Shown piece after piece: positions 1-64,000 of a stretch of 64,000 nt of DNA. A model generated the notes under the pieces. The model made no database searches. It was given only the letters and a program-made list of their open reading frames with translations, and was not told the origin of the DNA. The translations under genes were made by a program, and so were the position numbers. The stretch is taken from positions 4,650,001 through 4,714,000 of the forward strand of contig OZ004589.1 in assembly GCA_963924555.1 (NCBI GenBank), given 5' to 3'. Origin of the DNA: Crambe crambe (Eukaryota > Porifera > Demospongiae > Poecilosclerida > Crambeidae). How positions within the stretch are numbered: the stretch's first letter is position 1; every line of letters starts with the position of its first letter.

Positions 1-558
1 ATTAGCTATTTGTGGTGTACAACCCCATCCACTACTCTCCCTTCAAATTCCACCACAGCCCCACTATTCTAACCACACTCTCTCTTGCCACTATAGCTAC
101 CTATCAATGAAGGAGATGAATAATCACATAGTTGTAGCTAGGCCTTGATGGATTATGCTAGCATAAATTTGAGAATAATAGGAGCTTTTGTATACATTGT
201 GCAATTCTACATCATGGTAGTGGGTATCAATCAGTGATCTAATGGCAACAGAAGGAGCAGCTGAAATAGTTTTAACTGACTCTGAATGAGAGTCTGACCA
301 TAGTGAAGATAATTGTAGCTTATAAACACTGATGCTGAGACTAATGCATTCATAAATGTTTGCTATATTAGAAAAGGGTCAACAGAATAATAAGCTAAAA
401 AAGAATAATAGCAAAAATAAAAGAATAATAGGTGATATAAAAATAAGAATTTGAGAATAGAAAAAATAAAAGCATAATTCAAAGGCTTAGTTATAACCAT
501 TAGTGTTAGCTACATGATAATGATGAAATCCCATGTGGCGGCAGGTTCATTGTTTCAG
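1..558. other. upstream AT-rich sequence, no exon identified
   Basis: No coding exon is supported here. It probably contains introns or upstream exons of the membrane protein gene whose last exons lie at 559-1301, but I could not pair any earlier exon by phase. A pyrimidine-rich acceptor-like sequence ending in CAG lies at 551-558. Confidence 0.4.
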
Positions 559-1301
559 CTTCGACTAAGTGGCATTTTTGACTGCATTCAGTGGAGGGGA
601 ATCAACCCTCTCTCCAAGCACAGAGATATGACTGACCTGTTAGTCAAGGAAATGGAGCAAGCTTGTGGGTGTGGTTTCACTGCATCCAATATAGCTGAGG
701 AACGGTTCGTATGTTTCATTCCTCAGTCTCCTCATCATGTGACATACAGGGCACGAGTTAACAGGACATCACAGACCACAGCAGGACAACTACTGACCTT
801 CATTCAGCAATGGATAAACTCTACTCAGTCGATTCTCATTCAAGGTGTGCAACTAAACATTGATAAAACATGTGAACCTATCATCTCCACATTTGATGAT
901 GCTGAATGCACAACTGACATAACCACTGAGATGATAACAACTGTGAATGTTGACAGTGCTGTAAAGTCTGCTGTAGGCATCGCTGTAGGCTGCACTGTAG
1001 CCATAATTCTGGTCATTGGAGTAGTTAGTGGTGCTATTATGATTATTATAAGGAAAAGATTGATGAAGTAAGTTTAAAAATTATGTGACAGTGCACGATA
1101 GTAATTATGCATTATAACTGCAGGAAGCCATCACAGTCTGCATGGGAAATGAACACTACTGCCAGCAGTAAGGGTTATGACATCACTGTGAATGAAGCAT
1201 ATGGCTCAGTGTCAGCTAAGCTACATGAAGAAAGTGACAACCACAGACTTAGTGACGTGTATACACAGAGATTCTGCCACAAAAGTGCAGGTTCCCCATA
1301 A
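559..1301 (+). CDS. 3' end of a single-pass membrane protein (partial gene, last two exons)
   Basis: Two exons are visible: about 559-1067 and 1124-1301, joined by a 56-bp intron with a GTAAGT donor and a CAG acceptor. The split codon restores Lys, and the stop is TAA at 1299-1301. The first exon encodes an extracellular segment of about 130 residues with a CGCGF cysteine cluster and several N-glycosylation sequons, then a threonine-rich stalk. One strong transmembrane helix follows (AVGCTVAIILVIGVV), then a basic stop-transfer KRLMK. The short cytoplasmic tail has tyrosines in NEAYGSV and DVYTQRF, which could be phosphorylation or adaptor sites. The layout resembles sponge receptors with a SEA-like juxtamembrane module, but the family is not identified. 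The open frame starts with an ATG at 514, but the acceptor at 557-558 suggests this is an internal exon beginning at 559, so 5' exons lie further upstream or outside the window. Confidence 0.6.
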
Positions 1302-1618
1302 GGGAAAAGTTGAGCGAGCCTCCAATGCAACCCGACACTCAATGAAATTATACAAGCTTACATAGGCATACATACATGACAATAATTATTATTGTGTATC
1401 AGTGCTAATAATTACAAGTGAGTGCAAAAAATTTAAAAGGGATAACCATAAAATTTAGCTGCATTCCTATCACTCCTAGCCCTCCTTATTTCAATAACCA
1501 CGCCTATATATATCAAATCCCTACTCTTCTCTCCCCCTTCAGCAATAAGTGAGTCAAGTAACCCCTTATCCGTACCCATTACCAAACTCAAGAATCACAG
1601 CAATAATATTATTACAGA

Positions 1619-1674
1619 ACTACTATTCCTACTTCACTCCTAGGCCTCCTTAGGAGTGAAGTAGGAATAGTAGT
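1619..1674. repeat. perfect 24-bp hairpin with an 8-bp loop
   Basis: The arm at 1619-1642 is the exact reverse complement of 1651-1674, with an 8-base spacer. It lies between the first gene and the MITE cluster. This is either a small foldback element or the tips of one. Confidence 0.85.
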
Positions 1675-1792
1675 AGTGCTGCATTTCCAGCACTATATTC
1701 TATGAAATCATACGCTATTTTTACCCCTTCTTCTCTAACAGCTTATCAAGAACTTGCAGATCTCCATTCTTGCACACACACTCAAACTAGTC

Positions 1793-2110
1793 TGGCGTAG
1801 CGGTGACCCTTACCATGGGCCAGAGGTTGGGTATCCCACCTGCTGACTCTACCACCCACCTTTTCCAAAGGCTCGCCATGTTTATGGAGGGGCAATGCCT
1901 CGATGTGGATTCGCCGCACACCCACCAGTCCAGCTAGCTGAGGTGGATGGGGTTGTTTAAAGACAACTTTGAACTCTATGTTTACCAGTGACCAGTTTTT
2001 ATCAGTTTTTATTGTTCTGGGCACAAGCTAGCTTGCTAGCCCTGCCCATTATTTTCGTAGAGATTGAACAATAATTAAACCATGGGTTGGTAAGGGTCGC
2101 CGCTACGCCA
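1793..2110. mobile_element. MITE-like element with 23-bp terminal inverted repeats
   Basis: The left end (1793-1815, beginning TGGCGTAGCGGTGACCC) pairs with the right end (2088-2110, ending CGCCGCTACGCCA) with one mismatch in 23 bp. The element is about 318 bp. An open frame on its minus strand has no recognisable protein features and is treated as chance. Confidence 0.75.
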
Positions 2111-2264
2111 TCCGCCCACGCACGACTTCCGCGGATCCGGTTGACATAAGAGCTTGCCTCTCTCCCACTACCACTCCTATTAGCCTCATCCCAGGTCTTA
2201 TGCTTAATAGCTAAACTACCTCCTGCAAAAAGAAATCACAAATTGTCCTGGCATAACAAGTAAC

Positions 2265-2525
2265 TATAGACCACTTGCTTTTTGGGGTGTGTCCAAAAGA
2301 ATAAAAAAAGAGATCTTGAAAATGAAATCTATATTTAATAGTTAAGTGAAGGCTCTGGTAGCTATAATTCCCATAGACTTTGTACTGTGTAGGGAAGTTT
2401 TTGCCCTCCAAAATCTATGGAGATATAGCTTTGTAACTACCATACTTCATTATTAGTATGCCTAGAGATTGATATCAGTGAAAATTATCTATTTTGGACA
2501 CACCCCAAAAGGCAAGTGGTCTATA
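2265..2525. mobile_element. MITE-like element with 34-bp terminal inverted repeats
   Basis: Arms 2265-2298 and 2492-2525 are reverse complements with a single mismatch and begin TATAGACCACTTGC. The element is about 260 bp with no coding potential. The TA at its ends is compatible with a TA target duplication, but this was not proven. Confidence 0.75.
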
Positions 2526-2595
2526 ATGAGATGGATCTGCAAAAAAATAAAATAATAAATGAATAAATAAATAAATTAGTTAAAAATGAAGGAGT

Positions 2596-2827
2596 AAAGA
2601 AAAACATTTATTCAAATAAATGAAGGTGCTGTATAAGGATGACTATAGTTAACTGGTCAAAAAAGAGCCGGTTGAAACAAGAGCTGAATGGATTATACAG
2701 GTGCAGTCACTAGGTGTGACGTACCCACATTCGACTTCATCCTTGCATATAATCCATTCAACTCTTGTTTCAACGACCAGTAGTCATCCCTACACCACCT
2801 TCATTTATTTGAATAAATATTTTTTCT
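2596..2827. mobile_element. foldback element with long imperfect arms
   Basis: Almost the whole element folds on itself. The left arm, containing ATTTATTCAAATAAATGAAGG and GTTGAAACAAGAG, is matched in reverse complement by the right arm up to 2827. Small indels separate the arms. No coding capacity. Confidence 0.75.
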
Positions 2828-2931
2828 TGTAACTACTAGCTATAGCTACATGTGTTGTGAAATTAAATCCCAGCTATCAAAATATTACTCATGATAATAA
2901 ACCACTAGACAGTGTTTAGATTTGGTGGATA

Positions 2932-3417
2932 GGGAACAGTGGACTGGAATGGAATGAAGAGCTACTGGACTGGAATACTATAGATCCTCAGGAACATCAT
3001 AAAAAACATACACGCTCCTTAATTGGCTTCCATGTTCCTTAGCTCTCTATTAACAATATCGCATGAGGTTGCTGGTAACAACTGATGCAGGAATCTGTAA
3101 CTTGCATCATTGTGATGGCTCTCTGTCAATAATATTGCATGAAGTGATTGCTGGTAGCTAACAACTGATGCAGGAATCTGCGGTTAAGGTGGATGTACAT
3201 GCCTACAACTATGCATGCATGGCAGACATGAATTCCCAGTGATAAACATAAGCATGAAAAATTGCTTTCGCAGAAGGTTGGAGTGTACAAGAGGAGATGT
3301 GATCATGTGAGCACATGCATGACTATAATAAATTCTAGTGGTTTAATTTAGTATAGGCAGTATTCCAGTCCAGTAATCCAGTCCAGTATTCCACTTTACT
3401 GTTCCCAACCCACCAAA
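2932..3417. mobile_element. foldback element with internal direct duplication
   Basis: The left arm from about 2932 (GGTGGATAGGGAACAGT) pairs with the right arm ending about 3417 (ACTGTTCCCAACCCACC). Inside, a block of about 55 bp is repeated directly at about 3042-3097 and 3121-3180, both ending with AACTGATGCAGGAATCTG. Confidence 0.65.
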
Positions 3418-4477
3418 ATTATCTATATACCCACCACTAGATCTAGAAGCCATAATTGGATGATAGCGATAAAGAACAATCTGTTCATTGGTTTGCCAAA
3501 ACAACTCTGGCCAGACATGAGGCTAAAAAAAGTTTTTAAGGGGCATTGAAATTATCACTGAACTATACTGAGCCTATGGACATAGCTAGCTACACTGTAA
3601 AGTATTCAATGAGCATTTTCTTTTGTTTTGTTTTTTGCTTGTAAGTTGTTTGTTTGTAGCTATGTTGTTTTTTGTTGTTTTTCTTTAGGCTCCAACTTAT
3701 GCTTTTTATTTGGTGAATGAAGTGAGCCCCATACAAAATTAATGAGTTGACTCAGGGATCTATTTATTTATGAAAACAGTCTCTCTGACAAAAAAATAAT
3801 ATTCGTATTCATTTAATAACTACCTTTGTCCCACAACAATGCTTTTGCCAGCTAGGAAGCTGTTTTTACCACAAACCTATAATGATGAAACAATATACAA
3901 TGGAGCATGCGCATTATATACGCGCAGGGCGCTACTAATACTGATGTATTTATGCTCTCTAAAAATTAATGAGACAATGCATAAAATGAGCTACTAGTGT
4001 TTTACATGAATAAAATGAGCTACCATTCAGCTTAGCTTCTTGTAAGCTTAGTACACCTTTTAGGTCACTATCTTTATCCAGGGGGGGTCGGACAAGGTCA
4101 ATTATTGCTGAGTAGGCACTTTTTGTTCACATAGAATTTCAATACATTTTTTGAAGTTGCTATTCCTCGAGATGTGTACACTTTGAATGAACTTGAATCA
4201 GCGATAGCTCTAACAGGTAGATTTCTGAAAATCGACTGAACCCAATCCATCAGAAAAAGGTTAATTGCTAACTGAATTTCAAAGCCCAGCTAAAACTGGT
4301 TTGCTTTCTAGCAACTAGCTTACTAGATCTTTCTTGTGCCCAGGTAAAATCATCTACAAACCCGTAAAGCTGGAGAAACAGCCTATCAAACATCAGGTTA
4401 ATTACATTCCAACCATTCTTTACTGCGCGTCTATTCTTTCAAAGCTTTGCGAGCCAATTTCGCGACAAGCTTGTCCG

Positions 4478-4513
<36 letters not shown>

Positions 4514-4562
4514 ATCTTTATCATACTCGATTTCATCCTCGCTAACACTAGCAAACCTTACT
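3418..4562. other. intergenic spacer containing a poly-C tract and an inverted repeat
   Basis: No gene is supported. A 16-bp inverted repeat (GGGGGGGTCGGACAAG at about 4081-4096, its complement at about 4469-4486) brackets about 400 bp. The right copy runs into an uninterrupted run of about 34 cytosines (4479-4512), so this is probably a short inverted-repeat element whose right end has expanded. The open frame crossing the poly-C run encodes a proline run and is not a gene. Confidence 0.55.
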
Positions 4563-4665
4563 TGCATGAGTCATGTAATTGGTGGTTCCAACCAGGAAGC
4601 TCCATATATAGAAAGCTATAAATGCTTACCACAAGGACTTAGATAAGCCAAGCGCCTTCGTTAAG
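4563..4665 (+). repeat. dispersed repeat, copy 1
   Basis: The block contains GTGGTTCCAACCAG and, after a short gap, TTAGATAAGCCAAGCGCC. It recurs at about 48381-48480 and 49104-49237, with a weaker relative at about 6975-7020. The GGTTCCAACC core is one mismatch from a tRNA-type B box, so a SINE origin is possible but unproven. Confidence 0.6.
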
Positions 4666-4816
4666 CCATACAATCTATGGTTAAGCCTACGACTCGACGA
4701 CAAGAACCGTAGAAATAATTTATGCGCATGCGCAGGCATGTAATACGAGAGCTATATAACAGTTTATCTAGGCCGCATTCTCAGTTCCATTCGCTCGCTG
4801 AATTCTCTACTCAAGA

Positions 4817-6328
4817 ATGGAACTTGTGCCTGAAAGTCATCACTCGAACGGAGAAGAACATCAATGTAATGAAGCGGCTACTCAATCCCAATCAGTTTCT
4901 GCAATGGCAAGTGAGTCGTGTTGTCAGTCTTGTTGTGAGTCTCGTTGTGAAGATAGATCTTGCAAGGCTTGTTGTGGCTGCCCATGCTGTACTTCCGAGG
5001 TATGGGATACAAAAATTCCAAAAGACTTAAGAAAAGTACGAACTCTTGGTATAAAATTTCTACTTTTGAATGGGATTAATGGGCGTATTTTCCCTCTTCT
5101 TCCCCCAGTTTTGAGGAATATAGTTGTTAGTGCTGAGCTTTTGTATACTATTGCTGGTCTAATTCTCTCAATCGTCAACTATATAAAAGCTGATTGTCAT
5201 CAAGTCTTTAATGTGGTTAATTTTGCAATTGGCTTACTAGCAATGTTGCTGAGCATTGCTAGCACGGTTGAAGCACTTTACAGGAGAAATATCTGCAGGA
5301 AAGAAAAAGAAAACGAAAAAAACAGGTTTGAAGCATTCATTAACTTGTTGCGAACTGCACTTGCTGAGCTTCTAATCTATCCACTCTTAATATGCTCCAT
5401 CTTCAATTTAGTGACTGGTCGACCATTTGCATCAGCAACTGCTGATGATATAGTGGGGCTTATACGATTTGGATTGTCAGCCATTTCCTTTATAGTATTT
5501 GTCTACATTTTGCGTCTTGTTATCCTCGCAGGTGCAATTTTTAAAATCCAGAAAGTGCACAAAGCCAATCAAACAGGATCTCTATTTGCCTCTTACTTTT
5601 TGGTCTATTTTTTCATTTATGTTGTATTACAAATGGTAGTCCAGATCTTCATGATCATGATAACAGGGAGAAAAATTTATGCAGAAAATCTTCACTTCTA
5701 TGATGATGCTATCCAGAACTACACCTGTTTGCCTGTTGTGGTTAGTGGTTACTTATGGTACATGATAGCAGGAACTTATCTCTTTCCCATAATGGGTGTT
5801 TTAATGTTCTTCGTGGTAGGGTACTTCTGGGTGCAAGAGTTTTGCATTGGAATTTTTTTTCTTCATCTAAAGATGATGAGGACACCCGATGCTAAGGATG
5901 TCTTTCAAATTAATTTGCAAATAAATGAGGCTTTTCATGCGTACAATGAATCTCAGCTAAATAACAAATTTGATGGCTTTAAAAGAAAATGTTTTTGTAC
6001 CAAATTCAGTAACCCATTTAGGAATCCTGTATTGCTCGTATTATGCGTCTCTTTCCTGCTTATGAACTATTTCTTTATGATCTTTGGAAGCAATATAACT
6101 ATTAATAATCCAAGTATATTTAGTATACTAAGCCCTTACGGCATCTTCTATATTGTCGGTAGTTCCACCTTATGGGGAGTAGTTGTTCATCTTACTGCTA
6201 TTATCTTTGGAATCCTTGCAAATTTCTATGTGTTTATAGTCGGTATTGTGGGGCTAATCATTCTTCCATTTTCTCCAATCATCATCTTGTGTTGTCTTAA
6301 AAAGTGTCTAGAAAATAAATTACCTTAA
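4817..6328 (+). CDS. intronless cysteine-rich multi-pass membrane protein, family unknown
   Basis: A single uninterrupted frame of 503 codons runs from the ATG at 4817 to the TAA at 6326-6328. Residues 35-58 hold eleven cysteines in closely spaced pairs (for example ESCCQSCCESRC), a likely cytosolic palmitoylation or metal-binding cluster. About nine to ten hydrophobic helices follow at roughly 101-123, 130-154, 179-201, 213-243, 256-283, 303-350 (probably two), 404-424 and 436-492 (two or three). Basic loops such as RRNICRKEKENEKN and KRKCFCTK lie between them, and an NYT sequon lies in the 284-305 loop. There is no channel pore, transporter or GPCR signature I can name. In a region where every other gene is split, the lack of introns suggests a retrogene or a sponge-specific intronless family. 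A start further downstream at Met30 is possible. I do not recognise the function. Confidence 0.8.
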   Translation: MELVPESHHSNGEEHQCNEAATQSQSVSAMASESCCQSCCESRCEDRSCKACCGCPCCTSEVWDTKIPKDLRKVRTLGIKFLLLNGINGRIFPLLPPVLRNIVVSAELLYTIAGLILSIVNYIKADCHQVFNVVNFAIGLLAMLLSIASTVEALYRRNICRKEKENEKNRFEAFINLLRTALAELLIYPLLICSIFNLVTGRPFASATADDIVGLIRFGLSAISFIVFVYILRLVILAGAIFKIQKVHKANQTGSLFASYFLVYFFIYVVLQMVVQIFMIMITGRKIYAENLHFYDDAIQNYTCLPVVVSGYLWYMIAGTYLFPIMGVLMFFVVGYFWVQEFCIGIFFLHLKMMRTPDAKDVFQINLQINEAFHAYNESQLNNKFDGFKRKCFCTKFSNPFRNPVLLVLCVSFLLMNYFFMIFGSNITINNPSIFSILSPYGIFYIVGSSTLWGVVVHLTAIIFGILANFYVFIVGIVGLIILPFSPIIILCCLKKCLENKLP

Positions 6329-6682
6329 TTATTTTTGTTATAGCTAATGTGTAGAGAACCAGCAAGTTATGAATTACAATTATTGTTTTTTGACATAGTC
6401 ATTGATGATTAACATTAATTTTCTTTATTTAATAGTAAAATCATTTTGGCCACTGCACACTTATATTTGTGATGAAACCATAGATAAAGACACGGAAAGT
6501 ACCGCATACCGACTGAAAACAGTCATGTGAGCAAAGCGTTTCCTGAATGTATGTGTGCAAAAATCATATTGTAGCCTCGGCTCCATGCAAGCACTCTTTA
6601 TGGATCTGAGTTTTGTATTAGTTGTTCGTGTTGACTTCCGTATAATTATTCCTCGTACACTCTCTGTAACTGAGCACCAAGC

Positions 6683-6688
6683 AATAAA
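6683..6688 (+). promoter_or_regulatory. candidate polyadenylation signal AATAAA
   Basis: This AATAAA lies about 355 bp after the stop of the intronless membrane-protein gene. It is the nearest canonical hexamer I found downstream on that strand. Confidence 0.35.
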
Positions 6689-6798
6689 ACCAGCCTGAAG
6701 ACAGTCTTTTGGAGCATATCAGAGAGTGCGGTAGCACTCTCTATGGCTTGACACGCAAAACACCCAAGCTCATTATAATATTAATAATAATAATAATA

Positions 6799-6912
6799 CT
6801 TATTGCACACTCCTGCGTTGAATATCATGATTTATTACTACCCAAGGTGGGAAAATATGCCCAACCGAGGGTAGTAATAAATCTGATATTCAACAAAGGA
6901 GTGTGTAATAAG
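6799..6912. mobile_element. short palindromic MITE-like element
   Basis: Arms 6799-6843 and 6869-6912 are near-perfect reverse complements (CTTATTGCACACTCC at the left, GGAGTGTGTAATAAG at the right) separated by about 25 bp. The open frame across it reflects the palindrome. Confidence 0.7.
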
Positions 6913-7109
6913 CATTAATATAAGTGGATTCTACAATTTCCAGCCAGGCGGCTACATATGCCGTGAACCTGTAATACTTACCACGAAGCACTTAGATAAG
7001 CCTATCAGCCCACCAGACCTACAAACAACTAAAATAAGCCAATGCACTTTGACAAACCGCTGTAGAATTCAATTTATCGTCGAATCGCCACAGTCGGTGT
7101 AGGAGCGAC

Positions 7110-7215
7110 CCCCGTGATATGGGGCCCCCCCGGCCGTATATCACTAGTGAAATGGGGCCCCCAGGGGGGCCTCATAGCGCTAGTATTTTGGGGCTCCCCC
7201 AGTGAAATAGGGCCC
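7110..7215. repeat. GC-rich repeat paired with 8340-8475
   Basis: The block carries repeated GGGGCCCCC-type runs (for example ATGGGGCCCCC). A related block with GGGGCCCTATTTCACT at 8340-8475 lies in opposite orientation (GTGAAATAGGGCCC here). Together they may be the ends of one element of about 1.3 kb that contains the tandem array at 7876-8347. Confidence 0.45.
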
Positions 7216-7875
7216 GCACGCGTGCTGGCAATCAGCTGGGAATAGCTATCATCAAAGAGTACTTAACAGGTGGAGTGTGTCCTGATGGCTATGACAAACA
7301 GTCTAAGAATGGTCTTAGAAAGAGGAGGAGGAAGATCCAGCAGCATATAAAAATTGCTATATATATATAGCTAGGTGCTAGACTAATGTGTTGATTTGGT
7401 GGGCAGAGCTTCTTGGAGTTAGCCCCTGCCCTGTTCATCTAGGCATGCATAGCTAGCTGCCATGAGTTTCAGGGGGCTAACTGTGTGAGGTAGGACGCCA
7501 TTGACTTGGGCTAGCTGGTATGCATTGCATATACAAGAGGCAAGGATACAGTTTCTATAATTATAGATTCCTCATAGCTACAATATTCTAATGGTGTGTT
7601 AGTCAGTTGGAGTATTATAACCACGAGTGTAAATTTTCTGACTTGCTTCATAGACTCTGTGACGTTGACCATGCAGACTGAGACACTTTTCTAGTGTCAT
7701 GTGACATAGCTTACTGAGTAGAAATAGGGAACCTCACCTAGCTAGATAGCTATTTTGTGGTAGAACTATCCAATTGTGGACCATTATGTCCTAGGGGGAC
7801 ATTACTCACTGGTGAAAATTGTCCATTTTGGGAGGACAATATTCAGGCACCATCACAGTTAGCTACACTGTAAAG
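7216..7875. other. non-coding spacer
   Basis: No gene, RNA or clear repeat is visible. It lies inside the possible 7.1-8.5 kb composite element. Confidence 0.4.
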
Positions 7876-8347
7876 TTAAGCTTTTATTTTGTTAGGAAGC
7901 TTGGAAAATTGAGGGAGCCCCATATCACTGACTGATCCCTATAGCAAAAGCTTTTATTTTACTAGGAAGCTTGGAAAATTGAGGGAACCCCATATCACTG
8001 ACTGGTCCCTATAGCTTTTATTTTGCTAAGAAGCTTGGAAAATTGAGGGGGCCCATATCACTGACTGGTCCCTATAGCAAAAGCTTTTATTTTGCTAGGA
8101 AGCTTGGAAAATTGAGGGAACTCCATATCACTGACTGGTCCCTATAGCTTTTATTTTGCTAAGAAGCTTGGAAAATTGAGGGAGCCCCATATCACTGACT
8201 GGTCCCTATAGCTTTTATTTTGCTAGGAAGCTTGGAAAATTGAGGGAGCCCCATATCACTGACTGGGCCCTATAGCAAAAGCTTTTATTTTGCTAGGAAG
8301 CTTGGAAAATTGAGGGGGCCCCATATCACTGACTGGTCCCTATAGCC
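7876..8347. repeat. tandem array, seven units of about 64-69 bp
   Basis: Seven near-identical units each contain AGGAAGCTTGGAAAATTGAG, then CCCATATCACTGACTGGTCC, then CTATAG. Some units carry an extra 3-5 bases (CAAAAG) at the junction and others do not, so two repeat lengths are interspersed. No open frame runs through the array. Confidence 0.9.
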
Positions 8348-9270
8348 CTAGGAATATGGGGACTATGGGGTCCCCATAACCCTAGTTGCATGGGGCCCCC
8401 CCAGCCCTAAATCTCCAGTGGTGATTTGGTGATGGGGGACCCCAAAACCAGGGGGGCCCTATTTCACTACTACACCGGAAATGACATAATGGGCGCAATT
8501 TTTATTCCATAAAGAAGCTGGTGTGCTGGTTACTCTCCACTTATGGCTATCATGACTTCTGAAAACATTTCATATGAAACTTTAACAACTTCTTCACCCT
8601 CTTGATAAATAATACTTTTACTAGACCTTTTAAAATAAATTCTCAGTGCATGAATGGCTGATAAAAATACTAATTGCGGTCAAAAACCATTTCTCCTCTT
8701 CAGTATAAGACATGCATTGACTCAATAGATGTTTATGGTATATATTATCTTGTATCAAAAACCAAACTTGAAGTGTGTGCATGCATTGATCAAACACAAT
8801 TTCTGACTTCTTTGCTGCCATACTGTGTTAGTATATGTCAGCTGTTCACCAAATAGTTGAGTCTGTAGAAATATATCATATGAATCTAGGCTCAGGAGGA
8901 TCAAATGTTGTAGTACTCTTTCCATGGGGGGAAATGTCTTCTTGGGGTCTTGCAATGAAATGGAAGTAATTTTGTGAAAAAAGTAGGAATTTGCATCACA
9001 TTAAATACACAAGAAAATTCTCAGAATAAAACAAAATTTGCAGGCAGGAATGATACATCTTAGCACTATCAATTCACAAAAAATCAAATTCCTGATTCAT
9101 GGAGAAATGGAATTTGACCACTCTCTCCACTGGTACTTTCAGCCTGTACACTTGGACTAGGTGCACTCTCAGCCTCAGGAAGTCTAATGATACTACGACT
9201 AAGCATGCATCATTACCCCTCCAATGCTTGAATATCTTTCGATGCATGTTTACCATCTTTTGTAGAATAG

Positions 9271-11596
9271 AGTTAACAGTCGAACCGCGCACGTAATAAA
9301 AAACGCATGGTTTTCTCATTTTAATTTCCCGGTATTTGGCCACACCCCTTAACTACGGAGCTGAGCTGGGCCATGGTATATCGCTATTTGTGCACGTTTC
9401 TTCCAAGTAAAACAACAAATGAACTATACATTTGGTTAGCATGCTTACGAGTACTCTTTCTTCGAATTCTCCAAGTTTGGGATCTGAAGCTTGTGCCATT
9501 CTCCTGTTAGATGCCACTTTACACACATGGCTAAAAATTGGCATTTGTCTGCACATTTGCGTTTTGCACTTCTGATGCCACTATAGCTTTAGACATTAGC
9601 TGACAATAGCCCAGAGTAACAGCAGGGAAAATATCTTTTGTGTCACTTACGAGGAAAGTAACTAAATAGCTTTTCTAAATCTCCAGCTTGTTTCCAGGCC
9701 CTGGATGCATGCATTCTACATAGCCCAGCTAAGCAGCAGCAGCAACTGTTGGTTGATGTTTACATTGTGGTGAACTAGCAAATTAGTTTGAACTTCATTA
9801 CTGTTATCATCACTGGTGAGAGAATAATGTATAACCTATAGCTAATAATTAATTTCCAATGCAGTAGATTCATCGGAGAGAGTTAGAGTTTGAGAGCAGC
9901 TGCTCATTCCATTCTTGAAAGGACGTGCTGTTCACCATTCTGCAATAATATAGAACCCAAGTTATACACACTTGTTAGCCATTACACACTTTAAGAGTCC
10001 AATTCCTGATGACAGCTGTATCTGTCAAGCCACCACACTAGATCTCAAGCGCCACCAATCTGACCCAGGGTATACCTAAATGGGCAAAACAACCACAATC
10101 ACCAATCGATGTAGCTATACAGCGTACAGGATTAAAGTCATAAAACCATCCTTAACCAGCAACCAACGAATAAAGTTAGCCTTAAAATTACCATCCAAAA
10201 GTACAGAGAGAGTTTTTTTGTGTCCTGTCCACTATCAACTAGTCTAGCTATAGGGAAATAAACCGCAGTAGTTGTGGTGCTAAACCGAAAAAAGGAACTC
10301 ATTTCTTTCGCCATAGTCAAAACCCACCTCAGTCACACTGATACAGAAAATGATTGTCTATGCATGTCATGCTATAGGGCACACTTGTCAATACTCCAGT
10401 AGTACATTACCAACCATACTTCAAACCGAGATTGAATTATGGGAAAATGCACAATCTACAACACTAAATCAACTTACCAAAGCACATTTCTGTTTTGCAC
10501 CTTTTGCAAACATTTCACTTGCATCTTATTATAACATGATAATTTATCTTTATTCACAGCGAATATCATAACTGTCACGCTTACCTGTTGAACGCTGTAA
10601 GGGAGAAAGTATGAAACAGAGAGTAGTAGCCAGTGGCATGTCCAGCTCTAAAACCTCTTTTTACTCCCTCTTGAGAGCTTTTTGCAAACTCTTAGCCCAT
10701 CATAAATGAAAAGGGTTTCTTTTTTTAACCTACGCATGAGCTCGTATAAGTCCTAACCGGTCAGATCATAGACTATAGAGGTTCCAGAATGGACTGGAAA
10801 TGATTAATTACATCCGCCTTGCGGTGTTCCGTATATTTATGGTAATACTTACCGGATATTGTATTCTGGGCCGGCTGTTTCTATCAATTAATTAACTGTC
10901 TAGTGAATTTCTACAACCAAATATGTACCCAAAATGGATAAAAACAATACCATACAACACTGCAAACTTTATATGAACTGCTTATATTACAGTATGAGCT
11001 GGATTGGTTAAACTTGGTCCTAGAAAATTACACAAAGCAGGTATACTATTTGACAAAGAAAGGTGTAGTAGTTAGTAACAATGTAGTAGAAAGTTGATAT
11101 GTATCTTTTAAAACAATTTACTAACATGTACTTCAAGTCCTCAACCACATTAACTATGGATGATAGAACTACTTCAGGAGATAAAATTACACAAAGTATT
11201 TATATGCAATTTTAACTGCTAGAGCACACTTTAACTCGAGTTTTGCTATGACAATAATCCCAAGGTCTTGGTATCTTGTAGTATAGTCTCCCTGGCAGAT
11301 TTCAGCCTCTTCATAGCCACTTACAAGCTTGTAAGGTTAACCACTAAAGTGATCTTTCCTGTTCATAGAGATACAGCTGCAGCGCAATAGGCGCAACACG
11401 GATATCACACGACCGGAAGTGCTTGTTGATATTAATTTAATAGGCGTTTCCAGTCCATGTTGGAACCTATATAGTCTATGGTCAGATAAGCTGCTTGTTA
11501 GAGAGCAGGTGCACTTTTCGCCATCTTGGCTTTTATTCACTTCCGGTGGAAATTAAATTTTGCAAAAATAATACGTGCGCGGTTCGACTGTTAACT
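9271..11596. mobile_element. possible 2.3-kb element bounded by a perfect 25-bp inverted repeat
   Basis: Bases 9271-9295 (AGTTAACAGTCGAACCGCGC, then ACGTA) are exactly the reverse complement of 11572-11596. The interval is non-coding and holds a second nested inverted repeat. No transposase is visible inside, so this would be a non-autonomous element. Confidence 0.55.
10763..11487. mobile_element. nested foldback or MITE-like element
   Basis: Left arm 10763-10810 (ATAGACTATAGAGGTTCCAG) pairs imperfectly with right arm 11433-11487 (CTGACCATAGACTATATAGG when read on the minus strand). It lies wholly inside the 9271-11596 interval. Confidence 0.55.
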
Positions 11597-11822
11597 AAAA
11601 CAGCTGCCATTCTTTATGGTAATTTATGCTGAGTTTGCAGTAATTTTCCGGATACTGTTTGTATTCTCCGAAAATTAACATTGTATTATACGGCAATGGA
11701 CTTCCGGTGCATTGGCGATCGCGATTCGACTGGAAATTATATGTCGGCCAAAAACGTTACTAGGCTAGTCTGCGCACGCGTTGAGTAATACATTAATTAT
11801 TCATCTTGGAAGCTCTACACCT

Positions 11823-12552
11823 CAAAAAGTTATTGTTCAAATTGAAGTACAGCTCAAGTCCTAACTGTCAATTGCCGTTTGAGTGCGACTCAAATTCTAG
11901 TTTATACACTTCGTAGACGCTGTGTTGCGCTTCGTAGACTAAGTTAGTTTATACACTGAGAAAAAAACTGTCTTGCTGAGTTGCGGTGGGGCGTGGTAAG
12001 ATTATTTGGTAAAGGATCGTTCTTGACATTCTTAGCCGCGCCCCTTGAAAAAAGTAAGTGAGAGTAAAACATTTCTTCAGAGTTTTTAAAAAATATTTGA
12101 CTAGTGTATACAATGATGTCTAATGAAATTCCTAGTCACACAGGACTTTACAAAGTAAATAAAAGAGTGATGTAGGCTTGGGTACATGACTATAAAAAGT
12201 ACGGAAACAAGGTGCTGGCTATGTACTGCATTTGCTCTGCTAACTGTCACAGAATTGGCAAACCCTACATCGTTGCATGGACTGCATTTATCACTGTGCT
12301 CTGCTAACTGTCATAAAATTGACATAAACCCTACATCGCCTCTACACCTGATCTAAGGAATGATATTGTTCAAATTGAAGTAAAGCTCAAGTCCTAAAAA
12401 TTGCCGTCTGAGTGCCTTTGTGGACGCTTGACAGCCATAACTCCCGACTGCTTCATCCTACAAGTGAGAGTAAAAATATTTCTTCTAAATGAAAGATTGA
12501 TGTAGGCTGGAGCACATGACTATGCTGGCTATGTGCTCTGCTAACTGTCACA
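11823..12552 (+). repeat. diverged direct duplication
   Basis: The same ordered blocks occur twice, at about 11823-12255 and 12363-12552: TTCAAATTGAAGTA, then GTGAGAGTAAAA, then GCTCTGCTAACTGTCAC. The second copy is shortened. No coding frame. Confidence 0.6.
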
Positions 12553-12612
12553 AACGTAAGTCATCAAATAGCTTCCCAAACCAGAGGAAATAATTATAGC
12601 CCTTCAATGAGC

Positions 12613-13505
12613 TCACAGGGAAAATAGTACTGTATATGGGAAGATCAAGTTGGTCACCACTCCTCGAACCATGAAGACAACTATGGTTTTAGCTAAAGAT
12701 TTTTGTTTCTTTGGCTCGTATATGGAACGCTCATATTCATTAAGGTGAGAATCAATGTCACCCAATTCAATAAATCCTTTAAGAGCCCCTGAAGTTTTAT
12801 TGTACACCAATCCCTCCTTCACATACATTTCATCAATCAAGATTGCTATGTTCTTTGCCAATTCTTTGTAACAAGATTGAGAAGTTGATGGTCATATGCA
12901 GTGCTGAATCCAGATTTAGCTGGAGCAAAATGGCAATAGTCACAAAGTGTTCTGCCAGATGGTAGGGAAAGAAGTCCTGATTCCAGTAATGTTTTATAAG
13001 CACCACTCGATCTGTGGTGTAGGTAAAGGCACCACTTAATTATCAGAGGATGCTACCAAATAGATCATGCATCTGATTTAGTGATAGCATCTAGTTGCTG
13101 CTTCCAAAACAAGATTAAGTATTGAAATGACCTATTAGAGTTTTCAGGTTGTGAGCTCATCACGATAGACGAGTACTTCTCCACCAAGGCACGCATGTCA
13201 CAATCACCCAAAGTCACTGCTTCCTTCTCATGCAACTGCTGTCAGTATCTTTTTTTCAAGTGAAAGCAACTGCCTACATTTTGCACGAAGCTCTGAGTGC
13301 AGAGTGCAGTGCCTTAAGGCACTCTTCCTTTTGAATATTGGTAAGAAATCGATAATTAGCATGGCTACTTGCAGAGCATAAATCATTTTCCTTGTTATCT
13401 TTCAATAAATGAAGTTCTTCACTGTGCACAGATTCCATCTGGCTTTACCAACATGGAACAATTCACATGTCGTATGGTCTTGTCATCCACTTGAGCAATC
13501 ATATT
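12613..13505 (-). pseudogene. decayed P-element / THAP9-like transposase
   Basis: Reading the minus strand gives fragments in family order. First come the cysteine-containing CSMLVKPDGICAQ and a coiled segment around RQLLSLEKKI. Next are FWKQQLDAI, IIKWCLYLHHRSSGAYKTL and LPSGRTLCDYCHFAP. The catalytic-region block AILIDEMYVKEGLVYNK and KTIVVFMVRGVVTNLIFPY come last. These match the conserved layout of P-element and THAP9 DNA transposases from established knowledge of the family. The copy is dead: in-frame stops follow TKSDA and interrupt the IIKW region, and a frameshift separates NLVTK from ELAKNIAI. The N-terminal THAP zinc finger and the C-terminal half are not visible. Confidence 0.8.
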
Positions 13506-15072
13506 ACCTTATTAGAAGATAGATTAATTAACTGATTGTTATATATAGCCCTAGGATTATAACTAGCTACTTTCTTACCATGACAGTCATACCGTGCTTC
13601 TTGATTAAGGATCATCAATTGCTGGATAAATACTATGTGTTCAACTGCTCTAGAATAAAAAGTAACTCAGATATTATACCATAGACACTGCTTTATCATA
13701 AAGAGGAACAACTCTGGATCTTGCATACACTTTGCATGCATTGTCAACATCCACCTGCATCCACCATGATTAGTACTTTTGAACGAATTGTGGAATGGTC
13801 ATATTTGCATATCCTTGCAATTGACCCTGTGGAGGAGACATATAGTTAGTTTGGTCATTGGTCCCGGGGGACCTGTTAGTATTGCTAGTTCAGATTCCTC
13901 GTCAGCCACTAGATGGCGATTGCTTAAAGAAAAAAACCTCGCTTAGTTACGTAGCTAGCTAAAAATATTAATTTTATGAATTAGTTTATGAATTAGTTTT
14001 ATTCACCTCCTTTACAGGTATGTGAACTGGTGATGAATGACAAATCAGTTGCAGTGGTATGCACCTTTCTCATTTTGGTTCAAACCAGTATGTATTGTAG
14101 GACTTTGAGGTTTTTCCATTGATAGTTTTCAGTCTAAAGATCTCCGGAACTGCCTTCAATTTTTAATTCCCATCCTTTAAAGGTACGTACTAGCTAGCTA
14201 TATCAATTTTTATAATTAGCTATAATTAATATTCCAGGCCAAAGGATCTAGAACTTTCCCTATACTGGGGTCAGAGGTTATTTTTATCTGATGTTGACTA
14301 AGAGTGCCAAAAAATGCTTTGCTTTCAACCATGCAACAATTATGCATGCATACGTACGTGCATGACAACTTTAATGTGGTGCATGAAATACTAACTTGGT
14401 AGGCAGAGGAGACATGCATCCTTATAAATTTTCAATAGCTATGATGATATCCAGCCTCCTGCTTGATAAGCTATGGCTGGAATGCCAGGGGATCACTTTC
14501 ATGATTGTGATGCACTCAGATGATATAATCTTATACTATAGGTAGCTACCTACCTAGATAAATTATTCTTTGGCATTCTATATAGGTATAAAGCTGAAAA
14601 TTCCACAATTCAAGCAAACATTATTATTGATGCACAATCACATGCTCAGACCATGTAGAATTCATTAATCCTGCCTTGCCAAAAAAAAAAAAAAAAAAGC
14701 ACCTGGACCACCCCTACAGCAGCACCATGGCCTGGCTTCACAGTCACATAACCTTCTCACTTTGCTTATAATGCATTTGGGGGTGCAACTGTCATGCATA
14801 CAAAGCAGCATAGATCTGGTCAATTTAGAGTCACATCTCAGTTTGTAGCACTTTTTACTTGTCCTTTATAGCTATAGTGTTAGCCTGTTAGCTTTATTTC
14901 ATATTTTCATATTTGAAGTACCTTCACATTGTAAAGAAAATAATGATTAATCATGAGCTTCGAAATTTATAATGAGAATAATAACAGATCTAGCTACTTA
15001 GCTATATAGAAAATCAAACTCAAAAATGAAAAATCGAACTTAAAACTGGAAGGCTCATTACAAGAATCATAA
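13506..15072. other. intergenic spacer downstream of the NLR gene
   Basis: No gene is supported. It holds the presumed 3' untranslated region of the minus-strand NLR and a poly-A run at about 14681-14698. Confidence 0.5.
14893..14898 (-). promoter_or_regulatory. candidate polyadenylation signal for the NLR gene
   Basis: TTTATT on the plus strand reads AATAAA on the minus strand, about 175 bp after the NLR stop codon. Confidence 0.4.
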
Positions 15073-18000
15073 TCACCTTTTATTGAGAGATAGTTTATCA
15101 AGTTTTTGTTCATGCCTAAGCATCAAAGATCGGTATCTTCTAACATCACTGGAATTAAAGTAATCATTTACAATGAGATATATACCTTTTTCATTGATAT
15201 GATCAATGAAAAGTTTTATTTTTTCATCTAGAAGAGATTCATCAATATGAATTTGATAGATTGGATTGAAATGACTTGAAGAACCAATCTTCGACATTAA
15301 TGCTACCACTCCAGGACCTGATAGAGGGTTACATTTAAGATCTAAAAAAAAGAGGGATATTTCACTTGCTGTTATAGCTAGACAGTCCAGTCCTTTATCA
15401 TTTACATTGCAGTTGCATAGTCCCAAGCGATTTATTTTCCCTCTGATCCTCACTGCCTCACTTAGAAGAGGAATCACCTCTCTAAGGTCACCATCTCGTA
15501 TATGCAGTCCTGTCAGGTGACTTTTAACAAATATGAGAAGAATCAGATAGTGTATATGACTGCTATTAATATTACTATTCAAAATTTCAAGAGAAATCAG
15601 AGGAGAACTATTATCTAATCCTTCTATGATCGATGTCAAAATAGCAGGTGTATTGTTACAATCAAAGCTCAAAGAAAGGCTTACTAAAAGGTTATAGGGT
15701 CCTGTGAGTAGAGTTCTTATAGATGTTATTGCTCTTCTAGTATTAAGTGGATCTGAGAGCACCAATATTATACATGGAGTTTTGCAGAAGGACAATTTCT
15801 TTTTCATTTGTCCTGCCAAAGCTTCAATGCATATGCCATTGATACAACAATCAGTCAGATTAAGTCTTAACATAGTGTTCTCTTTCATATTCTGTGACTT
15901 AAGTCTAGCATAGTAGCCAATAGACAGACAATCTGATGGGTACAAGGTAAGGTACTGAAATGGAAGGCACCTATTTAATTGTGAGATGTCCAAAGCGGCT
16001 GCATTTGGCTGCGTGCTAATTAGTACCTTAGTGAGCAATTTATCATCTACTGGATTAAAAAGTTTGACCAAGCCTTCGTCTTGACACTCATATATACAGT
16101 TCAGTGATGCCAAAATCCAGCGCCTGGTGTCATTGGATATTTTGTTTGCATGAATTAACATTTCAATGCGATCATATTTAGAGCTCTTGGTTTTCAGGAG
16201 ATTCAAAAATTTTTGATTTTTAAGTTTAGTTAATCCAGCATAGAAGGTTAATATAGGATTAAGAGGGTCTTCATCTAATATCTTCTTCATGGCCAAAGCT
16301 TCTTTATCTTCATCTCCTGTGCATTCATTTCCCATCCACTTCACATAAAGAGCAGCAAGGAATTCCTGAATTGACAAGTGAGGGAAACTGTAATAACTTT
16401 CTAGGCCATTCACTGTTCTTTCACACGTAATTTCAAGTAACCCGAGATTTTCATTAGGTTTCCCCATACCAAGCTTTTTAAGTTCACTGTAAGTCATTTT
16501 CTTCTTGCTGGAAGCAGACGCATTGAAGGCTAAAAAACAAAGTTCTGTTAGTGCGTGCTTGATATCTGGTGGCAGATCAGATTCCAAGTCTTGTATCATT
16601 GTTTCCTCATGTTGTGTGCGTGTCTGCAAATGTCTCACAATGAAGTTACATAGCATCAAGCAGAAAAGGTCAGTACGAGTTACAGGCATGTTGTCGTCAT
16701 TCAATTTCTCGTGGATGAATATCAGTATCACAGCATTAATGGGAAGGTCACACAACGTGCACAGGTTGGAATTCAACTCCAACAAGCGATTAATTCTTTC
16801 TCTCTTTTCTTTGTCATCCTGCAGCAGTTTATCAAAAATATCACCAGTCAAACAACCCTTTAATAACAATTTTTCTTGGTGAATATGATTCCATCGAGTT
16901 TTAGCTGATGGTCTTGAAGTCAGTAAAAAGATAGACTGAGATAGCCCAGATTCATTTCTTAAAAAAATTGAATCAATCTTTTTCCAAAGACATATTTGTA
17001 CTTCATCACAGCCATCGAAAACAAAGCATACACCCTTACCCTTTTTCCTAATGATTTCTGCTATCACAGTGCCCCGCATGTTATGGTCAAAATGAGGAAT
17101 AAAGTCTGCTAAATCGTTTGCTTCTTCTAATGCAGAACTGTTCAATGGAATGTGAATCATTAGGCTGAATTGTTTGTACAATTCACCGAGTGCCCACTGC
17201 TTACAGATATGCCAGATGAGTGTGGTCTTACCTGAGCCAGCAACTCCTTCAATGACAAATACTTTTTTTGAAGAGTCTGATTGAGTGTGTCCATCAAATA
17301 TTTCATCTAACTTGATTGGTTTTGTTACCTTTGATTCCTTGCATTTGTAGAGAGCTTGGCTGACATAGCATTTGTGATTGAAATATGGCCATTGGTCAGA
17401 GGATGGGTGTGCTTTCGTTTTGTAGATTTCAATGATGTCTTCACGAAACATCTTCACTGCTTCATTCTCAAAACTAACAGTCTTAAGCAGAAGCTCTCTT
17501 ACCTTTTTGGCTACTTTAACCTGCTGGCATTTGCATGCATCTGTGAAAAGATTCCTGTATGTTGCATAGTCCGTTGCTTTATTCATTTTCCATTTTGTCA
17601 TAATCAACGGCTTTGGTATCTTCTTCCAGCTTGTGCAACCTCTGCATATTTCTTCTCTTTTTTGACTGGTTAGACCAAAGATATGAGCTTCTTGATCCTT
17701 GAAAACAATTTCTCTTGCAAGAACAGAAAGGTCATTTTCTGTTACAAGTGCATCTAAGTTTTCAGTAGGGATATCATTGAATAAATGATCAGATATCAAT
17801 GTTAATTCAAAATGACCTGCAACAGGACAATTTCCACAATATTAATATTAATAGTTTAATAAAGGATTTATTCTAAATAAAAAAATAAGTAAGTAGGGAT
17901 GGCTATGTATAAAGCTCAAAAAAAAAAAAAAAAAAAAAGAGACCTCAATAACAACACCCATAATACCCAACTACCTTCACTTCCTATGAGTGCTCTAAGC

Positions 18001-20712
18001 TCTAAAACTGTCAGTACAGCGAGATATTGTGTAATGTGCTTTCTGAGCAATGGCTGAGAACTAGAAGATGGCATGTAATTAGTTATGAGTAGTAGCTAAG
18101 TACTGAGATGAGAACAATAAAGCCTGCAAGAGCAGAAATATTAGCTAGATTAATATATCTTTCTATACTTGGGGCACAACCGCATAATTAAGTGATTTTC
18201 TAGAAAATAAGCAACGTGCATGTGAACATTATTTCCAGTCATGCCATGTATGCACAGCTAGTTCTTAGAATCAGTGGGTAGAGCTTCAAACTAGAAGCTA
18301 GTTTATGCTGCTCTGGTTTTGGCCGGACCAGATTTTCTATCAGGTGGGCGTGGTTGGTCGTGGTTGTCGATCGTGCATGCTCCTGCATGTGGCATGCTAG
18401 CTAACTAGCTAGCTGCTGATATTGCGGACATAACTACCCCATCAGCCTCAGAAATTTAGATTTCCTAGGAGAAAATTCGGGAAAACAAGAGCTCTTTCCG
18501 CTCAGATTGGTCTAGAGATATTTGAAAGGTCTTTCGCAATGCGACAAGTGATCATCTGTTGGCCTGACCACTGAAAAAATGCTTCCGCCACCCATGTAGA
18601 GCTACCTTCGGTATTTGGTTGTTCTTCTCTGGGCTGGTTGCTCTTCTCTGACTTTAAATTCTACTTAGTTGTGTGTGCATGTGTGCAGGCATGACCGAAA
18701 ATAATGTTCACATTCTCAAAAAAGCTGTATCATTTTCTACTGGGTAGCTATGCAGTGCACCACGTAAATAGCTAGCTTATTATTAATAGACCACAATTTA
18801 CCAATCTACGTAGCTACTTACTAATAATTCCAGATCCACCAAGCTCAAATCAAGCTAGACTATAAAAACTATGCTAACTACTTAGCTACTATTAGTTCAA
18901 AGGTCGACTAATTTGGAAATAGACAAATTTATTTCCTGACGAAATTGTGACCTGATTTGCAAAAACCCACATTGTACCGAAAATTTAAAAAAAATTTTAC
19001 TAGCTATATTGATAATATTCACTATGGGCTTTGGCTCTGTACCATGCAAATTTCAAAGCTCTAGCTCCTATGACGCTAGAGGAATAGCTTCTAGAAAACT
19101 GCAAGTAGCGTCCATTGGTGTTTAAATTTTCTAGAGAAAAGGCTGAATAACAACGTGAACATTGAATCCATTCATGCCTGCGCACTATTAAAATTGAGTG
19201 GGTGTGATTTCAAACTTGAGTGAGAGAGAACCTCCTGCCAACTAAAGCCCAGAGAAGAGCAATAAGGTACTGAAGGTGCCATAGTTAGCTCAGTTAGTTC
19301 AAGCTAGAAAGCCTGGATTAGTTATGGTGATTTCCCACACAAATGGATTTCTGTGCATGAAACTTTTCTACTTTAGTCTCATCCCTATCCTCATTCGCTT
19401 GAGCAATGGTCATCGCTACACTTTCTTTCATCAATATTAAAGGTGGTTTTTTAAAGGTGGTTTTATAGCTCAAACTAAGGTTGGACCATCACTTGGACTT
19501 AACCAAAGCTATATATGATCCTGTGGAGCGGACTACATATACTTATTTGTTTAACTGGCTATGGCAGGTTCAAGTGTTCCCTTCTTGTTCAACACATAAG
19601 CATGGCCTGGTTGGTACTGATAATTGTGCCATCATTAATTTTTTATCTTCACTCATTGCTCTGATGGTGAACCAGGGCTAGAAGTCTGAGGGGGAATAGT
19701 GTAGAGCCTGAGGCTGTGATCATCTCCTCTGGCTTAATTAAGGGAAAGCGGCATGAATAAGGAAATTCTTTGCCACTAGTCCAGAATTCCAATAGCTTTC
19801 TTACGGTATCTTGTAGCGCATGCTCATACACGTAGTTACATGTCTGTGACCTCACACACCGTCATAAAGTGTAATAGGCAGGAATTTCGCATGAAAATTT
19901 CAGCACATGTGTGAACAGTGGGTGGCTTTATTTCCTGCCTCTGCATAATTTTAGAGCCTCGGTACGATGCTAGGTGTACTGTTAGCTAACTCTGATTAGC
20001 TACACATGATGCTGCTTGTTTTTTGTTTGTTTTCAAGGGAATACTCTGCTACCATAGTGGATTTGCTAGCTAGCATTTTCAAGCAGGAATATTTTACAGT
20101 TAACCTTACCTCTTGTATGGTACAACTTGAGTGCAGCTTCAACTTCATCAGCAGCCAAGAGTGCTTCAGCCAGAGTCTTATAAGTTACATCATTGCCATT
20201 ATCCAACCACAACTGAAGCATCTCGGATATCCGTCTCTTGATGTCATCTTTATGATTTATTTCTATCACCTTCAATTCATATTCCTCCAAATTCAGAGCA
20301 ATTCCCACGCCAAACCAGTTCAAGATAGGTAGGAAATTAATATCCTTTAATACCTTTGGAGTTGTAGCTGTGGGGAAAAAAAAAAAAAAAAAATTAGCTA
20401 GCTGGATATCAACTTCTTATTAAGCTTACATCCAGCTGCCCCAGTTCTGGGTCCAGGGTTAAGCTCCACATCTCCAGAGAGTAGTAGAAGACCAATGATT
20501 AGCCAGGCCGGCTTGCCTTTTCCTCTGGAACGAAAGGGCGTTCCTACTCTGCCCCACAGTCGGATTTTTCTCAAACGCACGCGTACGAGGTCCTTGATCG
20601 CCAGAGAGCAAGTCTTGGACCTCTCTTCCCCCTCGGACTTCCAAGTGGACCACTCGCATAGAAACGACACACACAGACCCACCAAAACAAAACTAAAGAA
20701 TGAAGTCGACAT
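15073..20712 (-). CDS. NLR immune receptor: N-terminal 2A leader, two death-like domains, NACHT, LRR
   Basis: There are three exons: 20712-20430, 20367-20110 and 17816-15073. The introns are 62 bp (GTAAGC donor, polypyrimidine plus CCCCACAG acceptor) and 2.29 kb (GTAAGG donor, GTTGCAG acceptor). Phases agree at both junctions, giving 1094 residues. The ATG at 20712 is the first in frame after an upstream TAA. Residues 1-94 form a leader with a hydrophobic start (SFFSFVLVGLCVSFLC), a basic middle and WLIIGLLLLSG running into DVELNPGP at 81-88. Residues 96-180 and about 182-290 look like two death-fold domains. NACHT follows, with Walker A GVAGSGKT at 371-378, Walker B VFDGCDEV near 446-453 and LLTSRPSA at 478-485. 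HLSIQEFLAALY marks the helical region, and degenerate ribonuclease-inhibitor-type leucine-rich repeats lie at about 790-1060. NLRs of this type are cytosolic sensors of microbial signals. If the 2A works, protein starting at Pro88 is released without its leader. Confidence 0.9.
17817..20109. other. large NLR intron with inverted-repeat elements
   Basis: This 2.29-kb intron contrasts with the 62-bp intron of the same gene. It contains an inverted pair at about 18216-18246 and 18680-18719 (GCATGTGAACATTATTTCC against its complement), a further related copy near 19141-19180, and an inverted block around 18600-18660 and 19245-19285 (CTTCTCTGGGC). A poly-A tract of about 20 lies near the acceptor at 17920-17939. 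No exon that keeps phase was found inside. Confidence 0.55.
20449..20472 (-). other. 2A-type ribosome-skipping motif DVELNPGP
   Basis: The codons for Asp81 to Pro88 of the NLR match the canonical D(V/I)ExNPGP motif at every fixed position, preceded by the usual leucine-rich, helix-forming stretch (LIIGLLLLSG). In the known mechanism the Gly-Pro peptide bond is not made and translation continues from the proline. The split would fall seven residues before the first death-domain exon, so all signalling domains would be freed from an 87-residue leader. Confidence 0.9.
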
Positions 20713-20761
20713 GCTTGGCGAATGAGCCCCACCCAAACCCTGGGCACCTCCGTCCACTTAC

Positions 20762-21320
20762 TTATCAATCAATCAATCAATCAAGCAATGTAAAGCCCAA
20801 AGGGCATATGCAAAATAAACGGGGAAAAAAGAATGTCAAGTGACTGAGGGAGGCTACTCAGGTGTAACATAAAAATGATTTATAACAAGTGATAAGTCAG
20901 GTTCTGATGATGACAGAGCAGAGAGGATCCTGTCCACATTCATGAGGGAGGAGTGAGTTGTGATATAGTGTTCAAAGTACGAATTGCCCTCCAAATCTGA
21001 CACATCACATCGAGGGCAAGGGCTGGAACCATATGAGGGCCTGGTCAGCTCCCTATACAGGTTCTGTAAGGCAGTGGTGCCGGCTGTGCCTCTATCCAGG
21101 GCTGCGTCCCAGTTTTATCCAGCTAGACTCCTTAGCAACCGCAGCTGCTATTCTGGTATTCGTGTGCTCTTGACAGGATGATAGTAGCAGTTCCATGTCT
21201 CTATTAGTCACTTCACTCTTCAGCTCAGCTGTAGAACACATCATCCCTAGGGTCTTCTTCTTATTCAGCTCATGCGCGCGCGCACGCAATGTTTGTTGAT
21301 GCGACCATTACCTTTTCAAA
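20762..21320 (-). mobile_element. 3' fragment of a probable non-LTR retrotransposon
   Basis: On the minus strand two adjoining frames, offset by a frameshift near 21115, read as one protein tail. The upstream part contains ELNKKKTLGMMCSTAELK and AVAKESSWIKL. The downstream part contains GTTALQNLYRELTRPSYG, a C2H2-type finger (CPRCD, then HYITTH) and a TAG stop at 20854-20856. After about 70 bp the sequence ends in a GATT tandem tail. A 5'-truncated open frame plus a short tandem-repeat 3' end is typical of L2/CR1-type elements. The family assignment is from general resemblance only. A cellular pseudogene tail is the alternative. Confidence 0.5.
20763..20784. repeat. ATCA tetranucleotide tail
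   Basis: Five tandem ATCA units (GATT on the minus strand) lie about 50 bp upstream of the NLR start codon and at the 3' end of the putative retrotransposon fragment. Confidence 0.8.
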
Positions 21321-21514
21321 TCATCTGAGTGCTATGCAGGGGAAGGATAAGACATATCCCTAGTTTGGGATGCAGTATTGTGGTAGCATGAACCCCAGTG
21401 TCCCAAGAAGACAAGGCACATGATAATGACAGTTTCATGAAACCATCTAATACAAATAGAGTAGCTACAAGCTGCTACAACTTTCAATCCATCAGTTTTC
21501 AGCACCTTTACACC

Positions 21515-23097
21515 TTATTTGGCAAAAGTAGTTCCATTGTAGCCAACTTCAGACCGCTCCTGGTCCTGAAAGGTAAGATAGGCCCTGCAGAACACACACA
21601 GTAATAATTTGTGACTGCTTAATGATGTTCAAGTGACAATGATATACCAAGCTCTCCTTCCCAGTCTGTGGACAAGCAGAGACAAATACTGACCAATTTG
21701 ATCGTTTGGCAAGTATAACAACTTAAATGAGGAAGAGAAACCATGTACATACAAATTACCTACCAAGCATTGGACACTAACCATAACAGGAATATTAATA
21801 ATTTGTGCTCTGCAAGTGTATGCTGTAAGTTGCTACCCTACCCCTCTGGCCTTTCTGCCAAAGTCTTTCTCCCACAGAATCAGTAGCTTTACTATTCTCT
21901 ATAGTGGCCACCATTGGGGGATAAAGTTTTGTCCTTTATAGTGTTTTTTTTTGGTTTTGTTTTTTGTTGTTGTTTTGTTGTTGTTTTTGTTGTTGTTGTT
22001 TTTTTTCAAGTACTAGACTAACCAGGTGGCCACTCATCATAGGTGGCCATTATGAAGGGTTTTACTGTAGCTACTTTACCATGGTTATCACATACTAGCT
22101 GAGCATTTTCACTGTATTGATAAAATGATGGACAATTCTTACCTAGTGCCCTCGATGTTGAGTTTCTCCTTGATCAGCTTAAAGATTATCTCAGAAAGTT
22201 TCTTGTTCTCCTCCACCCCCAATTTCCCTATGGAGCCAATATGCATAAGAGCACATGGCTCTTCAGTGCCGGCAAAGCTCATCATCTGATCCGGCATCAC
22301 ACACACACTGATGTACTGCAGGAGAGAAAATACTAACTTAATCATCACTAGAGAAAATGCTGAATCAGCACTAGTGGATGGAGCCACCCCCTCCGAAATT
22401 TAAAAAAAAAATCGGAGGATCTGGGCTGTCACCTAACTGTTAATTCCCACAGCTAATTACATGCCTTTTAGACTTTTAGTGAAACAGGCAATTATCACAG
22501 TGTGAGTGTTAATCTGTGATGTACTGAATAGCCGCAACCAGCATAATCCATAGAAATGAATAATAATTATGGTGGGTAAGAAGTAGACTACTGCATGTGC
22601 ATACCATGTGTGTTACCAGACCCTTGCACTGGAGTTGCGGAAGTGCTTGGGGCTGGCTGCGCCAGACTATTGCATGCCCTCTTGCCACTTTGTGGCTTGG
22701 TACACCCTTGTGCACACTAAAACTACATGGGGGGATGGACGCAACACAAAATACCAAACTCGGAATTACACTAAAAAAAAATAGTGGGAGAGAGAACTTT
22801 GCAAGGGTAGCTAACAAGTATAACAACAAAACAATAACAAAAACAAAAACCACAGAAACCATTGAGGAGTTCCAAACTGGAATTTATGAGCCCTTTTTTT
22901 TAATGACATAGTAGCTATCCCCAGCTAGCTAGCTATATAAAAGCTACTTCCCTTGGCACGCGTGTTCTCACAGCTATTTATGTTTATACCTGCATTGGCT
23001 TGCCTATGGCCTCCTGAAATATCTTGGTAGTTTCCTGGACGAAATCTGTAGGGATCGATGCCCTAGGAACGTTGGTGACTATCCTAAGTTGAGGCAT
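21515..23097 (-). CDS. MIF: macrophage migration inhibitory factor (MIF) family protein
   Basis: There are three exons, 23097-22990, 22315-22143 and 21584-21515. All introns are GT-AG with matching phases, giving 116 residues, the usual family length. The start MPQLRIVTNVPRAS is the MIF signature, with the catalytic proline exposed after Met removal, then GKPMQYISVCVMPDQMMSFAG and the end VGYNGTTFAK. Lys33 and the SIGK loop of the tautomerase site are present. Two differences from vertebrate MIF stand out. The CxxC redox pair is reduced to one cysteine (CALM instead of CALC). The asparagine of the YIN motif is threonine (AYLTF). MIF is a trimeric phenylpyruvate/dopachrome tautomerase and secreted cytokine-like factor without a signal peptide. 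If exon 2 is read through its donor a TAA follows at once, so the third exon is essential for a full protein. Confidence 0.95.
21950..22008. repeat. T-rich GTT low-complexity tract
   Basis: Simple TTTTGTTG-type sequence inside intron 2 of the MIF gene. No function is inferred. Confidence 0.8.
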
Positions 23098-25094
23098 TTT
23101 CAATCTACAATAGAATAGGTAAAGGGTTCATAGGTGATCTCTCGCGGAGCCACGCCCCTCCCAAAGCTTAAGCTTAAGGGAAAGGTGAATGGGCGGGCTC
23201 CGCGAGATTATTAGGAAATCAAATTGGTCATGAATAATATGCTAAAGTATACTGTTTGACACAGACTGTCTATGTGTATTATAACATGTTTATGTGTACA
23301 AGCTATACAGGAATCACAGTTGGTAGTTGCACTGATGTATCCTCTCTGTGATCACTTGCCAAGTGTAATGCATCAGACTGAGGTATCCATGCAATGTGTC
23401 ACTATTTGACACAGAGGAGATCACAGTATTTGTGGGGCAAGCATGCATGCTCAGTTGGTCATCACCGAAATAACCACTTAGGATAATATGTACGTTTGTA
23501 GAAATTCCTCAGCCGACTCACTAGTGTGGCGCTTGCTTTGCTCACTATATAAATTACTGTAGCTTGGCAAGTATACATTCAAGACCACAAATGGTTACCT
23601 CAGTCATTTCCCTAGTGTCTATCTGCCACTTTGACTGGACCCATAGGTACTCAATATCGACATCATATTTGCTCGCCACATTATCTAAGTGCACTAGATA
23701 ATTATATCCATACATGTTTATATCATGATAATAATAATAATCATAATTATATAAAGTGCATGTGTGACAGTCGAGGGTAGAAATCAAACTTTATTCACAC
23801 TTTCTACTTTTGAAAAAAAAAGTTCGAAAGGCAGAAAATTTCATCAGTCATGACAAAAGTAAACTTAACTGGCATTTGCTTGACTGCATAACATTGTTCA
23901 TATTCATAATTATAACCTCACCACGTTGACTGGGCTCATAGGTCCTTAATTAAATTTGCTCACACTGATATTGTTCCTACAGTGTACTACTATACCCCAT
24001 ACACCCATACATGTTGATCATACCCCATACACCCATACATGTTCATCATCATGACAGATATCATAGTCCATTCCACATTATAGGATAACCCATCATCAGT
24101 CGGAGACTCAGAGTCTATGGCTGTGATGCCCTGGCTGAGCTTCTTAGCATAATTATAGAATGAGAGGTGCTACACTAAAAGGAGCTCTAAAACTAAAATA
24201 ATATTGTCAAGTATAGCGCATTTTTCACTACAACGACCACTGGGTGCACATAAATGTCTTCCTGGATAAAAAAAAGCATAGGAGCAGGAGTTTCCAATCC
24301 CATGTATCTATATGGACCAAGCAATCCACAAATCCTGGCAAAACAGGACTAAATGTAGACCTAATTATCCATAATTAGAAGTGATAGGACACTTATCAAC
24401 TTTCTACAATAAGAGAATGGTTTTAAAAATGTCAATTACCAAGCATTCTTGAAAGTTGCACCAAACAGCCATTGGTTAGCTGCAGCAGTGATAAATCGTA
24501 CAGAAAGTATTGCTGCAGTATTGATCAAGTCAGCTGTCACTACTTAAAGGGCAATGACGAACAAGAGTATGAACTCGAGGACCAAGTACTGACCAGACAG
24601 TGGATGGACACTGTACCATCTCCACCATTGGTCTGAGGCTACACAGTGAATGCCAAGTGATGGCACAACTCCTGGAGTGTATAGGCCAGGTTTACCCTGT
24701 CCTTTATCAGAGGGTCCACTGTAGTTGATAGGAACCACGTGCATGCACCCATCGTGAATTTTCATTATTATTTTTGTAAAAATAATAATAATCATGAGTT
24801 GGAATTTGAGGCACGATAATAAATCAATAAAATGTGAGAGTGGAAATTAACACAACACTAACATTGGAGGGGCTGAACTAGCTAGAGCTAACAATGTGAT
24901 GATATGGTCTAATCACTACAATGGCTTTAAAATAAAAGTTACAGATTTACAAAACTAGTACTGAATCACTCACAACAAACTTAGCTAGCTAGCTATGTGC
25001 ACACTGCGATAATAATAAATAGAATAAATAAATAGGGACAAACAAAAGGAAAGACATTTACCATATAAGGCATAACGCAGGAGCCAATTAAGAG
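23098..25094. other. intergenic region between MIF and MIDN with duplicated blocks
   Basis: A short palindromic element has arms 23137-23157 and 23191-23208 (TCTCGCGGAGCC). Two ordered blocks are duplicated: a segment at about 23620-23730 recurs decayed at about 23925-24040 (GACTGGGCTCATAGGT, then CATACATGTT). The first copy has an exon-like frame on the minus strand (VASKYDVDIEYLWVQSKW) with a GTAACC donor. It could be a lost exon, but no partner exons were found. Confidence 0.45.
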
Positions 25095-28000
25095 TTAATC
25101 AGCAAGGAGGAACCCTCTTTTGAGTCCACAGTAGCCGGTACGATTGATTGTGTTGGGTTTGCCTCCTGGCATATCACATTTCAGTGCCTCCATCCACCCA
25201 CAGGGTGACCTTTCACCTTTTCTCTTGGCTAGCTTCATTGCTCTTTTGTGTTGCATCTTCCATTTTAAGTTTGCTACTTTGTCCCGGAGTTGCTGGGTTT
25301 CCTCTAGCTTGGCTTTCGAAAGGTTAGCGCTTTCGCCATTACAAGCGTCAGTACCATTGGGGTCAGAAGCTCTCGATTTGTCTGAATTGTCCCCTTCTGA
25401 TCCGTAGCTGGTCATGGTTGTCCTAGAATGCAGAATCTCCCTCATATCACTATCACAAGTGAACTCAGACGAAAACCTTCCCTTGAAGGAACCAGGCAAT
25501 CTTCCTTTCTCTGTATTGGCATACATCTTCTTTAGTATCTCACTAATGGCTTCCATGACAGCTTTTCGTTTCATGCTGACACCACTCTCTGGCAGCTTGA
25601 CTTCCCTCTTACTTGCAGCCTTCTTGATATCCCTATCTTTGAGTGAACTAGTGGCCTGAGAAACCTCTGCTTTCTCCTGTTCTGGGTCAGTCTGAACAGA
25701 GCGAGAGATAGATTTAGCTACAGCACTTCCAGAACTAGCTTGAGAAGTATCCATGACACTACTTTCTCCACAAGTGTTAGTATTCTGAGCTGCATTATGA
25801 TCACCAGAATGTGATGAAGTAGGGACATCATTGGATGTTTCCATGGCAGTATTGTCGGGTGAGTATGCTGCCATGCATCCATGCTCTTTCAGGCTCTGTT
25901 TAGTGGTGTTTGTGCGATGAGAACAAGGCGTAGTTAAGTTAGCAGTGAGGACAGGGGCGTCTTTGCTGATGATATTAGCTGAACGAGGAATCGAATCGGG
26001 ACTAGGGGTCTCCATGGGAGGAGGAGCAGAGATGGCCACTGATGTCTCCATAGGAGCTCCAGCAACATCTCTTGTATACGTTAGCATCGACCGATCTGGT
26101 TGCCCAAGAGGGTGAGGGTGCGAGGATTTAGGGGAGGAAGAAGTGTGTTTGTGTGTACGATGCCGTCTGTTTGCAGATAAGATGTCCCGACTTTCACCAC
26201 CAAGGGTTCGATGGGATTTGGAGCACTCTAGAGCATGGGGTGATCTTCGATGGTGGTGATGATGATGGTGACGATGGTGGTGGTGGTGAGATGAAGGTGT
26301 CAGATCAGTTGCACTCAAGAAATCCGAAGAAGAATGGTTTGAATTCAAGAACCGTAAGTTATCTCTGGATCCCGATGAAGAAGACGATGAAGACCCATGC
26401 TTTGAGGAGGAAGATTCTAAATAATCCATATCTTCATGGGTTGAGGGTCTACGGGCTCTGATACACCTTCTTTTTTGAGCAGGAGGATCCATTTCTATTT
26501 CTTCCACTTTAGCACGGTGTAGGTTGACAACCACCACTGATTCACCAACACGAATAGCCACCGATAGAGGAAACTTCCCATTCAAGAAATCATCAATCTA
26601 CAATAATCATATTATTTGGTAAAGGAGCATCAATACAACATATATTGAACTGGTAAAGGATCGTCACACATAGTAATGATTCACTCATTAAGCTCACCTG
26701 TTGGTCAGATATGCCACTCATGCTGTGCTTCATCATAGCCACAGGGTCTACAGAATTAGTTGTCTGCAAGAGAATAATAAAAGTATAGCTTGTAATCAAT
26801 CCACACACACAGTATGAAAGAGTTCAAATTACACTAATTGTGAGATTCTATCTGAGATAACAGATGACTTGCGGTGTCTTAGAATACCACCAAGCTACGT
26901 ATATAGATCGTATTCTCTGAGCATATAATATTACTAACCACAGAGTCCATATTAATGAACACTACACTGAGTGCATAATAAGTGTACGGCTTAACCTTTA
27001 AACCATAGAGACCATATTACTATAACCTAGATCATTTTATTGGGACACTGATCACAAAGTCCAAACTATACTGAGGTAGACTGCATAATAAGGGCACAGC
27101 TTACATAACAACCATGTACATAAGCAATTATGCCAACAGAGCCCAATAGAACAGGAAGAGAACAGGATATTGTGTGGATACACCAGAGACAGAACTTCCT
27201 TGGGTCACCAAAAATTAAAACCTCAGAAAACATTTTTGCCTCGGCACCAAAGTGCCGAGGTGCAGTGCTGGAAGCGACTATGATCGGCGATGGTGGTACG
27301 TTTCACGCGCACGCGCAATGATGCACGATGATGCGCATCGAGCACGTGCATTAATTTAGCTCTGGCTAGCTAGACAAAGTACTAAGGACAAACAGACAGG
27401 CTCAGCTCAGGCTCGCAGTTACTACGTGATAACTCTAGTACTGATGATTCTTGGCCGTCTTTGCCAACAAATCAAGCCCATTATCACATGCAGAGAACTG
27501 ACTAAAAGACAGCAGTGAACAAAAACAACAGAGATTGCAAGGTACACGAACTAGTGCTTCGTTTGAAGTGTCAAAGAGAGAGCCATGGTGAAGGAGAATC
27601 TCAGAACTAAGACTTTGAGGCTTCCAAACAATGAGAGAATCCAGTACACATACTTCAATCAAGCTATGCTGAGAATAACCATTAAACAACAGTTGAACAG
27701 CAAGAATAGTGTGTAAATACTAATCTTACTACAATAATTATAAGCCATGTTGCTCAGTGTGCTTTATTTGGAACTCTCCACAGAAAAGAAGCTGAGAGAA
27801 ATATTTTGGCAACATTTTGTAGAAACATTTGACCCCACAACCCCCCACACTTTTCATTAATTATGCCCATGAGTGTTCAGCCAATCATCCTTGTAGGACT
27901 CTGGTTTCAAGCCAGTGATCCTCAGTGTATCTTTATCGTCTCTTATATACCACTGTCACGTCGTATTCACTATAAAGTATTTAAAATTAAAATTAAATAG

Positions 28001-31000
28001 AGGTTGCACTTAAGTGCCGAGGCATTCCTAGTCTTTTTAAAAGACTAACTTGTTATTTAAGTGCAAGAATGCTTTGTCTGGTCCACAAATAAATTGTCTT
28101 TAGAATTGTGTGCTATTTTCATCATACAAGCACTAGTTTCAATATTCGCTTAACCACTGCTATTGAGCACTGGCTGCCTTTCTCATTGTACAAGCACTAG
28201 TTACATTTATTGCTTGATCACTGCATGCAAACCTTCGAGTTTCCCCATTGTATAAGCACTAAGTGATACTATATTCACATACAGGGTGCAACCCTTCCAA
28301 CCATGGGAAGAGATCATAGACCATGCAAATTCATAGACGCTTGAAGATCAGGTTTGTACTGAAAGCTGATATAACCTCAAAGACATACCAATGCAACACA
28401 GCTCATATCTAGTTGGCAGGAAATCTACAAACCATACCTTCCATACTTTCATACTAAAACCCCACCAAATGGTAGGCAGTGTATACATTGTACATAGAAT
28501 TCCTATTATGACTGGTTGGCAAGTCTTAAGGGAAATATTGGTCAGCTGAAGACCTCCCCAGAGAGGATCACATATACCACAATTAAAACACATCACAGAT
28601 GCCACTGGAAGATAACGATCACCTACTCTACTGCAAAAAAAAAAAAAAAAAAACAACTCTAAGGAGTCAATGAAGCCTCTAGTGTGTACTTTAATAAATT
28701 ACACTTTCAGGATAAGTCATGGATCCAGTAGGTATAGTCCCCCCAAATGCATATTCACCATCTCTTCCCTGTATAAATCATCCCTGATCTTACACATAGT
28801 ACTCCTCCTTCCTCCCAATACACCTAACATCATTCTCTGTACTACACTAACTTGCAGCATTATAATGAAAGTTTTCAATCAATTTTTTTTCATGACTAGA
28901 AAAGTTTTCTTTCCTAGTTTCCTGGAATACATACCTACTCCCAGCATACATAGAACATAACTTTAAACACATACAAAAAGGCATACACTCAATCATTTAT
29001 ATCATAGCTAGCTTACAATGGAAAAATGAAAGCAGTCATTTGCATCATACTCAATCAGTGTTCCCAAAAAATTAAATTTTCTAGAGTATTGATTATAGAA
29101 TATAGAGATTAGTATTTATGTCCCTATAGTACTTGTAGTATTGATTTTGACCTCTGTAAAGAGACCACTTCCATTAAGAGACCACCTTTTGGTGACCCAG
29201 GTTTCACTGTAATAGTTCAACTGCATACTATGATATTTCCAGTGTGTCTACACACTCTATTGACGTCACTAAAGCTCTAGCACACAAAGTAGAGCAACAT
29301 ACGTTTTAAAAAGACGAGATGCAGGCAAATGAAAGCATGCACACACATCGACTGATAATTTCTTTATGGTAATAGATACAACCAAACTGAATGGCTACAC
29401 CATAGCGACTAATTAGAGTCACTTTGCTCACCAAAGTGGGTTATACGTAGCTCTAAACACGAGTTACTATCAAAGGTTTTGCTCAAAGGGGAGGCGAGGG
29501 TGGACTAGCAGAGGGAGTGGACACATAGCAGTTAAGGAAGCTCTGTGCCCATATATCAGAACTTCTAAATGAATAAAAATCTCCCCACGAGTCTTGTGTA
29601 CAAACAGCAAGTTATGAATGGGCTTAAAACCCACCCTTTCAAAATGAGGCATCTGTAGGCTAAATTTGTTGTAATATTCTGGCAAATGGGCCCTCCCTCC
29701 CCCACTCAGACTAAAATCTCCAATCTGCTTGATCCAATCTGCTTGAAAAAAAAAAAGTCTACCATAAAAATTTCTCCCCCACAAAAATTCCACCATCCAT
29801 CCCTTGGTGTGGGCAGGGAGAAAGGTATGCAAGTCAATAAGAGGGAGTGGGAAAGATACACCCCACTCGACCTACTCAATACACAGAAATAGCACATCTA
29901 ATGGGATTCATGACCATTGAACCACCTATTCAAGGCTCTGCTTCTCAAGTGAATACTGGCTGTGCCGTGAGCATGAATTACATTACTCTATATTAATTGC
30001 AACCATAAAGGAATTGTGGAGTATGAGATCAGGGTTATTATCACCCTGACCACCAGTTGTTGTTAGTTCATGACTGCATGCATGCAGGAAGTCATCATGT
30101 GAATTGGGGGGATCTTTGACCACAGTTGTAGTTGAATTTGTGATTTGGCCAGGGCATGCACATAGCAACCATGTACATAACTAAAGGCTGGAAGGGCATG
30201 TGGAACTGTTAGCAGCTAACAATAGCAAAAGTGGAATGCTGTGCATACAACAACAGATGCAAAACTGCTACCAAACCAGACAGATTAAGTGGTCAGATGA
30301 CTTTGAACTCTCACTGTCCCATGCTGAACCCTCAAATCTCATAGGAACTGTATTTGGATGATAATTAACATGGAATGCTGCACCCAAATATCTAATGCTT
30401 CTCTTGTTGCTTTCATTTCAATGGTTTTATGAGAAAGTCTGGTCTATAAAGTGACGTACAACACAAGTACACACTGTTGAATTGAATCAATGATCATACC
30501 ACTTCAGGCATTTTGATTGGGCGACTTATTAAACTATGCAACACAATTTACATTGCTGCAACACAGAAAGCAAATCAACATAGAGGTCATGGCAATGGGT
30601 ATTCTTACGATGTCTGATGAGTATTCAATAACAAATGTTCTTTCAAAGTTTGCGGAATCAATGATATAAGCAAAGCAGTTTCAACTGATAAAGTTAATCA
30701 TGCAAAAGCAGCGTATTGCATGCTTAATTACCATCCAGATAAACCATAGCAGTCTTCAATTCTACATACTAGATACACACACACTGAAACCACCTGCTTT
30801 GCCTAATACTAGATAATTATCCAGGGAAATGTTGCATAGTTTGTACTTTTCACTTTGTGGGTTATTCAATAAACAGCATGGTGTCACCACCAATCAATCT
30901 TATCACACATTATACACTGTTGTATATATTTAAAGTATACAGTAGTTGCTTTCAGTGCTGCTGTAGGTGAATTTGAGCCAAAACTTCAATCATGATGCTG

Positions 31001-34000
31001 GCAGCCACTGCTATGTACTGGTTAATTGGTCAGTTGATTAAGGGATAGGATGCCTTGGGCTATTGCAGGAAATGATCGCTCACTTTTAACTATTTCAGTA
31101 CCCCAGCTGAACTAACTGAACAGACTTGCATAAATAAACGAAAATTCCAGCAAGCTTGACTTAAGCTAGCAACATAAGCATAATACTGAAAGGCGTTGGA
31201 GGTCGGACTAAATTAGAAATCTGCTATCTTGGTTACGTGACCAGTTGACCAATAGTCAATATTGGGCAGGAAATCTCATATTAAAATTAGTATATCCACA
31301 CAGACAATCCCCACAGAATCAAATGAACATTCTGTTCAACACTCTCCAATCAAAAACACTTCATAACCTTTAAAAGGTCATGCTGGTAAAGAGAAACTTT
31401 AAAATGATCCCGGATACATGATCTTATGGTTGCCCAGCTTGGCAACAATGGCACAGCCAACAAGAAATTTCTCACATAAAAAGACTTCTTTATGCTGGCC
31501 ATCACTCTGACCAGATTAAAGAATTTTGTTGGCTTACTGCTCAAAAAAAGAAAGAAAGTCATTTCTATCTACCTTAGGCTCTTGCTATGGGCAGTTGGTA
31601 ATGAGTGATTTGTAGAGTAGGATGGGATATGAATGCAGTGCAGATGGCAATAACAGCTGTCTGCATACCAAACTAGAATGCTGCCCACTCTTAATCAAGA
31701 ATGCCTTGGTGGTATGGAGGCAAGTGAAATGATTTACTCCAAGAGCCAAGAGATGGCAACCAAAGGTCAAAACTCTCAGTTTCCCAAGGTCCTCATACCA
31801 AAAGGTTCCTACCTGTACCACTTTTAACCCTCTGGGAACAATTGAATGGTGAAATTTAACAACACCACCACCACACACTAACAGAAAATGCACAAGTACC
31901 ATTACACAAGAGGTGGTCCTACAGTAAAGATGGGCAGGAACCACTGTATGTATAAGTTAGGCCCTAAGATACAAAGTAGAGGAGAGATGGGTACAATGAT
32001 ATTATATTATATCCTCCATAACTACTATTTACTCCGACCATGCATGCTGGCAACTACAACTCAGCAGAAATGGATGTACCAGTACGGAAATATTATGGCT
32101 GGGAGTGTAATTGAGGTGGATGATATGTGTATTCCCATGGAAATGAGCATACACCCTTAACCAACATTGCAGGTGAATTCAGCAACCACATCCCTCCTAA
32201 AGCACAATATGTTTGATACACTGAAGAGTTTAGACTCTTGCAAAATGAAACTAATATGTATGCATGGCATCACTAATTCATTACTGTATATTATGCACGA
32301 TATCTTGGTCTTGTACTTGCCGGAGATACCGTCTTCAAAGGTTATTTTGTTAACAGTGCAAGCCATTGGGAAAACTTTCATATTTTGAATACTAACCACA
32401 GGGGGAGGGGGAGGGAAGTAGGGGAGAGACGAGGAGACAGAACATTTTAAGCAATACACTACATCAACTCATTTCAGCAACATTTCAATAATAACAGATC
32501 TTGCTTTCAATAGCAACTGTACAGATAGCTACATGTAGCTCTTCCTAAACAACACACCACTGGTTTCGATAACAGTTTTTTAGCATTAAACGATTGAATC
32601 CTTAGCACGCTTCCATTACAGTGAAACTTTTCAATGCAGTCACTTTATGGGATCAGGAAAATGTTGATTGATTTATACAAATCTACACTACTTGTAGTCC
32701 ACATTCAGGAATTCTTAGCCCTTACTCTGTGACCTGATGTCCGGTATGTATAGCCCTTGCAGAACCAAATATAAACTTTCCACATATTTTAAACTAGTGC
32801 TATTCAAACACTGAAAGTACTAAGCTGGGTATACTTATTCATGGCAATAGAGAATATAACCGTCAATAAGAGACTCCCACACACTCAGTATTCATACTAT
32901 AGCACTTGTCTATTGGCTCTCCAAACTCTTTCTGCAGTGGTGCAAGCCACAAAGCTAATACTCCACAAGGAACCTAAGCAAATAATTCTCACAAGGATAT
33001 ACACCAATGCTTATAATAGAGCCCAAAACTTTAATCAATATTCTAATTCCCAGAGGTTTAGCATATATAACCATGCCAACATGAATTGATAACTGAGAAC
33101 ACACAAATGAAAAACCTTCCAGTCTCAACATGATAGAGAGTCTCTATTCTGTTCAACCACACCAAATGCTGATAAGGAAAAGTAATACATTGAGGTTGAT
33201 TGGGCAGCTTAACCAAACTCTCACACTCCACTAGACATGATTACACTTCGGCATGCCAGGGAGGGGTGCTCCCCAAATCATCCGTACACAGCTTATATTA
33301 TGAGTACTGTGTATGGTGGACAACTTCAGGCCCACAACAAAGTCATTGTTGAAGTGAGAAGAGGTATATGGGGGTCTATCAAAAACACTGTGAATACTAG
33401 GGCACCTTTCAACCACAATAAAGTCATTTTGTTCAAGGAAGAGGACAAATATGGAAATCTGTCAATACACTATACCGTGAACACTACAGTGTAAAACATA
33501 TATCACTATGATTTTGGGGTTGATATAGCTAGAGGTATTTGATTACTATCCTGTGTGAACACTACAGCAGCAGGGAGATATTAGGCATTCCCTTAATTAT
33601 CGTATCTTGTAGAGAGATAGGAAATTAAGGTGGGCATAGAAAGGCATTCCCTTATCACTAAACCATACTGTGGACTAACCCACTTCCTTGTATGAATTCT
33701 ACTCCCAGACATGAATGTTGCAGTGAAATTATACAGTTATGGGCAGACTCTATAATGCCCAGTCATTTGCTCATGACCGAAATCTACTACAGACATGAAT
33801 GCCGAGCACGCTAATAATATTACCATCCCCACATAAAGTTGTGCTTCTACAAATTCTCCACCGCACAGGAGTGGTGTAACAAGATATAGATCAGGTAGAG
33901 CAATCAAAATAACAGAATCAATCTCACATACTCGGTTGCTACAAAGTGATGTACATACTCTATAAAAGTATTCACATGGAGGATAGTTATAACTCGAATG

Positions 34001-37000
34001 AGTGGTTTGGCATGGGACAATAGTTCATTAAAGTCTTCCCATGAGTAAAGTACTTCTGATGCTCGGAAACAAACAAGGTGTAGCAATCTAGTGCCGATTA
34101 GCCAGCCAGAGCTATCTCAGCTTGGCATGAGACGATTAATTAAAATGCTTCTATAAGCAGGAGTTGCCCAATGCAAACAAGGTGTAGCAATTTAAGACTT
34201 CCATCACACAGACTATCATTGTAGGATGTACGGCATCTTTGTATCACAGCAAAGTGAGATGTGTACAAACAAAGAGTTCTAAGGTAACTAAGGAGTGTCA
34301 TTTTGTATCACACAGGGACATACATACAATGTTACTATGCAGCGATAAGTCAGATCATACCTACGAACTTGATAGCTAGATGGCTTTCTATTGCTGTAGG
34401 CAAGTAGGTACATATCTCTCATGCAATATTTAAGGGAATCAAGAATGGTGAGAGAGTTGAATCACCTCCATTATGCTAATGTAACAATCATAAAATCAAT
34501 GCAAAAACGCCATGTTTATAACACTGCACTCTATGATTTACACCAAACAGATAATGACTAGGTTAGGGGATACTCCAGCCCTTAAAGGATAAGCTCCATT
34601 GTTTATGGAAAATGTGTACAGCACTAAATCTGAAATACCATTTCTCTCTATCGATTCTGATTAGCGCCTAGAGGTGAATAATTGACAACACACACCTACA
34701 GAGATAGACTTACTGTGACTCCAGACTCAATGGCTGGAACTAATCTGACCTCTGTACCATCTTCAATACCATTGTCCCTCAGGGTTCCCGTGTCCAAAGC
34801 ACTGCAAAAGGATAAAGAAATAGTTGGTCATTTCTTACCATGACTAAATTGACCCTGTGAATGATGTGTATACATTTCCTGCATACCCAGGGAAGATCTA
34901 TAATTTCAAGTCAGCGATCCTGCAGCTTGCAGCCTTTGGACTAGGACAAAGTATGTTTTCCAGAGGAAATATCATGAGCACTCCAGGAAAAGGGTGTACT
35001 AATTAGCTATTGTTATTAGAGGAATTTCTTATTACAGATGCTCAATTCTAGGACTCAGAATTCCTCATTACAGATGCTTCTAGGACTCAAAAAAAAAAAA
35101 AAATCAGAAAAAAATAACATATTCTGAAAGTGATTATAGAGAGTTTCAATACACATGTTGATGCAGAGTAAAGTGCTGTTTATCAGTTCAAACTGCATTA
35201 CTACTAATATTGTTTGTTTGCCTATCTTTTGACCAACCTTACATATATTATATCCATAACAACTGCATGCACACACATACACACCTGCTTGCCAAAGTGT
35301 TCCCCACTGGTAGCCATGCAGGTTGACAGCAACCCACACAAAAACCCTTGTGTGGACTTCCAAGTGTGTGTCCAGCTGGTCTATTCTCATGGTTCTGATA
35401 TGACACAAAAGCTAAACACCCCACCAAGGGCATGTCATGCCGTTGGATGTGAGAAAGGACCCATTCAAGTGCTTGTGATAAAGCCGACACAGAAACCTTC
35501 AAAATTGACAACTCAAAGTGTGCCCAAAGTGAAAAGGAAATGAACTTAAGAAAATTGTCCCAAGCAGTTCTTTGATATCCAAACATCCACGAGGCAAGCT
35601 ATCTAGAGTTATGTCATGCTAAATGATGCAGCTATCACAAATGTATTGGGGGCATAATAGGATGCACATCACATAAAGTGGGGGATATGATATATGTACA
35701 ATGGCTATACCATCAGTCCCACACACACAGCAACATGGGAACATTATCAACCTATCCCTTCCAAGGTGTGGGGGGCTCGTTATAATCAGATTTGTGCTAC
35801 TACGCAGCAAGTTCTCTCCCATGACATCATCAAATGGACGGACATGCATGTAGTTTCACCAATTGAAATTACTATACGACTAATTAACCACTAGCATACC
35901 ATGATCAGTCTGGAATCCCTACTCACTCTGTACAAGTCTACAAAGAGCCAAAGGCAAGAGTAACCTTTTAAACACGTTGAAAAGAAGCTACTTCTCCAAT
36001 TGGAGTATTTTCCCAAACTGTTGACATTCCTGTCACTAATGTGATACATAAGCTGGTACCTCATGTGAAATCAGTAATATAAGCCGATAGACTGGGTACT
36101 CCATATGGAGGTGTAAATTGCATCATAGGAACTCCACTCACAGCCTGCATGTGTAATAACTAAGCCAACTTCAGAAAGGCGCATGATGTGGAGAGGAAAT
36201 CCTCCTCTCTACTACATGCCTTCTGCCTTCTGAACACATTTTACTTCTAATTTTACAGCCAATCTTCCCCCTAAGCCACACACTCTTTCTATCATACACC
36301 TTCTGCTTTCTGAACACCAGAGGATACTTTCATAGCCGATCTTCCCCCTAAGCCACACTCACTTCCCTTATGCTTATAGTGCACCCCCTTTCTGAAACCT
36401 TCAGATCTCCAAAGAGCCTACATCGCTTCCTCTAAATGCTACTACAACTACCTAGGGCTCATTCCTCTCCCAAGATAAGTCATGTTTGGTTTACTACTAA
36501 CAGATGCCTCTTTCCTCCTTCCCTTCCTGTAAATGTGGGAAAAAAGCCATTAGTAAGTTCACTATCAGTACTGAATAATGTCATACAACCTTCATACCTA
36601 CAGTGATTAAGCAGCATTACTGAAAAAAAATTGCATTGGACAAGTGCGTTGAAAAGGTTTCCTCATCTCAGGGGTGAATAATATGGCCAATGTACTTGAT
36701 TATAGAGGTGTTTCAGCATTCTATCCCAAGCCATTTTCTTTTATTACAACGCCTACAAATCACGTGCAAGTTATAAAATGTTCTTCTATTGTTCCACAGC
36801 TTTGCCTACAATGGCCATCCGAATGTTCTAAAGTGGTACAAATTCGGGGCTGTTTCAGACGGGCAAGGGCTTTACTCATGGTGGATGCTTGAACCAGCAA
36901 AAAGCCACTTGCTGTAGACTTTGTGTACGGCACCTGATGATTGAATCTGTCCAACTACTACCCACATGACGAGAGCTAAGTCATGCACATACACACTCCA

Positions 37001-40000
37001 TAGAGCAGAGCATGGGAAAAAACACTTGTCAGATGAGATGTAACACACTTGCCAAATCTAATCACAGGCCTTGGTCACCAGGACCTTTTGAAACACAGCA
37101 GTTGAGTTTGTGATCCTTTGGGGCGAGTGCATGGGAAATCACACGGAAGAGAAATAGAGTGAGACTACTACATCAGTCTAACATTACTAATCATCCACTA
37201 AATTACATTTTCTTTTCCATCAATAATGGAATGTAAAGCTAGACTACTGAATAAGTGTTGATCACATCTGATCAGGGGATTGGGTAGTCAGTTTACTACC
37301 AAGAGGGAGACAGCTTACTGCTTATGGTAACCTCGCTACTAACTGGCAGTGTATGCCTGGGAAAGTTCACCTTCTGTAAGCCAATTACCTCAAGGAAGAT
37401 TAATACTCACACTGACAGGATACAGGAAATGAGGATTTCATTAACCTTTTACTACCACATGCAAGCTAGCAACCTAATAGTGCATAGCAGATGTTGATAA
37501 AATATTTTCCAGTCATAATAATTTTTTTCTCACCCAGCCCCACGTAATCACCATATAAGCCATAGAGCTGATAGCAGCTGTATGCCAGCCAATCCACCCA
37601 ACATTCCCTTATGCATTACTGCATTTGAAGCACATAAAAGGGACGGGAATATTGGAAGAGTGTGAAGGAAAAAAATTAACTAATTCGCTTATCACCTTTT
37701 AAAAAAATACTAATAATATACTGAATAGCCAGCCCCTTGCCTCCAACTACTAGCTGGTACAGAGGCTTCTCATAAAAGCATAGAACATACAAATGCATGG
37801 GAAATTACCACATTTCACAAGAGGGATCTGGGGCTTCATGTGAGGTGCTGGGACTTGGTTAATTAGAGGTGTTAACATGCTTTACACAACAAAGAGATTA
37901 AGTGTTAGTGGTCCTATCAATGTAGTGCTGCACCCCTGTCTCATGTGAGCCTGCTGCTGAGGGCATCCTTGGCACTCATCTGAAAAGAGTGATAAGATTA
38001 CAAGTAGGGGTGTTATTAGCATGGTGCCCAGTCACTAATGAAAGAGGCTGCCAATGTGTTAGCTAGATGGAGTAAAGGATGCCCAACTAGGATGCCAGTG
38101 ATGTTGCTCCATGCTCTAATGGAATAGTGTCACACCACACCACTTCCTGGAGTAAGGCTTTCTTTAAAGGATGCAACGTGTGCAAGTTCACTCTACACTA
38201 CTCCAATGGAATACCACAAAGAGCACAGTACAAACATGCATCACTCAGACAAGACTAATTGACAATACAGAGAAAGGTTGCTACACCACACCTTGATTCT
38301 TTCAGTGTTTTCTTTAAAGAGTACTATACGCTCTCATTATAGTCTTTAAAGGGTGTATGTACCACTCTGATGGAACAATTTAGTTTTCTTTAAAGGGAGC
38401 AATCTCTAATGGAAGAACTATTGATTGTCCCTTATGGACACACACATACTACACTACACTACTCAGTAACCAACCACATGTGCTAATTCATACAAGCATT
38501 TGTGGTTACTTCCAACAAACTGGCAGTGGTTGAACAAATTATAGACTGCCCATTCTATGTGCATGCCATCCCAACAAGGAACACTGGGTGTACATAATCC
38601 ATTATTATCTCCACTAATATACAATACAAGAGGCTTGATCCCAGTTAATAAAATTTCCATGAATTTACAAAGACGATATTCACATGCCAATAAATAGTGT
38701 TGGAATACACCAAGTGCGTAACATTATAACATACATACCACGCACACACCCCTTTTTGGTCTGGGCCAATGTACACACCCCCTTTTGGTCTGGGCCGACT
38801 AGAAGGTGTGTGGATACAATGCATGGCTCATAAATAACTTGGCTCGGTAGATATGGCCTGCACCATAAATTATATATAAATATATATATATTATAATTAT
38901 AACAAAGGACCCATTTGCAAAAATCAGACCACATCCTAATACTATTGCCAATGGGATAATTAATGTCTACCCTGGAGGTTGTCCAGTCACACCCTCTTTT
39001 CTAAAATATGGGTAATATGGGATAGACTATTATATCTTCTGCATGAATAAGGCAATGAATAATTCTAGATCCCAAGGTTGTATAACATACCACACCCCGA
39101 TACCAAATGCTACCAGACTATAGAGGTAATGAATACCTCTTCATAAAACAGCTCCCCCAGAGAAACATTCTCCCACTCTTGAGTGCTGGTATTACAGCTA
39201 CCATTACAGTAAACAGAGTAGATATGACAATCCTCCATAGCACGCTATTCTTGTAACTAGAAACCTAGATTGATACATCATAGGATAAGCAGGCAAGTAC
39301 TGATATTGCAGAGTACCAGATGTGTTTATGTGAACGAGTGCAATACAGTCAACAACATTAAAGTACCTTATGGGAAAGATGCGGTTGCTAGGTGCTACGT
39401 ACAGTAACAAGCTGGGACAGGAGCAATGTAATAATATGAAACACTTGAAATTTCAGAGCACCTACTTGTTCTTTTTTTAAAAGGCTACAGCCTTACAGCC
39501 TTAATGTATGCTCTTATGGGAGATGCAAGATTTGAAAAACATGAAAGCACTAGAATACTTATGGGAAGATACAGTTGGTTATATGCATCCAAGTGCCCTT
39601 GCAGTATTGGTTGTTATGAGAGAAGCAAGAGCCATAATGCAACCACCATTTGAAACAAAATCAACATTGAATGCCATAAAGTGTCATTAGTTCTTGCCCT
39701 TGGGAATACTGAACTACTGCTTCATCACGGGAATGACAAGGGTTGCTGGTTGTTGTAGTCAACAAGCACCTCAAAGTTTAAAGGAAGACGCAAAGAGTTG
39801 CGTATCTGATACATGAATATTGAAGTGTTTTGCTCCCTACTATGTTTCCTTATGGGAAAGACAAGTGTGATAGTCAACAAGGTTCTAGATTGAGTCTATA
39901 AAGGATGATACAAGAGCTACAAAGTGCCATAAAATATCTGATATACAGTGTCCCTGAATTATTGCTACACATCCTTATGGGAAAGACAGAGTTGCTAGGT

Positions 40001-41777
40001 GCTGTAGTCAACAAGGGTGTGTTTCTGTGGAAGGGCTTGTATGGATAAGCTTGGACATAATATCACAACAGTGCTATCTTGTGAGAAAGAGAGGGCTACA
40101 TAGTACAAACAGTCTCCATGAAGGATATCCTGCTGTCTATGGGTGTATATAAGAAATCCAATTTGGCATCATGACATAGTACATATTAGCTCAGTGAAAT
40201 GTACATAGAACTGTGAGAAAGTTTACATGCATTCCCAACAAAACTATTCCACTGACTAATGACTTTACTAATGCATGTTGTATACATGTTAACTACTAAG
40301 TACATGCATGTCAACTACTAAGTACATGCATGTCAATGCCACCATAACCAAGCTGACTTAGTGAAATCCTATTCTAGCTGTCCCTATTGAGGTCATCTAC
40401 TCTCCAATAGAGATACCCTGATAAATAATTAGGCAAAACTTTCTTCGCCAACTTCACAACTGTAATTCCAATAGCAACTTTACAACTGTGTAATTATTGA
40501 ACTGCCAATAGCAAGTTGCCCGATCATATGACCTGGCCAAGTGTCTTTTTACACCCAATGCAATCAGTGGCCACAAACTGGTTACTTTGGGGGTGCCTAA
40601 CTTTGATATTTAGTGGAGGGAATGTTGTGTGGAGACACGGAGATACCACCGTCTACCCCCAATGACAACCACACGTTCAACATGTGGCAATGCCTCCATT
40701 GGGAATGGGTTGGCACAACCAGATAATCAGAATTCCAACTCGATATAATACCTCATAGCATGCTTAAAAAGAAATTTTGAAATTTTGGCAAGAGGTATTT
40801 CTTACTAAATGAACAGTGAGCAGCAGTTGGGAGGGACAAACCTGTGAGATAAGGGTGGAGGTGACGCCTCAAAATTGATACTCTGGACTGGGTGTAACTT
40901 GTGTACTAAACTTTGTATGGTACATTGTCTACCATTGAGCAGTTGGGCAGGTTATAAGACAAAGGCCTTCTGTTCATCAGTTCTTTGTCATTATTTAACG
41001 GCTTCAACAATAAGAGAACCAATGTGACCACGTATTGCGTTGTAACCACATCTTTTGACCAAACAATCCCCTACCAGTCCACTAAAGATGATGACAAAGT
41101 AACAACTTACAAAGTGGTAACCAATAAGCAGCTCATACTGCTTATTGGTTACCACCTTCTACAAGTAACTTTTTTGGGCTTATTTATCTGTGGTTCCATG
41201 AAATCACAAACCGTTCTACCCTACAGTACAGTGTAGACTACTACGAAAAGAATGCAAAATGTAAGCATTACCCAGCAACCCTCAAGGCGAATATGGTTCA
41301 TCTCTGGTTCATCTCTAGTATAGTTACCTCAGAGGAGGTGCTGCATTAGTTGGTGAGCAGGGATTCATTAGAGGCTGAGAGTGTAAAAGTGTGATAAATC
41401 ACAGGAGAAGTGGAAATAAGGCATTCCAGTATTATTTTCTGGTGTGAAGTAATTAGCAATAGTCAGCCCCCTTCTTTCCAACACTACAGTCTCAACCAGG
41501 GACTGACAGGTGGATAGCAGCATGCAAAATGAATAGCTTACTTGTTGTGCAAAAGTAGAGTCATCTTTTGTGGAGAAAGACCCATTCTGTCGCTGATACT
41601 CTCTTTTAACGTGGTTACCTTTGTAGCAGGCGGGACTGATAGAGCGAAAGAAGGTCCAATGGTGGGCTGTATACGGACTGAAATTGTTCTTTGGTGGTGT
41701 TTCTTCCCAGTACTCTGACCTGAAGCGCTGTGTCTGCTGCCACTGCTACCGCCATTCGAGCTATTCGAAGAAGACAT
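25095..41777 (-). CDS. MIDN: midnolin orthologue: N-terminal ubiquitin-like domain and C-terminal proteasome-binding helix region
   Basis: There are four exons: 41777-41542, 34801-34714, 26763-26698 and 26597-25095. Introns are 6.74 kb, 7.95 kb and 100 bp. Phases agree and the total is 630 residues. Residues 31 to about 103 form a ubiquitin-like fold (TISVRIQPTIGPSFALSV to EVRLVPAIESG). DDFLNGKFPLSVAIRVG at about 132-148 matches the midnolin segment following the ubiquitin-like domain. Low-complexity Ser and His runs follow (His at about 234-246). AVMEAISEILKKMY near 476 and the basic helix QQLRDKVANLKWKMQHKRAM near 565 match the conserved C-terminal regions. In mammals midnolin captures unstructured strands of nuclear transcription factors and delivers them to the proteasome without ubiquitination. 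The ubiquitin-like, capture and C-terminal helix parts are all present here. Identification is by conserved blocks and domain order. Confidence 0.9.
26764..34713. other. MIDN intron 2 (about 8 kb), no nested gene seen
   Basis: No coding exon is supported on either strand. Small features include a 9-bp stem, 4-base-loop hairpin at 27239-27260 (CCTCGGCAC), a poly-A run at about 28634-28652, and a purine-rich tract at about 32400-32440. A GAGACCACC-type dispersed repeat at about 29150-29200 is also found at 47.6 and 52 kb. Most of the intron looks like unique AT-rich sequence. Confidence 0.5.
34802..41541. other. MIDN intron 1 (about 6.7 kb), no nested gene seen
   Basis: No coding exon is supported. 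It contains a perfect 17-bp stem hairpin with an 8-base loop at 41114-41155 (GTGGTAACCAATAAGCA). A short tandem duplication lies at about 38745-38796 (TTTTGGTCTGGGCC). TTATGGGA-containing sequences recur loosely between 39370 and 39990 (CTTATGGGAAAGA). Confidence 0.5.
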
Positions 41778-42000
41778 GGTACTACTGTAGTCTAGAAAAT
41801 GGAATGAGAAAAAAAACAGACAACTACTCGAAAGTAGCTTAGCTATATGCTACGAACGCTAGAAGCTAGAACTGAATACATTCTTCAACGACTAATAATT
41901 AATACAAGAAAATTATCTATGATTAACCTCAAACTTCCTGGCGCGCCTCCTAGATACCGGATCTGGCCGGGTACAGAGGTCACGGGGGCGTTACGTATTA
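41778..42000. promoter_or_regulatory. probable bidirectional promoter of MIDN and RWDD3
   Basis: The two start codons point away from each other and are only 223 bp apart. The RWDD3-proximal half has locally raised GC (GGCGCGCCTCC, CCGGATCTGGCCGGGT) compared with the AT-rich surroundings. No TATA box was identified for either gene. The shared promoter is inferred from spacing. Confidence 0.6.
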
Positions 42001-42812
42001 ATGGCTGAAGAGGATGTTGAAACTTGTCCCCAGCTGCAAAAGCAAGAGATTTTTTCACTGAAGAGCATCTATAGTGAGGAAGGAGAGTGTGTGGTATTTC
42101 AGGCACAATCAGAATCAGGTTCAGAGACAATATCAGGTGACCTTTTGTTGAGTGATGTGGAAACTCTATTTGGAAGTGGAACCATTCACATAATAATTGT
42201 GCTCAAAATACAAACAGAACACATGCTTTTATCTCCCCAAGTTAAGTTCTCTCTGCCACCATCTTATCCGAAATATGAACCACCAATTATTAGTATAATA
42301 TGTGACCATATTGTGAAGGATAAAATGTTGGAAGTTTTGGAAGATATTAGGTCATTCTCAAAAACCCTGCTACCTGAACCTTGTATATTCAACCTCCTTG
42401 AAAGGATCAAGGATAGAATGTCTAATTTGAAGTCATCTGAACTACAAGTTTCAAGCAAGTCCAGTATAATAGTAACTAAATTCTTGACTAAATTTCACAT
42501 TTAAAACACCAGCAGGGAGCTAATCAGCCACTCTATCAGCTGGTTCATGAAAATTTGATTAAGAATTGAGTAGTTATAATGGTAGTTATAGTAGGTATCA
42601 AGTGAGTGACTGACTAATGAGACCACATGCATGTAATGGATCAACTTAATTGAGATCAAATAAATGCAAATAGACTCTACATAGCTATCCTTAATTTTAT
42701 TATTTTTTTGACAGTGTCTGGCCTAGCTACTTCTGGTTGTCCAATTATTTTGCACACAACGCCCACAGGTACTTGTGAGCTCAATTCAACACATAATTTT
42801 GATTGTCCTGCC

Positions 42813-42904
<92 letters not shown>

Positions 42905-43567
42905 TGGGGGGGCTAATTTCATCACCATTAGAGTCGGTAAAGGGTCACCAAGTTGGTGTCCACAGTTCTAATTACATGTACATGACTGATTCCCTTACAC
43001 CTTGTAGCTACTGCAGAAAAAATCTCATACTCACCTGAAAAAGCTATCACAAAGGTCTTCATTTGCATTACAAAACTGGACCACATGCGAAATGAACAGA
43101 AATATTTCAAATTGCTCAACTCCTGGGCAAAGGAACTTGTGATTACTGGCAAGGTACTGAAAATGGGACGGTGTGCAGTATATGTGGTGTTGCTTGGTGA
43201 TAACAAAGCAATATCAGAATTCATAAAGCGCTGGAAGACACAGAATGTTGACATTGATTCTCATGGAAAGTCTTGCAAGGAGAAGATGATGAGCATTTTG
43301 TGTCAGCAGCAAATAGAAATGGTCCATCATATAAGAAGGTAAAGATAGAATTCAATTAATTAGCAATTCATTCCTCATGTGTTCTGTAATGGTTAAACTA
43401 TCTTTTTCAGCACCAAAGCTGCAAGTTATGCAATTCCTTTACTTTATTACATTTCCTATCAGTGCAGTTTGAACGATGGCCTTGAATTTGTGCTGTGTTC
43501 AGAATCATCTATAGACGAACAATTTCAAGATAAGAACATAAAGGAATTAATCAAAAAACTCATCTAA
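42001..43567 (+). CDS. RWDD3: RWD domain-containing protein 3 (RSUME-like)
   Basis: There are four exons: 42001-42454, 42715-42768, 43017-43338 and 43411-43567, for 328 residues. Residues about 10-140 form an RWD domain (QEIFSLKSIYSEEGE; FSLPPSYPKYEPP is the YPxxxPP signature). The second half carries the family-specific block TKLDHMRNEQKYFKLLNSWA, then GDNKAISEFIKRWKTQNVD and CKEKMMSILC, which align with vertebrate RWDD3. In mammals RWDD3 binds UBC9 and promotes SUMO conjugation. The first intron is the uncertain part: the only phase-compatible donor after the RWD domain is a GC donor (GCAAGT at 42455). The 54-bp second exon could be skipped without breaking the frame. If the first intron is not removed the protein stops at 42504 as a bare RWD domain of 167 residues. 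Confidence 0.85.
42818..42903. repeat. (TTA)n microsatellite
   Basis: About 28 uninterrupted TTA/ATT triplets inside intron 2 of RWDD3. The leucine-run and tyrosine-run open frames through it are artefacts. Confidence 0.95.
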
Positions 43568-45450
43568 TTATAATGAACTTCATTGTAATCTAGAAAGGTG
43601 TGACCATCTTTTCAATTTGAAAATCTATTGCGCTTGCTGCTATCCAGTCTACACGCCAGCGTACATTTACAATACTTTTTGTATTACATGATGACGTCAT
43701 AATTTTTGAGAAAATGGCCGCTGAGGTACATCTCTTGAGCTCGGCTTTTCATCAGACTAGATACCTTATAGGTGGTAGGTTTGTTCTCAACAGATGGTGA
43801 TAGGCTTATTCTACCTTACCATCCGCTATGTAAGTAAACAGTAACTCTTTTTAGCATAGAATAGCCATGGTGGTTGAGAGTCATGGAAGTTTAGATGGCT
43901 TTTAAGGGCCCTTCAGAGAGATGAACAGAAGTTATCTTACTACAAACATATAGTCAGTATGTATTCTAACATGTATGTCCATACTTTAGGTTGATACTTA
44001 CATTGTACAGCAAATGGCCCATGTTTGTATATATAAGTGTATGTTTAATATAATCATAGCAGTGTTAGAATCATTCTCAAGTTAGAATTTTTCATCTGTC
44101 TCAAATAATTTTCATGTCTACTTTGATAGGGTAGACTGTTCATTACTGATCTGGCTCAAATAAGGGTTGATATGTCGGGTGATGGGCAATATTTAGAGTA
44201 CTGTTCTCTGTGTTGGATCTGATACACATTCACTCCCTATGAGCTTGCAAGTTGCAAGGTACTGTAAACCTGAATGTAGTGTTCCTTGAAAGTGTGTTTA
44301 CTATGTTATTCACAGTGAACGCCACCAGTTATTTCCCTGTTAGAAGGTGTGGCTATGTTAGTATGCCTGTAGACCCTGTTTTGCATTGCAGTTTAATATA
44401 CCAGTAGTTACTGGTTTAGGCCTTCGGTCCTAGGTGAAAATTTACATTTCCTGCTACTCAGTTATAGCAAGCTTGACATTGGGTCCAAAATTAACATTTG
44501 TTCCATATTCTCTGGATGTGTATACTGCACGCTCTCCTTATGACACAAATGTAGCAGGGGCCACGTTTACTCTGATGTACTTTACTTGTCATTGATCACT
44601 GCAGGCACTGAAGTAGAAATTCAAGAAACAAAGCTGTCAAGACTGTAGTCATTATAGTGTGTATTGTGATTTATTTGTGGCAAAGATGTGGTGTCATTTA
44701 TACTGTGTTATTATGTTTGAACAGAAATGATTGTTGGATTTATACATGCAGTAAGTATTCCTCTATAGAATGTACCTGGTATCAAAATGAAATAACTTGT
44801 TTACAGGAAATGGCCCTATAATCAAACAATACACTTGAAATTGAGACATGGCTTGATAACTTTCTAGTGGTAATAGCTACATGTACCAAATTCACACTAA
44901 AGGTCATCTGTGCCGGCCTAAAACTGCCACCCAAGTCTTGTTGATTTATGTTGACAGAATCCAGAAATACAAGGTCATAAAAATTTCCTAGTATCCTAGT
45001 GTCCGTATATTCCGCGTGATGAGCATGTAAATGAAATTGTATTGCGTAAATACAACCGGATGCACGCTGGCGATTAGACTGTATCGTCACGTTAACACAA
45101 TCTGGAAAGGTGTGGTCATAAATATATGCCAGCTAGCTAGCTGGTACGTACATATATGGTTAATTAACCGGTACGCGGTTACGTTAGCTACCCGTACCCC
45201 TAGTGTTTTTACGTGATGACCCTTTACTTGACTGCATCGTAAACAAACCTGGTCAGTCGATCTAGCTGCCTTTATTCGCGGAAATGTTACAGTCTTGATA
45301 TTCAGTGCGATCTAGCCCATTCTAAGCGTCAATTCATCGAGAAAACCAAGATCCATCGATTAAGTAAGCCAGCTGCATGCTAGCTAGCTTTGTCATCAGC
45401 TAAGGAAGTTAATAGGTGTGTATACCTAGATGCGGCTAAAAAATTTTGCT
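43568..45450. other. intergenic spacer after RWDD3
   Basis: No gene is supported. It is AT-rich and holds no convincing exon pairs or inverted repeats. Confidence 0.45.
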
Positions 45451-45454
45451 AGCA

Positions 45455-47600
45455 AAGTTAGTTTTGTCCACTGTAACTCAATAGCTAGGCATGTTTCTGT
45501 GCTTAAGAGTGAGATGCAGTTTACCTTTGGTAGCTTGAATGGTATTCTTGTCCATGCCAAGCCCTTTACTCATTCCTTATACATCTCATTACCATTATTT
45601 TGGTCTAACAATTATGCCCTTGGGCATTTGCACTTTTTTTGCTTGCTTATCACTTTGTTGAGATTAACAAAGTTGGTTTTCTCTCTTTATGAGTCTTTAT
45701 GAGTAGTTTCTTCATGCTAGTCCTTGGGGGGTTATTATAATCCCTACAGTTTGATGATTAATTTGGTTAAGAGATCACCCCCTTTCCCTTACCCAAAATG
45801 CAAGCATTGTTGGACAAGCACACACACCCAGTTTCCCCAAGGAAAAACAACAACAACAGAACAGACGTACATAGAAATTATATAGCACAGTTTCTAGCCA
45901 ACTCCCTAGTGTGGGGTGAGCGAAGCAGGTCCAATAAAACTGCCCATTACGTAAGTGTCAAATGTACGTGTTTCACTTTTGTATTGACAGTTGATTTCAC
46001 CTAGCATTGAACCGTCATAAGATCTAATGAACCACATCCAACATAGTTCCTATGGTTACAGATACACAAGTATATTATTCTACACCACATTTCAGGATCA
46101 ACAAAAGCTAAAATATGAAAAGAGGCTGAATTTCCTTATTGTATTAGTATACCCATGGTGACTACTAACTATAAGGCAGTGGAGGAACGAACTCATCATG
46201 TGACACTTGAATCCTTCCTGGTTATCTTGTCTCTGTGTGTCATTGTTTCATGTGTCGGGATCACATTCTGCATGCATGTATACCTAACCATCCTCCTGCT
46301 GGTTCTTCAAGGTGTAAAGACTCATGTTACTGCCTGTGTAATGCCACCTACTTCCTTCTACTGATTCTTCAAGGAATAATATCTACCTACTTCTACTTCT
46401 TCAAGGAATAAAGCTTCACATGCTTTATCTACTCACATAAGCTTCACGTGCTGTACTGCTCATACCTATTAAATTTTACTGATTCTTCAAAGGCTTCACT
46501 TTACTCCCCATGTAATGGACATATCTATCTCTCAGAAATGAATATCTCTGCCCTACTTTTTTGTTTGTTACGATTCCAAGATTTCTGCACTTTGTTCAAT
46601 GATATCTCAAGGGGGTTACTGTCCATAACGTTTGTATAGGTTACTCATTGTATCACCTTACAGAGGATTGCAGGTTGGTTGAGGGAGATTTTGCTTATTG
46701 ACTAGCCATTGTTCAGAACAATAGCTGGTGGCCTCTTATGTAAACAAGCTCCCTCAATCTTCTGTACTTATCACTTAGAGGAACAGTTGATTTCCCTGAA
46801 TTAACAAAAAAAACAACAACAAAAAAAAACCTTTTTTAGCAATCATAAACTTGCTCAAGGATACGATTATCAGGACACTGCTATGATCAGGACACTTGCT
46901 CTGATCAGGACACTTGGACCCTGATCAGGACACTGCTCTGATCAGGACACTGCTATGATCAGGACACTTGCACCCTGATCAGGACACTTGCACTCTGATT
47001 AGGACACTAGACATGCTCTGATCAGGACACTTGCACTCTGATCAGGACACTAGACATGCTATGATCAGGATACTGCTGTGAATAGGACACCCCCTGCCAA
47101 ACCCTATAATTTCTGCCTGACCCATTCCTGGGTTTCACTGTTTGTGAACTATAAAATCAACGAGTACATTGGACTTAGTACAGGGTAAAATGGTACTACT
47201 AGCTATTGAGGTGGTTTGGGACTTGCTTGTGTTTCTAGTTTTGAATGAAGCTAGTTGTTTTAGAAGGTTGGTTTTTATAAAGAACAGGCATTGGACTTAG
47301 AATAGTACAGTGAGTGAGAAAGTTAGTTTTGTCCATTGTAACTCAATAACTAGGCATGTTTCTGTGCTTAAGAGTGAGATGCAGTTTACCTTTGGTAGCT
47401 TGAATGGTATTCTTGTCCATGCCAAGCCCTTTACTCATTACACATCTCTTTAATACCGTTATTTTGGTCTAATAACAAATTAGGCCCTTGGGTATTCACA
47501 TTGCACTTTTTTTTTTTAGTTGGTTTTCTCTCTTCATGAGTCTTTATGAGTAGTCTCTTATCACCTTCTTATCAATAATAAGATACTTCACCAATTCAAC
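45455..47600 (+). repeat. direct duplication of about 150 bp at 45455-45600 and 47320-47470
   Basis: Both copies contain AGTTAGTTTTGTCCA, TAGGCATGTTTCTGTGCTTA, AGATGCAGTTTACCTTTGGT and CCATGCCAAGCCC in the same order and orientation. Downstream TTTATGAGTAGT is also shared. No coding frame runs through both. Confidence 0.75.
46868..47085 (+). repeat. tandem array of a GATCAGGACACT motif
   Basis: About ten copies of GATCAGGACACT are spaced by variable short linkers (TGCTCT, TGCACTCT, AGACATGCTCT), a degenerate minisatellite. Confidence 0.85.
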
Positions 47601-47849
47601 CTCCCCTGAAGAGACCACCTCTCTATTAAGGCCACCACCATTTCAACAGAATAATGATAAGACCACTCGCCATGTCCCTTATATGGCTAGTCCACCACTT
47701 AGAGAGACCACCTCTTTATAAAAATTAAGGCCTGTACCAATGCAACCTCCCTAGAGAGACCACCTTGTTTTATATAAGGTACTGAATCTTTGTTGGCTAA
47801 TATTCATAGAGTCCTGCAGATATAGACTGGAGTTAATTAGCGACCCCTA

Positions 47850-48240
47850 AGTGTAATATACAGAGCATGTGTCATAGTATCCTAAGATGTGTGCATGTAA
47901 TATACTGAGCATGTGTCATAGTATCCTAAGATATGTGCATGTAATATACTGAGCATGTGTCACAGTATCCTGAGATACAGTTCTGCAGTTTGGTCTGCCA
48001 TTTTCCTGTTGGTCTGAAGTAGAGCAGGTGTTTCAAATTCAGTGTTATGCCATCATATAATATACAGAGCATGTGTCATGGTATCCTGAGATACAGTATC
48101 CTGAATATAATATACAGAGCATGTGTCATGGTATCCTGAGATACAGTATCCTGAATATAATATACAGAGCATGTGTCATGGTATCCTGAGATACAGTATC
48201 CTGAGATACAGTATCCTGAATATAATATACAGAGCATGTA
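47850..48240 (+). repeat. tandem array with TAATATACAGAGCATGTGTC core
   Basis: Two subfamilies are present. At 47850-47980 the unit ends in CATAGTATCCTAAGATGTGTG. At 48050-48240 the unit of about 50 bp ends in GGTATCCTGAGATACAGTATCC. The arrays are separated by about 70 bp of unrelated sequence. Confidence 0.8.
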
Positions 48241-48264
48241 TCATAACTAGGGCAATGTTCAACA

Positions 48265-49265
48265 TTCAGTTGACAGCGAGCGAGCAAGCAAGTATTCTTT
48301 AGTGCTACAACTCTTTAGAAGATTTTGCTGTTTAATTTAGACAGTGAGCTGATAGGCTCCAGTGCTTTATATTGCATCAGAGACAAGAGTCATGTAAGTG
48401 GTGGTTCCAACCAGAAATCTCCACACATCAAAAGCTGTAAATACTTACCACAAGCACTTAGATAAGCCAAGCGCCTACAATTCACTTTGATACATTAATT
48501 TTGATAGCCAGTGAGCAAGCAAGTTAGTGCTATAACTCTTTAGAAGATTTGCTGTTGAGTTTTATATGCAACAAACAGTGGCGTATCTAGCGAGGTGCTC
48601 AGGGTGCTCGAGCATCCCCCTCAGCTGCTAGCTAGCTTTTTCAGTAGGCTCGCTTCTATAGTTATCTATCCTAAAGCTGATCATCTAGCAAGCAGTTTAA
48701 TATTACACTCACAGAAAGAGCAGCATTGGGTCAATAATCACATCGGTGAGGCGCATGCGCCCGGCACGTTTTTACCCTAAATAATGCACATCTCGATCTA
48801 AAATTTCTGTGCTTCTTTATTCAGCCTGCACCTCACTTCTGATCCTGTACGCTGGTAAAGTAGGGTAGCTAATACTTAGGCCATCATCTGGGTATAATAA
48901 AGAGGATGTGGTTAATCAAAAGTGGGCGTGGTTCGAAAAAATTTCGCGCGCGCTTACGCACGCATTCTCTATCTAGCACCCTCCTAGCTCAAATTCTAGA
49001 TACGCCACTGACAAAGTACCAGGCTAGAGCCTCTACAACTACTACTATAATAACGTGCAGCATTTGATAGTGAGCAAGTGAGTAGCTGATAGGCTCCAGT
49101 GCTTGCTGTCAGAGACAAGAGTCATGTAAGTTGTGGTTCCAACTGGACATAGAAAGCTGTGGTTCCAACCGGAAAGCTCCACCGCATCAAAAGCTGTAAA
49201 TACTTACCACAAGCACTTAGATAAGCCAAGCGCCTACAATTCACTTTGATAAGCCTAGCGCCTCT
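48265..49265 (+). repeat. repeated dispersed-repeat cluster (copies 2 and 3)
   Basis: Blocks containing AGAGACAAGAGTCATGTAAG, GTGGTTCCAAC and CACTTAGATAAGCCAAGCGC occur at about 48381-48480 and 49104-49237. The preceding GAGCAAGCAAG and AACTCTTTAGAAGATTT parts recur at 48285-48335 and 48505-48555. The same family occurs at 4563-4665. Confidence 0.7.
48576..49010. mobile_element. 435-bp MITE with CAGTGGCGTATCTAG termini and a 5-bp target duplication
   Basis: Ends 48576-48590 and 48996-49010 are perfect 15-bp inverted repeats (CAGTGGCGTATCTAG). The flanks 48571-48575 and 49011-49015 are both ACAAA, a likely target-site duplication. It is inserted within the repeat cluster upstream of SEC14L. 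The interior is non-coding. The terminal motif is hAT-like by general appearance, but the superfamily is not proven. Confidence 0.85.
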
Positions 49266-49561
49266 ATGACAAAAGGCTGCGCTACTATACACGACACATA
49301 CACATACCGTACCATACATACGCCTGGGGCATTTTGGAGTGTAGACCTAGATATATATATATATATATTTAAAATTTCAATGAGTCATGACCTGAGAGTC
49401 AGCTCGCTCGCTGCGCTTGCTCGCTGCAATTATTGTAATACACAGTCAACAGTAATTGTTCTAATAGGGCCTCCTGCCATATGGAAATAATGACTTGTAC
49501 GTTTCTTTTCTCTTACAGAGAGGTTGACTGGACCGGGTGAGTGATTGAGTGAAAGGCTGGG

Positions 49562-52500
49562 ATGAGTGGCTACGTAGGAGACTTGAGTCCCCAGCAGGAA
49601 GCTGCACTGGCTGAGTTCAAGGAGGCCATCCAGGATATTCCCAGGAAACCAAACGATTCTGACCACTACTTCCTCCGATGGCTCAGGGCTAGGAAGTTTG
49701 ACGTCCACAAGGCAGAAGCGATGTTCAGAAATGTAAGTCCACCGACTGGCCAGAGCGTCAGAAAGTCATGTGATTTGATTTGATCATTTTATGGGGTCAT
49801 GCTTGAGGTTATGCCAGGTAATGAAACCATGTAATAGAGGTCACATGTACAATGGTAATGGAGGCATATAATTTGACAATGGAAGCATATTAGGCATTCA
49901 GTTCTTCCCCCTATGCATTATGTCTTGCCATTATGCCTTCAGTTCTTCCCCCTATGCATTACTGGTGGCTGGCTTTTATACCAGGAGCCATCTTAGAACA
50001 CTCATAATCATTGAGTCCCTCTCTTTCACGATGATCATGGTCTTGCCCCTATGCATTCAATAAATCCTGCTGGTCACTATTAATAATTGCTTCCCATCTG
50101 ATTAACCACATATACTTTTAAAGTTATTGTCCAATGCACGTACAGTAATAGTGAATACTTCGGGATCAGCTATTCTAGAAGTTTCCACTCTTCAGTTATG
50201 GTTTTGGTTCCTTTAAAAATGGAAGGTATTTTGTATCGCATCCTGAATATAGATAGAGGTCCCAAGGCATAGGGGCAAGATATAAGGCATAGTGGCTTGA
50301 GATGCCTGGGGAGAACCCTGGTGACTATGGTAATGAGTGCAAACATTTTTCATCATAGGAGTCAAACTAAATGAAAAAAGTTCTTAGATAATCAGAGGGA
50401 AACTGCATGGTGTTTTTTGTTGTTTTTTAAAATTTTTATAGTAATGGAGTTACTAAGTTGTACTAATTTGCAGTGTGTCTAGTTTGCCTAGCAACAACGA
50501 GATCTAGAGCATGCATGTACAGTCTGGCACAGCTAGAAGAATTAGTCTTAAACAGCAATTCTGCATGTGTTCTCTTATCGAACCTTATAATAATCATCTG
50601 TCTCTATTATTTATTAAATAGTTGTAGGCTCTCAATGTAAGGATGACCTGTAGCCTCTTAATGACCTGGAAGGTTCCATAGAATCTGACCTGATAGATAC
50701 GTAAGGCTCCTACAACTTTGCGTGATAACAGAATCCCTCTAAAATTGCTTCTTACTTGTAGTCCTCTACGGCTCTTCTATTGTCCATCCTCTAGCTCTGA
50801 TAAGTCAACCCCATTGATTGGTAAACTCATCTATTGATTGGTAAAGGGTCCTTCCATTGAAACCCTCTATTGCTCCCTGATTTAAACCCTCTATTACTCA
50901 TCTAAACCCTTGCTTCTTGATCTAAACCGATCTAAACCCTCTATTACTCCTCTTTTGGTAAACTCCTAGATCTATTGCATGAACAGAATGTATGTCACTT
51001 CTTTAAATATTTCGATCAATTCAAAAAAAGCATGTGGTTAATCTATTGAGCACATGATATATCTAGTAGGGAGAACACTGCAATGATTTCCTTCTCTGAA
51101 CATTACATAATTATTTTCTGCAGCACATGGAGTACCGGAAGAAGTATGGAGCTGACACGATTCTCACCGACTACACTCCCCCTGAGGTCCTCACACACTG
51201 CTTAGCGGGAGGCTACTTCGGAGAAGACCTAGATGGACATCCAGTAATTTATGACAACTTTGGTGTCTTGGACCCCAGAGGTACCTAAATTGCTAACATA
51301 CAGTGAAACCTGACCATTTCTCTTTAAAGAATCACTTTGGTTATGTCCCAATAGTGTATGTAAAGAGACCACCCTATTCAGAGACTACCTCAATCTCTTT
51401 TTAAAAAACCACTTGTACCTTAAGGTGGGTATTATTGGCGGCTACTAATTTTAGCGTTTTAAGGGGATACTGTATTTGGCGGGTATTAATTTTAGCTATT
51501 TTGAGCTTTGTAATAGCTATTTTTAAATGTATAGTTTCGTATGAAGTTGCTTCAAGAATATCAGGCATGAACATTATTGTGTCAGTAACTATCATTGGAG
51601 AGTTAGTTTTTGTAGATTGAACAAAAAGGATCTTCACTGGGAATAGTGATACTTCAATCTGTCACACCTGTCACTCCACTGCTTCCTGCCTTTTCCACCC
51701 TACTGCTTCTTGAGTCCATGAAATCAGAAGTATCTGAAACAGACACTGATGAAGACAATAGCGATCTAGCTAGCTAGCTAGCTCCGCCAGGACACTCAAA
51801 TAGCTAGCACTGTTTTTGTTCAATATTACTTCTAATTATACGAAATTTTATTATTAGCACGTGCTTATATTAGCGAATAAAGGCCTACTCGCTAAATTCG
51901 CTAAATTAACAAGTTGCCAATAATACCCACCTTAAGGTATGTCCCAATCTAGTGCTTGATTTGACCTCTTTAAAGAGACCACCTCTAAAGAGACCATGCA
52001 CCCTATTCAGAGACTACCTCAATCTCTTTTTAAAAAACCACTTGATTTTGAAGATCACTTGTATGTCCCAATATAATAGTGCTTGATTTTGACCTCTGTA
52101 AAGAGACCACCTCCATTAAAGGACCACCCTATTCAGAGACCACCTCTCTTTTAAAGACCACTTGATTATTTCCCAATAGTGTATGTATATACCTCCATTA
52201 AAAGAGACAGACTACCTCTCTTTAAAGACCACTTGACCAATAGTGTTTGTACCTTTGATTTTGACATAAAGAGACCACCCTTTTTAATTGGTGACCCAGA
52301 AGTCGCTATAGACCAGGTTCTGTAGACTAGCAGGAAACCTCATGGGGTAAACTTTTTTGTGAATTGTGGTTTTAATACATCAAAACAAGGGAGTTTTTAT
52401 TATAGCAAACCACTTATGGTAAAGCATTCACTTGGTCCCACTCTTGCAACTTTCTCAGTTCTTAACCAAATTTCAAATTTCAAAAAACCAGCTCACAGCT

Positions 52501-55500
52501 AGCTGGTATTTTAAATGTGGAATTAGGTCAAGAATTGAGAAAGTAAGAGCAGATAGAGCAAATGATCAAGTCAATACGATTTGACTTTAGCTATAGAAAC
52601 ATTTCTAAGTACTAGTCACTGAAATGAACATCCTTAAATCAGTATAATTATTATGAGAAATTTTTGTGATCCAAACTTCTTTCCCAAGTCTACTGGTACT
52701 GTAGATTGCATGTCACTCGCTGATGTTGTCATTCTTGCAATGAGCAAGAATGACCTATAGATGTATGTATGTATTATTGTGTTCTTCATGCCCTAGGGCT
52801 ACACCGCTCAATACAGCTTGAAGATATTATGAAGTACAAGTGTTACGAGGGTGAGAGAATGGACAAGGTATGCCAAGAGTTCTCTGAAAAGGTACGTGTA
52901 GATGAGTCATAAAAGTGATTTTTTTTTTTTAAGGTCCCCCACCAAACCCTGACTTTCCTCCCTACTGTAACAAGGCATGGGGCAAGACATGCCTGTGGGT
53001 TATTGCATATTTGGATGTGACATGTGTGAAGGCTTTGTGTGTGTGCCATGGATATTACAGTCGTGAATATCATTATAAAAATGTCCTGAGGGCTCATAAA
53101 AGGGATCAATCAGTCAGAAAAAGAACTGAGCACATGATGATACAAGATTTGATATACCATGATACTGTATAAGAGTATACAGAGCCCATGACACGTTATA
53201 CAGGAGTATACAGAGCCCATGACACGTTATACAGAGCCCATGACATGTTATACAGGAGTATACAGAGCCCATGACACGTTATACAGAGCCCATGACATGT
53301 TATAGGAGTATACAGAGCCCATGACAATATGCAGAGCCATAATAATACATAGTACACAGAGCCCATAACATTATACAGGGTCCATAGCATTATACAGAGC
53401 CCATAGCATTATACAGAGCCCATAGCATTATACAGAGCCCATAGCATTATACAGAGCCCATAGCATTATACAGGGTCCATGTACATACTAGAATGACTTC
53501 TATATACATTATTATGCAGAAAGGGAAACATATAGAGACGGTCACTGCTATATTTGACTTTGAAGACCTGAGCTTCCAGAAACACTTATACTGGCCTGCC
53601 ATCGACCAATTTAAAAAAGTATGCAACCAGTAATGATAGCATAAGGTATATCACTACATGTTTGTGAGACATGTACACTCCAAAATTAGATCAGCTTTTT
53701 TTTTTTCTGTGAAATGTTTGTAAAATGACCAAGAATTTGTTATCTACTAATCTGTTGCTACATCACGTGACAGCCCCTGGGAGAAACATTTTCACACATG
53801 TATGCTTTGTGTTCTATAATGATTGGACCATCTCCACACCAAATTCCAGCCCCAAATCAAGTTGGCTATGTACTGCACGTGAAGTGGCAACAAGGATAAC
53901 ATAGGCTCTGGTGTTCCCCCATTTTACTGATAATCTTTCCCCCAAAGCTGCTCTGCCTGTGTACGTGTACACACATTAATTGTTGGTGCTTCCCTAACAA
54001 AACTTACGATATTTTTGTTATGTTATTTTAGCTGATGGCTGCAGATGAAGCAAATAACCCAGAACGAGCCAAGACAGTGATAATGCTGAAAAGTAAATAT
54101 AGATTACAACCCTAATGTACATGTACCTAAGTATCCACCCCCCCTTCAATTTTCTATTAATGCCGCCCCCTCTCCATTTTATGATAATCACTGCAGCCCC
54201 TTAATTTTCTCATTCTATTTAATGCCACCTCATTCCAGAACATTATCAATTCCCCCTCAATTTCCCACTCTATCCTTCATTCCATTGCAGCCCCCTCAAT
54301 ATTTCCGTTTTGCTATAACATTGTGAAGCATCTCATGGACGAGAGAACCAGGAAGAAGATTGTGGTCTTGGGAGTCAACAGTAAGTTACTAAATGCCAGG
54401 GGGTCCTTAAGTATGTAGTACTACACTAACACAAGCTAGTGTTGTACTATTTACTATATAGTAGCCTTGTAAGCTTTCAGGGGTTCCCAAGCATAGGCTA
54501 TGAAATAGGAAGCTTTCAGGGGTTCCCAAGCATAGGCTATGAAATAGGAAGCTTTCGGGGGTTCCCAAGCATAGGCTATGAAATAGGAAGCTTTCGGGGG
54601 TTCCCAAGCATAGGCTATGAAATAGGAAGCTTTCGGGGGTTCCCAAGCATAGGCTATGAAATAAGAAGCTTTCGGGGGTTCCCAAGCATAGGCTATGAAA
54701 TAGGAAGCTTTCGGGGGTTCCCAAGCATAGGCTATGAAATAGGAAGCTTTCGGGGGTTCCCAAGCATAGGCTATGAAATAGGAAGCTTTCGGGGGTTCCC
54801 AAGCATAGGCTATGAAATAGGAAGCTTTCGGGGGTTCCCAAGCATAGGCTATGAAATAGGAAGCTTTCGGGGGTTCCCAAGCATAGGCTATGAAATAGGA
54901 AGCTTTCAGGGGTTCCCAAGCATAGGCTATGAAATAGGAACGTCCACCTCTCACCAGGGACACTTTTTCTGTTCCTGAAAGTATTGAGGTTCATATGGAA
55001 AGAGTGCTGCAATAATTCAACCTCAGATACATAAACCAATAATGATGTATCAAGCCTATTCAAGACCTATTAAGTACATACAGTACCTAAGGACTACAAT
55101 TACAACATGTGCTTTGATATAGGGATGTGATATGAATAGGGATTTGACACATGGGGTCATCACATGACATCATGATTGTCACATGACATTACAGGTAACT
55201 GGAAGGAGGAGTTGCAGAAGTATATCAGTCCGGACCAGCTGCCAGTTATGTACGGGGGAACCCGACAGGAACCGGATGACCAATGTTCCAATTATCTCCG
55301 GCAAGGTGGGGATGTTCCCCCGAGGTTCTACATGACCAATCAAACAGAGACTAGCAGGAACGAGATGGAGAGGATCACAGTGGGACGAGGTTCAGCACAG
55401 AAAGTTATATACGAGATCGAACAGGTTGGAAGCACGCTTCAGTGGGAATTCTTCACCACCACTTACGACATCTCCTATGAGGTGTACATCAAATCAGCAA

Positions 55501-57666
55501 GCAAGAAGGACAGAGTTATAATTGTGAGCGATTTAGTGCACTGGATGTCCAATATAGAAATACAGGGCTCACAATAATAGGACATTTTCCAGTCAATTTC
55601 TTTATTTATCTGGTCATTTTCTGCCTTTGTCTAACCAATTTTTATACGTATAGCTAAACTGCTATTATGTCCAGACAATGATAGAGTGTTATTGTGAGCA
55701 AGTGCTTGAGAGTGGAGGGAAAGGCCTTCCAATAATGCATTGCAAATCATGTATTAAGCAAAGTGTACATGTATAGTTATGCTTCCTCTTGTCTGAACAT
55801 ATATATTATGCTTCCTCTTGTCTGAACTGTATGTATAGTTATATTATGCTTCCTCTTGTCTGAACTGTGTCAAGAGATAGGAAGCTTAATGATACAGAAT
55901 GTGTACTTCAGTATGCTTGTAGCAATTAAAGCGCTTTGTGAAACCTTTGTTGCATGGCAACAAGTGGTACATACATGACAGCCAGATTGACTTGTAAGCA
56001 GCATCACTGTGGACAGGATGATTGGTAAAGGGTCAGCAAAGGGACATGATGGTAAAGGTAAAGGGTCATGATTGGTAAAGGATCAGGATGATTGGTAAAG
56101 GGTCAGCAAGTGACACTAACACCTACGTACTGCACTGTACTGTGAGACCATCTCCCACTCATGTAATATTAACAGTGTATTGTGTGGTTGAGTTTTTACT
56201 TTCAAAACTGGACTATAACTGTTATTGTGCACCTCAACTAGCTAGTTTTCAACTGAAAAAACAACATTATAGCAACAGATTAATAATGTGTGATGTTGAT
56301 CAGTTGCGTATGGGCAGAATCATATCATAATCTGCAATAGCTAAAATGTTTACAAACTTCTATTGCCTTCTATTTCCCTTGATAAAATGACTCTTTCAAA
56401 ATGTCATTTGTAGCCAGTAGCTTTTCATTTCCATTGCTATAATATTTTGCCTGTGTAAGTGAAATCGAAATGGCTCCTTCAGCCGTATACATAATAAATC
56501 TCAGAAGGTATCCAAAATATCATGTGTTCATTTCTAAGCATTACCTCTATCGTTGCCCTGATTATTCTTTTAGTGACTTTTTTTTTTTAATTGTAGCATC
56601 CTTCATGTCGTAACTCAAGCCACTTGGTCCCCCAGACCGGCCACCACTGTTGTGAAGTTCCTGGAACATGTACGTAAGCATACTGCAGTACATGGCTGGA
56701 AGTAATAAAATCCCTAGCTGGCCCTATTAGGTGATGAAAATTTAAACCTGCTGTCCTTTTACCAAATGTGTCTGTGTAGAAGCCACTAGCCATATTATTA
56801 TCTCAAGCATGTGAATAATTATACCGTATTTTGTAGGTCAAATTTTTCGTGTTTTTGTAATATGAACCATCCTTATTCTCGTGTATTATTTTTTCAAAAC
56901 CACTCCCATGAAAATCGTGCTATACGGTATCTATACATTACTTAAGTAGATAGTGACTCATACAAAAAATAAAATAAAATGAATCTATCCATTCATACGT
57001 AGATAGTTAGATGGGAAATTATTTCTATGTAAGAAACAATGGCTCAAACTATGTCAGTTTTCTTAAAAGTGTCACAGATTTCTCTCCATAAAGATCGGGC
57101 TATTTTCCACACCAATTAATTCAGCCTCCAAATTGCTAAGTTAATACTTAATTTGGTGATGCACAATCCGTAAATTATCAATTCTGAGATACACAGTACC
57201 CAATTCTGACCTATCATCATCTTGCCAATCTTTTTGGTGAAGCCCTAGTTTTACCCTTCATTGGGTGAAAGGTATATGCATATGGTGGGCATCAACTGGG
57301 ATATCTAATTATAATATCGGGTGGATAAAAACTTATTAGCTAAAGTGGCTAAAATGTATACCTACCTGGGATGACTTTAATAATTGTTAAACCAATAACA
57401 TTTGTTTCCATGTAGATGTGGTTAAGTTTGACAACACCTACAGCTGGACTCGCTCGAAGGAAGTCTTCTACTCTATAAAGGTGTTGCCCCCCAATGTGGA
57501 ACCAGATCCAGACATCCTTGTGGCTGAACGCTTGAGTGTCAGCCTCAGCAGTGCTGCAGTCTCATACACCAGCAACGGAGAGTGTGATGAGGATGAATTC
57601 CATGACTGCAAGTCCAGCAATGGCTGGAATGAGGAAAACCCTGATCCACCTTCTGTTGATAACTAG
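49562..57666 (+). CDS. SEC14-like protein: CRAL-TRIO lipid-binding and GOLD domains
   Basis: There are nine exons: 49562-49732, 51124-51280, 52797-52891, 53520-53618, 54032-54092, 54291-54380, 55195-55523, 56597-56669 and 57416-57666. All introns are GT-AG with compatible phases; the total is 441 residues. The N-terminus ([20 protein letters not shown]) is the CRAL-TRIO N-terminal helix region. [49 protein letters not shown] and [12 protein letters not shown] mark the SEC14 pocket and its end. Residues about 245-387 form a GOLD domain ending [19 protein letters not shown], followed by an acidic tail of about 55 residues. The domain order is that of vertebrate SEC14L2-4, cytosolic carriers of tocopherol, squalene or phosphoinositides. 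The acidic tail is longer than in those relatives. The ligand cannot be told from sequence. Several introns are packed with tandem repeats. Confidence 0.95.
51350..52310. repeat. repeated GAGACCACC blocks in SEC14L intron 2
   Basis: Motifs such as AGAGACCACCTC, TTCAGAGACTACCTC and TGATTTTGACCTCTGTAAAG recur at least four times. The same family appears at about 29150 and 47620. A MITE at 51416-51939 is inserted between copies. Confidence 0.65.
51416..51939. mobile_element. MITE with perfect 24-bp terminal inverted repeats
   Basis: Bases 51416-51439 (TACCTTAAGGTGGGTATTAT, then TGGC) are the exact reverse complement of 51916-51939. The element is 524 bp and non-coding, in SEC14L intron 2. The ends contain an inner palindrome, CCTTAAGG. 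Confidence 0.8.
53166..53480 (+). repeat. tandem array of TATACAGAGCCCATGACA-type units
   Basis: About thirteen degenerate copies of TACAGAGCCCAT with GACA/AGCA linkers fill SEC14L intron 3, just before exon 4. The periodicity is about 20 bp. Confidence 0.85.
54472..54939 (+). repeat. 39-bp minisatellite, twelve copies
   Basis: Twelve almost identical 39-bp units (GGTTCCCAAGCATAGGCTAT within each) lie in SEC14L intron 6. Units 1, 2 and 12 carry CAGGGG where the nine middle units carry CGGGGG, and unit 5 has one extra change. Because 39 is a multiple of three, open frames on both strands run through the array, but they encode only the repeat. Confidence 0.97.
55755..56110 (+). repeat. small tandem repeats in SEC14L intron 7
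   Basis: Three copies of TATGCTTCCTCTTGTCTGAA occur at about 55777-55865, and several GATTGGTAAAGGGTCA copies at about 56018-56105. Confidence 0.8.
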
Positions 57667-58026
57667 TATCGATGTGTTTTCATGGTTCATTTATTTTGTT
57701 GATAGCTAGTCTCTTTCATTATTTTTTAATTATTATTATTTCACAAGTGGATTCTTAGCTCTCTTAATTTATTTCAAGTCATAATTAAGTCACTATTTAT
57801 TTATGATATTGCACTATTTCTATGATTTTTAAGATAAGTTGTTGAACTCATTTCTCTCTGTTTTAATTGAGCAGAGGTGATAAAGGCCAAGAAGATACAT
57901 CAGGTCCATAAGTTCCTATTTAGAAATCCACTTTATCTCTGCTTAGACGGTAAAATTGAATATGTCCATTTCTGTCTATTTTACCTGTGTAGAGCTGAAT
58001 ATTAAGCTGAGAAAATATGCCTGGTC

Positions 58027-58032
58027 AATAAA
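58027..58032 (+). promoter_or_regulatory. candidate polyadenylation signal for SEC14L
   Basis: AATAAA about 360 bp after the SEC14L stop codon, the first canonical hexamer seen on that strand in the 3' region. Confidence 0.4.
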
Positions 58033-58651
58033 TTGTTGAGCATACAGTGCACCCTCCAATAAAAGACAATCTGAAAGAGGACAAACCTCTTAATATTAAC
58101 AATGCATTCTACAAAATAACCTCCAAAAGAGGATAACCTCATAGGCATATGAGGGGCATAATTATTGGGGGGCTGATAGAACATATATACTGTCGTAGAT
58201 TTTGTGTTTTTATGTGATTTTGAGAGTAGCAGTTAACATGAAACTGGTTGAGTGTTTTAATGACCTTTAGCTAGCTTCATCGACACAATTATTAAAGAAT
58301 TGTTGTCAAAATATGGGGGGGGGGGCCTCTCCTATGCCTATGAACCTCTACCAAAGCTGTGTAGGAGTGATGTAGTGATTACTAGCTTGCACAGCACTAT
58401 AAAATATAGCCTGAAACCTGTGATAAACTTGATAATGATCATCAAGTTTATTGAAAATGAAATAAATGCGCCATTATTATGCCCTGTGTATCCTACAAAA
58501 ATACACTGTGTTTCCTTCAAGTCAAAGGAACTCTCTTGGTGCAGGGTAATTCTATGCACTGCAGGGTACAGTAATAATTGATGATGAGAAGATTGAATGC
58601 ATAGTATAATGTCTGCGACATGTGCAATGGCTAAGAGTTGAAGATTATACA

Positions 58652-59115
58652 TCATGAAGGTATTTTTCCTCCTCTCTGTTGTGAATGCTTCTCCAGCTCC
58701 TATAAATAATGCAGAAACATAACAACAGTTACCAGAAAGGATGATGTGTAGGGAGTAGGGTATGTTATACAATGTCTATAACAGTTGCATTATAATGCCC
58801 TTGTGTTTTACTGTGTATGATACAGAACTTCTAAATAAAGTGGTCAGCACTAGCTGTAGTGTCCTTAGTACTGCTTGAAAGGTCAGAGGATGTATAGTCC
58901 AGTCCCAAGCAGTTGCATTGGGACCACAAAACAACCTCTAATAAAATTAATATATTAAAGTCAGGGCACTAGAGGACAACCTCCAATAAAAATAAATGGC
59001 TGATTTTATTAGCTATGTACGTTCTTTCTGATGCCTCATGGTCATGGTGTCCACAGCCTCCTCCTTGTATGGTGTCCTTGCAAGGGTCATCAGCAACTTC
59101 TGGTTGAGATGATAC
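58652..59115 (-). pseudogene. inverted fragment of DYNC2LI1 exons 14-15
   Basis: Minus-strand copy of the end of the neighbouring DYNC2LI1 gene. The exon 14 counterpart (about 59115-59028) begins GTATCATCTCAACC like the real exon and keeps SSQPEVADDPCKDT, then loses frame through small indels. The exon 15 counterpart (58699-58652) retains its acceptor and TGA but lacks about 33 bp in the middle (ELEKHSQQRG instead of ELEKYRLE and onwards). The intron is preserved with a small expansion, and an insertion of about 170 bp lies inside it, so the copy arose at the DNA level. No upstream exons exist on this strand before 59260, where the intact gene begins on the other strand. Confidence 0.85.
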
Positions 59116-59259
59116 AATACGCATGCGCATAAGTACGTTCGCTGTCAAATTGAAGTTTGTGAGCTGGCCTGTCAAATCTGCGCATGCGTTGAGCGTAGCT
59201 ATAGTGCGCACTAATAAGAGTTGTTTGTAACCAGTGGTAACCTTTGAATCGAACACACA

Positions 59260-62200
59260 ATGGAAGGGTGAGTGTTACTGCTAGTGCTTGAAGTGAATTA
59301 CCCAATTTTTTTGTATGATAGCCAAAATAAAGAAAATAAAGATCTGTGGACCATAGCATTGGAAGAGAGAAACAGAGGTATAAGCTGTTACAGATCTGAC
59401 TACTTCTTGCCACACTCTGGCATGCCATATTCCTTCCCACTCCCTAAACTTAATATAGATTATGAGGGAAGGACAAAGCTATCATTCTCCCTAAGTAGGG
59501 ATACACTATGTGCAATCTTCGCTCAACTGGTAGTGAGCATCATTTTTATAAGCTAAACTTAAACACTGTGGAACAGTGCACTGGAGATCAAACCTGCTAG
59601 CTTACCAGTTCTACTTGACCCCTTGGTCTGTCTCAATGCATAGTCTAGCATAGCCAACCCTTTAGCTATCCCCAAGAAAGGTCTGAACATACTAGCATGC
59701 ACGACTTGTTATAAATTTCAGTAGCACCAGACACTGTGCTTCCCCTGGCTTGAATAAAACCCCTGGGTACACCATATGCATTTTTACAAATTCCAACCAC
59801 TAACTTTAGATGTATTCTTTAGGAGGAGTTATTCATAAAGCTGATACAAGTGAGGATAGCAGTCTTTTCTTTATTGGAAGCCAAAACTCGGTAATTCAGC
59901 ACAGTAGTGGCCTCACATAGACCTATAGTCATACAGGTATACTCAAACAGCTTTACTTGTAAAATTTGAGGCCACTGATAAAGAGGATACTGCATAGTGA
60001 TTGCTTATTATGGTTACATTATATTTATTACAGGGGAAAACATCGATCATCCTAAATTTTTTAGATAGGTAAGAAGATAAAACTTGAATACTATATTTAA
60101 CTGTTATGGTATCAGCATCTGCTGAAGACTTACTTCTTTAACCCTTTGCTAGGGAGGAACCTCCCAAGCCTACCACCTCACTGGAATACACTTTTGGACG
60201 TAGATCTCGAGGAACTAACATGGTGAGTGAGCAATCTGCTCTAGCATGATGTGACACTATATAATATGCCAATAAAGCAGTGAAGCCTTCTTCTGTGCTT
60301 CAATGTTGCTCTACACAATAATGTACTTTGTCTTCATATTCTTCAGGCCAAAGATATTACTCATTTGTGGGAGTTAGGGGGAGGAACCTTCCTCTCTAAG
60401 CTCGTAGAGATTCCAATCACCACAGAAAGTATCAGGTAAACTGGAGTTTGCAATTGTTATACATGTTAAACTAGCCTCATACCCAGGCCCATTTTTCAAT
60501 ATTATATAAAGAAAAGTGGGGGGTGGGGGGGGGGGGGGGGAAGTAGACCTGGGTCAAGGCTGATATTAAACCTGTTCCCGAGAAATCCTTACTACATTCA
60601 ATTTCTTGCACAGGAATCTCTCAGTTATACTGGTGTTAGATCTCTCAAAGCCTGAAGAACTGTGGAACACACTGGAAGTTTTCATCAAGCAGGTACGCAA
60701 CTCATTATCAAGCAGGTAACTCTACATACATCCAGCATCTCATAGCATAACATTACAGTAATACCTGGAGGTTTCTTTCACTGTTTTACTAAAAGACATT
60801 GTTATCCACATAATATATTGAATGACTTTCATTAAGTACATACATAGTCCTCATGAAGTCACATCCAATAATTATTATACTATCCACAAGACCTGGTATC
60901 TTTGTATTAGATTCGTCACCATATAAATTTTGTGCTGTCTGACTTGAAATTGCGTGATGCTGATCTTGTTGACAACATGAAGAAGAGAGCATGGAGAAAA
61001 TTTGGAAACGATCATCCGGTAATTAATTGGGGACCCCTTTCTTAAAATATTTATTCAAAGGTGACCTGGCTATATGCTATAAAGACAGTATGTACGAATT
61101 TTTTTTTTTTTTTTTCATATGGTAAATCAATCACTATCTGCATGCTTCCTTTTTATTCAGGATAAAGACCTGTTGGATCCTTCTCCTGTACCATTGGCTA
61201 TTGTAGGATCAAAGTATGATATTTTCCAGAACTTTGATCCAGAGAAGAAGAAAATTATCAGCAAGACACTGCGATTTGTGGCCCACACTAATGGAGCATC
61301 CTTGCATGTGCGTACATGGCCTACATGTTATGGGGGGGTCCCATTTTTTACATTATGGGATTCATGACTATTATCTTCATGATTTGTGAATGACTAGAAC
61401 AGTGGTCTATGTATGATCTAGTTTTAATCACTTGCAGTTCTTCAGCACCAAAGCAGATAATTTGGTGTCCAGAGTCAAACAACTAGTTACTCAATTGGCT
61501 TTTGGCTCTCAATCTGGAATAAGGTATTACTAAAAATTAATAGTTAGCTATGGTTGTGATAAATTTCACTTTGCTTCATAGTCGGACTATGTCCATGGAT
61601 TACACTAAACCTCTACTAGTTCCTGCCGGCTCAGATGCCCTTGGTCAAATTGGTATGTCATTCATATTGGAGGATATCTACTGTCCATGTCAATGTTGAT
61701 GTCCCTGTAATCTAGAAACCTCTCCCTGGCCCATGCAGAGCTAGAAATAAGATGTTCTATTTGATTGGTCATTATAAAGATTTGGTTGGACATTTAGTAT
61801 CCTGTAATACTTAAAACTCTGAAATTTGGTTGACCATTTGGAAATGGTTTGGAAAATGACCAGTGCTCTGCCCAGGTGTATTAATTCACCCTTTAAAACA
61901 GATGCTTACCATTGATTCATCTAATCTGATCCTGAGCAGTTCCACTACACTAGCTCTATCTTGTTTCACACCACACAGGTATTCCTTCCCTTTCAGCAGG
62001 AGACATGGGAAAAATCAATGCTAAGTAAGCTTATAAGTGTGTGCATGCATAAAGACTCTCAAACTAGTGCTCCTCCCCATATATAGGAATCCATTGGATC
62101 TGTGGAAACAGGCATACTGCAGCTTCTTCCCCCAAGTATGTCTATTGTGACTTCCATTTGTGACTTTATGACCCTTTACCAACCCAATGAAAGGTAAAGG

Positions 62201-62720
62201 GTCTTTCCAGTTGTCCCCAAATCTGAAACTAGGAAGGGTCTTCGAACTTTGAAAGAAGCATGTGGAAGGTTTACAGAAATCTGTATTGGTTGGACAGGAC
62301 ACATACTGTGGCCAGTACCCTGTGATATGCATGTGGTCAACAATTGGAGTTATCATTGACCATCAGTTATTTCTATACCAATCCTTAGACATCATTTTTT
62401 TACATAGGTATCATCTCAACCAGAAGTTGCTGCTGACCCTTGCAAGGACACCAAGTACAAGGAGGAGGCTGTGGACACCATGAGGCATCAGAAAGATGAG
62501 GTAACTAGTAACTACATACATAATAATGTACTTTAGAAGTTCTGTACAGTAAAACACAAGGCGACTGTTACAGACACATACCCTACCCCCTACACATTAT
62601 CCTTTCTGGTAACTGTTATGTTTCTGCATTATTTTATAGGAGCTGGAGAAGTATCGACTCGAGTGTGAAAAAAATGCAAGGGAATTGGCACGACAGAGAG
62701 GGGAAAAAATACCTTCATGA
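59260..62720 (+). CDS. DYNC2LI1: cytoplasmic dynein 2 light intermediate chain 1
   Basis: There are fifteen exons: 59260-59267, 59322-59377, 59841-59890, 60034-60068, 60153-60222, 60347-60435, 60614-60692, 60911-61018, 61161-61307, 61438-61523, 61582-61652, 61979-62024, 62087-62135, 62408-62500 and 62640-62720. All phases agree and give 355 residues (human 351). The first coding exon is only 8 bp. The P-loop GSQNSGKT is at 34-41, split by an intron. [26 protein letters not shown] at 79-92, [44 protein letters not shown] and LVTQLAFG follow in the family order. The C-terminus is a charged helix. The protein is the light intermediate chain of dynein-2, the retrograde motor of intraflagellar transport, expected in flagellated sponge cells such as choanocytes. 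The tail exons 14-15 sit inside the right arm of the inverted duplication. Confidence 0.96.
60519..60541. repeat. poly-G tract
   Basis: A near-pure run of G (one T) of about 23 bases in DYNC2LI1 intron 6, between exons 6 and 7. Confidence 0.85.
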
Positions 62721-63978
62721 TGTATAATCTTCAACTCTGAGCCATTGCACATGATGCAGACATTATACTATGCATTCAATCTTCTCATCATCAATTATTA
62801 CTGTACCCTGCAGTGCATACAATTATAATTACCCTGTACTGTTAAAAAATAAGAGCAAGCTACATCAAATCCTACACAGCTTTGGTATTATCCTCTTTTT
62901 GTAGAGTACATTGTTAATAAGATATAAAGGCTAGCTTTTGAAAGAACATGAACCACAAAACATAGTTTGGACTTAATTGGGGGGCAGGACTTTTATAGAG
63001 TAGAAGACTTCCTTTGAGTGAGTCCAGCTGTACGTGTTGTCAAACTTAACCACATCTGCATGGAAACAATAGATTATTTGCTTATTGCAGTCCCAGATAG
63101 GTATCTATTTAACATTCATTTGACCACTTCTTCTAGTAGAATTTTCATCCACTCAATATTATAACAAATTAACAATAATTATTATATCCCAGTTGATGCC
63201 CACCATGTGTGCTTATACCCAATGAAGGGTAAAGGCTAGGGCTTCACCAAAAAGATTGTCAAGATGATAGCACGTCACCAACTTAGCAACTGGGGGCTGG
63301 AATTTGGTGTGGAAAATAGCCCAATCACATAGGAGAGAAATCTGTGACACTTTTATAAAACGATGCTTGAGACAGTGATGTGGCTAGTAGAAATACTTCT
63401 ACATAAACATTTGGTAAAGGGACAGCAGGTTTAAATGTTCATCTCGGATTTTAATTACTTCCAGCAGTATGCTATTGTCTTACGTACATGTTCCTGAAAC
63501 TTCACAACAGTGGTGGCCAGTCTGGGGGACCAGGTGGCTTGAATTACGACATGAAGGATGCTACAATTCAGAAGAAAAAAACAATCAGGTTAACAATGCT
63601 TAGAAATGAAGCAACACATGACACCTTCTGAGATTTATTATGTACACAGCTGAAGGAGCCATTTTGACTTCACTTATTAAAGGCAATAGAAATTGTAAAC
63701 ATTATAGCAATGGAAATGAAAAGGTACTGGGTACTGTATACCTACAAATGACATTTTGGATACCTAATATGTACACAGCTAAAGGAGCCATTTTGACTTC
63801 ACTTATTAAAGGCAATAGAAGTTTATAAACATTGTAGCAATGGAAATGAAAAGGTACTGCTGCATTATGAATAAAAGTTATATGATTCTGCCCATACACA
63901 ATACACATACACACAACAGATTGAAACGATGCCTATAGACTTTCTGTCTGCCCACATGCAACTGATCAACATCACACT
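62408..63978. repeat. right arm of a large diverged inverted duplication
   Basis: Reverse-complement partner of 56287-59115, shortened by deletions of most of the SEC14L 3' region. It contains the functional DYNC2LI1 exons 14-15 and inverted SEC14L exons 8-9. An internal direct duplication of about 125 bp (GGAGCCATTTTGACTTCACT at about 63654 and 63785) is specific to this arm. Homology fades just before the window end. Confidence 0.9.
62973..63560 (-). CDS. last two exons of a second SEC14-like gene, or an orphan duplicate
   Basis: The exons on the minus strand are 63560-63488 and 63055-62973. They are copies of SEC14L exons 8 and 9, with the same 73-bp exon length, acceptors, GTACGT donor and phase. 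The frame is open to a TAA directly after IKVLPPN, so the acidic tail of the first gene is missing. In the aligned coding part I count eight synonymous codon differences and two replacements (Pro to Ser, Arg to His), which suggests constraint on this copy too. Earlier exons would have to lie beyond 64000, and the arm homology seems to end at about 63978. It is therefore either the tail of a paralogous gene or a fragment carried by the inverted duplication. It converges with DYNC2LI1, with stops 252 bp apart. Confidence 0.55.
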
Positions 63979-64000
63979 GTCTCATACTGATCAAACTTTT

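Follow-up and report, generated by a model that had tools for sequence, protein, structure and literature searches.

In the genome of the demosponge Crambe crambe we have analysed a stretch of 64,000 nucleotides (contig OZ004589.1, positions 4,650,001 to 4,714,000; the whole stretch is called the window in what follows), and its sequence supports the presence of a canonical and conserved 2A/StopGo element which heads an NLR-type gene and lies in phase with the death-domain exon of that gene. Our best reading, to which we assign a probability of about 0.78, is that ribosome skipping at this element would release a signal-bearing leader of 87 amino acids together with a free death-domain/NACHT receptor. 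A 2A core of this kind is encoded at 208 sites in the genome, many of which precede death-domain exons belonging to several gene classes, a scale that the initial annotation of the window could not show.

The receptor gene in the window

The gene is encoded on the minus strand and is composed of the following features.

20430..20712, minus: exon 1, leader plus 2A plus six further codons, with the ATG at 20712 and its end in phase 1 (from translation, the splice model, leader paralogues and relatives)
20656..20706, minus: hydrophobic, signal-like segment, leader residues 3-19 (from hydropathy and shuffles; F5, F6, L10 and S16 fully or almost fully conserved across 20 leaders)
20506..20595, minus: basic stretch, leader residues 40-69, net charge +10, with nearly invariant R48, R51, L52, W53, R55 and V56 (from charge count and leader alignment)
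20473..20490, minus: LLLLSG hexapeptide directly 5' of the 2A core (from translation; LLLLSG-like class of Li 2026)
20449..20472, minus: 2A/StopGo core DVELNPG/P, with the predicted skip between Gly (20454-20452) and Pro (20451-20449) (from the motif)
20368..20429, minus: predicted intron 1, 62 nt, GT-AG, phase 1 (from splice sites)
20110..20367, minus: exon 2, death domain (Pfam PF00531, 34 bits against a cut-off of 22.6)
17817..20109, minus: predicted intron 2, 2.3 kb, GT-AG, phase 1 (from splice sites)
15073..17816, minus: exon 3, ending in a stop, with NACHT at about 17262-16885, NLRC4-type HD2 at about 16380-16063 and a weak LRR at about 15345-15295

Translation of exon 1 (20712-20430, minus strand) gives an open stretch of 94 amino acids which starts MSTSFFSFVLVGLCVSFLC and includes LIIGLLLLSGDVELNPGP; the full reading on this strand is MSTSFFSFVLVGLCVSFLCEWSTWKSEGEERSKTCSLAIKDLVRVRLRKIRLWGRVGTPFRSRGKGKPAWLIIGLLLLSGDVELNPGPRTGAAG. 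The leader has 87 residues up to the skip point (NPG/P) and ends in LLLLSG-DVELNPG/P, and the start ATG has an A at -3. A complete DVELNPGP after a hydrophobic run at the end of exon 1, and a leader of 87 residues, had been described in the initial annotation, where the strand was unstated; translation of the minus strand confirms both. The hydrophobic segment that it placed at residues 3-19 is also present, with a best 11-residue Kyte-Doolittle mean of 2.81 which was reached by 0.8% of 5000 shuffles. This segment and the 2A region of the leader are about 50 residues apart, with the basic stretch between them. A candidate amphipathic helix at leader residues 36-56 was rejected, its hydrophobic moment not being above that of shuffles (p 0.07 to 0.81 in six leaders).

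The 62-nt intron (20368-20429) previously proposed to join exon 1 in phase to the death-domain exon does have GT-AG borders in phase 1, and the splicing of exons 1, 2 and 3 to one another is predicted from phase and splice sites. The death and NACHT domains that had been read on the downstream exons were recovered by Pfam with 34 and 52 bits, respectively. In exon 3 the NACHT is combined with an NLRC4_HD2 domain (41 bits), the pairing expected of an NLR, and an LRR_6 match of 16.5 bits falls below the cut-off of 23.4, so that LRRs are weakly supported. No ATG was found ahead of the death domain in the exon-2 frame, and for this reason exon 1 carries the sole start seen and the natural one. Read without splicing, the frame of exon 1 runs for ten codons into intron 1 and then meets a stop. 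Upstream of exon 1 lies a further minus-strand gene (21515-23100 of the window), whose end is about 800 bp away and which by its resemblance (MPQLRIVTNVPRASIPTDF...) we take to be MIF-like. Elsewhere in the window, positions 54407-55066 hold a tandem repeat of a 13-residue unit that is open on both strands and is probably a minisatellite.

The leader family and constraint on the 2A core

A similarity search with the whole leader, and not with the motif, found 22 further stop-free copies in the genome. None of the leaders L001-L023 has an internal stop, and the core is intact in every one of them; L016 is truncated at its front and L010 has no Met. L028 and L029 are broken or partial copies, and four stop-bearing tandem copies on C13 (L024-L027) are absent from the 208 motif sites. 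These last are decayed leader pieces standing in tandem at C13:2953189-2954629, several of them 231 bp apart. In an alignment of 20 leaders the residues F5, F6, L10, S16, W21, K40, R48, R51, L52, W53, R55 and V56 are invariant or nearly so, and since these lie outside the 2A the leader itself probably matters.

Among 253 pairs of 23 leaders pN/pS was 0.50 overall, 0.56 upstream, 0.13 in the last 14 codons and 0.12 in the last 8, where all 23 carry the motif and core pN is thereby lowered somewhat by choice. The window leader compared with its 22 paralogues gave dN/dS of 0.15-0.39 at dS of 1.1-2.4, which is near saturation. The leaders are under purifying selection, with the lowest pN/pS at the 2A core.

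A degenerate DNA pattern for D[V/I/M]ExNPGP was counted over the whole 143-Mb genome with the reversed pattern as control; the motif is encoded 208 times and the reversed pattern 0 times, and the motif is therefore not due to chance. Residue x is Thr at 97 sites, Ser at 26 and hydrophobic at 85. The sites are spread over 15 contigs and are clustered by strand, since of 193 pairs of neighbours 164 share a strand and 137 lie within 60 kb of each other. Requiring Gly before Asp leaves 207 intact sites (C20:1572361 is the sole one of the 77 sites read that has no Gly there). When the final Pro, after the skip, is left free the count is still 207, which means that this Pro is present in 207/207 and is nowhere the one residue lost; with the inner Pro free instead, the count rises to 208, so one site has lost that residue (present in 207/208). 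The copies differ at many synonymous positions, and such retention of the skipping prolines is not expected without selection. The window sequence has the sequence features of a 2A: DVELNPGP fits the core (D/G/C/N)(V/I)ExNPGP, LLLLSG is a recognised upstream context when set against the classes of Li 2026, and the skipping residues are constrained, as seen in the proline counts and in the core pN/pS of 0.12.

With the last 14 residues removed, BLAST at E 1e-4 sorts the leaders into 17 groups, 13 of them with a death exon; this is an upper estimate because short or broken leaders cannot be joined. Site C15:5094115 overlaps L028, and L028 resembles leader group 1. The 2A is common to leader groups that BLAST does not join.

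When searched against a protein collection, the leader alone matched the frame it came from and also a copy of that of L008, and a profile of nine leaders, scored among the 8000 candidates sharing most words, found further relatives. Of these P0003-P0014 are mostly close to leader copies read from the genome (P0010 70%, P0013 83%). Another 14 relatives (P0015-P0028) share no more than 55% identity with any leader read from the genome, and on this account probably derive from one or more other genomes. The sequence DVE[L/V]NPGP is kept in 13 of these 14, P0026 being without NPGP, and they are not all full-length, as the front end of P0027 is missing. P0035, a relative of lesser length, carries NVELNPGP, and the expanded motif of Li 2026 (PMC12846837) covers this core. 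The leader and death domain as a single query had no match in the protein collection at E<=1, and the leader searched against PDB sequences gave three beta-lactamases at E of about 0.5, which is chance. No leader relatives were found in the viral contigs searched, and L097 was the sole match in the genome contigs searched with the leader profile.

What follows the 2A exons elsewhere in the genome

We read 77 of the 208 sites, which were selected by leader similarity, by list position (first 30) and by hand and are not a random sample. A death exon lies on the same strand within 1.5 kb downstream at 38 of them (E<=1e-3), compared with none antisense and one upstream; at the remaining 39 there is no death exon within 1.5 kb at this threshold, the profile having been seeded from 10 of the 77 sites and 9 sites having only 0.9-1.4 kb of sequence. 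In L003, L004, L007 and L010, too, the 2A is followed by a death exon at a distance of about 97 nt. Good splice donors (score >=4) within 40 nt after NPGP were in phase 1 in 56 cases, in phase 0 in three and in phase 2 in three, with none at 20 of the 77 sites; at a score >=3 the counts for phases 1, 0 and 2 were 73, 10 and 9. A control scan upstream of the 2A gave 0 donors in phase 1 and 10 in phase 0. The death exons form a non-redundant set of 29, of which 14 match Pfam Death individually, and the joint death-exon profile matched 26 PDB sequences (e.g., FADD, RIPK1, PIDD, Fas, ankyrin, and THOC1), all of which are, we presume, death-domain carriers.

Frames of other kinds, tied to 2A leaders by order and strand, were NACHT (L069, and C16:2086419 behind the 2A of L071), NB-ARC (L087, 37.9 bits), COR-A and Roc (L061 and L062, below cut-off), ankyrin repeats (L068 and L066) and Ig (L064 and L081). 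It would appear from these loci that the 2A device is not special to the window NLR, and that many other death-domain genes likewise begin with it in a first exon ending in phase 1. In a cluster of nine sites on C1 at 3.55-3.99 Mb (L064, L031-L039) the hydrophobic run is joined directly to the 2A, in a sea-urchin-like manner; L064, the one locus that was read beyond this, has Ig exons, and 0 of the 9 sites have a death exon within 1.5 kb. At L081 (C10:4680474), L075 (C21:3308660) and L088 (C9:6225156) the 2A leader is followed by a death exon and then by an Ig-like frame, an unusual order of cytosolic-type and extracellular-type domains in which the Ig of L081 is the one that was tested by Pfam.

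Seen from the side of the domains the 2A is a minority feature, the genome-wide lists being partial for families as large as NACHT and death. A 2A lies within 12 kb upstream on the same strand in 6 of 103 listed NACHT exons (of 232 candidates, with the window's own NACHT outside the list), on the other strand in 0 and in reversed order in one. The other 97 listed NACHT exons have no 2A within 12 kb. For the death domain, a 2A precedes 4 of the 150 listed matches (of 965 candidates) by no more than 1.5 kb on the same strand, and 0 on the other strand. The expansion of the death domain is itself very large, with 965 candidates genome-wide, of which 150 were scored. The 2A exon often precedes a death exon, yet most of the listed death and NACHT exons have no exact 2A core ahead of them.

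Comparison with known systems

The parallel with sea urchin drawn in the initial annotation stands in so far as a 2A heads a death/NACHT receptor, and fails for the build of the leader. In the available text of Roulston 2016 (PMC4981915) the SpNLR2A of Strongylocentrotus purpuratus has 26 amino acids and the 2A is itself the signal. Both systems have an N-terminal 2A core on a death/NACHT receptor (here by way of predicted splicing) and a hydrophobic, signal-like sequence, and free and fused products are proposed for both. The leader described here differs in that it has 87 amino acids instead of about 26, with the 2A and the signal some 50 residues apart instead of overlapping, in an exon of its own, and in that Roc-COR-like, NB-ARC, ankyrin and Ig exons, too, have 2A exons ahead of them. 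At the moment of skipping the 26 amino acids of SpNLR2A would all still be in the tunnel, whereas residues 3-19 of our leader would be outside. The window element thus passes the sequence tests for a 2A/StopGo and may work like SpNLR2A, and because the length and overlap features of SpNLR2A fail, the new elements are the long leader, its own exon and the presence of 2A exons ahead of several gene classes.

With the LLLLSG-like class of viral 2A/StopGo sequences, as presented in the available text of Li 2026 (PMC12846837), the window shares LLLLSG and DVELNPGP, with Gly at p11 and Asp at p12, but here the element is cellular and sits in the first exon of a receptor gene. StopGo use is described there as rare in cellular genes. 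The 2A-bearing ORFs of non-LTR retrotransposons are represented by L097 (JAAEPJ010000017.1, 373-5088), which lies on a contig in a bacterial MAG, where host contamination is likely, and which by eye looks like a non-LTR retrotransposon whose first ORF has GDVETNPGP near its start. Like the window exon it has a leader and LLLLSGDVETNPGP near the ORF start; unlike it, L097 lacks an intron behind the 2A and continues in frame without a death domain, whereas the window frame, instead of running into ORF1 or RT, closes 10 codons into the intron and is followed by the Death and NACHT exons. The NLRD (death-NACHT-LRR) proteins of the sponge Dysidea avara (PMC12909245) share the death-NACHT architecture and a large NACHT repertoire, but the term 2A-like is absent from the available text of that paper. 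Among the matches listed in one open library (titles and abstract starts) none dealt with 2A-headed genes of sponges or of the Roc-COR, ankyrin or NB-ARC kinds.

Proposed mechanism and alternatives

The motif, its phase, its paralogues, the selection on it and its same-strand link to death exons are features of the genome itself. In the reading that we prefer, exon 1 would be an exon dedicated to the leader, with a functional 2A/StopGo element at its end. Once NPG has been made, the nascent LLLLSGDVELNPG lying in the ribosomal exit tunnel would block the Gly-Pro bond, the 87-aa leader would be released, and translation would resume at the Pro to give a free receptor starting P-RTGAAGS. The hydrophobic segment would at that point be 68-84 residues from the peptidyl-transferase centre, which would place it already outside the ribosome where it can bind SRP or the membrane, so that the leader would probably become a separate ER or membrane peptide. 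A minority of ribosomes may form the Gly-Pro bond, and an unskipped, membrane-directed fusion of the receptor is a plausible product. We infer the splicing, the skipping activity and the fate of both products.

According to the available text of de Felipe 2010, 30-40 residues are held in the tunnel and 65-70 in the ribosome and translocon together, and translocation inhibits 2A for some upstream sequences located 28-48 aa from the P site. In the window leader this zone would be residues 39-59, part of the basic stretch, and since translocon entry can inhibit 2A in vivo (de Felipe 2010) the skipping of a signal-led leader might be low in cells. Cryo-EM of F2A, another 2A, indicates that the nascent chain alters the peptidyl-transferase centre, and four representatives of six motifs that were assayed, including motif 6 (LLLLSG-like), all gave StopGo of about 92.7% to almost 100% (Li 2026, PMC12846837, available text). 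The long-leader layout would let targeting precede skipping and the urchin layout would not, which is a new mechanical prediction.

Dual targeting as in sea urchin is the alternative that we take most seriously, although we lean away from it. The leader would then be the signal, and the efficiency of the 2A would set a ratio of secreted or membrane fusion to cytosolic receptor that is put to use, with this efficiency perhaps lowered further on entry of the leader into the translocon; this is compatible with our best reading and makes the fusion important. Death and NACHT domains act in the cytosol, which speaks against it, as does the near-total retention of the skipping prolines, which fits strong better than leaky skipping. 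An Ig domain is usually extracellular, and two 2A-led groups do go on into Ig exons (L064, L081). The leader N-terminus is hydrophobic, SpNLR2A6 skips at about 80% in vitro with its inactive, non-skipping mutant targeted to the Golgi (Roulston 2016, PMC4981915, available text), and the zone in which translocon entry inhibits 2A for some upstream sequences would lie within this leader (de Felipe 2010, available text).

The other alternatives have far less weight. An inert 2A, in which case the exon would be retained for an ordinary signal or anchor peptide in a receptor that is a single membrane-linked protein, would fit the conservation of the leader beyond the 2A, but constraint peaks in the last 8-14 codons, 207/207 sites have the Pro that follows the scissile bond and leader groups unjoined by BLAST share the 2A, and we consider it improbable. 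We give somewhat less credit still to the 2A being a fragment of a non-LTR retrotransposon which sits by accident before the gene. Elements with 2A-led ORFs do exist (Roulston 2016, PMC4981915, available text), L097 was fetched with the leader profile and resembles one by eye, and P0048, P0060 and P0075 by eye have a PHD-like finger after the 2A; however, L097 continues into its ORFs without an intron, and the 2A sites of the genome come in same-strand clusters with phase-1 donors and death exons. An old origin of the 2A leader from a non-LTR element is conceivable. Least probable of all is that exon 1 is a separate small gene and the NLR starts elsewhere: the unspliced frame does stop shortly past the donor, but exon 2 is without an ATG before the death domain, phase 1 is found on both sides, and the death exon at about 97 nt recurs in the four loci named above.

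Biological significance

The release of a leader and a free receptor, as we prefer to read the window gene, may be extended to ribosome skipping as a general first-exon device in as many as about 200 genes, including many of the death-domain, immune type in at least five classes, each releasing a small signal-bearing leader with its main protein; this extension is speculative and we regard it as rather doubtful. Since the leader would have emerged by the time the 2A acts, skipping could be altered by docking at the membrane, and if this is true the proportion of free to tethered receptor would reflect how the secretory pathway or translation is faring. The sea-urchin NLRs are the cellular 2A case that we found with functional data (Roulston 2016, PMC4981915, available text). 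With 208 encoded 2A cores, many of which are linked to death-domain exons from several gene classes, translational recoding would become a regular element of immune-type gene expression in an animal, and the many natural variants of the leader would make the purpose of a cellular 2A directly testable.
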